Below, piece by piece: positions 1-47,509 of a stretch of DNA of 47,509 nucleotides. Each line of letters starts with the position of its first letter. The first letter of the stretch is position 1. Below the pieces are notes generated by a model. The model searched no databases. It saw nothing but the letters and a program-made list of their open reading frames with translations, and was not told the origin of the DNA. The DNA is from Catenovulum maritimum (GTDB lineage: Bacteria; Pseudomonadota; Gammaproteobacteria; Enterobacterales; Alteromonadaceae): NCBI RefSeq assembly GCF_001050375.1, contig NZ_KQ130508.1, positions 1 through 47,509 of the forward strand, read 5' to 3'. Made by a program: the position numbers and the translations under genes.

Positions 1-74
1 TTTAGCTCTATAATAATAAGCGAAGCGATGTTATAAAATTCTTTGAGACCATCAATGCACTAAGGTGAAAATTA

Positions 75-377
75 ATGAAATGCCCAGAATGTCAAAGTAA
101 TGGAGTGGGGCTTATATCCAAACTATTCCTATTGTTTGAAATCGAATTAAGGTGTTCGTGTTGCGGCAGTGTATTTGTATTGAGTAAAGGGGTTTTCCTT
201 TTTATTAATTTAGCTCTGCAGTCGGTTATTTATTTTAGTATTATTTACTCGTTTATTTATTTGTCTGTCGATATTGTTTACTTAGGTTTGCTAGTTGGCA
301 TCTTGTGCTTAGCAGTTTTGGTGTTATTTTTACCTATGAGGCTTCAATCAAAGATTGGTAGCAGGCGATTGATTTAG
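75..377 (+). CDS. small zinc-ribbon membrane protein, unknown function
   Basis: A 100-residue protein. It opens with a CPEC pair at residues 3-6 and a second C-x-C-C cluster near residue 27, together a likely four-cysteine zinc ribbon. Two hydrophobic helices follow, at about residues 42-66 and 68-87, so it is probably an inner-membrane protein with the zinc knuckle in the cytoplasm. An AAGGTG ribosome binding site lies 8 bases before the ATG. I do not recognise a named family. A hairpin at 421-447 separates it from kdgT, which converges on it. Confidence 0.6.
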   Translation: MKCPECQSNGVGLISKLFLLFEIELRCSCCGSVFVLSKGVFLFINLALQSVIYFSIIYSFIYLSVDIVYLGLLVGILCLAVLVLFLPMRLQSKIGSRRLI

Positions 378-420
378 CTCTATGTTAAAACAAGATCTGT
401 TAGGGGCTAATAAAGCCAAT

Positions 421-447
421 TTTGGGACTCGCAGTGCGAGTCCCAAA
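421..447. terminator. perfect 12-bp hairpin between convergent genes
   Basis: The arms TTTGGGACTCGC and GCGAGTCCCAAA flank a 3-base AGT loop. The hairpin lies just past the kdgT stop and 44 bases after the zinc-ribbon gene. The T-run is short on either side, so termination is inferred from the stem and the position. Confidence 0.7.
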
Positions 448-451
448 TAGC

Positions 452-1456
452 TTAATGACTCATTTCTAATTCATTTTTATCTATTAAGCTCTCATTTTCT
501 ACCTGAGTTGGATCACCATATCGTTTGTGGTACATGGCGGTAATGATAGGTACAAGAATTGAGGTGACAATTACGCTTGTTGCAATCAGTGCTGTAGCGC
601 TTTGCGCAGCAACGGCAAACTTAGGCTCTATTGCCGCGATTGCAGCTGGATTTGCTATTGCAGCACCTGCAGTAGAAGAAGCTGCAACCCCAGCTGTACC
701 GTTACCTTTTCCTATCCAGCGATCGGCAAAAATTAACGGAATACCTGTGATTATGATAACAGCTAAACCTAATAATATACCCAATAAGCCAGTTTCAAAA
801 ATAACACCTAGGTTGATTGTATTACCTAAAGCAAAACCAACAAATGGGATCATCACAGCACTGGCACGGCTGAAAAATTCTCTCAAGCTGACGTCTAAAT
901 TCCCGAGAATAAAGCCAGCTAAAAAGGGTAATACAGCGCCAATAAAGTGATGTGGTTCGAAAGTAGCCGCACCAACTGACCCTAAAATTAACATTGTCAT
1001 TAATGGCCCAGATTCTAAAGACATTAAAATAAACGCGCCAGACTCTTCTTTGGAGCCATACTGGTTCATTAAACTTGCGTATAAGCCGCCGTTAGTCATA
1101 TCCATAGCTGACACTATGGCTAAAGTTGAAAGACCTGCAAATATTCCAGCTTCAATCCCATTTTCTGGTAATAATGCTGCCGCAATAATGGCTACTAACC
1201 AAGCCGTACCAATTTTTGTGACAACTAAGGTACCTGACTTACGAATAACAATACCTGTTGATTTAAGATTAATACTGGCACCAATACAAAAAAACCACAC
1301 GGCTAAGATAGGTAAAACACCTGTCATTATTCCTTTTGTGAATCCACCAAAGTAATCGGCTGAATCTGGCGCAAGTGTATTAATTAAAGCACCAAGAAAT
1401 AAGGGAACTAGCATCATGCCACCAGGCACGCGTTCAACTGCTTGTTTAATTTTCAT
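452..1456 (-). CDS. kdgT: 2-keto-3-deoxygluconate permease KdgT
   Basis: Inner-membrane proton symporter that imports 2-keto-3-deoxygluconate (KDG), the common product of uronic-acid polysaccharide breakdown. The 334-residue protein aligns along its whole length with E. coli KdgT as I recall it (about 327 residues). It shares the [14 protein letters not shown] start, the [11 protein letters not shown] segment, the ESGPLMTM segment and the GTAG-ASS-AGAA glycine/alanine segment near residues 250-265. About ten hydrophobic helices span the protein. No strong ribosome binding site precedes the ATG. Its place at the edge of a lyase/sulfatase locus fits import of the terminal uronate product, to be used by KDG kinase and aldolase encoded elsewhere. 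Confidence 0.93.
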
Positions 1457-1726
1457 TCGTTTTAACTTTGTTAATTTATTAAAAACCTAAATTTTACCGA
1501 TTGAAATATGTAGATATCAATCAGTTTTCAGTCGATAGGGCAGCGTTTTAGCTTAAAGTTCATATAAAGAGATTTTATAGCTGTTTGGCAACATATTTGC
1601 TTGTAAAGCCGAATTAAGCTAACGCAGATTTTTGCTTATAAGTAATTGAAAAATGAACAGTGAGTTCATATTTGATGCTGGCAAGTGGCAATAGTTTAAC
1701 TAGATTGAACATTGCGCTGCTTTAAA

Positions 1727-1756
1727 CTCGGTGGTAGTCGAGACAGTACCACCGAG
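1727..1756 (-). terminator. hairpin terminator of the Cache chemoreceptor
   Basis: Perfect 10-bp stem (CTCGGTGGTA / TACCACCGAG) with a 10-base loop. Read on the minus strand it is followed by TTTAAA, and it lies about 77 bases past the stop of the chemoreceptor at 1833-3524. The rest of the gap 1457-1832 carries the kdgT upstream region; I see no other gene in it. Confidence 0.6.
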
Positions 1757-1832
1757 CATATGATTCAGGGCAAATTAAAACAAGTATCAGCTAATACAGT
1801 TAATACCAATACGACCGAAATGCATTGCTTAA

Positions 1833-3524
1833 TTAAACCGAGAAATTCCCCATTTCTTTATTTAATGTATTGACGTTACGTTTCAAACTTTCACCAGTCT
1901 CTGCTACTTTCTGAATTTCAATCTCTGTGTGTCCTGTTGATTCAAACAAGCTATGTAAATTTTGGTTTAAATCTTCAGTTACACTGGTTTGTTGTGTCGC
2001 GGCCGTTGCAACGACAGCATTGACTTCATTAATTACGGTAATTGATTCATTTACCTTTTCTAAAGATGCTTTTGAAGATTCGGCAACTTCTTGAGCTTCT
2101 ATGCTAGTATTTTTACTAACTGTCATTGATGAAACAGCATGTTGCGCACCCGCTTGTAATTTAGTGATCATTTCTCTAATTTCTTCAGTACTATTTTGTG
2201 TTCGACTTGCTAATGTGCGGACTTCGTCTGCAACAACAGCAAAGCCTCTACCTTGCTCACCCGCTCTGGCTGCTTCAATTGCTGCGTTTAAAGCAAGTAA
2301 GTTAGTTTGCTCCGCAATTTGCTGTATAACTTCTAAAACAGAACCTATAGCATCCGTTTCTTTTTCTAATTGATTCATTGCATCTGAAGACTTATTAATA
2401 TCTTCATTTAGTTCTTTTAATTTATTAACTGCTTGCATCAATGCGGTTGATGTCTTGTTAACTTCATTACTCGCATCGTGAGCAGCTGTCGCGGCAGTAT
2501 TACCGTTATTTGTGATTTCTTGCGCGCTTGCAACCATTTCGTAAATGACTTGGTTTAAATATTCAGTTTTAATTTTCTGTTCTTGGACTAAACCTAAACT
2601 AGTTTTGGAAGATTGCTCTAAAAATACAGTTGAATCATTAATAACATTGGCTTCTGCGGTCACATTTAGCACTATATTTCGGATTTTATCTGAGAAATCA
2701 TTGAATGATTTAGCACACCGGCCCACTTCGTCATCAGACTCTACTTTTAATTTATGAGTTAAATCACCTTCACCATGGGCAATATCTTTTAATGCTTCAT
2801 TCATGTTGTCTAAGGGTTCAAGTGCTTTACGAATTAAGAAAAAGCAAATGACACAGGAAATAATTAATATACTAATACTGACTAAGCTGGTTTTTGTTGC
2901 CAGACGACTAATCGTCATATCGAATTGGTTCACTTTTTCTTGAATCTTGAGTTCTATATCATCTATAAAGTAGCCTGTGCCTAATAGCCAGTCATAGCCT
3001 GGTATTTCAATTACATAGGCTAGTTTGGGGGCTTGTTCTGTATCCCCTAATTTTTTAAATGCGGTGTAGTGGACAAATCCAGTCCCATCTTGAGCAGCTG
3101 CTGCCATATTTTCAAGCGGGTGTTTTTTACCTTGTAGTTTAACTCTATCAATTTTTAACTTTTTTGGCGGTCTCGGACCAACACGACCATTTGCAATTGC
3201 ATACATATCGTAACTATTGATGAAAAAATAAGTACCATCACCAAAGTTCAAATTGTAGATGTAGTTTTTAATTAATTGATCTCTTTGTTCTGAAGGGGGC
3301 ATTGAAAGCGTGTCTTTCATAGCGGAGAGTGCAACTAATACTAGCGACTTTAACTCATTTTGTTTTTGCGCAAGCAAGGATTTTCTTTCGTTTTCAATTT
3401 GAGTATTTTTAAGCGTCTCTAGCTCATTCACTGTACTCCAAGCAACAGCGGCAGATACGATAATAAGTGGAATGGCACAGATAATTAATAATTTGTTCTT
3501 AAGCAGTTTTATTTTTTTAAACAT
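1833..3524 (-). CDS. methyl-accepting chemotaxis protein with sCache_2 sensor
   Basis: Chemoreceptor of 563 residues. Order: TM1 (about 12-31); a periplasmic single-Cache domain of the sCache_2 type (about 35-205), recognisable by [12 protein letters not shown], the PLENM and GTGFVHY segments and a [15 protein letters not shown] end; TM2 (about 210-233); HAMP; and a long cytoplasmic coiled coil whose tip near residues 405-430 carries [16 protein letters not shown]. sCache_2 domains usually bind small organic acids, so a uronate-related carboxylate is a plausible but unproven ligand. It is transcribed alone, away from a 732-bp intergenic region, with kdgT next downstream on the same strand beyond a terminator. 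Confidence 0.93.
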
Positions 3525-4256
3525 GAATATTCTGACCTTCTAAAACCCATCTAAATGGAGTTTAATCATTGCCTTGTTATTCCTTTAGGTGATGTGTCAT
3601 TGCCTTGACGTATTGCAATAAAGTGCTGCACTTACCTAAGCTTAATATGACTTATTTATAGTAAAGCTCACACTTGTCTTTCTGTACATATTTTTAGCTA
3701 TTTTTTTACATATTAATTACTGTAGATTTTGAATAAAACAATGCATATTAATTAATAAATGCATTAAGCAATTTATTATCAAATTTAGTAACTTGCATGA
3801 GGTATATGTTTCTTAATTAATCAAAATCATGCAGTTTTGTTTTATTTAGTGAATTTATTTATGAATATGGTTGCATTTGTTAAATTAACCAATCAAAATT
3901 AGTTTAATTTGATTTATTATGGTCAAGTTAAGTCTTTGTGTAAAGTATAATATTTTAGGGCTTAGCAAGTGGAAAATGACATGCTTGATGTTAATTAAGC
4001 AATTATTACAATTGAGACTGGGTAGCAAGAATGTTTTTGGCATTACTTTCTTTATATTAGTTAATGTAAACATCGGCCTAAATCGAGTCTTTTTGAAAAG
4101 TGATATCGCTATATTTTGACTATACTCTTTAAATGATCGAATACAGATATCTTAACTATTCCGCCATCGGCTTAAATCTTTAGTAATGTTTCGATATGTT
4201 TTAGTAAAAATGGAAACTAGAATTCCTCAAGTAATCAATGTTTTGAAAGGTTAAAA
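3525..4256. other. 732-bp divergent intergenic region
   Basis: Very AT-rich region between the Cache chemoreceptor (minus) and the secreted binding protein (plus). Two overlapping antisense open frames in the middle (about 3885-4119) lack ribosome binding sites and recognisable features, so I do not call them genes. A dyad at 3740-3765 (AATGCAT ... ATGCATT around a palindromic ATTAATTAAT core) lies about 215 bases upstream of the chemoreceptor start and could be an operator. Confidence 0.5.
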
Positions 4257-5420
4257 ATGAAAACTTCTTATTCGTATCTCATGAGCCTTGTGTGGTTTAT
4301 CTGTGCTACTTCCTTTTCGGTACTAGCCCAGTCTCATGTTGAACAAGATGGTATAGTAATTGTTGAAGCGGAAAATTTTTCAACTCAGCATTTAGATGAG
4401 AAACGCCGTTGGGTCGTTTTTTCAGCTAATCAGCATCAACACAATTTACAAGATAGTGACTTACCTCATTTTGAGACAGCCAGCGGTCAAAAATATATAG
4501 AGGTTTTACCAGACACCAGAGCTAGTCATTATGAAACGCTAGTTCGAGGAGAAAATTTTACTGATCAGGGCGGAAACATAGCTGTGCTTTCATACCCAAT
4601 TTTATTTAATCAAGCAGGAAAGTATTATATTTGGGCCAGAGCATATAGTTCTAATAGTGAAGATAATGGTGTGCATTTTGGTTTAAATGGCAATTGGCCT
4701 GAAAGTAGTCGGCGCTTGCAGCTGTGTCTGGGTAAATATCAATGGACTTGGTCTTCTGCACAACGTGTTCCAGAGAACCATTGCGGTGTTCCCAATACCA
4801 TTAGTTTAGATATTCCTCATGCCGGCGTACACAATGTCATGGTATCTATGCGAGAAGATGGTTTTGAGCTGGATAAATTTATCTTAACCCGAGATAAAGG
4901 TTTCAAACCAAATGGGCTAGGAGGCGAAGAAACGCTTTCTATAACGAATCCTCTGCCAGAAAAAGAGATATTGCATGGTATAAATGAATACAAGCGTATT
5001 TTATTTGCAACTGAAGATTTCGTCGTCTCAGGTAAAGATCACAAAGCTTATTATAAGAATTTCACCGAGCAAGCACTTGCTATTGATAGCGCCAAGTTAG
5101 AAAATCGAGATAGATACTTTTCGGCTAAGGCGGTTGTTGACAGCAAAGACGTGGGCATCAACCAGCTTGTATTAGTTACTTTAGCTGAAACCAAAGGCGA
5201 ATCTAGCTATAAAATATTACTCAACAACAAAGTCATCGCGAATTTTACGAATCCTAAATCTACACAGGACAAACAGGAAGTCTATTTTAAAATCAATAAT
5301 ATTGAGTTGAGAACAGGTGATGTGTTAGAGGTTGAAGCTATGGCCGTGGGTAAGGGGAGAAGTGACGTTTCACAGGGGCTGTGGCGAGCTTTAGTACTTG
5401 TCGGTGAGAGAGTGCTATAA
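4257..5420 (+). CDS. secreted protein of two carbohydrate-binding-like modules
   Basis: A 387-residue exported protein with a signal peptide cleaved near residue 24 (VLAQ). Residues about 30-220 form a CBM6/CBM35-like or GH115-C-like beta-sandwich, with an EAENF start, YYIWARAYS and a closing LDKFILTRD strand. Residues about 250-387 are a second module ending in LWRALVLVGE. It resembles the N-terminal module of the lipoprotein at 15504-17681, with matching YKILLNN / YRLLVNN and LEVEA ... RAL / ISIES ... QAL segments. I see no catalytic domain, so it probably binds or presents the glycan. AAAGG precedes the ATG at a good distance. Binding function is inferred from fold-like features and context only. 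Confidence 0.65.
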   Translation: MKTSYSYLMSLVWFICATSFSVLAQSHVEQDGIVIVEAENFSTQHLDEKRRWVVFSANQHQHNLQDSDLPHFETASGQKYIEVLPDTRASHYETLVRGENFTDQGGNIAVLSYPILFNQAGKYYIWARAYSSNSEDNGVHFGLNGNWPESSRRLQLCLGKYQWTWSSAQRVPENHCGVPNTISLDIPHAGVHNVMVSMREDGFELDKFILTRDKGFKPNGLGGEETLSITNPLPEKEILHGINEYKRILFATEDFVVSGKDHKAYYKNFTEQALAIDSAKLENRDRYFSAKAVVDSKDVGINQLVLVTLAETKGESSYKILLNNKVIANFTNPKSTQDKQEVYFKINNIELRTGDVLEVEAMAVGKGRSDVSQGLWRALVLVGERVL

Positions 5421-5543
5421 ATAGCGGTAGCGGGTCGCTTGTACAGCATAGTCTCATATCTTGTTTGAAACATTTATCAGAGCACTCAGGTGAAACATGC
5501 TTGGCTGAGTGCGCTTAATATTAGTATAAAATCTATTATTATT

Positions 5544-5751
5544 TAACCTGAGTTCAGGATAATAACTTGCTTTTTAGGGGCTATTTTTCCTTACTAATAG
5601 GTATTAGGTGCGTCGAATTCGCTGGTAATAGCCAGCTATTACGTAGTCAAATTCGCCTTATTCTAAGAATAGATACCCTTAAGAATAAAATTTCAAGTCT
5701 TTATTAATAACTACAATGCCTTAGCCAATTTTTTATCCCTAATTCAGGTTA
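5544..5751. mobile_element. 208-bp MITE-like element with 19-bp terminal inverted repeats
   Basis: The left end (5544-5562) and the reverse complement of the right end (5733-5751) match at 16 of 19 bases, sharing TAACCTGA at the tip and GGATAA at the inner edge. Inside is an imperfect long hairpin centred on the perfect GTAATAG-CCAG-CTATTAC at 5625-5642, flanked by CGAATT/AATTCG arms. It contains no open frame. It fills the gap between the binding protein and the convergent lyase and ends 9 bases from the lyase stop. I could not define a target duplication with certainty. Confidence 0.5.
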
Positions 5752-5760
5752 TTTGGCGTT

Positions 5761-6669
5761 TCACTTAGGTGCAACATCTTGATAGCTAGCATTGGGATAA
5801 TCAGCCATTTTTATCGCATCAAGGTACAAATAGTGGTCATTTTTCATCACACTTAAATCACCATTTAAATATAAACCCCATGATGGATAAATACCTTTAT
5901 CATCATTGTAACCAAACTGTATATCATGCTTGTTTAGTACTTTTTTGCCATCTATCCAGAGTTCTAGCAGGCCTGTTTTAGCACTTGAGTAATCTACTTT
6001 TACATGCAAAACGAAATCGACCCATCTGTCTAAATAATCACTTTTTTTACCCGGAATGGTAAAAGCTTCGGTGCCTTTTCCTGTTCTGGTAATACTTTTT
6101 TCATCTGGATCCCATTTCCACGAACCTTCCATGCCGTTTTTGGTTAAGGTTAAATGAAAAGGAGGATTTCTTGAATGTTCTTTTAGGCGTTTATCTGCAC
6201 TGCCATGTATTTGAAAAAATAACCAATTATTAAGTTCATCTCGAGTACCGTCACTCGGGAAATAGAAACTGAACCCAAACCAAGCTTCAGCGCCCATGAC
6301 AGTATCCGTTTTATAACCATGGAACATAGCTTTGCGATCAACATTATCTATTTTAGTTTTATTTCCATTATAAGCCGCAGGGTTTTTATGCTTCCAACTG
6401 AGTTTAGCTGAATAGTTTCCCTCGCGAACAATATTCTTTTCAATATTAAAAGCGTGATTGCCTTGCAGTTGATTAAACATGAAATTTTTCGGCAAGTCAG
6501 CTTTTAACCCAGGTGTAAAACCTCTCGGGCTTTGAGCGTTCCAGCCTTGATTTTCAAAGGATTCAATTACTTTGTATTGCGGGTTAGCAAAAGCCAGATT
6601 GCTCAAAGTTAAACTTGTGAAAGAGGCCAAACATAGACTTGCCAATCCACCCAACGAAATACGGTTCAT
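5761..6669 (-). CDS. secreted polysaccharide lyase, PF14099 (heparin lyase I / PL20-like)
   Basis: Exported protein of about 302 residues with a signal peptide ending at LAFA. It shows the jelly-roll pattern of the Polysacc_lyase family (PF14099): EAWFGFSFYFP, NWLFFQIHG, then WVDFVLHVKVD followed by LELWIDGK and a GLYLNG strand. Members cut uronic-acid polymers such as glucuronan or glycosaminoglycans by beta-elimination. I chose the ATG at 6669 over one 12 bases upstream because GGGAG sits 5 bases before it and it starts the signal peptide directly. It is followed upstream by the IclR gene in the same direction, separated by a terminator. The exact PL family and linkage cannot be fixed from sequence reading alone. 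Confidence 0.75.
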   Translation of the reverse strand: MNRISLGGLASLCLASFTSLTLSNLAFANPQYKVIESFENQGWNAQSPRGFTPGLKADLPKNFMFNQLQGNHAFNIEKNIVREGNYSAKLSWKHKNPAAYNGNKTKIDNVDRKAMFHGYKTDTVMGAEAWFGFSFYFPSDGTRDELNNWLFFQIHGSADKRLKEHSRNPPFHLTLTKNGMEGSWKWDPDEKSITRTGKGTEAFTIPGKKSDYLDRWVDFVLHVKVDYSSAKTGLLELWIDGKKVLNKHDIQFGYNDDKGIYPSWGLYLNGDLSVMKNDHYLYLDAIKMADYPNASYQDVAPK

Positions 6670-6736
6670 ACCGACTCCCATTTTAAATAATAAATACTTG
6701 ATAGCATGTTAGTTGGCTATTTGAGCTTAGTTAAGT

Positions 6737-6761
6737 GAGTTTGAGTTTTATCCTCAAACTC
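6737..6761 (-). terminator. hairpin terminator of the IclR gene
   Basis: Perfect 9-bp stem GAGTTTGAG / CTCAAACTC with a 7-base loop, 13 bases past the IclR stop codon. It isolates the regulator from the lyase downstream. Confidence 0.65.
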
Positions 6762-6773
6762 GAAATAATTGGC

Positions 6774-7538
6774 TTAGATAACTGCGTTTAATTCAGCTTT
6801 AAAGTATAGTTTTGTACCAGCTTCTTTTACTTGTCTAGCCACAGATTCAATTAAATCGGGTGTAAACTCAGTAATGTGCGCTGTGATACCAATCGCAGCT
6901 ATTGGGTTACCTCTGTAGTCATAAATTGGCGCTGCTAAGCACCTAACTTCATTGGCATATTCTCTTTCGTCCATAGCGTAACCTATGGCTACTACCTTTT
7001 TGATTTCTTCTTTGACGGCTTCAACCGTCAGTAATGTTTTATCAGTTCTTTTAACAAAACCAATTTCATCATAAATATCTTGGATTTTCTTATCGTACAT
7101 ATGCGCTAAGAAAATTTTACCTGTACTGGAGCAATGCAGGGGCGCCAAAGTACCTTGTCGTGAAGCTATTTTGGTCGGCGTTGGACTATCACAAACTTCA
7201 ATTATTAATGAATTATAGCCACTTGGCACTGCTAAATGTGCAGAAAACCCAGTTGCTTTAGCTAATTCATGCAATACAGGTACGGCTTTGTCTCTAAGTT
7301 TATTAGTCGACACCATCTGTAAACCAATGTGCAGAAGGCTATTTCCCGCAAAATAAAATCGTCCTTGTTTTGAAGCCATTTGTTCATGGATTAAAGTTTT
7401 TAAGATCCTGAAAACCGTTGTATGTGGCATATCTAGCTGAGTTTCAATTTCAGATGCAGTTAACCCTTGGTCATTTTCTGACAGCATTACCAATATCTTA
7501 CAAGCGTTTTTTAGGTTAGGAATTAGATAATCGTTCAT
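6774..7538 (-). CDS. IclR-family transcriptional regulator (KdgR-like)
   Basis: DNA-binding regulator of 254 residues. A winged helix-turn-helix occupies about residues 8-65 (LTASEIETQLDMPHTTVFRIL), and an IclR effector-binding domain fills the rest, with the typical GTLAPLHCSSTGKIFLA stretch and YAMDEREY-N-V-C-A-PI ending. IclR members such as KdgR control uronate and pectin genes and respond to KDG-type metabolites. Its position between a lyase and a divergent chemoreceptor makes it the probable local regulator of this polysaccharide locus. AGAGG lies upstream of the ATG at a good distance. The divergent promoter region carries two inverted repeats that may be its operators. The ligand is inferred from family and context. 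Confidence 0.88.
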   Translation of the reverse strand: MNDYLIPNLKNACKILVMLSENDQGLTASEIETQLDMPHTTVFRILKTLIHEQMASKQGRFYFAGNSLLHIGLQMVSTNKLRDKAVPVLHELAKATGFSAHLAVPSGYNSLIIEVCDSPTPTKIASRQGTLAPLHCSSTGKIFLAHMYDKKIQDIYDEIGFVKRTDKTLLTVEAVKEEIKKVVAIGYAMDEREYANEVRCLAAPIYDYRGNPIAAIGITAHITEFTPDLIESVARQVKEAGTKLYFKAELNAVI

Positions 7539-7564
7539 TTATTCGCCTCTATATCTAGATTGGT

Positions 7565-7594
7565 TTGTCATTAGTTGTTTAACAAAAGTGACAA
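7565..7594. promoter_or_regulatory. nested inverted repeat upstream of the IclR gene
   Basis: Outer arms TTGTCA and TGACAA enclose inner arms TTGTT and AACAA. The repeat begins 27 bases upstream of the IclR start, a usual position for autoregulation. Operator role is inferred. Confidence 0.4.
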
Positions 7595-7628
7595 TTTCCA
7601 ATTCAGTTGTTAAGATTACGTTATTAGT

Positions 7629-7656
7629 CACAATTGGTCAATTTATTTCAATTGTG
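7629..7656. promoter_or_regulatory. candidate operator CACAATTG-N12-CAATTGTG
   Basis: Perfect 8-bp inverted repeat separated by 12 bases, 32 bases upstream of the chemoreceptor ATG at 7689. The half-site TTGTGAC recurs upstream of the first sulfatase and of the TonB receptor, which suggests a common regulator, possibly the adjacent IclR protein. Confidence 0.45.
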
Positions 7657-7688
7657 GTCATTATGGTTCTTTTCCTAAGGTGCAATAA

Positions 7689-9746
7689 ATGAAAGTATTC
7701 AATTTACTTAAAATTAAAACTAGGATAATCCTCTTAGTCGCTATTCCATTAGTTGTGACTCTTATGTTAGCGGTCGAGAAACTGGATAAGGCTTGGGATG
7801 AGCTAGAAAATGTTGAAAAATTGGATACGCTTCAAAAGTATGTTTATGTCGCTGCCCCGTTATTATCGGCGTTACAGCAGGAGATTCTTTATACCAAGAT
7901 GTATTTGGGACCGGGTACGATAAACGAGCCAACTGGAACTGAATTTTATCAAGATATGTTGGATAAGAGACCCGCGGTTGATAAAGCTTTAAAGGCTTAT
8001 CGGGAATTCATCAATGATGAAGCTAAATATGCGGAATTCAGTATGTTTGTTGAAGATCTTAACGCGGTAAAAACTTATTTATCTAAATTAGATTTTATTC
8101 GTGATCTTGCAAATAAACGGTTAAAGAAATTAGAAAACCAAGATAAAACAGATGGAAAATTTACATGGACAGTTCGATCTTATCAAAACATCGCAGATAG
8201 CTTAATTAAAAGTACCAACCAAGTGGTTTTGATTGCCGCAAAAAATGCACATTTGTCGTTATTAGCCAACGCATTTAAAAATCTAATTTATGCTCAGGAT
8301 AATGCAACTTTACTGGTTAGTTCAATTTATCGCGGTATATCTGGCTCTGTATCTATCAATACTTATGGTGCATTGATGAAGCAAGCCGCATTAGAAGCAG
8401 CCTACCTTGATAGTTTCATCCTGTTTTCTGCTCCTCAGACTGTAGATTATTTTAAACAAGAATTATTGAATCAGGACTATTATAAATTCGCAACAACTCA
8501 ATATGAGCAAATTAGAAGAAAATCGAAAACCTATTTAGATAACCCCATTAATATCGATAAGTCGGAATGGTTAGAAAATGGTAGGTTAATTAGTTTGAGC
8601 TATGAAAAAGTGATAGATCGAACACTAGAAAATATTGAATTAACCAAAAACCAGCAAATCGATCAAGCTCAAACTCAAGTTTATAATATTATTGGTTTGA
8701 TTAGCTTTTTAATTATTACCCTAGTTCTACTCTCTTTAAAAATAATTATGAGTATTAATACACCATTAAAAACCCTAATGGCAGACTTAAAGAAACTCGC
8801 CGACACTAAAGATATGACGCTGAGAAGTCACATTGAAGGCCGCAATGAATTGAGTTTAGTTGGCTTAGCATTTAATTCTTTAATCAGCGTTTTTGAACAA
8901 ACCTTGTCAAATGTTAGAGAAAAAATTATCTCTTTAGATCTTATTTCAAAGCGCGTATCTAGCTCGATGCGAGAGTCCATGGATTTGATCCAAAACCAGA
9001 CTACAGCGACAGATAATATATCAGTTGCAATTAATGAGATGACCTCAAGTATTTATGCTGTATCTAAAATGGCTTCGGATACGTCTGATACTGTACAAAG
9101 AGTTTCGGAAATTTCCATTGAGAGCGCAGAAGATGCATCTCAAACTAAACAAACCATAGATAACTTAATTATTGAGTTAGGGGATACCAATAAGCTTGTT
9201 GCAAACTTGAACGAAGAAGCGGGTCGAATTAGTAATGTTTTACAGGTTATACAAGGCATTTCAGAACAGACCAATTTACTTGCTTTGAACGCTGCTATTG
9301 AAGCTGCAAGAGCGGGTGAGATGGGGCGAGGTTTTGCCGTAGTAGCAGATGAAGTTAGAAGCCTTTCTAAGCGTACTCAAGATTCAACAGGTCAAATCCA
9401 AAGCCAAATTGAAGAGTTAATTAGCGGAGCTTCTTTAGCTTCAGAAAAAATGGATACCCTGCAAAAAAGTGGTCTAGCTGCTGTCTCAATTGTCGAAAAA
9501 AGCACACAATCTTTTGGAGTGATTAAGGCTGAATTGGAGCAAATTACGGATATGTCTGGTCAAATCGCCGTTGCAGCAGAGCAACAAACTAATGTGGCTG
9601 ATGAAATTAATAAGAGAATCCACGCAATTAAAGATGATTCAGAAACCTTACATGAAAAAAGCAGCGACACACTGTCATCAATTGAAACCTTGTCTAACAA
9701 TGGTGAACAATTGCTAGAAAACATTTCACTATTTCACTTTAAATAA
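7689..9746 (+). CDS. methyl-accepting chemotaxis protein with NIT-like sensor
   Basis: Chemoreceptor of 685 residues. TM1 is at about 12-29. A large helical periplasmic domain (about 35-330) follows, resembling the nitrate/nitrite-sensing NIT fold, with an LLSALQQEILYTKMYLG stretch that parallels the family ER-LSAGYLGS region only loosely. Then come TM2 (about 335-353), HAMP, and a signalling coiled coil with the [16 protein letters not shown] tip near residues 527-547. AAGGTG precedes the ATG. It is divergent from the IclR regulator and next to the S9 hydrolase, so it may report on a product of polysaccharide degradation. The ligand cannot be read from the sequence. Confidence 0.9.
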   Translation: MKVFNLLKIKTRIILLVAIPLVVTLMLAVEKLDKAWDELENVEKLDTLQKYVYVAAPLLSALQQEILYTKMYLGPGTINEPTGTEFYQDMLDKRPAVDKALKAYREFINDEAKYAEFSMFVEDLNAVKTYLSKLDFIRDLANKRLKKLENQDKTDGKFTWTVRSYQNIADSLIKSTNQVVLIAAKNAHLSLLANAFKNLIYAQDNATLLVSSIYRGISGSVSINTYGALMKQAALEAAYLDSFILFSAPQTVDYFKQELLNQDYYKFATTQYEQIRRKSKTYLDNPINIDKSEWLENGRLISLSYEKVIDRTLENIELTKNQQIDQAQTQVYNIIGLISFLIITLVLLSLKIIMSINTPLKTLMADLKKLADTKDMTLRSHIEGRNELSLVGLAFNSLISVFEQTLSNVREKIISLDLISKRVSSSMRESMDLIQNQTTATDNISVAINEMTSSIYAVSKMASDTSDTVQRVSEISIESAEDASQTKQTIDNLIIELGDTNKLVANLNEEAGRISNVLQVIQGISEQTNLLALNAAIEAARAGEMGRGFAVVADEVRSLSKRTQDSTGQIQSQIEELISGASLASEKMDTLQKSGLAAVSIVEKSTQSFGVIKAELEQITDMSGQIAVAAEQQTNVADEINKRIHAIKDDSETLHEKSSDTLSSIETLSNNGEQLLENISLFHFK

Positions 9747-9839
9747 CTCTGTTAGTGCCTGATTTAATGTGCTTAAAATTTAGTTAGGCAGTTGATGGAG
9801 AAATTTAAAATATTTACCTTTAATTATGAGAAGGATTTT

Positions 9840-11774
9840 ATGCAAAAGTTATTCTGTTTAATTCTATTTTTATCCAGCATGGGTATAGCTCATGCTACTG
9901 TCTCAGATCCCCAAATTTATGGTGCTTTAAAATCGGTCAGTTTGATGAGCTTATCGCCAAGCGGCGAGCGAATTGCTTATAGAACGACTGATGGTAACAA
10001 AGATTTGGTTGTCGTCATGGACATCAAAAATAATAAATTCATTGGCGGCATCAATGCTGAAGAAGTGAACCCTCAAAAAATACATTTTGTAACAGAAGAT
10101 AAGGTCATCTTTGTCGCTTCGCAATACAAATCGCTACCCGGTTTTATTGGTAAGCATCATGTAAGTACCGCATTTGTATATGACATCGAGAATAAAAAGC
10201 TTAGGCAATTATTGGTGCCAGGCGATCGAATTTATACCGGCCAAACTAATTTAGGCACCATAGTGGGCATCTCTCCAGATCAGAAATATGCTTATATGCC
10301 TGCTTATGTTGGTGAAAATCAAGATATGCCAAATTTTAATCTGATGAAAATTAAATTAACGTCAAAAGCTAAGCCCACAAATTATGCACTTGGCTTAAAT
10401 AGTGTGATTGATTATTTCGTTGATGCTGATGGTGGTTTACTGGCTAGAGAGCGTTATGAAAATGATGGCGGCAAGCATGTTATTGAAGCCCGTAAAAATG
10501 ATGAATGGGTCGAGATTTTTTCTGAAAAAGTCCCTTATCGATATAAATCTTTTGTTGGTGTAACACCAGACAGAAAATCTTTAGTTATGTTAACTAAGTC
10601 GAATAAAACGCGCAGAACCGCATATTATACAATGTCACTTTCAGATGGAAAAATATCTTCCCCTATTTTTGAACACAAAAATAAAGGAGTTGAATCCGTT
10701 ATTACAGATATTAATCGTGTAGTTGCTGGGGTTCGATTTTCCGGGTTTAAACCAAGTTATAGCTTTTTTGATAAAGAGTTAGACAAGAAAATTAATAATA
10801 TCGTTAATTCTATGCCTCAGTACAGTTTTAGAATTACGGATTATGATGATAACTGGAACAATATTATTTTTTATCTTGAAGGTGAGGGGTTGTCTGGGGA
10901 TTACTTGCTCAGTAGCAAGGGTGGTTTCTCTAGACTAGCAGGTGCTCGTAAACATATCGCTGGTAGTGAAGTCGCTCAGGTAATCGAGTATGAATATACA
11001 GCACGTGATGGTTTAAAAATTCCAACATTACTAACTTACCCCAAATCAGTAAAAGCGCAATCTGGCCAGCCTAAGCTTCCTGCAATTATGTTACCGCATG
11101 GCGGACCTGAATCATATGACAGGTTTGGCTTTGACTGGTTAGCACAATATTTCGCTAAAAAGGGGTTTTTAGTTATTCAGCCACAATTTAGAGGTTCAAG
11201 TGGTTTTGGTGCTGACCATACATTAGCTGGTTATGGAGAATGGGGTAAAAAAATGCAGCATGATTTGACTGATGCGGTATTACATTTAACCCAAACGGGT
11301 GACATAGATCCTGACAAAGTATGTATCGTTGGTGCAAGCTATGGTGGTTACGCTGCTTTAGCTGGCGCAGCATTTACCCCTGAAATATATAAATGTGTCA
11401 TTTCAATTAACGGAGTAAGTGATCTAGAAGAAATGATGGATACAGAAGAAGAGCAATATAGTTCAAACCATTGGGTTGTTAGGTACTGGAATGATGTTAT
11501 TGCAGATGGACCAGCGGGCGATAAATTACTCTCAGATATTTCTCCGATAAATCATGTCGAAAAAATTAATGCGCCTGTGTTGTTGATTCATGGTGAACAT
11601 GACACTGTCGTGCCTTATAAGCAATCTTATTATATGCATGACGAGTTGGATGATGCAGATAAACAGGTAACTTTGGTGCGCTTAAATGATGAAGACCATT
11701 ATCTCAGTTCTGACGTGACTAGAAAGAGTGCCTTAGAAGCGATCGAAAAGTTTCTTAAAAAGCATATGTTATGA
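9840..11774 (+). CDS. secreted S9-family alpha/beta-hydrolase peptidase
   Basis: Exported serine hydrolase of 644 residues from the ATG at 9840, chosen because AGAAGGA lies 4 bases upstream and it starts a clean signal peptide ending AHA. An irregular beta-propeller fills about residues 25-380. The C-terminal catalytic domain carries the acylaminoacyl-peptidase/DPP-like triad: nucleophile Ser500 in GASYGG, Asp588 in GEHDTVVP and His620 in DEDHY. S9 enzymes cleave oligopeptides or blocked N-termini; some related proteins act as esterases. Within a polysaccharide locus it might act on acyl decorations or on associated protein, but a peptidase role is the default call. It could be carried by chance rather than be part of the pathway. 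Confidence 0.85.
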   Translation: MQKLFCLILFLSSMGIAHATVSDPQIYGALKSVSLMSLSPSGERIAYRTTDGNKDLVVVMDIKNNKFIGGINAEEVNPQKIHFVTEDKVIFVASQYKSLPGFIGKHHVSTAFVYDIENKKLRQLLVPGDRIYTGQTNLGTIVGISPDQKYAYMPAYVGENQDMPNFNLMKIKLTSKAKPTNYALGLNSVIDYFVDADGGLLARERYENDGGKHVIEARKNDEWVEIFSEKVPYRYKSFVGVTPDRKSLVMLTKSNKTRRTAYYTMSLSDGKISSPIFEHKNKGVESVITDINRVVAGVRFSGFKPSYSFFDKELDKKINNIVNSMPQYSFRITDYDDNWNNIIFYLEGEGLSGDYLLSSKGGFSRLAGARKHIAGSEVAQVIEYEYTARDGLKIPTLLTYPKSVKAQSGQPKLPAIMLPHGGPESYDRFGFDWLAQYFAKKGFLVIQPQFRGSSGFGADHTLAGYGEWGKKMQHDLTDAVLHLTQTGDIDPDKVCIVGASYGGYAALAGAAFTPEIYKCVISINGVSDLEEMMDTEEEQYSSNHWVVRYWNDVIADGPAGDKLLSDISPINHVEKINAPVLLIHGEHDTVVPYKQSYYMHDELDDADKQVTLVRLNDEDHYLSSDVTRKSALEAIEKFLKKHML

Positions 11775-11790
11775 GTTAATACACCTTAGT

Positions 11791-11830
11791 TAAGCAACAC
11801 ACTAAGTTAGCTTTTGCTTAGTGTGTTGTT
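11791..11830. terminator. convergent hairpin terminator
   Basis: An 11-bp perfect stem (AACACACTAAG / CTTAGTGTGTT), extendable by about three pairs, with a 10-base loop. It lies between the S9 hydrolase and the convergent DUF2721 gene. Confidence 0.65.
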
Positions 11831-11860
11831 AAAGACCGCATACCCTATTTTTCTTTATGA

Positions 11861-12262
11861 TTATTCGTGTAGCCTGCCCAAATTTTCTAATTGTTTATTC
11901 AAAGCATAACCACTGATATAAACTTCAAAAAAGCAGATAAACAAAGAAATAATTAAACTAACTAGGCTGATAGCAAATAAAGTCAATGATAGTTCAGTAA
12001 TTGGTATTAATAGGATAATCATAGCTAAAGTGCAGCTAATAAAGGCGCCTATCCCCCATAGTTGCATATGTCTTATCAGGCGGATCCTTAACCTTAAATG
12101 CTCGATTTGAGAGCGCATAGTGTCATCTGCAGTTTCACGATATTGGACGTAAAGTGAACGGGTTAAGCCTGCAATAACATTAAAGCGATTAGTGTAGGCG
12201 AGTAGTAATAACGAGATTGCTGGAAATAATAGAAGTGGACTCGTGCTTGTCATGTCAAACAT
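11861..12262 (-). CDS. DUF2721 family membrane protein
   Basis: A 133-residue inner-membrane protein matching DUF2721. The family signature is LLFPAISLLLLAYTNRF at the start of the chain, followed by a charged cytoplasmic stretch (about 40-65) and two further hydrophobic helices (about 70-90 and 93-115). The family's function is unknown to me. It stands alone between the S9 hydrolase and the sulfatase and is not obviously linked to polysaccharide use. The 290-bp gap upstream of it holds a TTATCCTGAA motif at 12384 related to the MITE ends. Confidence 0.8.
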   Translation of the reverse strand: MFDMTSTSPLLLFPAISLLLLAYTNRFNVIAGLTRSLYVQYRETADDTMRSQIEHLRLRIRLIRHMQLWGIGAFISCTLAMIILLIPITELSLTLFAISLVSLIISLFICFFEVYISGYALNKQLENLGRLHE

Positions 12263-12493
12263 ATAAACATCCTGTGAATTTTAAACATGAAGAAGGGTAC
12301 AGCTTATAACGAATTCCTATCATAGAACTTTATTCGCTCATTTCATAGACAGTAAATCAGATTTTATTACAAAGGTATAATAATTATCCTGAATTTAAGA
12401 CCCTGTTATTGGCTAGACACTTCATCTAAATATTCATCTTACTAATTGTGCTTATTTTGTGTATTTTTTGTTTTATTGGTGTATATTGACTGG

Positions 12494-12504
12494 TTGTGAC
12501 TTGT
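12494..12504 (+). promoter_or_regulatory. TTGTGACTTGT motif upstream of the Tat sulfatase
   Basis: The 11-mer is repeated exactly at 19762-19772 upstream of the TonB receptor. A related TTGTGGC follows 21 bases later (12515), two helical turns. It lies 49 bases before the sulfatase ATG. Regulator site is inferred. Confidence 0.35.
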
Positions 12505-12552
12505 GTTGATTGTTTTGTGGCTTTGGCTGAATAGATTAAATTTGAGGTTGAT

Positions 12553-14022
12553 ATGTTAAATAGGCGTAATTTCTTACTCGGCGCTGCAGCAGTAGGCGGT
12601 GTTGGGGCTTTATCTCAGTTAGATTGGTTTAAAGCATTAAAAAAAGAATATCCAAATGTCTTGATGCTTATTGTCGATGATTTAAATGATTGGGTTGGTG
12701 CTATGAATGGCCATCCAAATGCCAAAACACCTAATATTGACCGCTTAGCTGACCAAGGTACTTTGTTTATGAATGCCCATGCTTCTGCACCTTTATGCGG
12801 GCCTTCTAGAGCCAGCATCATGACTGGTTTATCGCCTTCAACAACAGGAATCTATGGCCATATTAACGATAACGATATTAAGCGCGCCAGTGATAAAACG
12901 GCTCAATCTGTATTCTTGAGTGAATATTTTAGAGAGCATGGTTATTACACGGCAGCTGTCGGTAAAGTTTTCCATCAAAAAGTAGCAGCTGGCAGCTTTG
13001 ACGATTATGGTGGCCGAGTTAAAGGCTTCGGTCCTTACCCTGAACAAAATATGGTTTGGGATGATCCTAGAACCAATACAGATTGGGGACCATTTCCGGA
13101 AAAAGATGAGCAAATGCCGGATTATGATTCAGCTCATTGGATCGCGGATAAGCTAAAGCAAGCGCATGACAAACCATTTTTTATGGCATGCGGATTTCTT
13201 CGACCTCACGCTCCTTGGCATGTGCCACAAAAGTGGTTTGATTTACATCCTAAAGAAGACGTAACTTTACCTCCGTATTTAATTCAAGATATGGCAGATG
13301 TGCCTGATATCAGCAAACGTATAACCGATCACCCTATGATGCCGACTACCGAGTGGGCAGTTGAAAATGGTGAATATCGCAATATTGTCCAAGGTTATTT
13401 AGCCAGTGTTTCTTTTGTCGATTCATGTGTCGGTATCGTGTTAGATGCACTTGAAAACAGTCAATATGCTGATAACACAGCTGTTGTGTTATGGGGTGAT
13501 CACGGCTACCACATAGGTGAGAAAGAAAAATTTGCAAAAATGACGTTGTGGGAAAGAGCAACTAGAACTCCGCTAATTATTAAGCCACCTAAATCTAAAG
13601 GCAAACAAGTCACTAATCGCCCTGTCAGTTTACTCGATTTATATCCGACTCTAGTAAAAATGTGTGGCTTACCTAGAAACCCTGCAAATGAAGGCCGAGA
13701 TCTGACCCCTTTATTGAATGATCCAACAACTAAGTGGGAACACGCAGCGCTAACCACGTATGGCGCAAAAAATCATGCTGTTAAAACTGAAAGGTATAGA
13801 TATATACGTTACGAAGACGGTTCCGAAGAATTATATGACCATAAAAAAGATAAAGATGAGTGGGTAAATTTGGCGAATGATCCTGCTTACTTTGAAATAA
13901 AGCAAAAACTTGCCGAAGAGATCCCTATAGAAGATGCGCCTTGGTCTAACAAAACTTATTACACGGGTAATGATTATTTTAATCAAAAAACCCTAGAGGC
14001 AGGTGGCAAAGGCAAGATTTAG
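12553..14022 (+). CDS. Tat-exported type I sulfatase (iduronate-2-sulfatase-like)
   Basis: Hydrolyses sulfate esters on glycans in the periplasm or outside. The 489-residue protein starts with a twin-arginine signal (RRNFLLG, residues 4-10). The formylglycine motif C-G-P-S-R begins at Cys82, metal ligands include the VDD pair at 41-43 and a WGDHGYHIGE segment near residue 316. Overall it resembles iduronate-2-sulfatase-like S1 sulfatases (possibly S1_7). Cys82 must be converted by a formylglycine-generating enzyme, and none is encoded in the window. GAGG lies 5 bases before the ATG. The BNR_4 lyase and the duplicated lipoprotein follow on the same strand with short gaps, which suggests one operon. 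Substrate is inferred from context. Confidence 0.9.
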   Translation: MLNRRNFLLGAAAVGGVGALSQLDWFKALKKEYPNVLMLIVDDLNDWVGAMNGHPNAKTPNIDRLADQGTLFMNAHASAPLCGPSRASIMTGLSPSTTGIYGHINDNDIKRASDKTAQSVFLSEYFREHGYYTAAVGKVFHQKVAAGSFDDYGGRVKGFGPYPEQNMVWDDPRTNTDWGPFPEKDEQMPDYDSAHWIADKLKQAHDKPFFMACGFLRPHAPWHVPQKWFDLHPKEDVTLPPYLIQDMADVPDISKRITDHPMMPTTEWAVENGEYRNIVQGYLASVSFVDSCVGIVLDALENSQYADNTAVVLWGDHGYHIGEKEKFAKMTLWERATRTPLIIKPPKSKGKQVTNRPVSLLDLYPTLVKMCGLPRNPANEGRDLTPLLNDPTTKWEHAALTTYGAKNHAVKTERYRYIRYEDGSEELYDHKKDKDEWVNLANDPAYFEIKQKLAEEIPIEDAPWSNKTYYTGNDYFNQKTLEAGGKGKI

Positions 14023-14094
14023 TTCTGGCCTCGCTCGTTAATTTAGTTTCAGTTATTTAAAAAATTCAATAATTTAGGTTTAGGTTTGTTTACT

Positions 14095-15498
14095 ATGAAA
14101 GCAATATTCCAAAAAAATTTACGAGATTTTACATATCTCAAAATAATTACTTACGTAGCAATTGTAATTTTTCTATACACTTTTTTCTTGCCAAGAGCTG
14201 TATACGCTGAAGTAAAAGTCATCAACACACTTGCACTGGATAATGTTTGGTCTGGACACAGAATCAAGCCTTATTTATTAACCCGTGGTGAGCACCAATT
14301 TGTTGCTTATTTCGATGCAAATCGTCAAATGACTGTCGGTTATCGAGCACTTAATGGCAAATGGCGCTATTACAAAGTAGATAGCTGGTTAGGCTGGGAT
14401 AGTCATAACTATGTGACTATGGAACTTGATAAAGAAGGTTATCTGCATGTTATGGGAAATATGCATGCAGACCCATTGGAATACTTTAGAACGAGCGAGC
14501 CTTATAATGTGAGATCGTTGAGGCGAGTTGCACAGTTAGTCACTCCTGAAGTTGAACAACGAATGACTTACCCAATATTTTTATTAAATAAAAATAATGA
14601 TTTGATTGTTAAATACCGAGATGGTGGCAGTGGTAACGGCAGCGAGATCTACAATATTTATAATACAGAATCTAAAACTTGGTCAAAATTACACAATCAA
14701 CAATTTTTAGATGGTGAAGGCTTAATGAGTGGTTACTTTGAAGGTCCTCGTTTGGGCCCTGATGGTTATTTTCATTTAATTTGGGTATGGCGTAATTCAC
14801 CCAATGCGGCGACCAATCATTCTTTATCTTATGCAAGAAGCACAGACTTAGTTCATTGGGAGGATTCTAACGGGCAATCTATCTCATTACCTGTCACCTT
14901 GAAAAAAGCAGAAATAGTTGCGCCAGTACCACCATTTGCAGGCATGATTAATGGTAATGTAAAACTGGGGTTTGATAGTAAAAACCAGCCTGTTATTACT
15001 TATCATAGATATGATCCTAAAGGTAATACTCAAATGTTTTTAGCGCGCAAAGAGGGTAAAGGCTGGATAAATACGCAAATTAGTGATTGGAAAAATTTCC
15101 GTTGGGACTTTGGTGGTCATGGTTCATTAGGCCGTTTTGCGGTTAGACCCTATAACCCAATCGCGCTAAACGATAAAGAAATCGGGATCATGGTTAGAAA
15201 ACATGACCAAGTTATGCAGTTTGTGGTATCACAACAAACCTGGGAAACTGTAAGAGTTGAAGAGGCAGAGATTTTCCCTGCAATTATTACCCCTGACTCA
15301 CTAAAAGCTAATCAGCATATGTTTAGTGGTGAAATTAAATATAAATTAGAACATCAGGTATTTGAAGGCGTAGGCGATTTGAGTCCCAAAGGCGGACAGT
15401 ATTACCTTTCTTGGTATAGTCAACCAGGTAATAGAGATAAAGCGCATTCAACCATTAGTCCATCTAGTGTAATGCTGTTGCACGAAATAAAAGAGTAA
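14095..15498 (+). CDS. BNR_4 beta-propeller polysaccharide lyase, PL24/PL25 ulvan-lyase-like
   Basis: Exported protein of about 467 residues from the ATG at 14095, with an N-terminal hydrophobic signal at about 19-41. The rest reads as a seven-bladed propeller of the BNR_4 type, including RMTYPIFLLN, DGYFHLIWVWRN and the GGHGSLGRF segment. From memory, PL25 ulvan lyase uses His123, His143, Tyr188 and Arg204. Here His104 and His124 have the same 20-residue spacing, and Tyr159 and Arg175 the same 16-residue spacing. This supports cleavage next to glucuronic or iduronic acid in a sulfated rhamnan such as ulvan. It lies between a sulfatase and the duplicated lipoprotein. Another BNR_4 lyase family (for example PL37 or PL40) remains possible. 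Confidence 0.72.
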   Translation: MKAIFQKNLRDFTYLKIITYVAIVIFLYTFFLPRAVYAEVKVINTLALDNVWSGHRIKPYLLTRGEHQFVAYFDANRQMTVGYRALNGKWRYYKVDSWLGWDSHNYVTMELDKEGYLHVMGNMHADPLEYFRTSEPYNVRSLRRVAQLVTPEVEQRMTYPIFLLNKNNDLIVKYRDGGSGNGSEIYNIYNTESKTWSKLHNQQFLDGEGLMSGYFEGPRLGPDGYFHLIWVWRNSPNAATNHSLSYARSTDLVHWEDSNGQSISLPVTLKKAEIVAPVPPFAGMINGNVKLGFDSKNQPVITYHRYDPKGNTQMFLARKEGKGWINTQISDWKNFRWDFGGHGSLGRFAVRPYNPIALNDKEIGIMVRKHDQVMQFVVSQQTWETVRVEEAEIFPAIITPDSLKANQHMFSGEIKYKLEHQVFEGVGDLSPKGGQYYLSWYSQPGNRDKAHSTISPSSVMLLHEIKE

Positions 15499-15503
15499 AC
15501 ATA

Positions 15504-17681
15504 ATGAAAAAAATATTATCACCATTATTAATTGCAGTTGGTATTGCTGGTTGCACTCATAATAATTTAGAAGTCAGCCAAACTGCAGAGCAAAGCCCTG
15601 CTATTTCAACTAACACATATACTTTTGATGCGATTGATGATTTCACTAGCATAGAAAAAGGCAATGTGCCTTTTTACAAAGATACGAGAAATGATGCTTT
15701 GGGCATTGATGCCCGCATTTTGGAATACCGCGCAGGTTTTGCCCGAGCAAACAAAACATTTGAAGGTGATTCTGGCATTTATGACATCACAATTAAAGTT
15801 TTAACCGAAGAAGATGGCGAACCTAAATACAGATTATTAGTGAATAATCTGTTGGTTGGAACTTACCGTAGTTCGTATATAGGTGAAGATTCGCCTAAAG
15901 ACTTAAGACCAGAAAATCATACCTGGCAGGGTATAGCTTTAAAAAAAGGCGACATCATTAGTATAGAATCTAATGCTGATACTAATGGTGAAATCCCTGA
16001 ACATGGCGGTACTGCATGGGCTCGAGGTCGTTGGCAAGCGCTTGAGTTGACACCTGCAGGTCAGTTAACAGTTGACCGACCGCAGTTTAATAAAGTAAGT
16101 GATATTTTAATTGCTCAGTTTGATTTGCAACCGGATGCGGATGATGTGCACGCGATTGCTGCTTTAGGTTCTATGCTGAAACACCCAGATCTAAATGGCG
16201 TTAATCTAGTTGCAGTTGCAGGTACGACAGGCATCCAAACTGGCACTTATTTTAATTCGAATTCATTATTTGACTTGGCATTTGGTCGAGAAAATCTAAA
16301 CTGGACAGACGCTAGAGCTGATTGGCAAAAATCGGCGAAAATGATTCGAGATAGAGTTAAAGCTGTACTTGCACAAGGCGGTAAAGCTTGGGTACAAGAG
16401 GCTGGGCAATCGGATTTTACTCGGGATTGGGTTCAAGCGCTTTTAGAGTCAGGCGTACATCCGGCTATTGTTAAAAATAATGTAATAGTCGTGCAGCATA
16501 GCCAGTGGAATGAAGATAAAACCACACCAGAAGATTTAGCTTTTGTTAAGAAGATGACGGACTATCGCGCGATAGATGATGGCAATAAACCGCAACGTAA
16601 ATTTGATCTAAACAATCGACGTGGGCCATTAACGCCAGAATATGTTAATGCACAGAGTAAATGGTTAGAGAGTGCAATCTCTGCTGATAATTCCAATAAA
16701 GATGCTCAGGTATTGTGGTTAGAAGCAAAACGTATTATCGCTGAAATTGGTTTTAGCGCAAAACACTCGACTATTCCAAATGGCGGTGTTGATTTTTCAG
16801 ATATAGTTGAGACTTGGTGGATTTTAGATTTAGGCCAACCTGCGGTAACGATTCATGCCTTCTGGGAAAGGTATATAACCGATGTAGAGCTAGATCAGGT
16901 TGCTCCGCCAAAAGGCCGATTAGCAGTCGTGATAGATGGTAATTCACCTGATCCTGATGATATCGGTGCAACGCCTGTTATGTTTGCTTTACTTCAGCAA
17001 ACCGGGTTAAGCGATAGGTTGGTTCATATTTCACATTCATGTGACCTTGACCCATTTAGAAATAAAGCAAAATATCAAATTGACGCAACAAATGAGGCCC
17101 GTCGGCAAAAAATCCTTCACCACTTGAGTGGTAAAGGTATAGAGTTATTTGGTCCATTCAACAATTTACGCAATTATTATAATTGCCGTGTTGATCAGCA
17201 AGGTGCTATGAATGATTTAGTTGATGCAATAAATGCCTCAACGGCAGCGGATCCTCTATGGATAATAGAAGCTGGAGAGCCAGATTTAATTGGCTACGCT
17301 TTGCAGGCTGCAGATCAAAGTGTGACTAAGCACGTACATGTTGTTTCACATCACCCTGCAAATGATGACAGTGGCGATTACTTTACATGGCAACAAATTC
17401 TTGATTTTGGTGTAACAGAGCATCAAATAGGCGATCAAAATGTAGGATTACAAACTCCGATCTCACCTTGGGATTGGGCAAAAAATCACCCTAATCCAGG
17501 TTATCAATTTATTTGGCAAATGCTAGCCTATGCAGAACAAGATGGCATAGTACCATTCCAAGAAAATAAATTTGATTGCTCAGATGCGGGTATGATTTAT
17601 TGGTGGATAACGGGTGCTGATAAAGGGGGCAATAAGTTCTCAACAGCAGCCGATATGAAAGAGCTCCTATTCAGAAAGTAA
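15504..17681 (+). CDS. lipoprotein with beta-sandwich and two tandem nucleoside-hydrolase-like domains
   Basis: A 725-residue lipoprotein (lipobox GIAGC at about residue 17). Residues about 27-195 are a beta-sandwich related to the C-terminal module of the protein at 4257-5420. Two domains follow that look like DUF1593 / nucleoside-hydrolase folds. The first has FDLQPDADD near residue 209, the second DGNSPDPDD near residue 478; each then has an EAG-x2-D motif, a hydrophobic strand ending in a conserved His, and a closing DFSD / DCSD before a double Trp. The acidic loops recall the Asp-rich metal site of nucleoside hydrolases, so glycosidic hydrolysis is possible but unproven. It begins 5 bases after the lyase stop and is surely cotranscribed with it. 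Confidence 0.6.
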   Translation: MKKILSPLLIAVGIAGCTHNNLEVSQTAEQSPAISTNTYTFDAIDDFTSIEKGNVPFYKDTRNDALGIDARILEYRAGFARANKTFEGDSGIYDITIKVLTEEDGEPKYRLLVNNLLVGTYRSSYIGEDSPKDLRPENHTWQGIALKKGDIISIESNADTNGEIPEHGGTAWARGRWQALELTPAGQLTVDRPQFNKVSDILIAQFDLQPDADDVHAIAALGSMLKHPDLNGVNLVAVAGTTGIQTGTYFNSNSLFDLAFGRENLNWTDARADWQKSAKMIRDRVKAVLAQGGKAWVQEAGQSDFTRDWVQALLESGVHPAIVKNNVIVVQHSQWNEDKTTPEDLAFVKKMTDYRAIDDGNKPQRKFDLNNRRGPLTPEYVNAQSKWLESAISADNSNKDAQVLWLEAKRIIAEIGFSAKHSTIPNGGVDFSDIVETWWILDLGQPAVTIHAFWERYITDVELDQVAPPKGRLAVVIDGNSPDPDDIGATPVMFALLQQTGLSDRLVHISHSCDLDPFRNKAKYQIDATNEARRQKILHHLSGKGIELFGPFNNLRNYYNCRVDQQGAMNDLVDAINASTAADPLWIIEAGEPDLIGYALQAADQSVTKHVHVVSHHPANDDSGDYFTWQQILDFGVTEHQIGDQNVGLQTPISPWDWAKNHPNPGYQFIWQMLAYAEQDGIVPFQENKFDCSDAGMIYWWITGADKGGNKFSTAADMKELLFRK

Positions 17682-17754
17682 AGCGCTAGAAGCTAACTGC
17701 TCAGAAAAGAACTGTATAGAGAAATCGTTCATATGAGTTGAACATCTTCAAAAT

Positions 17755-17784
17755 GACCAATCAAGTTAATTAACTTGATTGGTC
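17755..17784. terminator. perfect 30-bp palindrome after the lipoprotein gene
   Basis: Each arm is 15 bases (GACCAATCAAGTTAA and its exact complement), with no unpaired centre. It lies 73 bases past the stop codon and would fold to a 13-bp stem with a 4-base loop. Terminator is the simplest reading, though no T-run follows. Confidence 0.5.
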
Positions 17785-18029
17785 CATCTGCGCGATTAGA
17801 AAAAACTTATTATCCCGAATCCAGATTTCTTAACCTTATTGACTGTTTATCTAAATATCCATAACTTTTATTAGTTCGTAGCGCACCTCATCCTCGCTTA
17901 AATACCATATTTGAAATTAATTAGGAAAAAATTTAAATTTTAAGATTGAATGTGATTTATTATGCTTAAATGTGACCGTTATGTTGATTTGGCTCTAGGT
18001 TAACAAGGAAATTATAAGAGGTTGGTGCT
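17785..18029. other. intergenic region before the second sulfatase
   Basis: No gene seen. It holds a TTATCCCGAATCCAG motif at 17810 related to the MITE ends, a TTAAATACCATAT 13-mer at 17898 that recurs after the sulfatase at 19628, and AATGTGACCGT at about 17968 resembling the shared TTGTGAC motif. Confidence 0.4.
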
Positions 18030-19613
18030 GTGCATTTTAGAATTTATTTAATTATAGCTGCGATTTTATTACTAAGTGGTTGTCACTCTGTTTCTAAATT
18101 AGCAAATGAAATAGAGTCAGCTACACAAAAAACTGAGGAAAATAGACAGCTAAAACAGGCTAATCCGAATGTTATTATTATTGTTGCAGATCAGATGCGC
18201 AGAGCGTCTATGGGGTTTTGGCAACAAGAAAAATTCCGTGGCGCCTTAAATGGTCGAAGCGATTATGTTGTTACGCCAAATCTAGATAAGCTTGCCAATG
18301 AAGGGATTGTGTTTACCGAAGCGATTTCTAATTACCCACTTTGTAGCCCATTTAGAGGCATGCTCATGTCTGGTATGTTTCCTCATAACAACGGTGTGAC
18401 TAACAATACCAGAATCGATCGCCCAACAGTTGGCTTAAGACCAGATATCACCTCACTAACAGAAGTACTTAATCAAGCTGGCTATAATACTGCGCTCGTC
18501 GGGAAGGGCCATTGGCATAATAATCTGCCACTATTTGATAATCATAGTCGTTACGTCGGTACAACTGTAGCCCCAGGTGGACATTTTATGAAAGGGACTA
18601 AATACGATACCTTTATTCCGCCAGGACCGGGTCGACAAGGTATTGAGTATTGGTATCAAACGCTTGGCCATAATCATGACAGCCCTATGGTTTATACAAA
18701 TGACACTAAGAGGAGTGGGGTGCCAGAAGGTCATCCTTATTTTCCAAAACGATATAGTGCTGTTGATCAGGCGGACGTCATTATTGATTATCTAAACAAT
18801 ACCCATCAACAAAGACAAGTCGATAAGCCTTTTTCTATTTTATGGACAATGGACCCACCACATAGCCCGTATCAAGCAATGGAAGACACAGATGAGGCTA
18901 TATACAATCAGTATTATAAAGATTTACCGATTGAAACCTTACTCAATAGACCTAATGTCAATATCGAGAGGGCGAAGAAATATGCTCGTATTTACTTCTC
19001 AATGGTGACAATAGTTGATCGTGAAATCGGTCGTATATTAGATGAGTTGAAAAGCTTAGGGTTAGATGAAAATACCTTAATTGTATTTACTTCTGATCAC
19101 GGTGAAATGATGGGTAGTCATAGCAAGATGACTAAAAATGTATTCTATGAAGAGTCGCTAGCTATTCCGTTAATTATTCACCAGCCGCAAAAACTAAAAC
19201 CACAAATTCAGGATTTATTAATTGGCGTTCCAGATTTTATGCCGACAATACTCGGTTTATTGGACCTTGAAGATAAAATTCCAGATTCTTTGGATGGGCT
19301 TGATTATTCGCCATTACTCCTTAACAAAAAACTGGGGATAGAGCGTTTACCCAAATCCAGTCTTTATTATGGTGCAGGCTCAAAATATGGTGTGAAAACT
19401 CATAAATACACTTATGTTGTCAGTGGTAACGGCGAGCTAGCCGCATTATTTAATAATTTAAATGACCCTTATCAACTAACGCCATTAAATTTTGCTGATA
19501 TTCCTACGCAAGATGTAAACTTTTTAAAACAGCAACTCGGCTATTGGCTCAAAAAAACAAATCATGATTGGTTTAAAGCTCGTAAATATCCATCCATGAT
19601 TGCCTATCCTTAA
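18030..19613 (+). CDS. lipoprotein type I sulfatase
   Basis: A 527-residue sulfatase anchored as a lipoprotein (lipobox LLSGC, Cys18). The active-site motif is C-S-P-F-R at Cys105: it keeps the Cys-x-Pro-x-Arg core needed for formylglycine formation but has Phe where most sulfatases have Ser. Metal-binding segments are VADQMR near residue 54 and FTSDHGEMMGSH near residue 350. The start is a GTG at 18030, with AGAGG 9 bases upstream, and it leads directly into the signal peptide. It probably desulfates a different position or chain length from the Tat sulfatase. It has its own promoter region and is followed by an inverted repeat at 19640-19665. Confidence 0.88.
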   Translation: MHFRIYLIIAAILLLSGCHSVSKLANEIESATQKTEENRQLKQANPNVIIIVADQMRRASMGFWQQEKFRGALNGRSDYVVTPNLDKLANEGIVFTEAISNYPLCSPFRGMLMSGMFPHNNGVTNNTRIDRPTVGLRPDITSLTEVLNQAGYNTALVGKGHWHNNLPLFDNHSRYVGTTVAPGGHFMKGTKYDTFIPPGPGRQGIEYWYQTLGHNHDSPMVYTNDTKRSGVPEGHPYFPKRYSAVDQADVIIDYLNNTHQQRQVDKPFSILWTMDPPHSPYQAMEDTDEAIYNQYYKDLPIETLLNRPNVNIERAKKYARIYFSMVTIVDREIGRILDELKSLGLDENTLIVFTSDHGEMMGSHSKMTKNVFYEESLAIPLIIHQPQKLKPQIQDLLIGVPDFMPTILGLLDLEDKIPDSLDGLDYSPLLLNKKLGIERLPKSSLYYGAGSKYGVKTHKYTYVVSGNGELAALFNNLNDPYQLTPLNFADIPTQDVNFLKQQLGYWLKKTNHDWFKARKYPSMIAYP

Positions 19614-19639
19614 TTTCGATCTATATTTAAATACCATAT

Positions 19640-19665
19640 ATGGTCAACATTGATTTGTTGATCAT
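19640..19665. terminator. inverted repeat after the second sulfatase
   Basis: Arms ATGGTCAACA and TGTTGATCAT pair at 9 of 10 positions around a 6-base loop, 27 bases past the stop. Just before it ACCATATATGGT is a 12-bp palindrome that shares bases with the left arm. Confidence 0.45.
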
Positions 19666-19761
19666 AAATTCCTTATTTGTTATTAACTTTTATATTACAT
19701 ATGGGAGTTAAAGTGATTGTTAATGTTGTCTTTTAACAAAAAAGTCATTTTTTATCTTGGA

Positions 19762-19772
19762 TTGTGACTTGT
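19762..19772 (+). promoter_or_regulatory. TTGTGACTTGT motif upstream of the TonB receptor
   Basis: Exact copy of the 11-mer at 12494-12504 upstream of the Tat sulfatase, about 310 bases before the chosen receptor start. Possible shared regulator site. Confidence 0.35.
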
Positions 19773-19898
19773 TTTTGTTTTTGTATACATTAAATGTCAT
19801 TATTATTCATTAATATGTTTCTTTTGAGTTTTTATGAGCGCTTGTGGTTTTTTATTTAATGCATTTAAAACAATGATTTATGTGTTTAGTGTAATTTA

Positions 19899-19917
19899 TT
19901 GTAAATAAAATTTACAA
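19899..19917. promoter_or_regulatory. inverted repeat TTGTAAAT-AAA-ATTTACAA upstream of the TonB receptor
   Basis: Perfect 8-bp arms with a 3-base centre, about 155 bases before the receptor ATG. It resembles a TyrR box (TGTAAA-N6-TTTACA) but with 5 rather than 6 central bases. Operator role inferred. Confidence 0.4.
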
Positions 19918-20071
19918 TAAATTTACCAAAAAGACTTAAAATGATTGAAATTGTTATTAATGTGAATATAATTAAAGTTGTTTTATTAATGTTAATAACG
20001 TGGCGATTATGAAGTTAGTCACAGACACAACCCAAACTCAAAATACAAAATTAGAAAGTGGGAAATACGGT

Positions 20072-23000
20072 ATGACCAAACCAACTAACACATTTAAAAA
20101 TGCTAATTTACGTCCTAACAAACTAGCCTTAGCTTTAGCTGCTGCTGGCTTAATGTTTTCTGTCAGTGGCTCAGTTGTTGCTGCTGAGAAAGCTAGGCTT
20201 ACGGCTAAAGAAAAACAAGCACAACAGGAAGAAGTCGAGAAAATCCAAGTAACAGGTGTCCGAGGCGCGTTAGAAACAGCTTTGAATACTAAGCGTGAAG
20301 CGCTTTCAATTGTAGATGCGATTTCAGCTACTGATATTGACGCTTTACCAGCGCTTGATTTCGGTGAAGCATTACAAGCTATTCCAGGTGTTCAACTGGA
20401 CCGTTCAAGTGAAGGTCGCCAATCAGAAATCAGCTTACGTGGTTTATCTGGTGGTTTTGTTAAAACGACAGCTATGGGGCAAAGCTTTGCAACGCCAAGT
20501 CGAAGTTTTGGTCCTACAGGTGGCACTAATCCATTTGCGGCTTTCGAAGCTGGTGTGTTTGATGGTGTAACCGTTGTTAAAACTCCAACTGCAGATATCC
20601 AAGCGGGTGGTATGGCGGGTGTGGTTGATAAAAAACTACAAAAAGCTTTATCAAAAAAAGATGGTAAATACAGCGTCAGTTTAGGTGGCCGTTATGAAGA
20701 GCTAACAGGTAACTGGGATAAAAGTATCAAGCTTTCAGCTGCTAAGCACTTAATTAAAGATGAATTAGCGGTTGCTTTTAAATTTTCGGGTTCAGAGCAA
20801 ACATTTCGTCGTGATTTAGTACAAACAGCTGTTCATGTACCTTTAGTTAATACGGGGCGACTAGGCCAAGCTAGCTCTGATACCATTGGGGCTTATATTG
20901 ATAAGTACAATATTCCAGAAGGTTCTGTATTAAAAGGTGTGTCAAACCTTCGCAATGTCTCTGAGTACAGTGACGGTGATCGTGTTTCATTTACGGGTAA
21001 CGTAGAATGGAAACCAATTGAAAATTTAAAATTGGGTGCTCACGTGCTTTACACCGAGCGTGATTTAGGCGCTGGTACTAAAGAAGATGCTCAAATTGAC
21101 GCAGGTATCCATCGCAGTAATCGTAACCATGGCCGTGATTCGCGTATTGAACCTGATATGGATACGGCACCATTTATTTATAAAACAGATGAAGATGGTG
21201 TCGATCACTACATGGTTAGCAATGTTCATTTCACCAATGGCTACTATGGTTTTACTAACCGAAAAACAACATTCTTAGAAACTTCAAAAGGCCTTTTCTT
21301 ATACGCTGATTATGCTACAGATGATTGGGCGATTGACGCTAACTTTAATCAATCTGAATCTGAGAATCAGTTTATGAATATTGGTATTGAAATGGCTCAT
21401 AACCAACATCATAGTAATACTTCTAATCATAAAGCTGCTGGTGAAACCTCTAATACTGCTTTTCCTGCTGTACCAACTGGCATTGATGGTCAAATAAGCA
21501 CAGGCCAAGGTAATATGGAAGACATTATAGGTCAGTTTACTGGATGGGAAACATATAATTACGACAACTTAAATTGGAATACACCTACTGTAACAAGTCC
21601 GACGATTACCTCATATGACCCTTCAAATGATGGCCGACGAGTTCAATTCCGCGTAAATGGGCGTGTTGATACACCTATTCGAGACATGTCTGCTGCTGAA
21701 TTCAACGCCGAGCGTTATACTGAATTTGGCTTTGGCGATGCTTTTAACGTTTCATCTATTAAATTTGGATCACGTTACAGTAAAGAAACACTGGTTAATG
21801 ATGATCATCGTGTAAGTATTTCTGGTGTTGACTTGGCAAATGTTAGTGGCGGCCTAGTTAAAGATACACTGCTTACTGCTGAGCAAACCGCTTTCTTCGA
21901 TGGCAAAGTACCAAATACATTCGGACAGAATTCAGGTTGGCAGACTTTCAGTAACGATGAAGCTGCAGCAATTTTACAAACAAACTTGGCAGATTTATCA
22001 ACAGCCTCTGAAACGAACCCTTATCCGGTAGAAATTATACCGCCAAGTGGTTTTTATGAACGCATCAACAACAATACAAAGTTACCAGAGTTTTATCAAA
22101 ACAATTTCGATGTTGATCAAGAAATTAAAGCTGCTTATGTTATGGCAAACTTTACGGGTGATTTAGATGCTATCTCCTATACGGGTAACTTTGGTGTTCG
22201 TTATGAAGAAACTACTAATAGCTTCTTAGGTGCACGTACTGAAGTTATTGAAGAAGGTGGTAAAGAACTCGCTTTATCACAAATCGAGTACGAAACTGAC
22301 TATGCTAACGTATTACCATCATTTAATTTATCGTTGGATTTCTTAGATGATTTTGTTTTACGTACTGCTTATTTTAAAGCCTTAGTAAGACCTAACTTAA
22401 GATCTCAAAATCCAACACTAGCGATTAACGAAGGTAATACCAATATTACAGTCAATTTACCAGCGGCTGAATTAGAGCCATACACGGCTGATAACTATGA
22501 TTTATCATTAGAGTGGTATAACCGTGAGGGTAGTGCAGTATCAATTGGTGTGTTTAAGAAAGTAATTACTGATTTATTCTTAACTGAAAATCCGTGTCCT
22601 AGCTTAGGAGAATATACATATCTTGACGATCAATTTGGTGGATTTGTTGGTGAAGATTCAGAAGACCAAGGCAGTTGTTTACAAATAGCCGAATACACTC
22701 ATCCAGAAACAGGTGAGGTAGGTAACCGTAGTCTTAGGTTAACTCGTAAATACAATGCAGATAATGAAATTAAATTAACAGGTATTGAATTTGCGCTACA
22801 GCAAAAACTTGATTTCTTGCCATATCCTTGGAACGGGTTTGGTGGTGTGTTTAACTACACATATATAGATCAAACAGGTGATGAAGGCGATAACAAACTT
22901 TACAAAGTATCACCACGCTCATATAACTTAATTGGTTATTGGGAAAATGATGGCCTTAGCTTACGCTTAGCGTATAACTGGCGTGATTCGTTCGATATTC

Positions 23001-23227
23001 AAAGCTCTAATACTTATTATGGTATTGAAGATAAGAAAACGAAAGCGAGTGGTCGTTTAGATTTTTCAGGTAGCTATAAGGTAAGTAAAGGCCTTACCTT
23101 CTACTTAAAAGGCTATAACATTACCAATGAGCAAGTTTATGAATATTTTGGCAATGACGAGCGAGCAATGGCACGTATCGACTACACTGGTCGTATTGTT
23201 GAAGCGAGTTTGAACTACAGTTTCTAA
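20072..23227 (+). CDS. TonB-dependent outer-membrane receptor (TIGR01782 type)
   Basis: Imports oligosaccharides across the outer membrane using the TonB-ExbBD energy system. The start chosen is the ATG at 20072 (about 1051 residues), with GGGAA upstream and a signal peptide ending VVAAE; an in-frame GTG at 20000 would add 24 residues with no ribosome site. After the signal come a TonB-box-like stretch with VEKIQVTGVRGAL, a plug domain (IDALPALDFGEALQAIPGVQLDR, LRGLSG) and a long barrel ending in NYSF with the terminal aromatic residue typical of outer-membrane barrels. The VRGALETAL-N-KR pattern matches the Caulobacter/Xanthomonas-type glycan receptors. It closes the polysaccharide locus and is followed by a strong terminator. 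Confidence 0.93.
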   Translation: MTKPTNTFKNANLRPNKLALALAAAGLMFSVSGSVVAAEKARLTAKEKQAQQEEVEKIQVTGVRGALETALNTKREALSIVDAISATDIDALPALDFGEALQAIPGVQLDRSSEGRQSEISLRGLSGGFVKTTAMGQSFATPSRSFGPTGGTNPFAAFEAGVFDGVTVVKTPTADIQAGGMAGVVDKKLQKALSKKDGKYSVSLGGRYEELTGNWDKSIKLSAAKHLIKDELAVAFKFSGSEQTFRRDLVQTAVHVPLVNTGRLGQASSDTIGAYIDKYNIPEGSVLKGVSNLRNVSEYSDGDRVSFTGNVEWKPIENLKLGAHVLYTERDLGAGTKEDAQIDAGIHRSNRNHGRDSRIEPDMDTAPFIYKTDEDGVDHYMVSNVHFTNGYYGFTNRKTTFLETSKGLFLYADYATDDWAIDANFNQSESENQFMNIGIEMAHNQHHSNTSNHKAAGETSNTAFPAVPTGIDGQISTGQGNMEDIIGQFTGWETYNYDNLNWNTPTVTSPTITSYDPSNDGRRVQFRVNGRVDTPIRDMSAAEFNAERYTEFGFGDAFNVSSIKFGSRYSKETLVNDDHRVSISGVDLANVSGGLVKDTLLTAEQTAFFDGKVPNTFGQNSGWQTFSNDEAAAILQTNLADLSTASETNPYPVEIIPPSGFYERINNNTKLPEFYQNNFDVDQEIKAAYVMANFTGDLDAISYTGNFGVRYEETTNSFLGARTEVIEEGGKELALSQIEYETDYANVLPSFNLSLDFLDDFVLRTAYFKALVRPNLRSQNPTLAINEGNTNITVNLPAAELEPYTADNYDLSLEWYNREGSAVSIGVFKKVITDLFLTENPCPSLGEYTYLDDQFGGFVGEDSEDQGSCLQIAEYTHPETGEVGNRSLRLTRKYNADNEIKLTGIEFALQQKLDFLPYPWNGFGGVFNYTYIDQTGDEGDNKLYKVSPRSYNLIGYWENDGLSLRLAYNWRDSFDIQSSNTYYGIEDKKTKASGRLDFSGSYKVSKGLTFYLKGYNITNEQVYEYFGNDERAMARIDYTGRIVEASLNYSF

Positions 23228-23255
23228 ACTCTAGTAATTAAACATACTGTTTAGA

Positions 23256-23289
23256 GGCCTTTTGCTTAATAAAGCATAAGGCCTTTTTT
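23256..23289 (+). terminator. rho-independent terminator of the TonB receptor
   Basis: GGCCTT ... AAGGCC stem with GCTT/AAGC inner pairs, a short loop and six T residues, 29 bases past the stop. Confidence 0.85.
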
Positions 23290-23369
23290 ATTTAAGCTAT
23301 TTTGATATTGTCAGACTTTAAATATTTCGAGAAAGCTCAAGCTGCAAGCATCAGCTGTAGTCGCTCAGA

Positions 23370-24029
23370 CTAGCCATCATTTCTAGAATAGGTTAACACT
23401 ACGCCTTTAAATTGTTTACTGAGGTAATCCGTATTGATAGGCTTTACCTGACTATGTTCAAAACCTAAACTGACCATTTTTTTACTGAATTTAGCATGGT
23501 GTCCTCGGCCTGGATCAACCAGTATGACTTCGCATGTCGGGTTAGCATGTTGTTTGATAAAGTTAGATAGTAATTCTATGTGCTGAGCTTCGTAGAGTAG
23601 ATCACTACCAATAATTAAATCAAACTGACCTAGTTTTGTTATTTCGTCAGCCCAGCCAGTTCTGATAAAAGGGATTTTTGGATCGTCATTTAGTTCGGCG
23701 TTTTTATCTAAAAATGATTCTACTTCTGGGTGGTAGTCAGTTGCCGAAATGTCTGCATGTCGGTTGTTTAAAACTAAACTGGCTAAGCCTAAGCCGCAAC
23801 CTATTTCTAAGATACGTTTCCCTTCAATTTTAAAATCTGTCATGGTCTGTGCTAACACATGACCAGATGGCCATATAATGCCAAAGAATGGCCAATTAGC
23901 GGAGGAAATACCAAGATTTTCAGCTACATGCTCATCGTCTTGAAATTGTTGGTTATCTCTTAAGCTTCTGATGTGAATATCAATATTATCAAACTCTATG
24001 GTTTGAAATTTAAATCTGAGTTTTGACAT
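23370..24029 (-). CDS. class I SAM-dependent methyltransferase (Methyltransf_16-like)
   Basis: A 219-residue Rossmann methyltransferase. The SAM-binding motif I is ILEIGCGLGLASLVL near residue 76, followed by an acidic ATDYHPEV motif II and FDLIIGSDLLYE as motif IV. The arrangement with PSGHVLAQ just before motif I resembles the METTL21/nicotinamide N-methyltransferase-like group, whose members often methylate protein lysines. The substrate is unknown. AAGGTC lies about 10 bases before the ATG. It is in the same direction as bamE upstream but separated by 240 bases and a hairpin. Confidence 0.8.
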   Translation of the reverse strand: MSKLRFKFQTIEFDNIDIHIRSLRDNQQFQDDEHVAENLGISSANWPFFGIIWPSGHVLAQTMTDFKIEGKRILEIGCGLGLASLVLNNRHADISATDYHPEVESFLDKNAELNDDPKIPFIRTGWADEITKLGQFDLIIGSDLLYEAQHIELLSNFIKQHANPTCEVILVDPGRGHHAKFSKKMVSLGFEHSQVKPINTDYLSKQFKGVVLTYSRNDG

Positions 24030-24183
24030 TTTTAATTTGACCTTGTGTTAAACAGGCAGTGAGAAACTAAGATCAAATTGTAAGCTGATATCAACCAAGC
24101 ACTGATTAGACTATGGAGCATATAGCAATCTAGCTAATATAGCGACAAGTGAATTTATGCAGTGGGCTTGGGAAGATTAAAGG

Positions 24184-24217
24184 TAGCGGTACTTGGGATA
24201 CCCCAATTGTACCGCTA
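24184..24217. terminator. long hairpin downstream of bamE
   Basis: Nine perfect pairs (TAGCGGTAC / GTACCGCTA) extended by five more (TTGGG / CCCAA) after a 2-base bulge, with a 4-base loop. It lies about 53 bases past the bamE stop. The T-run is weak. Confidence 0.55.
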
Positions 24218-24269
24218 ATTATTGTTTGCCGAATTAGGCAAAATTAGATTGAAATTTTAAAACTAAAAT

Positions 24270-24611
24270 TTAGATATCTAAAGATTGGTTGAAGTTTTCT
24301 GGCTCATCTATATTACCCGACATTTTAGCTAGTTTATTATCAGTAAAATCTAAAATAAGCTCTATTCTAGCGTCTGGGCGTCCGTCACCGTAATTTATTG
24401 TATAAATGTAATGCCAAGTGTCTTTATTAAAAGTGTCATTTAAAACTGGGTTGCCTAGCACAAAAGCAACTTGTTCTTTACTCATGTTAATTCTGAGTTT
24501 ATCTACATCTTTTTTCTCTATGTAGTTACCTTGTCTAATATCAATACGGTATGCGCAACTGGCTAGGCCTAGTATTAAAATTATGGAAGCTAATCTGGTA
24601 AATAATTTCAT
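24270..24611 (-). CDS. bamE: outer membrane assembly factor BamE
   Basis: Small lipoprotein of the BAM complex, which folds beta-barrel proteins into the outer membrane. The signal and lipobox LASC place the modified Cys about 19 residues from the ATG at 24611. An upstream in-frame ATG 12 bases earlier cannot be excluded. The mature part keeps the BamE/SmpA pattern: RIDIRQGNYI, then KLRINMSKEQV-LGNP, then DTWHYIY. The length of about 113 residues is normal. It is transcribed alone with a terminator-like hairpin downstream. Confidence 0.92.
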   Translation of the reverse strand: MKLFTRLASIILILGLASCAYRIDIRQGNYIEKKDVDKLRINMSKEQVAFVLGNPVLNDTFNKDTWHYIYTINYGDGRPDARIELILDFTDNKLAKMSGNIDEPENFNQSLDI

Positions 24612-24755
24612 TGTCAATCTCATAAAATAGGATCACTTAAATATTGAAAATTAAACTTAAGTGATTTTTAACGCCGGAGTATATCGTTTCAATAAATATA
24701 AATACAGGCATGCTTAAAAGGTTTTTTAGAAAAAACAAATTGATAAAAGTTCAAT

Positions 24756-25241
24756 CTATAAACTTCTATCCAAAATCGCACCTGTCGGTTTAATCGATTT
24801 GATGCCTTTCTCTGTAAATTTGAAGATAAGTTGTACCGTATTATTTTCGAACTTGTATTTGTTATTGTTTATCTTAAGTTCGTAATCACCCTTTAAATTA
24901 TTATTTGGCGACTTTACTAAGCTAATTTGATGCTTGCCTAGGGTTAAGTTAAAAGTATCAAAATATCCTTTGGCTAATTCTTGCACCCAAATATATTTCT
25001 CTTTATGAAGTATTAAAGCCATTGAATATTTTTCTGGCAGTTGATCAACCGCAACTCTCATTTTTCCAGCCGAAAAGTAGTTTTCTCCTGATTCTTGTTC
25101 AAATGAAAAACTAAATGGTACAGTTTTTTCCACCCCTGAAGGATAAACGATTTTAGCTTCGCCGCTTTCTGTGAAGTAGGCAAGGGCATTGTGGCTAACA
25201 AAAATAAATGAGATGAAAATGGATGCTAATAACTTTTTCAT
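24756..25241 (-). CDS. secreted hypothetical protein
   Basis: A 161-residue protein with a signal peptide cleaved near residue 21 (NALA-YF). The mature chain is rich in beta-strand patterns and lysine. I do not recognise a family; it could be a small periplasmic beta-sandwich. GAAGGA lies 6 bases before the ATG, so it is probably real. It sits between priC and bamE in the same orientation without overlap. Confidence 0.6.
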   Translation of the reverse strand: MKKLLASIFISFIFVSHNALAYFTESGEAKIVYPSGVEKTVPFSFSFEQESGENYFSAGKMRVAVDQLPEKYSMALILHKEKYIWVQELAKGYFDTFNLTLGKHQISLVKSPNNNLKGDYELKINNNKYKFENNTVQLIFKFTEKGIKSIKPTGAILDRSL

Positions 25242-25310
25242 TATGGTCCTTCAATAAATGCCTATCGGCTTTAATTTTTCAGCTGGTAAAATAACTTTAC
25301 CTATACTAAC

Positions 25311-25790
25311 TTATTTACGCCATTCTAATCGATTAATTTTTTCTTCTAGATTATTAATTGCAAACAAGCACTTTTCTCTTCTTTCGTATAGTTTGTGACT
25401 TTTTGGTAAATTTGGGTGTAGTCTAATTTGATCATCAAATTTGGTTAAATACTGTCGGTACTCAGCTAATTTTTGGTGCAGGTAACCGACTCGGCTGCGT
25501 CGATTTTTACCTAATTCTTCATTTTCTATATGCTTAGTTAATGCGAGTCTAGCCAATAGGTCTAATTGGTCATTTAGCATTTCGTTAAGCCGTTCATTGT
25601 CTTTGTTTGTACTTAGACATCTTTTCGCTAGCTCACGGGTTTCGTCTATGTATTCATCTAAGGCTTCGGACTGGCAGATATAACTCCTATGCATTTGTAA
25701 ATGGTGTATCAATTCATCTTGGTTTGCCAATTTTAGTAATTTTTGGTGCAAAGAATTTATGATATTTGTGACATCTTGATATAATGACAT
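25311..25790 (-). CDS. priC: primosomal replication protein N'' (PriC)
   Basis: PriC helps reload the replicative helicase at stalled forks. The 159-residue, helix-rich basic protein ends with LYERREKCLFAINNLEEKINRLE, broken here as LYERREKC and AINNLEEKI. This parallels the PriC C-terminal pattern (Y-x2-R-x2-RC-x2-AL-x2-IE). Length is close to E. coli PriC (about 175). The N-terminal half is poorly conserved, as is usual in this family. GGA precedes the ATG at a good distance. Divergent from tyrR. Confidence 0.75.
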   Translation of the reverse strand: MSLYQDVTNIINSLHQKLLKLANQDELIHHLQMHRSYICQSEALDEYIDETRELAKRCLSTNKDNERLNEMLNDQLDLLARLALTKHIENEELGKNRRSRVGYLHQKLAEYRQYLTKFDDQIRLHPNLPKSHKLYERREKCLFAINNLEEKINRLEWRK

Positions 25791-25880
25791 TTATTTTCCA
25801 AATCATTAGGGTTTAGCGTTATTTAAACAACTAGTCTAAGCTTATCTAAATTATATAACTTTTCGACTTAAGGTGCCCAT

Positions 25881-27359
25881 ATGCGACTGGAAATCTTTTG
25901 TGAGCATAGAGCTGGTATCACACAAGATGTTTTAGAAGTTCTAGTGCGACATCAAATTGAATTAGATGGCGTTGAGGCTGATCATGACTACATTTATCTG
26001 AACTTTCCTAAAATCGCATTTGCTGAATTTCAGCATCTTATGCCAGAAATGCGATTAATAAAAGGCGTTAAAGATGTAAAGACAGTCGATCATATGCCAT
26101 TTGAGCTGCAACAGTTTGAATTGAATTCTATTTTAACGAATAGTTCTGAGCTAATCGTGTCATTGGATAGTAAAGGGCATGTAATCCGGTTTAGTATTGC
26201 GGCTAAAAATACCTTAGGTGAGAAGGTGTTTGAATCGGATTCAAATTTTATCCATTCAATTAAAGGTTTTAATTTACATAAGTGGATAGAACAAAAACCA
26301 ACTAGTCGGATATTACAGGTCGCAGAAATTAACCACCAAGTCGTACAATTAGAATTGACGCCTATTTGGTTACCAGCAGAAGGCAATAGTTTCTGTTTTG
26401 TTGGCGTATTTATTCGATTACAGCCTAATCGTAAAAGTTACCCATTAGCCAACCAACAAGATTTTATTTTAAATAATGTGGTCCAGCATTCTAATCCAAT
26501 GCGCAAGTTTATTCGTGAGTTGAAAAAAACGGCAAGAGAAGATTTGCCGCTCGTTATTTATGGTGAAATCGGCACTGGTAAAAGCTACTTTGCCGAGTTA
26601 AGTCATTATCTAAGTGCTAATTCTACCTTAAAGCTGATAAAACTAGATTGTGCAGAGCTCACGGGTGATGAAATCCTGACTCAATGTGAGGCCGAAATTG
26701 ATCACGCCAATTTGGGTTCAGTCATTTTATTAAACTTTGATAGATTGAAACCATTAGACCAAGAAAAAATTTATCCTGTTGTGTCACAAATTGTCAGTGA
26801 TGGTCAACTCAATTTAATTTTAACTTCACAAGTAAACTTAAATTATAAGGTAGCTGAAGGGCAGCTTGATGAGCTTTTATATAATTTAGTTAATCAGTTA
26901 GAAATTAGAATACCGGCATTACGTGAACGTCAGGCTGATATTGTTGAATTAACTCAGCTAATCAGTAAAAAATGCACAACTAAGTTAGAGCGTGCGCCAG
27001 TAGAAATTGATAAAGAAACGTTAGACCAATTTGCGAAAATGGAATGGCAAGGTAATGTTGCCCAACTAGAGCGTGTGATTAAGCAAGCCGTTATTAAGTC
27101 TGATGAAAATATTCTGACATTAGAAGATTTTGAATTAACTAACATTGAGAACGAATTTTATCAAGTACAGGCTGAGCTGGTTGGTAGTTTGGATGATGCT
27201 GTTAAGCAGTTTGAAAATGCTATGCTAAGACGTTTATATCCCCATTTTCCAAGTACCAGACAATTGGCTCACAAACTTGGGCTAAGCCATACCGCGATTG
27301 CTAACAAGTTAAGAGAGTATGGGATAAATAAAAATACAGTTAAAGTGATTAAAAAATAA
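25881..27359 (+). CDS. tyrR: transcriptional regulator TyrR
   Basis: Regulator of aromatic amino acid genes. The 492-residue protein starts with MRLEIFCEHRAGIT-x-DVLE, the TyrR ACT domain, followed by a PAS-like region (about 80-190), an AAA+ domain (about 205-425) and a C-terminal helix-turn-helix (LAHKLGLSHTAIANKLREYG, about 465-485) nearly identical to E. coli TyrR as I recall it. Walker A is intact (GEIGTGKS, about 229). The Walker B region reads SVILLNFDRL and lacks the usual acidic pair, and there is no GAFTGA loop, so it should not activate sigma54; E. coli TyrR also works with sigma70. AAGGTG precedes the ATG. Confidence 0.93.
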   Translation: MRLEIFCEHRAGITQDVLEVLVRHQIELDGVEADHDYIYLNFPKIAFAEFQHLMPEMRLIKGVKDVKTVDHMPFELQQFELNSILTNSSELIVSLDSKGHVIRFSIAAKNTLGEKVFESDSNFIHSIKGFNLHKWIEQKPTSRILQVAEINHQVVQLELTPIWLPAEGNSFCFVGVFIRLQPNRKSYPLANQQDFILNNVVQHSNPMRKFIRELKKTAREDLPLVIYGEIGTGKSYFAELSHYLSANSTLKLIKLDCAELTGDEILTQCEAEIDHANLGSVILLNFDRLKPLDQEKIYPVVSQIVSDGQLNLILTSQVNLNYKVAEGQLDELLYNLVNQLEIRIPALRERQADIVELTQLISKKCTTKLERAPVEIDKETLDQFAKMEWQGNVAQLERVIKQAVIKSDENILTLEDFELTNIENEFYQVQAELVGSLDDAVKQFENAMLRRLYPHFPSTRQLAHKLGLSHTAIANKLREYGINKNTVKVIKK

Positions 27360-27364
27360 TAAAA

Positions 27365-27402
27365 CCAACCTGTTTATAGCTTAACTGGCTGAAGCAGGTT
27401 GG
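27365..27402. terminator. hairpin between tyrR and the DUF3545 gene
   Basis: CCAACCTG and CAGGTTGG pair across a 22-base loop that itself can fold (AGC/GCT). It lies directly after tyrR and before the convergent DUF3545 stop, so it may serve both. Confidence 0.6.
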
Positions 27403-27423
27403 CTTTGATCTTATTTTGCTGGT

Positions 27424-27594
27424 TTATTCAGAAAAATTTAAGTCGTAAAACTCATCAATTTCTCTAAGTTCTTTGTCTAAATTTCTTTGGTCCATAATTG
27501 CTTCTATTTCACGCCATTTTCGTTTTTTATTAACTTTGTTTTGGTTGTTAGAATTGGCTTGAGGTAGGTTAAATTGGCTGTTAGCTAGTTCCAT
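27424..27594 (-). CDS. DUF3545 family small protein
   Basis: A 56-residue basic protein. The core KKRKWREIEAIMDQ followed by LDKELREID is the signature of DUF3545, a gammaproteobacterial family of unknown function. A good GGAG ribosome binding site precedes the ATG. The N-terminal third is Asn/Gln-rich. It is convergent with tyrR and divergent from mpl. Confidence 0.8.
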   Translation of the reverse strand: MELANSQFNLPQANSNNQNKVNKKRKWREIEAIMDQRNLDKELREIDEFYDLNFSE

Positions 27595-27981
27595 AATAAT
27601 CTCCGAGAAATATCAATTTTGAACACAAACTATAATTTTGAGTTCAAAGTTAAATCTGTTTGATGACTTTTTTATTAACAAATTGTTAAGCTTTCAATTT
27701 GTTTTCTTATTTCCATAATTGTTAGTTTATTTAACAATTGAGCTTAATATGCGACAAAATTGATTAATAGTCGAGCTTTTGTTGCTGGTTTTTTGATCGT
27801 GTCGTTTTTTACTCCAATTAAATTAGTTGCCAATTTATATCAGTTAATAAATGGTTATTTAATTAATCTAAAGATAGCTCTAGCTTAGTAACAAAAACGA
27901 GCGACAACTGTTATTATATTAGGCTCAGTTGGAATTAAGGTTGATTAACCTGTCTCGATTTAAATTTTTGGTACTAAATAT
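27595..27981. promoter_or_regulatory. 387-bp divergent region upstream of mpl
   Basis: No gene seen. Two TTAACAA/TTGTTAA dyads occur close together: 27675-27689 (15 bases, nearly perfect palindrome) and 27717-27739 (8-bp arms AATTGTTA / TAACAATT, 7-base loop). They could be operators or chance in AT-rich DNA. Confidence 0.35.
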
Positions 27982-29340
27982 ATGCATATTCACATTCTTG
28001 GTATTTGCGGCACTTTTATGGGTGGTTTAGCTGTGTTGGCTAAAGAACTAGGTTACAAGGTAACTGGATCTGATGCGAATGTTTATCCACCTATGAGCGA
28101 TCAACTTGAATCTTTAGGGATTGAGTTGATGTCTGGCTATTTGGTTGAACATTTACAACCAGAACCAGATTTAGTTGTGATAGGGAATGCATTATCACGT
28201 GGTAATGAAGCTGTTGAATATGTACTTGATAAAAATATCCCATATGTCTCAGGCCCTCAGTGGTTATTTGAGCATGTATTAAAAGACAAATGGGTATTAG
28301 CAGCCTCGGGGACTCACGGCAAAACGACGACAAGTAGTATGCTCGCTTGGATTTTAGAGGACAATGGTTGCAAGCCGGGTTTCTTGATTGGTGGGATCGC
28401 TAATAACTTCGGTATTTCAGCCAGATTAGGTGATTCTATCTTTTTTGTAATTGAAGCAGACGAATATGACAGCGCATTTTTTGATAAACGCAGCAAATTT
28501 GTCCATTATCACCCAAGAACACTAATCGTGAATAATCTAGAGTTTGATCATGCGGATATTTTCGATAATTTAGCGGCTATTCAAAAACAATTTAATCATT
28601 TACTTAGAATTGTCCCTTCGACAGGTTTAGTCATTTCACCTGCTGATGATATTAATGCACAAGAGATGATCAAGTTAGGTTGCTGGAGCGAAGAGCAACA
28701 ATTAGGGAAAGATTGGACCTTTAGTGCGATTAACCCAGATTATAGTCAATTTGAAGTGTATTTTGAGCAAGAGAAACAAGGTGAATTAAACTGGAATTTA
28801 CTCGGAAAACATAATGCACATAATGCGGTAATGGCTATTGCAGCTGCGCGCCATGTTGGGGTAATACCAAAAGATGCAATTGCAGCACTTACGCAATTTC
28901 AAAATGTTAAACGTCGACTCGAACTTAAAGGCGAAGTTAATCATGTCAGGGTTTACGATGATTTTGCACATCACCCAACCGCAATCGCCACAACACTTGA
29001 TGGATTAAAAAACAATATTAATACAGGAAAAATTATTGCTGTATTAGAACCAAGATCAAACACCATGAAAATGGGGGTTCATAAACAAGAGCTTGCTAAC
29101 TCTCTTACTCAAGCCGATCTAGTTTTTATGCTCGAACCAGTTGGAATGAACTGGTCATTAAATGAAGTTGCGCAAGCATGTCAGCAAACTTGTGTGGTTA
29201 AAAATACTTTAGAAGACGTGATCGATTCTGTATTGCAACATGTATCCAAAGGTGATCATATTCTGGTGATGAGCAATGGTGGTTTTGGTGGAATACACAA
29301 TAAACTTTTAGACAAATTGGATACACATGAATTTTGCTAA
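27982..29340 (+). CDS. mpl: UDP-MurNAc:L-Ala-gamma-D-Glu-meso-DAP ligase Mpl
   Basis: Cytoplasmic Mur-type ligase that attaches recycled tripeptide to UDP-MurNAc in peptidoglycan recycling. The 452-residue protein begins [15 protein letters not shown] with a Rossmann-like nucleotide motif, has the ATP loop [11 protein letters not shown] near residue 110, the [13 protein letters not shown] segment, HNAHNAVMA and [11 protein letters not shown]. Length is normal for Mpl (about 457). It is the first gene of a compact chain: ubiX overlaps its end by 14 bases. Confidence 0.95.
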
Positions 29341-29947
29341 TCAAATTACACTCGCTTTAACTGGGGCATCGGGTATGCCCTATGCCCTTTTACTCCTTAA
29401 AGCACTGGTTAAAGCTGATTATAAAATCCATTTATTAATCTCGTCTGCTGCTCAAGTTGTTTTAAAAACAGAAAGCCACCTTTCGCTGCCTAGTCGGAGT
29501 GATTTAGCTGCGGAATTTTTAGCTAAATATACAGATGCTAAACCCGAACAAATCATCTGTTATGGTAAAGATGAATGGTTTTCTCCGGTTGCATCCGGTT
29601 CTTCTGCACCTAAAACTATGGTTATTTGTCCTTGCAGCATGGGAACAGTTTCTGCCATTACACATGGTGCAAGTGATAATTTAATTGAGCGGGCAGCTGA
29701 TGTTGTTATCAAAGAAAAAGGTCAATTGATTCTACTGCCAAGAGAAATGCCTTATTCAGTGATTCATTTAGAAAACCTAACTAAATTGGCCAAACTTGGC
29801 GTCACCGTTATGCCGGCCAGCCCAGGTTTTTATCATGAACCTAAAACTATCGATGATTTAGTAGGTTTTGTTGTCGCTAGAATTTTAGATCATCTCAACA
29901 TACCTCAAACCTTGCTGGAACCTTGGGGTTATCAGCCTTCAAAATAA
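29327..29947 (+). CDS. ubiX: flavin prenyltransferase UbiX
   Basis: Makes prenylated FMN, the cofactor of the decarboxylase UbiD in ubiquinone synthesis. The 206-residue protein has the N-terminal [11 protein letters not shown] phosphate-binding turn, [20 protein letters not shown] and the PREMPYS-IHLENL motif of the family. It overlaps the mpl end by 14 bases, as in many gammaproteobacteria where these two genes are adjacent. Confidence 0.95.
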
Positions 29948-29966
29948 ATTTAAACGGTTTTTAAAT

Positions 29967-30890
29967 ATGTACGCGCTAGAAATAAAGGATTTAAAGAAAA
30001 TTTACGCAGGAAAAGTAGAGGCATTAAAAGGGATAAACCTATCTGTTTCAGAAGGTGACTTTTATGCTTTGCTCGGACCTAATGGGGCCGGAAAATCTAC
30101 CACCATTGGTATTATTAGTTCATTAGTTAATAAAACATCGGGCAAGGTTTCGATATTTGGTTACGATATTGATTCTGATTTAGAATTGGCTAAAGCACAT
30201 ATAGGCTTAGTGCCTCAAGAGTTTAATTTTAATCAATTTGAAACAGTGGAACAAATCGTCGTTAATCAAGCTGGTTATTATGGAGTTGAACGAAAAGAAG
30301 CTATCAGACGAAGTGAGATTTATCTAAAACAGACTGATCTTTGGCAAAAACGTAAAGAGCGTGCACGTAATCTGTCGGGTGGTATGAAGCGACGATTAAT
30401 GATAGCAAGGGCTATGATGCATGAGCCAAAATTATTAATTCTGGATGAACCGACTGCTGGGGTGGATATTGAGATTCGTCGCTCTATGTGGGAATTTCTG
30501 CAAAAATTAAATGAGCAAGGTATTACAATTATTTTGACTACTCATTACTTAGAAGAAGCAGAAACATTGTGCCGAAATATCGGCATTATAGATAAAGGTG
30601 TTATTGTTGAAAACACCAGCATGAAGAGCTTACTCAGTAAGTTAAATGTTGAAACATTTATACTCGATCTGGCGGGTGATCATATTGATATTAATTTATC
30701 TTGTTGTGAATATAAGATGTTAGATCCCCACACTTTGCAAGTCGTAGTTGAGAAAACTCAAGGTCTGAATCAAGTATTCACCGAATTAACAAGACAAGAT
30801 ATCCAAGTGATCAGCATGCGTAATAAATCGAATCGTTTAGAAGAGTTATTCGTGGGATTAGTTGAAAAGGGAAGAGAATCAAATGGTTAG
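29967..30890 (+). CDS. yadG: ABC transporter ATP-binding protein YadG
   Basis: ATPase subunit of an ABC-2 type exporter. The 307-residue protein closely follows E. coli YadG from memory. It has Walker A GPNGAGKST (about residue 37), the LVPQEFNFN Q-loop, signature LSGGMKRRLMIARA (about 140), Walker B LLILDEPTAGVD and H-loop TTHYLEEAE. It starts 19 bases after ubiX and overlaps yadH by 8 bases. The substrate is not established. Confidence 0.92.
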   Translation: MYALEIKDLKKIYAGKVEALKGINLSVSEGDFYALLGPNGAGKSTTIGIISSLVNKTSGKVSIFGYDIDSDLELAKAHIGLVPQEFNFNQFETVEQIVVNQAGYYGVERKEAIRRSEIYLKQTDLWQKRKERARNLSGGMKRRLMIARAMMHEPKLLILDEPTAGVDIEIRRSMWEFLQKLNEQGITIILTTHYLEEAETLCRNIGIIDKGVIVENTSMKSLLSKLNVETFILDLAGDHIDINLSCCEYKMLDPHTLQVVVEKTQGLNQVFTELTRQDIQVISMRNKSNRLEELFVGLVEKGRESNG

Positions 30891-31656
30891 ATTAAATTAT
30901 TGGATCGCACTCAAAAGCATTTTATATAAAGAATGTAATCGATATTTACGTATTTGGGTTCAAACCCTTGTACCGCCTGCGATAACAATGACACTTTACT
31001 TTGTGGTGTTTGGTAGCTTAATCGGTAAAAGAGTCGGAGAAGTCGATGGCTTTGCGTATGTCGAATTTATGATGCCTGGTTTGATTATGTTATCTGTAAT
31101 CAATAATGCATATTCAAATGTTTCATCTTCATTTTTCAGTGCTAAATTTCAACGCAATGTTGAAGAGTTATTGGTAGCACCGGTACCGACTTTTGTCATA
31201 GTCGCTGGCTATGTGTTAGGTGGGGTCTCTAGGGCGATTTTAGTTGGTAGCATAGTTACCTTAGTTGCATTATTTTTTGTTGATGTGAGTGTGTTTAATT
31301 GGCTCGTGGTGATTTCAACTCTACTGCTGACAGCGACACTATTTGCGCTGGGTGGCTTAATTAATGCGATATATGCTTCTACCTTTGATGATATCAGTAT
31401 TATCCCAACCTTTATTTTATCGCCATTAACCTATCTAGGCGGGGTATTTTTCTCAGTTAGTATGTTGCCTGAGTTTTGGCAAGGTGTCAGTCAATTAAAC
31501 CCTATTATTTATATGGTCAATGCTTTTAGATATGGGTTTCTAGGTATTTCAGATATTAATTTGGGACTCGCATATAGTGTCTTAATTGGTTTAACCCTAG
31601 TGTTATTCACGCTAGCGATGCGATTGATTAATAAAGGTGTAGGTATCAGAAGCTAA
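30883..31656 (+). CDS. yadH: ABC-2 type permease YadH
   Basis: Membrane partner of YadG, about 257 residues with six hydrophobic helices and the ABC-2 permease pattern (PPAITMTLYFVVFG, FMMPGLIML, SPLTYLGGVFFS, LNPIIYMVNAFRYG). I chose the ATG at 30883, preceded by AGGGAAGAG, over a TTG 21 bases upstream; it overlaps the yadG end. Its stop shares a base with the next gene's ATG. Confidence 0.92.
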   Translation: MVRLNYWIALKSILYKECNRYLRIWVQTLVPPAITMTLYFVVFGSLIGKRVGEVDGFAYVEFMMPGLIMLSVINNAYSNVSSSFFSAKFQRNVEELLVAPVPTFVIVAGYVLGGVSRAILVGSIVTLVALFFVDVSVFNWLVVISTLLLTATLFALGGLINAIYASTFDDISIIPTFILSPLTYLGGVFFSVSMLPEFWQGVSQLNPIIYMVNAFRYGFLGISDINLGLAYSVLIGLTLVLFTLAMRLINKGVGIRS

Positions 31657-32303
31657 TGGAAGCAAATTCAAGAAAGGTTGTATCAAATCAAGCCGGATGC
31701 CATCAAGATCTGGATAAAATTGTCTTAAAACATAAGCAGTCAAAGTTTTTAAAACCTGTAGCAGAGCATTCAATTGACGCTTTTGAGCAAATAATAACTG
31801 CAATACAGTTTCACAATTTACCTGTTATTTTTGATGCTTGTTGTGGCGTGGGAGATAGTACGAGAAATCTAGCCAAACAAAACCCAAATTATTTTGTTGT
31901 TGGTGTAGATAAATCGGATTTTAGACTAAGCAAAAATAGACAAGAGAATCCAGATAATATGATCTTAGTCCGCTCGGACTTAAATGATTTTTATCGCTTA
32001 GCAGCCCAACATAATTTTAAAGCCGAGCAGCATAAAATTTATTTTCCAAATCCTTGGCCTAAGTCTAACCATATTGGTCGCCGATGGCATGGCGCTCCAG
32101 TATTTTCTGATTTAGTAAAGCTCTCAGAAAACATTGAAGTTAGATCCAATTGGCGGATATATCTTGAAGAGTTTCAAATTGCATTAAATCATTATGGATT
32201 AGCAAGTCAAATTGTTGAATTTAAAGTTGAAAACCCAATTACGCCATTTGAAAAAAAATATTCGAACAGCGGCCAGCAAATCTTTCAATTAAAAACAGTG
32301 TAA
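31656..32303 (+). CDS. divergent TrmB-like tRNA (guanine-N7)-methyltransferase
   Basis: A 215-residue SAM-dependent enzyme. The SAM motif is FDACCGVGDST (about residue 60), followed by VGVDKS, and the family signature appears as FPNPWPKSNHIGRRW, matching TrmB F-x-DPWPK-x-RH-x-KRR. TrmB makes m7G46 in tRNA. It is diverged and lacks the usual TrmB N-terminal helix region, so it may be a second TrmB-like enzyme with a different target; the main trmB of related bacteria lies elsewhere. It overlaps yadH by one base and is the last gene of the mpl chain. Confidence 0.75.
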   Translation: MEANSRKVVSNQAGCHQDLDKIVLKHKQSKFLKPVAEHSIDAFEQIITAIQFHNLPVIFDACCGVGDSTRNLAKQNPNYFVVGVDKSDFRLSKNRQENPDNMILVRSDLNDFYRLAAQHNFKAEQHKIYFPNPWPKSNHIGRRWHGAPVFSDLVKLSENIEVRSNWRIYLEEFQIALNHYGLASQIVEFKVENPITPFEKKYSNSGQQIFQLKTV

Positions 32304-32311
32304 TCTTAACC

Positions 32312-32341
32312 AGAAGTAAGTATTAATTAATATTTACTTCT
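32312..32341. terminator. hairpin ending the mpl-trmB-like chain
   Basis: A 30-base near-perfect palindrome: outer arms AGAAGTAA / TTACTTCT and inner TATTAA / TTAATA, with one wobble pair, 9 bases after the stop codon. Confidence 0.7.
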
Positions 32342-32492
32342 ATATTACCAATAACTTCCCAACATGCAACCATAGGTGTTGAGGTTTTGTTGCCTGCAAC
32401 ACTTATATCGTTTTCATAATCAGGTCGAAAACTGTCTTTTGCATAAATTACCTGATCTAATGGATAAATTAGAGGAATGGACTGTCGTTAGG
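32319..32492 (-). pseudogene. possible gene remnant (protein-like frame without a start)
   Basis: On the minus strand a 54-codon open stretch ends in TAA inside the terminator hairpin. It reads like real protein (IPLIYPLDQVIYAKD, then RPDYENDISVAG, then MVACWEVIG) but has no usable start codon and an in-frame stop just upstream. I do not recognise the family. It may be the decayed 3' end of a lost gene, or chance. The rest of the gap to 32681 shows a weak stem at 32376-32402 and nothing else. Confidence 0.25.
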
Positions 32493-32681
32493 CAGGCAAG
32501 TTTGGACTAATCTTAGTAAGGATAATGTCTATAAAATATAGATTAAGACGATACAGACTCAATTTTTCTGTGTTTTGTCGAATAATTAACTACTTTAGAT
32601 TAAATACTTTTTTATAAAGTAATGCAAACTCTCTAACTAGATCTATACTATTAAAAATTATTATACTTTATAGAGGCTTAT

Positions 32682-34301
32682 ATGAACTTTTCTAGCATTA
32701 GATTTAAAAGCTCAATGCCAATTGCAATTTTGTCACTGACCTTATTTGTTTCTTTTATTTTGTTTTTTCAGTTATTAAATATGCAAAATAAAGCGTTGGA
32801 ATCTCAAGCGGATGAATTTTTAAAAGCTATTGCTGTTGTACTTAATGCTGATCGCGACTTGTATCAAGCTAAAGTTGCTGAGATGGAGTTGGTTAATCGA
32901 ATTGGACAGTATCAAAAAGCGGATTCTGCGAGAATAGAAAATGCAGATCAAGTTAAAGATAGATTTAACCAATATCGTCAATTTCTTAAAGCTTATCCAG
33001 ATGTAACGTCACAATTTAGAGGTTTTGAACCCGCTTTTAATACATGGTTGGACTCGTCAAATAAATTGGTGTCAGCGGCTACTTCAGGTAATACGAATCA
33101 AATTAGTAGCTTAACGGCAACAACGGATCGATATTTTGACCAATTAAGAGATATTTTAGATAAAGCTGGCGAACAGGCTGAAAAAAAATCTATTGCCGTA
33201 TTAACTGAGATTGAATCAGACATTAATCAGTTTCAATTTATTGCTTCTATTATCGTTTTAATCATCTTAGCTGTAGCAGGGTGGTTTAGTTATATAGTAC
33301 CTAAAAACTTAACTGATCAAATTAACTTTTTAACTAGAAGAATTTCAGAAATTGCGTCTGGTGATGGCGATTTAACCGCTCAAATCGCGGTCAAATCTAA
33401 AGATGAATTTGGAGACTTAGCTAAAGAATTTAATTTATTTGTTAGTAATCTTAGAGACCTAGTATCTACTATAATGGCTCAATCAAAAGACTTGGAGCAG
33501 TTAACAGACACCTTAGCTGGTACAGCTGATAGCTCTAAGAGTATTACACAAACACTAAATTCTGCTTCTGATTCTATTGTTAGTGCGGTACACGAAATGA
33601 ATCTATCTAACAAAGAAATGTCGCAAGTGGCGACAATTTCAGCTGAAGAGGCTGATAGTTCACATCAAATGGCGATAGATGGTATCAAAGTGGTTGACGA
33701 GTCAAATAAACGGATTAATGAATTATCTTCAGAAATGGAAAGAGCTTTATCAAGTTCGGATGAATTACAAAAGAGTTCTGGTGATATTGCATCTGTTTTG
33801 AGTGTTATTCGTGGGATCGCAGAGCAGACTAATTTGTTAGCATTAAATGCTGCAATTGAAGCAGCAAGAGCGGGTGAGCAGGGTAGAGGTTTTGCTGTTG
33901 TTGCTGATGAAGTTAGAACTTTAGCAACTCGCACCCAAGAAAGCACAAACCATATACAAACCATGATAGAGTCGTTACAAAGTAATATTAATGACTCTGC
34001 TGCGGCTATTTCTAATGGCAAATCTAATGTTGATAAAACAGTGGAGGTATTCCAAAAAGCAAATGAAGTATTTGAATCATTACAAGCTTCTTCTGTTAGA
34101 GTAAATGAAATGTCGACTCAAACAGCTCAGGCTACTGAGGAACAAACAGCGGTTTCTACTGAAATTAGCCAAAATTTACATGCACTCAGTGATCAAACCG
34201 CATCCGCAAATTCAGTAGCGCAAACGAGTAACGATCTGTCAATTGAAATTCGTAACTTATCTTATAATTTAAATAATTTAGTCGGTAGATTTAAGGTTTA
34301 A
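32682..34301 (+). CDS. methyl-accepting chemotaxis protein
   Basis: Chemoreceptor of 539 residues with TM1 (about 12-33), a helical periplasmic region of about 150 residues (four-helix-bundle-like, no named domain recognised), TM2 (about 186-206), HAMP (about 208-262, GDGDLTAQI) and a signalling coiled coil with the [16 protein letters not shown] tip near 385-400. AGAGG precedes the ATG. msrA begins 5 bases after its stop, so the two are almost certainly cotranscribed. Confidence 0.92.
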
Positions 34302-34306
34302 TCGTA

Positions 34307-34834
34307 ATGAAAGAATTAGCAACATTTGGTGGCGGTTGTTTTTGGTGTATAGAAGCTGTATTTAATCGTTTGCAAGGCGTTAGTTCTGCTGTGTCTGGCT
34401 ATACTGGTGATAGTGAAGAAACCGCTAATTATAAGGATGTGTGTACTGGGTTGACTAAGCATGTGGAAGTGGTGCAAGTCAGCTTCGACCCAAGTATTAT
34501 TAGTTATGACGATTTAGTTGCAATATTTTATTTTATCCATGATCCAACACAATTAAATCAACAAGGTAATGATGTCGGTTTTCAATATCGAAGTGTGATT
34601 TATGGACATACTGAATCGCAATTAGAACAAGCTCAGGCGGTAACTTCGAAGCTGAATATAGAAAAATATTCAGGTAAAATTGTGACCGATATCTTACCTG
34701 CCGTTCATTTTTACCCTGCAGAAGCGTACCATCAAAATTATTTTATGGATAATCCAAACCAACCGTATTGCTCTGTTGTTATTCAACCCAAGTTTGAAAA
34801 GTTTTTAACTGAGTTTTCAACTTCTTTAAAATAA
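34307..34834 (+). CDS. msrA: peptide methionine sulfoxide reductase MsrA
   Basis: Reduces methionine-S-sulfoxide in proteins and free methionine. The 175-residue protein has the catalytic [12 protein letters not shown] motif at residues 8-19, GYTGD, YRSVIY and YHQNYF. It belongs to the short, cytoplasmic MsrA form. AAGG lies upstream of the ATG. It follows a chemoreceptor gene by 5 bases and its 3' end overlaps the convergent chemoreceptor gene by 9 bases. No msrB is nearby. Confidence 0.95.
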
Positions 34835-36031
34835 CTCAATTTCATCATTTTGTGTTGAGCTGTCATCTGATGAATGATTATCTAGTTTCATTTCATATTG
34901 AGTTTTTATTGTTTCTAGTGCGTAAGCAATATCATTTCGGATTTTCATTAATTCTGCTACGTTGGACTGAGTTGTTGATTCTGTTTCTTGTGCAGAATCA
35001 TTCAGCTTTTTCATCTCACCCGCAGCACTATTCGCTTCATTTGCTGTTGTTTCTTGATCTTGCATTGAAGCAATTACTTCACTCGCTAGCTCAAGTACGG
35101 TTTGCATTGACTCACTTGAGTTATTCATTTTATTTAGATTATCTAAGGTTGATTCAGCAGCTTCTGTCATCGGGTCACAGACAAGTCGCATTAACTCTGT
35201 AAGTTCTTTAACCTCATTTATAGTATTGGATGCCACTTTTTGTATCTTATTTGCTGAATCATTCGCTTTTTGCGCTAGGTTTCTCACTTCTTCAGCAACT
35301 ACTGCAAAGCCTCTACCATATTCACCCGCCCTTGCTGCTTCAATTGCTGCATTCAGAGCCAGTAAATCTGTTTGTGACGCAATTTCTGTGATAGCCGATA
35401 CCGAGCTATCAATCTGTTGAATTTCTTGTGATAACGATTCTATTCGAGTAGCTGTTTCTAAAATAGATTTATTTACTTGATCAATTGTTTGGTGGCTTGT
35501 TGCTGATTGATCTCGGGTTTCTCCTACAATAGATGTTGTTTCAACAACTTTGTCGAATATTTGTATAATATTTTCTGTTGTTGTGTGTGTTGCGGTTGCC
35601 ATTCCTTGCATGGAGTTATGTAAGAAATCACTATGTGTTTTTAGCATGGAAGACTTTTGTTCCATAATGCTAAAAGCATCTTTTAATTGAGTTGTAAAAT
35701 AGTCTAGTTGACCAGCATGCTGCTTAGTCAATGAAATTTGTTGTTCAATTGGATTTAATATTTGATAAAGAAGTTGCTTATCCTCGGACTCTGGTGAGTC
35801 TTGAAGTGATTCTAATCTATTTAAATTAATAGTTTTGTCTTGTTTGATTTTGCTAAGCGCTTCACTTAGGTGCTTAGTATTAGAGCTTGTAAATAAATTA
35901 TAAACTAAATAGATATTTATAAGCGCGATGAGAATAAAAAAGCTTAAGTTTAAACTCGATTCTGATGTAATAGCACCAATGGTCGCTAATATAGCGCTTG
36001 AGCTTGTCAGCATGATTTTTAAGTATTTCAT
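34826..36031 (-). CDS. sensorless methyl-accepting chemotaxis protein
   Basis: A 401-residue receptor whose N-terminus is only two hydrophobic helices (about 5-21 and 26-47) with almost no periplasmic loop and no HAMP that I can see. It has a cytoplasmic coiled coil with the [16 protein letters not shown] tip near residue 233. It must sense something in the membrane or cytoplasm, or respond to a partner protein. CGGAG precedes the ATG. It starts 13 bases after the stop of the pentapeptide ion channel gene, a clear two-gene operon. Confidence 0.88.
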
Positions 36032-36044
36032 TTTTGCTCCGTTA

Positions 36045-37034
36045 CTATCGAGTCATTTTCTTTACAAATACAACAACGAATAGCGCTATGGTAAAGCTGC
36101 CAACAAAGGCTTCGAAGGCTGCAATTATTCGAGCTGGCCCTATTGGCGTTATATCCCCATAGCCAAGTGTTGTAAAGGTCACAACGCTATAGTAGAGGAC
36201 GCCGAAAAACTCATTTAAGTTTTGAGATAATGACGCAGATAAATCGAGTTGTATCACTTCTCCTTGATAATTTACACCTAATAGATAGTAACCGAAAGCA
36301 CATGTTAAGATTAAAGCCAAAGAAAATACGATGACATTCATGGGTCTTTCGCCATAGCCACAAAACAAATCTACAATTTTGGATACGAGTCTGGCGTTAG
36401 AGAACTGTGGCATTCTCATTCGGCGCATCGTTAACTCTTTATGGATGCAGTAACCGGCAAGTTCAAATAACCCTTGGTTTTCAGCTGCTTTTCTAATATC
36501 GCGATAAATTTCTTCTGCTTGCTCAAAGTTATCTAGCGCACCTTCCTGGTCTTTTTTCTTTACAGCTTCATGCGCTACTTTTTCTTGCATGATTTGCTGA
36601 CTAAGATGGATGTTATCAATTTTCGCGTTATTTAACTTTATTCCTAATAAATTAGCGTCTTCGAGTTTAGCGCAGTGTAAATTGGCCTCTGTTAGATCGG
36701 CTTTCATTAATGAACTGTTTGATAATTTGATATTAAATAAGTGGGCGCCGCGAAGATTTGCACGATAAAAATCAGAGCCACTAAAGTCAAAACCGTGACT
36801 ACTGCCTTTTTTAACTAAATTAATGCCGGATAAATTCGCACGTTTTAATTGAAGGCCTTGAGTTATGCCACCGTTGTTAGCATATCGCTCTAATTTATCG
36901 GTTAATTCCATTCCTTTCTTGTCGAAGCTTGAATCGTGCCAAAAACAGAATCCGTTCCCCATGTCGACTTCTTGGCAATAATTGCCATTAGGTGAGCAAT
37001 ATTTACAACTGCCAAATTTTTCTGTTTCATGCAT
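36045..37034 (-). CDS. pentapeptide-repeat potassium-channel-like protein
   Basis: A 329-residue protein with three parts. The N-terminus (about 9-35) has a Cys/His cluster (C-x2-C, then C, then C-x-WH) that may bind metal. Residues about 60-140 are pentapeptide repeats (A-N/D-L-x-x), for example [12 protein letters not shown] and [13 protein letters not shown]. The C-terminus is a two-helix pore domain: TM near 235-252, a pore loop with selectivity filter TLGYGD near 291-296, and a last TM. The filter marks a K+ channel of the Ion_trans_2 type. A basic linker with R-rich residues precedes the pore. I see no clear ribosome binding site. It is transcribed with the sensorless chemoreceptor. Confidence 0.85.
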
Positions 37035-37627
37035 GTTATAAAAAATTCCACTATTTTATTTTTTATAACAATAACTTTAACCTAAAATGATGATTTTGCT
37101 AACACTATCATTCAATTATCCATAAATTTAATTATAAAAATTAGTATGATTTAATATATAAAACTGTCTAATGGCTTAATTTTCTATTGTGAAAAATGCA
37201 TAAAATTATAAACCATGCTGAGTTGGGGCACTTGTATGCCTCAATTCTAAGTATTTCGAAATTAGCAGGGTAATTAAATTTAATTCAGCTAATGTAGCCT
37301 AAATATTTAACAAGTTGCTATCTGGCTAAGTTTTTATGAAGCAAACTTAATTCGTTGTCACTTGGCTACTGGTTGTTGCTGGGTAAAACTAGATTGGGCT
37401 TTTACTCCATTGATTCGGATTAGCTGATGATTACATATTCGTATTTTAAATATTGGTTCAATGGCCGACGTTTATCATTACCAAATACCTTCACTTAAAC
37501 TTGATATTTATTTGTTCTTCTTTGTAACTTGCTTATTTTTCGGTGATTTAGAGCTTTCTTAAGCATAAGCTTATCAGTTATGATGAGCTACATTTTGTCG
37601 TTTACCCGTGATTAAATATAAAGCCTA
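37035..37627. other. 593-bp intergenic region
   Basis: AT-rich region between the divergent channel and Atm1-type exporter genes. I see no gene. A stem at 37221-37246 (AGTTGGGGCA / TGCCTCAATT, with G-T pairs, loop CTTGTA) is the only notable structure. Confidence 0.4.
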
Positions 37628-39412
37628 ATGCGTCCATCTAACTATAACGATTTCAATAATAAGCCGATTAATTGGCAAGTTTTTCATCAAATTTTACCAT
37701 ATCTACTAGATTTTAAAGGTCGAGTCGCTTTAGCTTTATCTTGTTTGATACTCGCTAAATTTGCCTCTGTTAGTTTGCCTTTTATTCTTAAGCATATAGT
37801 GGATGATTTAAACCCTAACGAGACAAGCCAAATGCTTTTGGCTGTGCCATTAAGCTTATTGTTAGCTTATGGTGCTGTCAGGTTAGTGAATACATTAGTT
37901 GGCGAAATTCGAGATACTTTGTTTGGTAGAGTAACTGAACGAGCCATGCGTAAGCTCGGTTTAGAAGTTTTTAAACATCTACACAGGTTAGATATTGATT
38001 TCCATTTAACCAGGCAAACTGGCGGGGTTGCTCGTGATATAGACAGAGGTACAAATGGCATTAGCTTTTTAATGCGGTTTATGGTGTTTAATATTATTCC
38101 AACCATATTAGAAATTAGCATAGTGGTTGGTATATTTTTGATTAACTATGGGTGGCAATACGCAGCAATAATCTTAGCTGCTGTGGCTAGTTATATTAGT
38201 TATTCTATCTGGGCAACAGAATGGCGTACTACTTATGTCAGAGCGGCTGCTAAAGCCGACTCTATCAGCAGCACTAGGGCAATAGATAGCTTATTAAACT
38301 ATGAAACGGTGAAGTACTTTAACAATGAAGACTATGAAGCAAATCGATACGATACTGTTTTAGCTGAATGGGAAATAGCAAAACGTAAAAACAGGTTAAC
38401 CTTGTTTGTGTTAAATGGAGGCCAAGCTTTTATTATATCTGCTGCAATGACAGCTATGATGGTGCTTGCAGGCTATCAAGTTGCAGATGGAAAAATAACC
38501 ATAGGTGATTTTGTACTTGTGAATGCATTTATGATGCAATTATTTATGCCATTAAATTTTTTAGGTTTTGTTTATAGAGAAATAAAAGGATCACTTGCCA
38601 ATATTGAAAATATGTTTGAGTTACTGAACAAGAAGCCACTTATTACTAGTGATGAACAGGCTCGAAATTTAATAGTCGATAAAGCGCAAATCGAATTTAA
38701 AGACGTTAGTTTTAGCTACCAACCCGATAGAGAAATTTTAAAAAACATTAGTTTTAAGGTATTGCCTAAGCAAAAAGTTGCAATAGTTGGCGAAAGTGGT
38801 TCCGGCAAATCTAGTATCATAAAATTATTATTTAGATTTTATGATACAGGCTCAGGTAGCATTAATATAGATGAACAAAATATTCAAAAAGTTGATTTAT
38901 TGAGCCTTAGAAAATCAATAGGTATAGTGCCACAAGACACGGTTTTATTTAACGATACTATTTTTGAGAATGTTAAATACGGTAGACCATCAGCAACAGA
39001 TGAAGAAGTTGAAGAAGCTTTAAAACTAGCTCATTTATCAAACTTTGTTTCGAATTTACCCAAAGGAAGTCAAACGCTTGTTGGGGAAAGAGGGCTAAAA
39101 TTGTCGGGTGGGGAAAAACAAAGAGTCGCAATTGCGAGAACTATCTTAAAACGCCCGCCTATTATGGTGTTTGATGAGGCAACGTCTTCACTAGACAGTC
39201 AATCAGAACAAGCAATACTCAATGCATTTAAAGAGGTATCACAAGGCCATACGAGTATCGTCATTGCTCATAGACTCTCTACAATAGTGGATGCTGACAA
39301 TATTATAGTGCTCAATCACGGTGAAATAGTTGAGCAGGGGACTCATCACAGTTTGCTTTTATTAAATGGTCGTTATGCTCAAATGTGGCATACCCAACAA
39401 GATAAAGCTTAA
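37628..39412 (+). CDS. Atm1-type ABC transporter (permease-ATPase fusion)
   Basis: Half-transporter of 594 residues: six-helix membrane domain (about 25-320), then an ATPase with Walker A GESGSGKSS (about 392), Q-loop VPQDTVLF, signature LSGGEKQRVAIART and Walker B IMVFDEATSSLD, ending with the H-loop IAHRLSTI. The FNDTIFENVKYGRP and RGLKLSGGEKQR context resembles the Atm1/HMT1 heavy-metal or glutathione-conjugate exporters. It acts as a homodimer in the inner membrane. It is alone on its strand, followed by a convergent terminator. Confidence 0.88.
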   Translation: MRPSNYNDFNNKPINWQVFHQILPYLLDFKGRVALALSCLILAKFASVSLPFILKHIVDDLNPNETSQMLLAVPLSLLLAYGAVRLVNTLVGEIRDTLFGRVTERAMRKLGLEVFKHLHRLDIDFHLTRQTGGVARDIDRGTNGISFLMRFMVFNIIPTILEISIVVGIFLINYGWQYAAIILAAVASYISYSIWATEWRTTYVRAAAKADSISSTRAIDSLLNYETVKYFNNEDYEANRYDTVLAEWEIAKRKNRLTLFVLNGGQAFIISAAMTAMMVLAGYQVADGKITIGDFVLVNAFMMQLFMPLNFLGFVYREIKGSLANIENMFELLNKKPLITSDEQARNLIVDKAQIEFKDVSFSYQPDREILKNISFKVLPKQKVAIVGESGSGKSSIIKLLFRFYDTGSGSINIDEQNIQKVDLLSLRKSIGIVPQDTVLFNDTIFENVKYGRPSATDEEVEEALKLAHLSNFVSNLPKGSQTLVGERGLKLSGGEKQRVAIARTILKRPPIMVFDEATSSLDSQSEQAILNAFKEVSQGHTSIVIAHRLSTIVDADNIIVLNHGEIVEQGTHHSLLLLNGRYAQMWHTQQDKA

Positions 39413-39432
39413 AATTGAGTCTTGGCTTTAGG

Positions 39433-39463
39433 TGTCCTTGTCAGTATATGAGTAACAAGGACA
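39433..39463. terminator. bidirectional terminator between the ABC exporter and rnhA
   Basis: TGTCCTTGT pairs perfectly with ACAAGGACA across a 13-base loop, between two convergent genes. Confidence 0.65.
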
Positions 39464-39490
39464 TATGGTGCTAACTTAAGTATTAATCAT

Positions 39491-39955
39491 TTAAGCTTCT
39501 TTGTAGCCTTTATCTTCAATCAAATCAGCTGACCCTGCGGCATCTCTTGCTAAAACGTCACATCTTTCGTTTTCAACATGGCCAGAATGACCTTTAACCC
39601 AATGCCATTCAACTTGATGTTTTTCGCAAAGTTCGTCAAGTTTGACCCATAAATCTTTATTTTTGACATCTTTTTTATCTGCGGTTTTCCAGCCTCTTTT
39701 TTTCCAGCCATGGATCCATTGATTAATTCCATTTTTAACGTACTGGCTATCAGTCGATAAGTTAACAACGCATTCTTCGGTTAATGCCTCTAAACCTTTA
39801 ATTGCAGCTAATAACTCCATTCGGTTATTCGTGGTTAAAATGAAACCTTGGCTCAGTTCTTTTTCTTTCTTTCCATATCTTAATATAGTGCCGTAGCCCC
39901 CTGGCCCCGGGTTACCTAGACATGAGCCGTCAGTGAATATATCAATTGTTTTCAT
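39491..39955 (-). CDS. rnhA: ribonuclease HI
   Basis: Degrades the RNA strand of RNA-DNA hybrids. The 154-residue protein has the D-E-D-D metal site in [32 protein letters not shown] and [10 protein letters not shown], and the basic handle [13 protein letters not shown]. Normal length. It is divergent from dnaQ, the usual gammaproteobacterial arrangement. Confidence 0.97.
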
Positions 39956-40144
39956 TTATTAATTCTTTTTACGATTAATGTAGGCAGTATACGAATTAAA
40001 TTTTAAATTGCGAATGAGAGTTTATGCTAGATTAAATATAAGGTAATCTTCGCGACAGACAAAGAGTAGGTTAGGCTCTTAAACGTAAACATAAACATTG
40101 TTTAATCTAGGCTATGGTTAAGCAGGCTAAATTTAGGTAATAAA

Positions 40145-40861
40145 ATGGCAAGACAAATCGTACTCGATACTGAAACGACAGGTATGAACCAAGCAGGCGG
40201 TCCAGTTTATTTAGGGCACAGAATTATTGAAATTGGCTGTGTTGAAATTGTAAACCGACGTTTAACGGGTAATCATTATCATGTTTATATTAAGCCTGAT
40301 CGTGAAGTTGACCCTGAAGCATTTGAAGTCCATGGTATAAGTGACGAAATGTTGGCTGATAAACCAGACTTTACAGTAATTGCTGAAGAATTTATCGAGT
40401 TTATCCGAGGAGCCGAACTTGTTATTCATAACGCACCGTTTGACGTTGGCTTTATGGATTATGAATTTGAAAAAATGGGACTAAATGTTAAAACTGAAGA
40501 TATCTGTAAAATAACGGATAGTTTAAGTCTCGCAAAAAAAATGTTCCCAGGAAAACGGAATAATCTAGACGTACTTTGTAACCGTTTTGGAATAGATAAT
40601 TCGCACAGAACATTACATGGCGCTTTACTCGATTCTGAAATCCTTGCTGATGTTTACTTGTTAATGACAGGTGGGCAAACCGCTCTTAATTTAGCATCGG
40701 ACTCTAATGATGATGGCAGTATTACAGACATTATTAGAGTAAGTTCAGATAGAAAACCATTAAAGATAGTCTCTGCTACTGCCGATGAAATAGATGAACA
40801 CAACAAAAGGCTTGATTTAGTAGAAAAAAGTGCGGGTTCATCATTATGGCGAAGCGAATAA
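40145..40861 (+). CDS. dnaQ: DNA polymerase III epsilon subunit (proofreading exonuclease)
   Basis: 3'-5' exonuclease of the replicative polymerase. The 238-residue protein has Exo I VLDTETTGM, Exo II HNAPFDVGF and Exo III HGALLDSEILADVY, and then the flexible tail that binds the alpha subunit. AGG lies upstream of the ATG. Next to rnhA, and upstream of tRNA-Asp as in E. coli where aspV follows dnaQ. Confidence 0.97.
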   Translation: MARQIVLDTETTGMNQAGGPVYLGHRIIEIGCVEIVNRRLTGNHYHVYIKPDREVDPEAFEVHGISDEMLADKPDFTVIAEEFIEFIRGAELVIHNAPFDVGFMDYEFEKMGLNVKTEDICKITDSLSLAKKMFPGKRNNLDVLCNRFGIDNSHRTLHGALLDSEILADVYLLMTGGQTALNLASDSNDDGSITDIIRVSSDRKPLKIVSATADEIDEHNKRLDLVEKSAGSSLWRSE

Positions 40862-40872
40862 CAGGATAGTAA

Positions 40873-42324
40873 ATGCATACAGCAAGGCTTATACGATTAA
40901 AATTAACTTTATTTATTTTTTTAACTTGCTTCTTTAGCAAGAGTTTTGCTGTGATGACTGCAGGTACCGTACCTGCAGTTGATTTAGCCAGCAAGCAAAC
41001 CCGACCTTTATCTATTCTTCATCTGATTGAAAATCCAAAACATATTAAAGGGATTAAATTAATCGATAATCGCTTTCGTATTGATCACTATGTTGATGAA
41101 ATCGTCATGATTTTTTTCCGAAAGCAGGGGTCTTCACCTGTTATTTTAATCCGACCGGATGGCAGTAAGCTATACGCGCCCACAATGCCACCAGCGGAAG
41201 GTGAATGGTACGACGATTATAGTTACGACATGATTAGGCTTAAAAATCCTATGGTCGGCCCTTGGCAAGCTGTCGGTAAAATTGAAGAAAACAGCAAAAT
41301 CATGGTTATCTCAAACATTGAGTTACAGGTTGATCCCTTACCTGAACTGTTATTTAGTGGAGAAACAATTAAACTCAATGCTAGATTAACCAATAATGGT
41401 GAGTTAATTGATTATGGTAATTTTAGTGATGTGGTGAGCTTAGACGTTACCTTTACCAGTACCAACAATAACCAATATGAAAATTTTGGGGCCGATACTG
41501 TCAATGTCGCTAGGTTTAAAGATGATGGCCAAGGTTTTGATGAAAAAAGAAAAGACAGTGTGTTTACTGGTGAGTTTAAATTAGAGTTAATCCCCGGTGA
41601 ATGGTTGACCAGTTTTTTCCTTGATTTAGGCTTATTCAATCGTGAAATTACATTTGATCCTATTGTATTAGAGAAGAACCCGTTCATTTTTGATGTCGAT
41701 AAAGCGGTGGAAGATGGACAACAACATCTTTTCAAAATTAGCTCAGAAAGCGACTTAATCGATTTTAAATCTTTTGTATTTAGTGGTGATATTTATTACC
41801 CGAACGGAGAAACTGAAAAATTTGCTATTTCAGCGAGTGAAGACGACGTGAAAACGATGGAGCTATTTAATTATTCTGATGGCATATACAAAATTAAAGT
41901 GTCTGCTTTTGGTAAAAATAAATCAGGCAGAGACATGATGATGTCGATTCCGGAATATGAATTTAACATAGCACCTGCTGTATCAACTTTACCCGAAGAG
42001 TTAATTGACTTAGAGCAGTCATTAGCTGAAACCTTACCTAAAGAACCAGAAGTGGTTGTAGAGCCAGAACCAGAGCCTACACCAGCGTGGCAGGTGATTA
42101 GTATTATACTCGGTATCTTTATATTCATTTGCCTAATTGCTTTCCTACTATTTAAGTTTGTTATCTTTAATGATAAGCCGCTGTTTAAAGATTTTTCGAT
42201 TAAGAATTTAATACGTAAAAAAGCACCAGCAAAAGAAATGGAACTACCAGATAACGAGCATATGGATAAATTATCGACAGATAATGACGATATAATAGAC
42301 TTATCTTTACCTGATGAAACTTAA
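40873..42324 (+). CDS. TIGR03503 family single-pass membrane protein
   Basis: A 483-residue protein with a signal peptide (about 10-27), a large periplasmic beta-rich region, a Glu/Pro-rich stretch (about 385-398), one transmembrane helix (about 400-425) and an acidic cytoplasmic tail. It matches what I remember of TIGR03503, an uncharacterized gammaproteobacterial family usually found beside dnaQ. AGGAT precedes the ATG. It starts 12 bases after dnaQ and is likely cotranscribed. Its 5' coding part holds a perfect 23-base palindrome at 40957-40979. Confidence 0.75.
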   Translation: MHTARLIRLKLTLFIFLTCFFSKSFAVMTAGTVPAVDLASKQTRPLSILHLIENPKHIKGIKLIDNRFRIDHYVDEIVMIFFRKQGSSPVILIRPDGSKLYAPTMPPAEGEWYDDYSYDMIRLKNPMVGPWQAVGKIEENSKIMVISNIELQVDPLPELLFSGETIKLNARLTNNGELIDYGNFSDVVSLDVTFTSTNNNQYENFGADTVNVARFKDDGQGFDEKRKDSVFTGEFKLELIPGEWLTSFFLDLGLFNREITFDPIVLEKNPFIFDVDKAVEDGQQHLFKISSESDLIDFKSFVFSGDIYYPNGETEKFAISASEDDVKTMELFNYSDGIYKIKVSAFGKNKSGRDMMMSIPEYEFNIAPAVSTLPEELIDLEQSLAETLPKEPEVVVEPEPEPTPAWQVISIILGIFIFICLIAFLLFKFVIFNDKPLFKDFSIKNLIRKKAPAKEMELPDNEHMDKLSTDNDDIIDLSLPDET

Positions 42325-42347
42325 TTGAATTTTTTATAAAAAATGGG

Positions 42348-42376
42348 TTGACTCATTGCCAGCTTGTCCTTATTAT
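42348..42376 (+). promoter_or_regulatory. strong sigma70 promoter for the tRNA-Asp array
   Basis: -35 TTGACT and -10 TATTAT are separated by exactly 17 bases. A GC-rich stretch (GCGCCCGC) follows the -10, like the discriminator of stringently controlled stable-RNA promoters. The first tRNA begins 66 bases past the -10. Confidence 0.75.
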
Positions 42377-42441
42377 TGCGCCCGCTTCTGACGGAGAGCA
42401 ATCTTTTAAAGAAGTAAGTAGATGATACTTAAGTGATATGC

Positions 42442-42518
42442 GGAGTGGTAGTTCAGTTGGTTAGAATACCGGCCTGTCACGCCGGGGGTCGCGGGTTCGA
42501 GTCCCGTCCACTCCGCCA
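42442..42518 (+). tRNA. tRNA-Asp (GTC), copy 1 of 4
   Basis: A 77-base tRNA including encoded CCA. The anticodon loop reads CCTGTCACG (anticodon GTC), the T loop is GGTTCGAGTC, and the acceptor stem GGAGTGG pairs with CCACTCC. Confidence 0.97.
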
Positions 42519-42564
42519 ACGCTTAATTTCAATACTTTATATCGTCAGATATTTAATACTCAGC

Positions 42565-42641
42565 GGAGTGGTAGTTCAGTTGGTTAGAATACCGGCCTGT
42601 CACGCCGGGGGTCGCGGGTTCGAGTCCCGTCCACTCCGCCA
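42565..42641 (+). tRNA. tRNA-Asp (GTC), copy 2 of 4
   Basis: Identical in all 77 bases to copy 1, 46 bases downstream of it. Confidence 0.97.
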
Positions 42642-42700
42642 ACTATTAAATTAAACGATATGCATAGAACATAGTTACTTTACTTAAGTAATGCCACTGC

Positions 42701-42777
42701 GGAGTGGTAGTTCAGTTGGTTAGAATACCGGCCTGTCACGCCGGGGGTCGCGGGTTCGAGTCCCGTCCACTCCGCCA
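42701..42777 (+). tRNA. tRNA-Asp (GTC), copy 3 of 4
   Basis: Identical to copy 1. The spacer before it ends TAATGCCACTGC, nearly the same as the end of the next spacer, which points to recent unit duplication. Confidence 0.97.
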
Positions 42778-42831
42778 CTTTATGTTCAATGTTAAGAACT
42801 TTAGTTACTTATATCTAAGTAACGCCACTGC

Positions 42832-42908
42832 GGAGTGGTAGTTCAGTTGGTTAGAATACCGGCCTGTCACGCCGGGGGTCGCGGGTTCGAGTCCCGTCCA
42901 CTCCGCCA
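42832..42908 (+). tRNA. tRNA-Asp (GTC), copy 4 of 4
   Basis: Identical to copy 1. The spacer before it ends TAACGCCACTGC. No clear terminator follows; the variable island starts directly after it. Confidence 0.97.
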
Positions 42909-43791
42909 CTCTTTTACCTTAATATTCATTAAGTTACTATTCAAAACTCATTTTTACTAAGGCTCAGAAATAGTTATTGTGACCATTTTGTGGCCAAATC
43001 GTGACTATTGTTAGTGTTGGCCGATCGTCATCAAATTATTAAAAACCGTTCCACTTAATTTTAGTTGTTATAGCGTTAAATATAACAATTTGAACCTTTC
43101 AGTTTTTAATGATATCCATGTCTTATTTTACCTTCTATACACTTACAGCCAAGATAAATGTAACTTGATTTAAAACTTGTGACCATTTTGTGACTGAATT
43201 TTATTTATTCTAAATTAAAACAATAGATTATATAGATTTAGCATTTCAAAAAATATCATCAACCCTCTCACTTTTAATATCTATCAAGCATTTTATGTTA
43301 CCTAAAAAATAGCTATATTTAACTATACAGCAGGTAAATTTCAGCCAAAAATCAATGTGACCAAAGTGTGACTATTTTTATATTTTTAATTTTTAAACTA
43401 TTGATGTAAAAATATAAATTTCATTATTTTTCGAAAATGAAAGCTATTCTATTTTGTGCTGCATCTTTGCTTAAAATATCAATTTTAATCGTCCTGCTGT
43501 TTCAACTACCCTGAAAATGAATTAAGAGTTATTTATGTTGGCTGTTTGAACTAACAAATAAAAAGCTGTGTAGCATGTCAGTTTTATTTGCTGCATTAAT
43601 CGTAATGTACCAACGTTTTTTACTGAAACAATTTAACTGCGTGATTAAAAATTCCAGTGTAGATAGATGTCTAACGATAATTTTACTTGAATTTGTATTT
43701 GATCTTAGCAAAACAACGGATATGAGTTTATAAATATCTTTGACGTCATGTTTATAAATACTGCGTAAAACATGCCACATACATATAGCAC
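42909..43791. repeat. noncoding stretch with phased TTGTGAC repeats
   Basis: AT-rich region of almost 0.9 kb without a credible gene. Three clusters of TTGTGAC-like heptamers in 11-bp steps occur at about 42978-43008 (three units), 43177-43194 (two units) and 43355-43372 (two units). The clusters are 180-200 bases apart, and the intervening DNA shows faint repetition (CAGCCAA-AT-AATGT before the second and third). This suggests a decayed tandem array or a regulator-binding region. Confidence 0.4.
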
Positions 43792-43820
43792 TATATATCG
43801 AGAGGTGTTTTTGATATGTA
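43792..43820. promoter_or_regulatory. hip operator O1: TATATATC-N13-GATATGTA
   Basis: 29-base inverted repeat with one mismatch between arms. It repeats as O2 at 43866 with the same 13-base spacer, 74 bases away. Confidence 0.55.
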
Positions 43821-43865
43821 ATAGCCTATAATTTTTGTCCTTGGTTGGTTTGTGTGATATATTTT

Positions 43866-43894
43866 TATATATCTTAAATTCATTTTGATATATA
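43866..43894. promoter_or_regulatory. hip operator O2: TATATATC-N13-GATATATA
   Basis: Perfect 8-bp arms with a 13-base spacer, ending directly at the AAAGG ribosome binding site of hipB. HipB proteins autoregulate through paired TATC ... GATA operators, so this is the probable repressor site. Confidence 0.6.
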
Positions 43895-43909
43895 AAGGTG
43901 TATCAATGT

Positions 43910-44224
43910 ATGAGCTACGCAACAGAACTGATAATTGGAAAGCTAAGAGAAGCACGAGAGCGTAAGGGTTTTAGTCAAAGAGAGCTGAGCGCTCGCTCGG
44001 GAGTGCCTCAAAGCCATATCTCAAAAATTGAGTCTGGTGGTGTCGATCTTAGAGTTTCCAGTTTGATTGTTCTGGCCCGAGTGCTTGATTTAGAGCTATT
44101 TGTTGCGCCTAGAAAATCAGTCCCAGCAATAAATTCGATCATTCGAAGTAGTAGTATGGAGATGGATGATGAAAGTATACCTGTGAAACCGGCATATTAT
44201 TTAGGCGAGGATAGTGATGATTAA
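43910..44224 (+). CDS. hipB: HipB-type XRE antitoxin
   Basis: DNA-binding antitoxin of about 104 residues from the ATG at 43910 (an in-frame GTG at 43898 overlaps the ribosome binding site AAAGG). The XRE helix-turn-helix reads LREARERKGFSQRELSARSG then VPQSHISKIESG. A C-terminal tail rich in acidic residues follows and could contact HipA. Its gene overlaps hipA by 8 bases, the usual antitoxin-first arrangement. It should repress its own promoter through O1 and O2. The pair looks richer in GC than the flanking DNA, which suggests acquisition. Confidence 0.88.
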   Translation: MSYATELIIGKLREARERKGFSQRELSARSGVPQSHISKIESGGVDLRVSSLIVLARVLDLELFVAPRKSVPAINSIIRSSSMEMDDESIPVKPAYYLGEDSDD

Positions 44225-45431
44225 CAAAGTCTCCACTCTGAATGTATTGCTCTATGGCGAGCCTATCGCAACTATAACTAATGTGGGCCAAGATCGAACT
44301 CTATTTTCTTTTACGGAAGAATATATAAATAACGAATCAAGATCGGTCTTAGGGCTTGGGTTCAAAGACTCGTTAGGAAACTTGCTAACAAATTTCAAAC
44401 CAACGCAGACAAAATTAATTCCATTTTTCTCGAATCTATTACCTGAAGAAACGATGCGAAATTATCTTGCTGAACGAGCAGGAGTCGATCCGGCTAGAGA
44501 GTTTTTCCTGTTATGGGTACTCGGACAAGATCTTGCTGGTGCAATCACTGTTGAACCAGCGGATGGGGAGGCATTGCCGATAACCGACCAAAAAGATATT
44601 GAAGATGAAATGAAATACGAAGAACCGATGCGTTTTTCATTAGCGGGGGTACAGCTAAAATTTTCAGGGGTGCAACATTCAAATGGCGGTTTGACGATCC
44701 CTGTGACTGGTCAAGGGGGGTCATGGATTGTGAAGTTGCCGTCTTCACGCTTTGAAGCGGTACCTGAAAATGAATATTCCATGATGGCATTGGCTGGCAT
44801 GTTAGGAATGAACGTACCGGATATCCAACTGCTACCAATTGATCGAATTGAGAACATACCAGAAGGCATTGGAAAGTTTGGTGATAGTGCTTTTGTGATT
44901 AAGCGTTTTGATCGTGCGGATAACCAAGCGATCCATATTGAAGATTTTGCACAAGTCTTTGGTATATACCCTCATGATAAATATAAAATGGCGTCTATGC
45001 GAAACATTGCTCAAGTCATAGGTATAGAAGGGCAAGCAGAAGATATCGCTGAGTTTACAAGAAGGTTGGTCTTTAACACGCTGATCGGTAATGCGGATAT
45101 GCATTTGAAGAATTGGTCTGTGATATACAAAGATAAGCGAACGGCATCAATAGCACCGGCTTATGACTTTTTGTCGACCATTGCGTACATTCCTGACGAT
45201 AGTGCATCGTTAAAGGTTAGCCGTAGTAAAAAATTTAGTGAGTTTTCGATAGATGAACTATCGCACTTAGCGGCTAAAGCAATGCTACCAGAAAAGTTGG
45301 TTTTGGAGACAGCCAAGCAAACGTTAGAAGGCTTTCACCAGGTGTGGGCGAAAGAAAAAACTAATCTGGCGCTTACAAAGTCGATGGTTGAAATCATAGA
45401 TAAACATTTAACAACCATACCTCTGCGGTAG
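44217..45431 (+). CDS. hipA: HipA-type serine/threonine kinase toxin
   Basis: About 404 residues from the ATG at 44217 (a GTG one codon upstream is possible). It has a HipA_N domain (about 1-110), a FSLAGVQLKFS loop near 145, an ATP-binding region with FVIKRFDR, catalytic-loop GNADMHLKN with Asp294 and Asn299, and the metal-binding Asp317 in APAYDFLST. All kinase residues seem present, so it is probably active. E. coli HipA phosphorylates glutamyl-tRNA synthetase and induces persistence; here the target is unknown. It sits in a tRNA-linked island with transposon remnants. Confidence 0.9.
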   Translation: MINKVSTLNVLLYGEPIATITNVGQDRTLFSFTEEYINNESRSVLGLGFKDSLGNLLTNFKPTQTKLIPFFSNLLPEETMRNYLAERAGVDPAREFFLLWVLGQDLAGAITVEPADGEALPITDQKDIEDEMKYEEPMRFSLAGVQLKFSGVQHSNGGLTIPVTGQGGSWIVKLPSSRFEAVPENEYSMMALAGMLGMNVPDIQLLPIDRIENIPEGIGKFGDSAFVIKRFDRADNQAIHIEDFAQVFGIYPHDKYKMASMRNIAQVIGIEGQAEDIAEFTRRLVFNTLIGNADMHLKNWSVIYKDKRTASIAPAYDFLSTIAYIPDDSASLKVSRSKKFSEFSIDELSHLAAKAMLPEKLVLETAKQTLEGFHQVWAKEKTNLALTKSMVEIIDKHLTTIPLR

Positions 45432-45485
45432 TTGGTATGGAGAGTAATAAAGATACATACTGAGTAATAAAGTATCGTGCTAAAA

Positions 45486-45513
45486 TGGCAGCAATCACAT
45501 AGGTATGCTGCCA
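45486..45513. terminator. hairpin after hipA
   Basis: TGGCAGCA and TGCTGCCA pair perfectly over a 12-base loop, 55 bases past the hipA stop. Just before it AGTAATAAAG-ATC occurs twice (45441 and 45461). No T-run follows. Confidence 0.45.
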
Positions 45514-45590
45514 CTTCTAAAACGTTTATGTCCAAAAACGTGCTAGAGTGGCCGTCTGCTTTTCGTTCAAAGCAGAAATATAGGCTTTGT

Positions 45591-45728
45591 GCCACAGTGA
45601 ACTTAATTTGTCAGCGGCAAACTTAATGCAATTCAGTGGTGACCGTGAATGTCATTTGGTGGCTGTGTTGAATGATAATGACTGGCATTTTTGATGTAAT
45701 AGGCTGGCAAATTTAATGTGATTTTTCA
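45591..45728. mobile_element. iterated 22-23-bp repeats, probable IS21-like transposon end
   Basis: Six consecutive degenerate units of 22-23 bases begin at about 45591, 45616, 45638, 45661, 45684 and 45706. Each has a GGC start, an AATG core (for example AAATTTAATG, AACTTAATG, GTTGAATG) and a T-rich end. Arrays of transposase-binding repeats are typical of IS21-family ends. The last unit abuts the point where an XRE gene is cut off. No transposase gene remains. Confidence 0.45.
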
Positions 45729-45842
45729 GCCAACGTAACTTCGATCTAAAACGGCCAGCTCCGCAAGTTTATCTTGGGCCAGGCCTACCTCTTTTCTTTT
45801 CGCTCGAATACGGCAGCCTAGTTTTATTGCTAATTCTTTCAC
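45726..45842 (-). pseudogene. truncated XRE-family regulator
   Basis: A GTG start with AAGGA at 8 bases begins a 38-residue stretch (LGCRIRAKRKEVGLAQDKLA, then ELAVLDRSYVG) that is the N-terminal helix-turn-helix of an XRE regulator of the restriction-controller or antitoxin type. The usual next residues (G-I-E-R-G) are missing: the frame ends at a TGA inside the transposon repeat. It is therefore a gene truncated by insertion. Confidence 0.65.
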
Positions 45843-46102
45843 TGTAATGTTCCTTAAATTTTTTCATATTATTGCATTGGTGTGTGTAAATTTAAATCTA
45901 GTATTTATGACCAAAAAGTTCGTACCGCTACCTTTTATGTAAAAATAACGTTTTAATGTTATTTAAATTGAAAGCCCTTATTTTATTTGCTTTTATGGGT
46001 TTTTTTGATGGTTTTTAAGGTTTTTTAAATTTATGCATTTTCATGCATAAGCGGTGTGCAATTTTACATTTAACTTATTTTGATGTTAAGGCGTTGATTT
46101 TT

Positions 46103-46237
46103 ATGGCTGTGCAATTTTTTCTTCGTTTCGTATTTGTTACCACTATTTTGAAGTGGTTGTTAAAGTTGGATTTATGGGTGGTTATATTGATTTATATGCT
46201 TAAGGGGTTATTTTATCACTTTAAGTTGGAAAGTTAG
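46103..46237 (+). CDS. possible 44-residue hydrophobic peptide
   Basis: A short frame starting MAVQFFLRFVFV, almost entirely one or two hydrophobic helices with a few Lys/Arg, ending KLES. AAGG lies 11 bases before the ATG. It could be a small membrane peptide, even a toxin-like one, or a chance frame. A perfect hairpin (TTATGCAT-TTTC-ATGCATAA, 46031-46050) lies just upstream. The rest of 45843-46102 shows nothing I can name. Confidence 0.25.
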   Translation: MAVQFFLRFVFVTTILKWLLKLDLWVVILIYMLKGLFYHFKLES

Positions 46238-46270
46238 GTGCTTTGCCAAAGAACCATTTGCGAGAATAGG

Positions 46271-46909
46271 TTACTTACGAAGAATATCCGTCAAAGCTTG
46301 CTCTATCACAGACACCATTGATTCTTCATCATCGATACTTTGGTTGGCATTAATGTGGGATAAGATACCCTTTGCTGCACCTTTTATTTTGGATTTATAT
46401 TCTCGCTCTTTTGCGACTTTATCTAATTCAGAAGCGTCGCGCTGCTTAATTAATTCATCTGAGTCAATTTTTAGTTGCAGGGCTTCATCCTTATCTTCGG
46501 TAATAGCATCAAAAATATTGTCGAAAGCAAGCTCAACCTGTTTGCTTTCAAACTCAGTAAGCTCACTTACTTTGTTAAATCCAATAATCAGCTCTTTTTC
46601 ACTAATCGGCCATGAAAAATTACATTTATCTAACAGCTCATTCAAAGTGTACTTCTCAGTATTTAGGTTGCGCGTTTTACACCAGGCTATCGCTATTTGA
46701 TCAAAACGCTCAGCAGATATTTCAACTGTGAGCTGAGAGAACGGCTTTCCATCTACTAAGCCCTGACTCGTGATATGATAATTTTTAGGGTACTCTATTT
46801 GAATAACAACAGGGTTAGGGTTTACCTCATGATTTTCGAAGTCGTAAAAACATTCTTGATATAAGTTTGGACCATCTCGATAACTAGTTATCCATTCTTT
46901 TGTTGACAT
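46271..46909 (-). CDS. hypothetical protein with C-terminal coiled coil
   Basis: About 212 residues from the ATG at 46909, chosen for the AGGTG upstream. The N-terminal half looks globular (WITSYRDG, VVIQIEYPKNYH, FDQIAIAWCKTRN). The second half is a charged helical region (about 115-190) likely to be a coiled coil, ending in VIEQALTDILRK. No signal peptide or membrane segment. I do not recognise a family. It stands in the island between transposon remnants and may be accessory, perhaps defence- or phage-related, but nothing in the sequence proves it. Confidence 0.6.
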   Translation of the reverse strand: MSTKEWITSYRDGPNLYQECFYDFENHEVNPNPVVIQIEYPKNYHITSQGLVDGKPFSQLTVEISAERFDQIAIAWCKTRNLNTEKYTLNELLDKCNFSWPISEKELIIGFNKVSELTEFESKQVELAFDNIFDAITEDKDEALQLKIDSDELIKQRDASELDKVAKEREYKSKIKGAAKGILSHINANQSIDDEESMVSVIEQALTDILRK

Positions 46910-47031
46910 AAACACACCTAAGATCACCTGATCTTGATACACCTATACTAACATTCGAACTTAAACTCTTAAAGAGCAACCTCATATCTCTAGCCTGGGT
47001 ACCATTTAGAATTACAACTTCAAACAAATAT

Positions 47032-47058
47032 AAAAGCCGACTTCATTCTGCGGCTTTT
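47032..47058. terminator. bidirectional terminator
   Basis: AAAAGCCG pairs with CGGCTTTT over an 11-base loop, with T-rich flanks on both strands. It sits upstream of the coiled-coil gene and so probably ends transcription from elsewhere. Confidence 0.7.
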
Positions 47059-47120
47059 TAACATATCAGTATGAAACTTTATTGTATGGGTGAAACTTAT
47101 GATTCGCCAACATGCTCAGG

Positions 47121-47329
47121 TAGTAAATTAGGTGCTAAATATGAGGTTCAAGCAGCAAATTAGGTAGTAAGTCGTTTACTCATTTTTACTACCATTTACT
47201 AATTTAAAGTGTATTTACTAAAAATAATAGTAAAGCATAGTAAAGGTGTTACAGGGTCCTAATTTACCGCTGATCAGATGTTGTATTGCTAACCAGAGTA
47301 TTTAGTTTAGCAACCGCGGTGACCCTATA
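47121..47329. repeat. clustered TAGTAAA / TTTACTA motifs and a nested dyad
   Basis: TAGTAA-type words occur on both strands at about 47121, 47165, 47187, 47197, 47214, 47228 and 47238. The stretch leads to a dyad: AGGGTC near 47253 and GACCCT near 47322 enclose TTGCTAA ... TTAGCAA. It could be an element end, an iteron-like site or a recombination site. Confidence 0.3.
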
Positions 47330-47389
47330 ACAAAATCTGTGTAACTGCCTATTATTAATACCCATTGAGGGTTTAAGATAGGCAGACTA

Positions 47390-47485
47390 TGAATAAAAAA
47401 GAACTTGAAGCGTTTGCAAAGCAAGCCGCTAAATCAATTAAAACGAGGGCGTTCAAAAATCTGTGTCAGGTAAAAACAGTCTAAA
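47390..47485 (+). pseudogene. N-terminal fragment of an IS256-type transposase
   Basis: The frame MNKKELEAFAKQAAKSIKT matches the start of IS256-family (mutator) transposases as I recall them, but the reading then changes to unrelated sequence and stops after 31 codons. The sequence AAATCTGTGTAACTG upstream (about 47335) and AAAATCTGTGTCAGG inside (about 47455) look like two element ends in the same orientation, so a second element seems to have inserted near codon 20. The window ends before this can be settled. Confidence 0.45.
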
Positions 47486-47509
47486 CTTGTAAATACTCGT
47501 TTAACCGCC

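Follow-up and report, generated by a model that had tools for sequence, protein, structure and literature searches.

Two remotely related nucleoside-hydrolase-like domains in an exported protein of an ulvan-linked glycan locus of Catenovulum maritimum

Results

The stretch of DNA analysed here (the window; 47,509 nucleotides of contig NZ_KQ130508.1 of Catenovulum maritimum) contains, at positions 15504–17681 of the forward strand, an open reading frame that starts with ATG, was confirmed as real and encodes an exported protein of 725 residues. It begins 5 bases after the stop codon of the gene upstream (14086–15498, forward strand), which encodes a BNR_4 protein closest to GH145 enzymes of the BT3686 type. 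This neighbour scores 175.7 bits against the NCBIfam BT3686 model (below the cut-off of 700), and its PDB matches are led by the GH145-type entry 5muk (E 5e-40), with the ulvan lyase Uly1 far weaker (E 7e-4). Both rhamnosidase and lyase activities are possible in GH145, which is similar to PL25, according to the available part of the source (PMC8406133). The first-pass annotation of this DNA had placed the gene in a lyase operon. A lyase gene is indeed present in the window (a PF14099 polysaccharide lyase, 5761–6681, reverse strand), but the upstream "lyase" is the protein closest to GH145. Also on the forward strand are two sulfatases of PF00884 (12553–14022 and 18030–19613), a TonB-dependent receptor (20000–23227) and a protein with a GH115_C region (4257–5420), whereas an IclR regulator (6774–7538) and a KdgT permease (452–1456) are encoded on the reverse strand; together with the PF14099 lyase, the latter two suggest a uronate-catabolic extension of the locus. 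Two genes for methyl-accepting chemotaxis receptors, one with a Cache sensor domain (1833–3524, reverse strand) and one at 7689–9746 (forward strand), lie amid the glycan genes, and chemotaxis towards the same polysaccharide is possible. The assignment to a glycan-degradation locus held, and the locus is of a kind linked to ulvan through plasmid pAlt76 and the co-occurrence with PL24-type lyases described below.

The 725-residue protein consists of a signal peptide with a lipobox, an N-terminal module and two further domains, here called half A and half B. The signal peptide (residues 1–17, 15504–15554), read from the sequence, ends in the lipobox IAG|C17. It had been taken to make the protein a lipoprotein, and the lipobox of the window protein is clear, although its LPAM_1 score (13.7 bits) is below the cut-off of 20 and a strict lipobox was found in just 2 of 16 proteins of the same A-plus-B build, the window protein counted. 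The N-terminal module (residues ~40–185, 15621–16058), previously described as carbohydrate-binding-like, recurs in other proteins of glycan loci, namely at the C-terminus of the GH115_C-type protein at 4257–5420 and in some multidomain A proteins, but it matched no Pfam family (CBM families included) and no PDB sequence. We regard it as a candidate new carbohydrate-binding module. Its identity with the GH115_C domain was rejected, as no profile link to the neighbour's GH115_C region was found. Verrucomicrobiota, Kiritimatiellota and Bacteroidota also have large multidomain A proteins that carry the module (loci L113, L119, L106 and L091). Half A spans residues 190–462 (16071–16889; model pLDDT 95.1, pTM 0.93) and half B residues 463–725 (16890–17678; modelled as 459–725, pLDDT 82.5, pTM 0.86).

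No Pfam or NCBIfam family fits the protein, in agreement with the earlier suggestion that it is undescribed; at E≤10 Pfam returned nothing except a sub-threshold lipoprotein signal. Two families came into question as parents, the nucleoside hydrolases (NHs; PF01156, IU_nuc_hydro) and PF07632 (Sde182_NH-like), of which we take DUF1593 to be the old name. Neither matched the window protein or any of 13 B rows at E≤10, and for the 78 A rows neither was among the weak Pfam families listed (25 of 36). A profile check against both had been proposed, and it gave no similarity for either half. In hhalign comparisons with 25 PF01156 proteins both halves scored within the maximum of 40 shuffles; with three PF07632 members half A scored 21.6, only just within the 21.8 that 40 shuffles reached at most, and half B 16.4 against 23.9. 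Both PF01156 and PF07632/DUF1593 were therefore rejected as parent families at the sequence level. Among PDB sequences there was no match for the window protein or for the B profile, and A profiles gave one and two chance-level matches only. The genome itself contains a weak PF07632 match elsewhere (C24:50448–50867, 33.9 bits).

An internal duplication had been read from four pairs of motifs, and all eight motifs were found, once each and in the order given: DLQPDADD (residue 207), EAGQSD (299), VVQHS (329) and DFSD (430) in half A, and DGNSPDPDD (478), EAGEPD (589), VVSHHP (613) and DCSD (691) in half B. All 16 fused proteins retain them; one protein has Asn in place of the Asp in EAGQSD, and one has Ile in place of the Cys in DCSD. 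Direct BLASTP between the halves gave a weak match (27.7 bits over 73 columns, E 2e-4 for a single comparison). We then compared profiles, using an A alignment of 78 rows (of 83 domain matches, thinned by dropping any row with 88% or more identity to one retained) and a B alignment of 27 rows, which represent 26 proteins (the window protein twice, in overlapping cuts) and of which 8 belong to a more distant subfamily, C. hhalign aligned the two over 235 columns with a score of 50.2 and a probability of 95.9; the highest score among 60 column-shuffled controls was 11.9, and the reversed profile scored 1.6. Smaller, earlier alignments gave a probability of 97.5 over 196 columns. The profile alignment makes 46 of 202 window positions identical. 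Fifteen columns are conserved at ≥90% in both families, and 12 of these hold the same residue (D211/D483, D213/D485, D214/D486, G301/G591, H332/H616, N336/N620, I357/I642, D359/D644, N361/N646, D430/D691, S432/S693 and D433/D694, for A/B). None of 20000 random re-pairings of the conserved columns reached 12 (maximum 5), a comparison in which the alignment itself is optimised. Judged by their profiles, halves A and B are remote homologues, which bears out the internal relatedness of the two NH-like halves.

A hydrolase fold had been expected of each half, and searched separately the two gave different answers. Half B, modelled from 14 close rows, matched 23 PDB chains in Foldseek at E≤0.001 (probability 0.99–1.00, query TM 0.40–0.53), all of them NH or NH-like XopQ entries by title, and is thus predicted to have the NH fold. 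Half A had no match at E≤0.001 in either the PDB or the viral library BFVD. Its first PDB rank was an OpcA/G6PDH chain (probability 0.95, TM 0.34), many triosephosphate isomerases followed with TM near 0.2–0.3, and a weak NH match, 4i70, stood at rank 11 (probability 0.95, TM 0.39); in BFVD an uncharacterised protein came first (probability 1.00, TM 0.47) and annotated NHs held ranks 6 and 7. The predicted secondary structures of A and B, however, share 15 elements in order, the unshared ones being a short strand (267–269) and a short helix (334–338) in A and a short helix (645–649) in B. An NH fold for half A would therefore follow mainly from its homology with B and from the similar order of secondary structure. 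The XopQ entries among the best neighbours of half B belong to the XopQ/HopQ1 effectors, which, as described in the accessible part of PMC8910321, have the NH fold and keep its Ca site without nucleosidase activity. Unlike the window protein they are injected by plant pathogens, and no sequence relation to them was found here.

In NHs, Ca2+ is bound by two aspartates of a DxDxxxDD fingerprint after strand 1 and by a further aspartate ~230 residues downstream, which directly follows a His or, depending on the group, a Trp or Cys (PMC8910321, in the part available). Both halves contain a candidate for such a site. The fingerprint of half A is D207-xxx-D211-x-D213-D214 (16122–16145), with all four aspartates invariant in 78 of 78 rows; that of half B is D478-G-N-xx-D483-P-D485-D486 (16935–16961), whose four aspartates are unchanged throughout the 27 rows (26 proteins). 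Relative to DxDxxxDD, half A keeps D1, D7 and D8 at the same spacing (D207 x5 D213 D214) and lacks D3, and half B keeps D1, D7 and D8 with one extra residue (D478 x6 D485 D486). The candidate last ligands lie in D430-F-S-D433 (16791–16802; D430, S432 and D433 invariant in 78/78 rows) and D691-C-S-D694 (17574–17585; D691, S693 and D694 invariant in 27/27 rows), at distances, by position only, of 219 residues (D214 to D433) and 208 residues (D486 to D694). Loss of the metal-site aspartates in homologues was looked for, and none was lost in the 78 A rows, the 27 B rows or the 16 fused proteins. Asp, His, Asn and Gly make up a set of residues that stays invariant across five phyla. The residue before the last Asp is an invariant Ser in both halves (Ser432, Ser693), with the His, Trp or Cys of NHs absent, so that the putative site resembles the NH calcium site with one defining feature missing. 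The window protein is like NHs of PF01156 (groups I–III) in the predicted fold of half B, in having part of the Asp fingerprint after strand 1 and in a last Asp some 210–220 residues on, and unlike them in showing no profile similarity, in its Ser, in its signal peptide and in its place in glycan loci.

The nearest structural precedent is Sde_0182 (PF07632) of the marine polysaccharide degrader Saccharophagus degradans, in which an NH-like domain is likewise combined with carbohydrate-binding and beta-sandwich domains; this NH-like domain keeps Ca2+, has no activity on nucleosides and is believed to do no more than bind furanoses (PMC8910321, in the part available). The window protein differs in having no PF07632 match and two divergent NH-like domains in tandem. 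Since sugar binding is the only role proposed for this precedent, it is also the chief alternative to catalysis here: the halves would be catalytically dead, Ca-dependent modules that keep chains of ulvan or xylan on the cell surface for the use of neighbouring enzymes. The missing catalytic His fits such a role, as do the extra module on the protein and, in this genome, the lipobox. However, half A has 24 residues, many of them polar (D, E, Q, H, N), that never vary among 78 rows from five phyla, which is stricter than we would expect of binding modules, and many A and B proteins are merely about 270–330 residues long, leaving no room for another catalytic domain. Given this strict invariance of many polar residues, we consider a Ca-dependent catalytic role more likely than binding alone, and the binding explanation rather unlikely.

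The two halves did not arise by tandem duplication in place, as had been proposed. Each also exists alone as a separate family, and the protein is a fusion of the two. Half B alone is a protein of 298–330 residues in 4 of 196 genomes of the organism's family (67–75% identity), and occurs also on plasmid pAlt76 and in Persicobacter (49%). For half A, a scan of genome contigs with the single protein as query found no relative, and the same scan with an alignment as query found 248; the best 80 of these, representing 79 loci, were kept. Half A occurs alone or joined to other modules in many genomes, and its tree includes Pseudomonadota, Bacteroidota, Kiritimatiellota, Verrucomicrobiota and Planctomycetota. 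Sixteen distinct loci, the window among them, showed the A-plus-B order; in one of them (L082) the N-terminal module is missing. A quickly built A tree, in which some branches are long, groups the 14 fused A domains together (SH-aLRT 99); in the B tree a single branch separates the 16 fused B domains from the rest, without firm support (35/97, with a long-branch warning). One single fusion event would be the simplest account. The third subfamily, C, is 22–31% identical to B (member in L041, 7565–8500; relatives in L040 and L042–L048); its gene in L041 is near porphyranase-type and GH2 genes, and that in L043 adjoins a gene of the same porphyranase-type cluster. The genome of the window also encodes a divergent standalone A paralogue (C1:520577–521470; 8599–9534 in L064), with genes of the sulfatase and FG-GAP-type clusters nearby.

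Half B tracks ulvan degradation among the 196 relatives. B proper is present in 12 of these genomes (fused in 8, alone in 4), the B search and the lyase search being treated as covering the same set. A PL24-type lyase query taken from one of the B genomes (G158), and closest to Uly1 and short ulvan lyases, matched 16 genomes at E≤0.001, that is, all 12 with B and 4 of the 184 without it (E 2.5e-9 to 5e-7). At E≤1e-15 it matched 11 of 12 B genomes and none of the 184 others; the match in the twelfth B genome, G189, reached only E 6e-5, weaker than those in the four genomes without B. The corresponding Fisher values (4e-16 and 4e-17) overstate independence, since the 12 B genomes fall in only 7 genera, with 4 genomes in the genus of the window, and are not 12 independent events. 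On pAlt76 the B gene, annotated as a hypothetical protein, sits between GH43 and sulfatase genes. Alteromonas sp. 76-1 grows on ulvan, an ability that the authors credit to this plasmid in the accessible part of their report (PMC6431674).

The same co-occurrence speaks against the idea that the protein is a genuine nucleoside or N-riboside hydrolase, involved in the salvage of algal nucleosides and present in the locus by chance. Such an enzyme could be argued for from the predicted NH fold of half B and from the retention of most of the Asp fingerprint; its salvage role would, moreover, not be redundant, as the genome has no PF01156 match of its own. Nevertheless, with no IU_nuc_hydro match (for the 78 A rows, among the 25 of 36 weak families listed) or profile similarity, no His, Trp or Cys before the last Asp, and ulvan-lyase-type genes as the companions of B, we consider nucleoside hydrolysis very improbable.

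We next counted genes ~8–9 kb to each side of the 16 fused genes (some contigs end sooner), naming blastp clusters from one or two scanned members and leaving out duplicate loci (L071, L072, L075, L076, L078, L129, L133, L134, L141 and L142). Sulfatase genes were found in 12 loci, PL24-type in 7, GH145-type in 6, GH115_C-type in 5, DUF4861 and GH78 in 4 each, GH43 and GH88/105 in 3 each, and GH10 in none. GH145/PL25 proteins (rhamnosidases and lyases acting on Rha-GlcA) and PL24 ulvan lyases share loci or genomes with the fused protein and probably its pathway; GH145 is, however, a seven-bladed beta-propeller, a fold unrelated to the window protein (PMC8406133, in the part available). Standalone B genes are directly adjoined by GH43 in L031, L032 and on pAlt76, and by GH115_C-type relatives in L029, L030 and L151. 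A DUF4861 gene stands directly beside the fused gene in L033, L035, L037 and L080 and shares the locus with standalone B in L029 and L030; we found no mention of DUF4861 in the open-access literature. Standalone A genes of Alteromonadaceae keep different company: of 14 loci, 7 had GH43-cluster genes, 6 had GH10-cluster genes (one of these truncated where the stretch ends) and none had PL24-type, GH145-type or GH88/105-cluster genes. In L051, L052, L053, L054 and L058 standalone A occurs with a LacI regulator, a Kelch/NanM-like protein and GH43, and four of these five loci have an IlvD/EDD-type dehydratase.

These neighbourhoods bear on a further alternative, in which the protein acts on uronate-containing ulvan oligomers without hydrolysis, by elimination, dehydration or epimerisation, the metal polarising the carboxylate and the reaction forming a side branch off the lyase pathway. 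The GH88/105 and DUF4861 genes of the fused loci would suit this, as would KdgT and the PF14099 lyase in the window, and ulvan pathways do include surprises such as the dehydratase P29_PDnc (PMC8511951, in the part available). However, the functions known for the NH fold are hydrolysis and binding, and the standalone A loci of Alteromonadaceae, half of which (7 of 14) have GH43 genes and none of which has a gene of the PL24-type, GH145-type or GH88/105 clusters counted, do not fit it; we regard such a step as improbable. P29_PDnc itself was rejected as a relative of the window protein, such dehydratases being predicted, in the same part of that source, with the PL37 family.

Discussion

The above results suggest, with a probability that we put at about one half, that the window protein is an exported, modular, glycan-active protein, Ca-dependent and probably catalytic, which takes part in ulvan breakdown. 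The presence of B relatives in ulvan-equipped bacteria means that it may be an overlooked step of this pathway. The N-terminal module would be an accessory part, probably sugar-binding, followed by the two remotely related NH-like domains. By analogy with NHs, which hold the O2' and O3' of ribose, Ca2+ in each domain may hold a diol of the sugar, and a metal-bound water would then cut a glycosidic bond in oligosaccharides released by ulvan lyases. The main-chain sugars of ulvan are pyranoses, so the substrate geometry of NHs would have to differ. As to the division of labour, our guess is that half B takes an ulvan-specific product containing rhamnose or uronate, and that half A takes a xylose-containing part, the latter guess drawing on the GH43 genes that accompany half of its standalone relatives in Alteromonadaceae. 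To our knowledge, no activity is known for any member of the A and B families.

Marine polysaccharide loci are mostly annotated by family, and the A and B domains matched no Pfam or NCBIfam family here. In the open-access literature, the term nucleoside hydrolase was not found together with polysaccharide utilization loci; papers joining ulvan and nucleoside hydrolase do not, by their titles and the starts of their abstracts, describe such a protein, and the available parts of papers on nucleoside hydrolase-like proteins do not name DUF1593.

A broader and more tentative proposal, which we hold with less confidence than the role in ulvan breakdown, is that A, B and C are branches of an undescribed superfamily of NH-fold, Ca-dependent glycosidases. 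Its members would occur in polysaccharide degraders of five or more phyla, branch A being specialised for xylan, B for ulvan and C for agar or porphyran, and the tandem protein would cut two successive bonds of an ulvan oligomer. If the domains only bind, the idea put forward for Sde_0182 would be extended to a large set of proteins. If they are catalytic, they would add a new fold class to the enzymes that degrade glycans and supply a step so far missing from ulvan breakdown; their sister family is widespread, one scan having found 248 relatives of half A.
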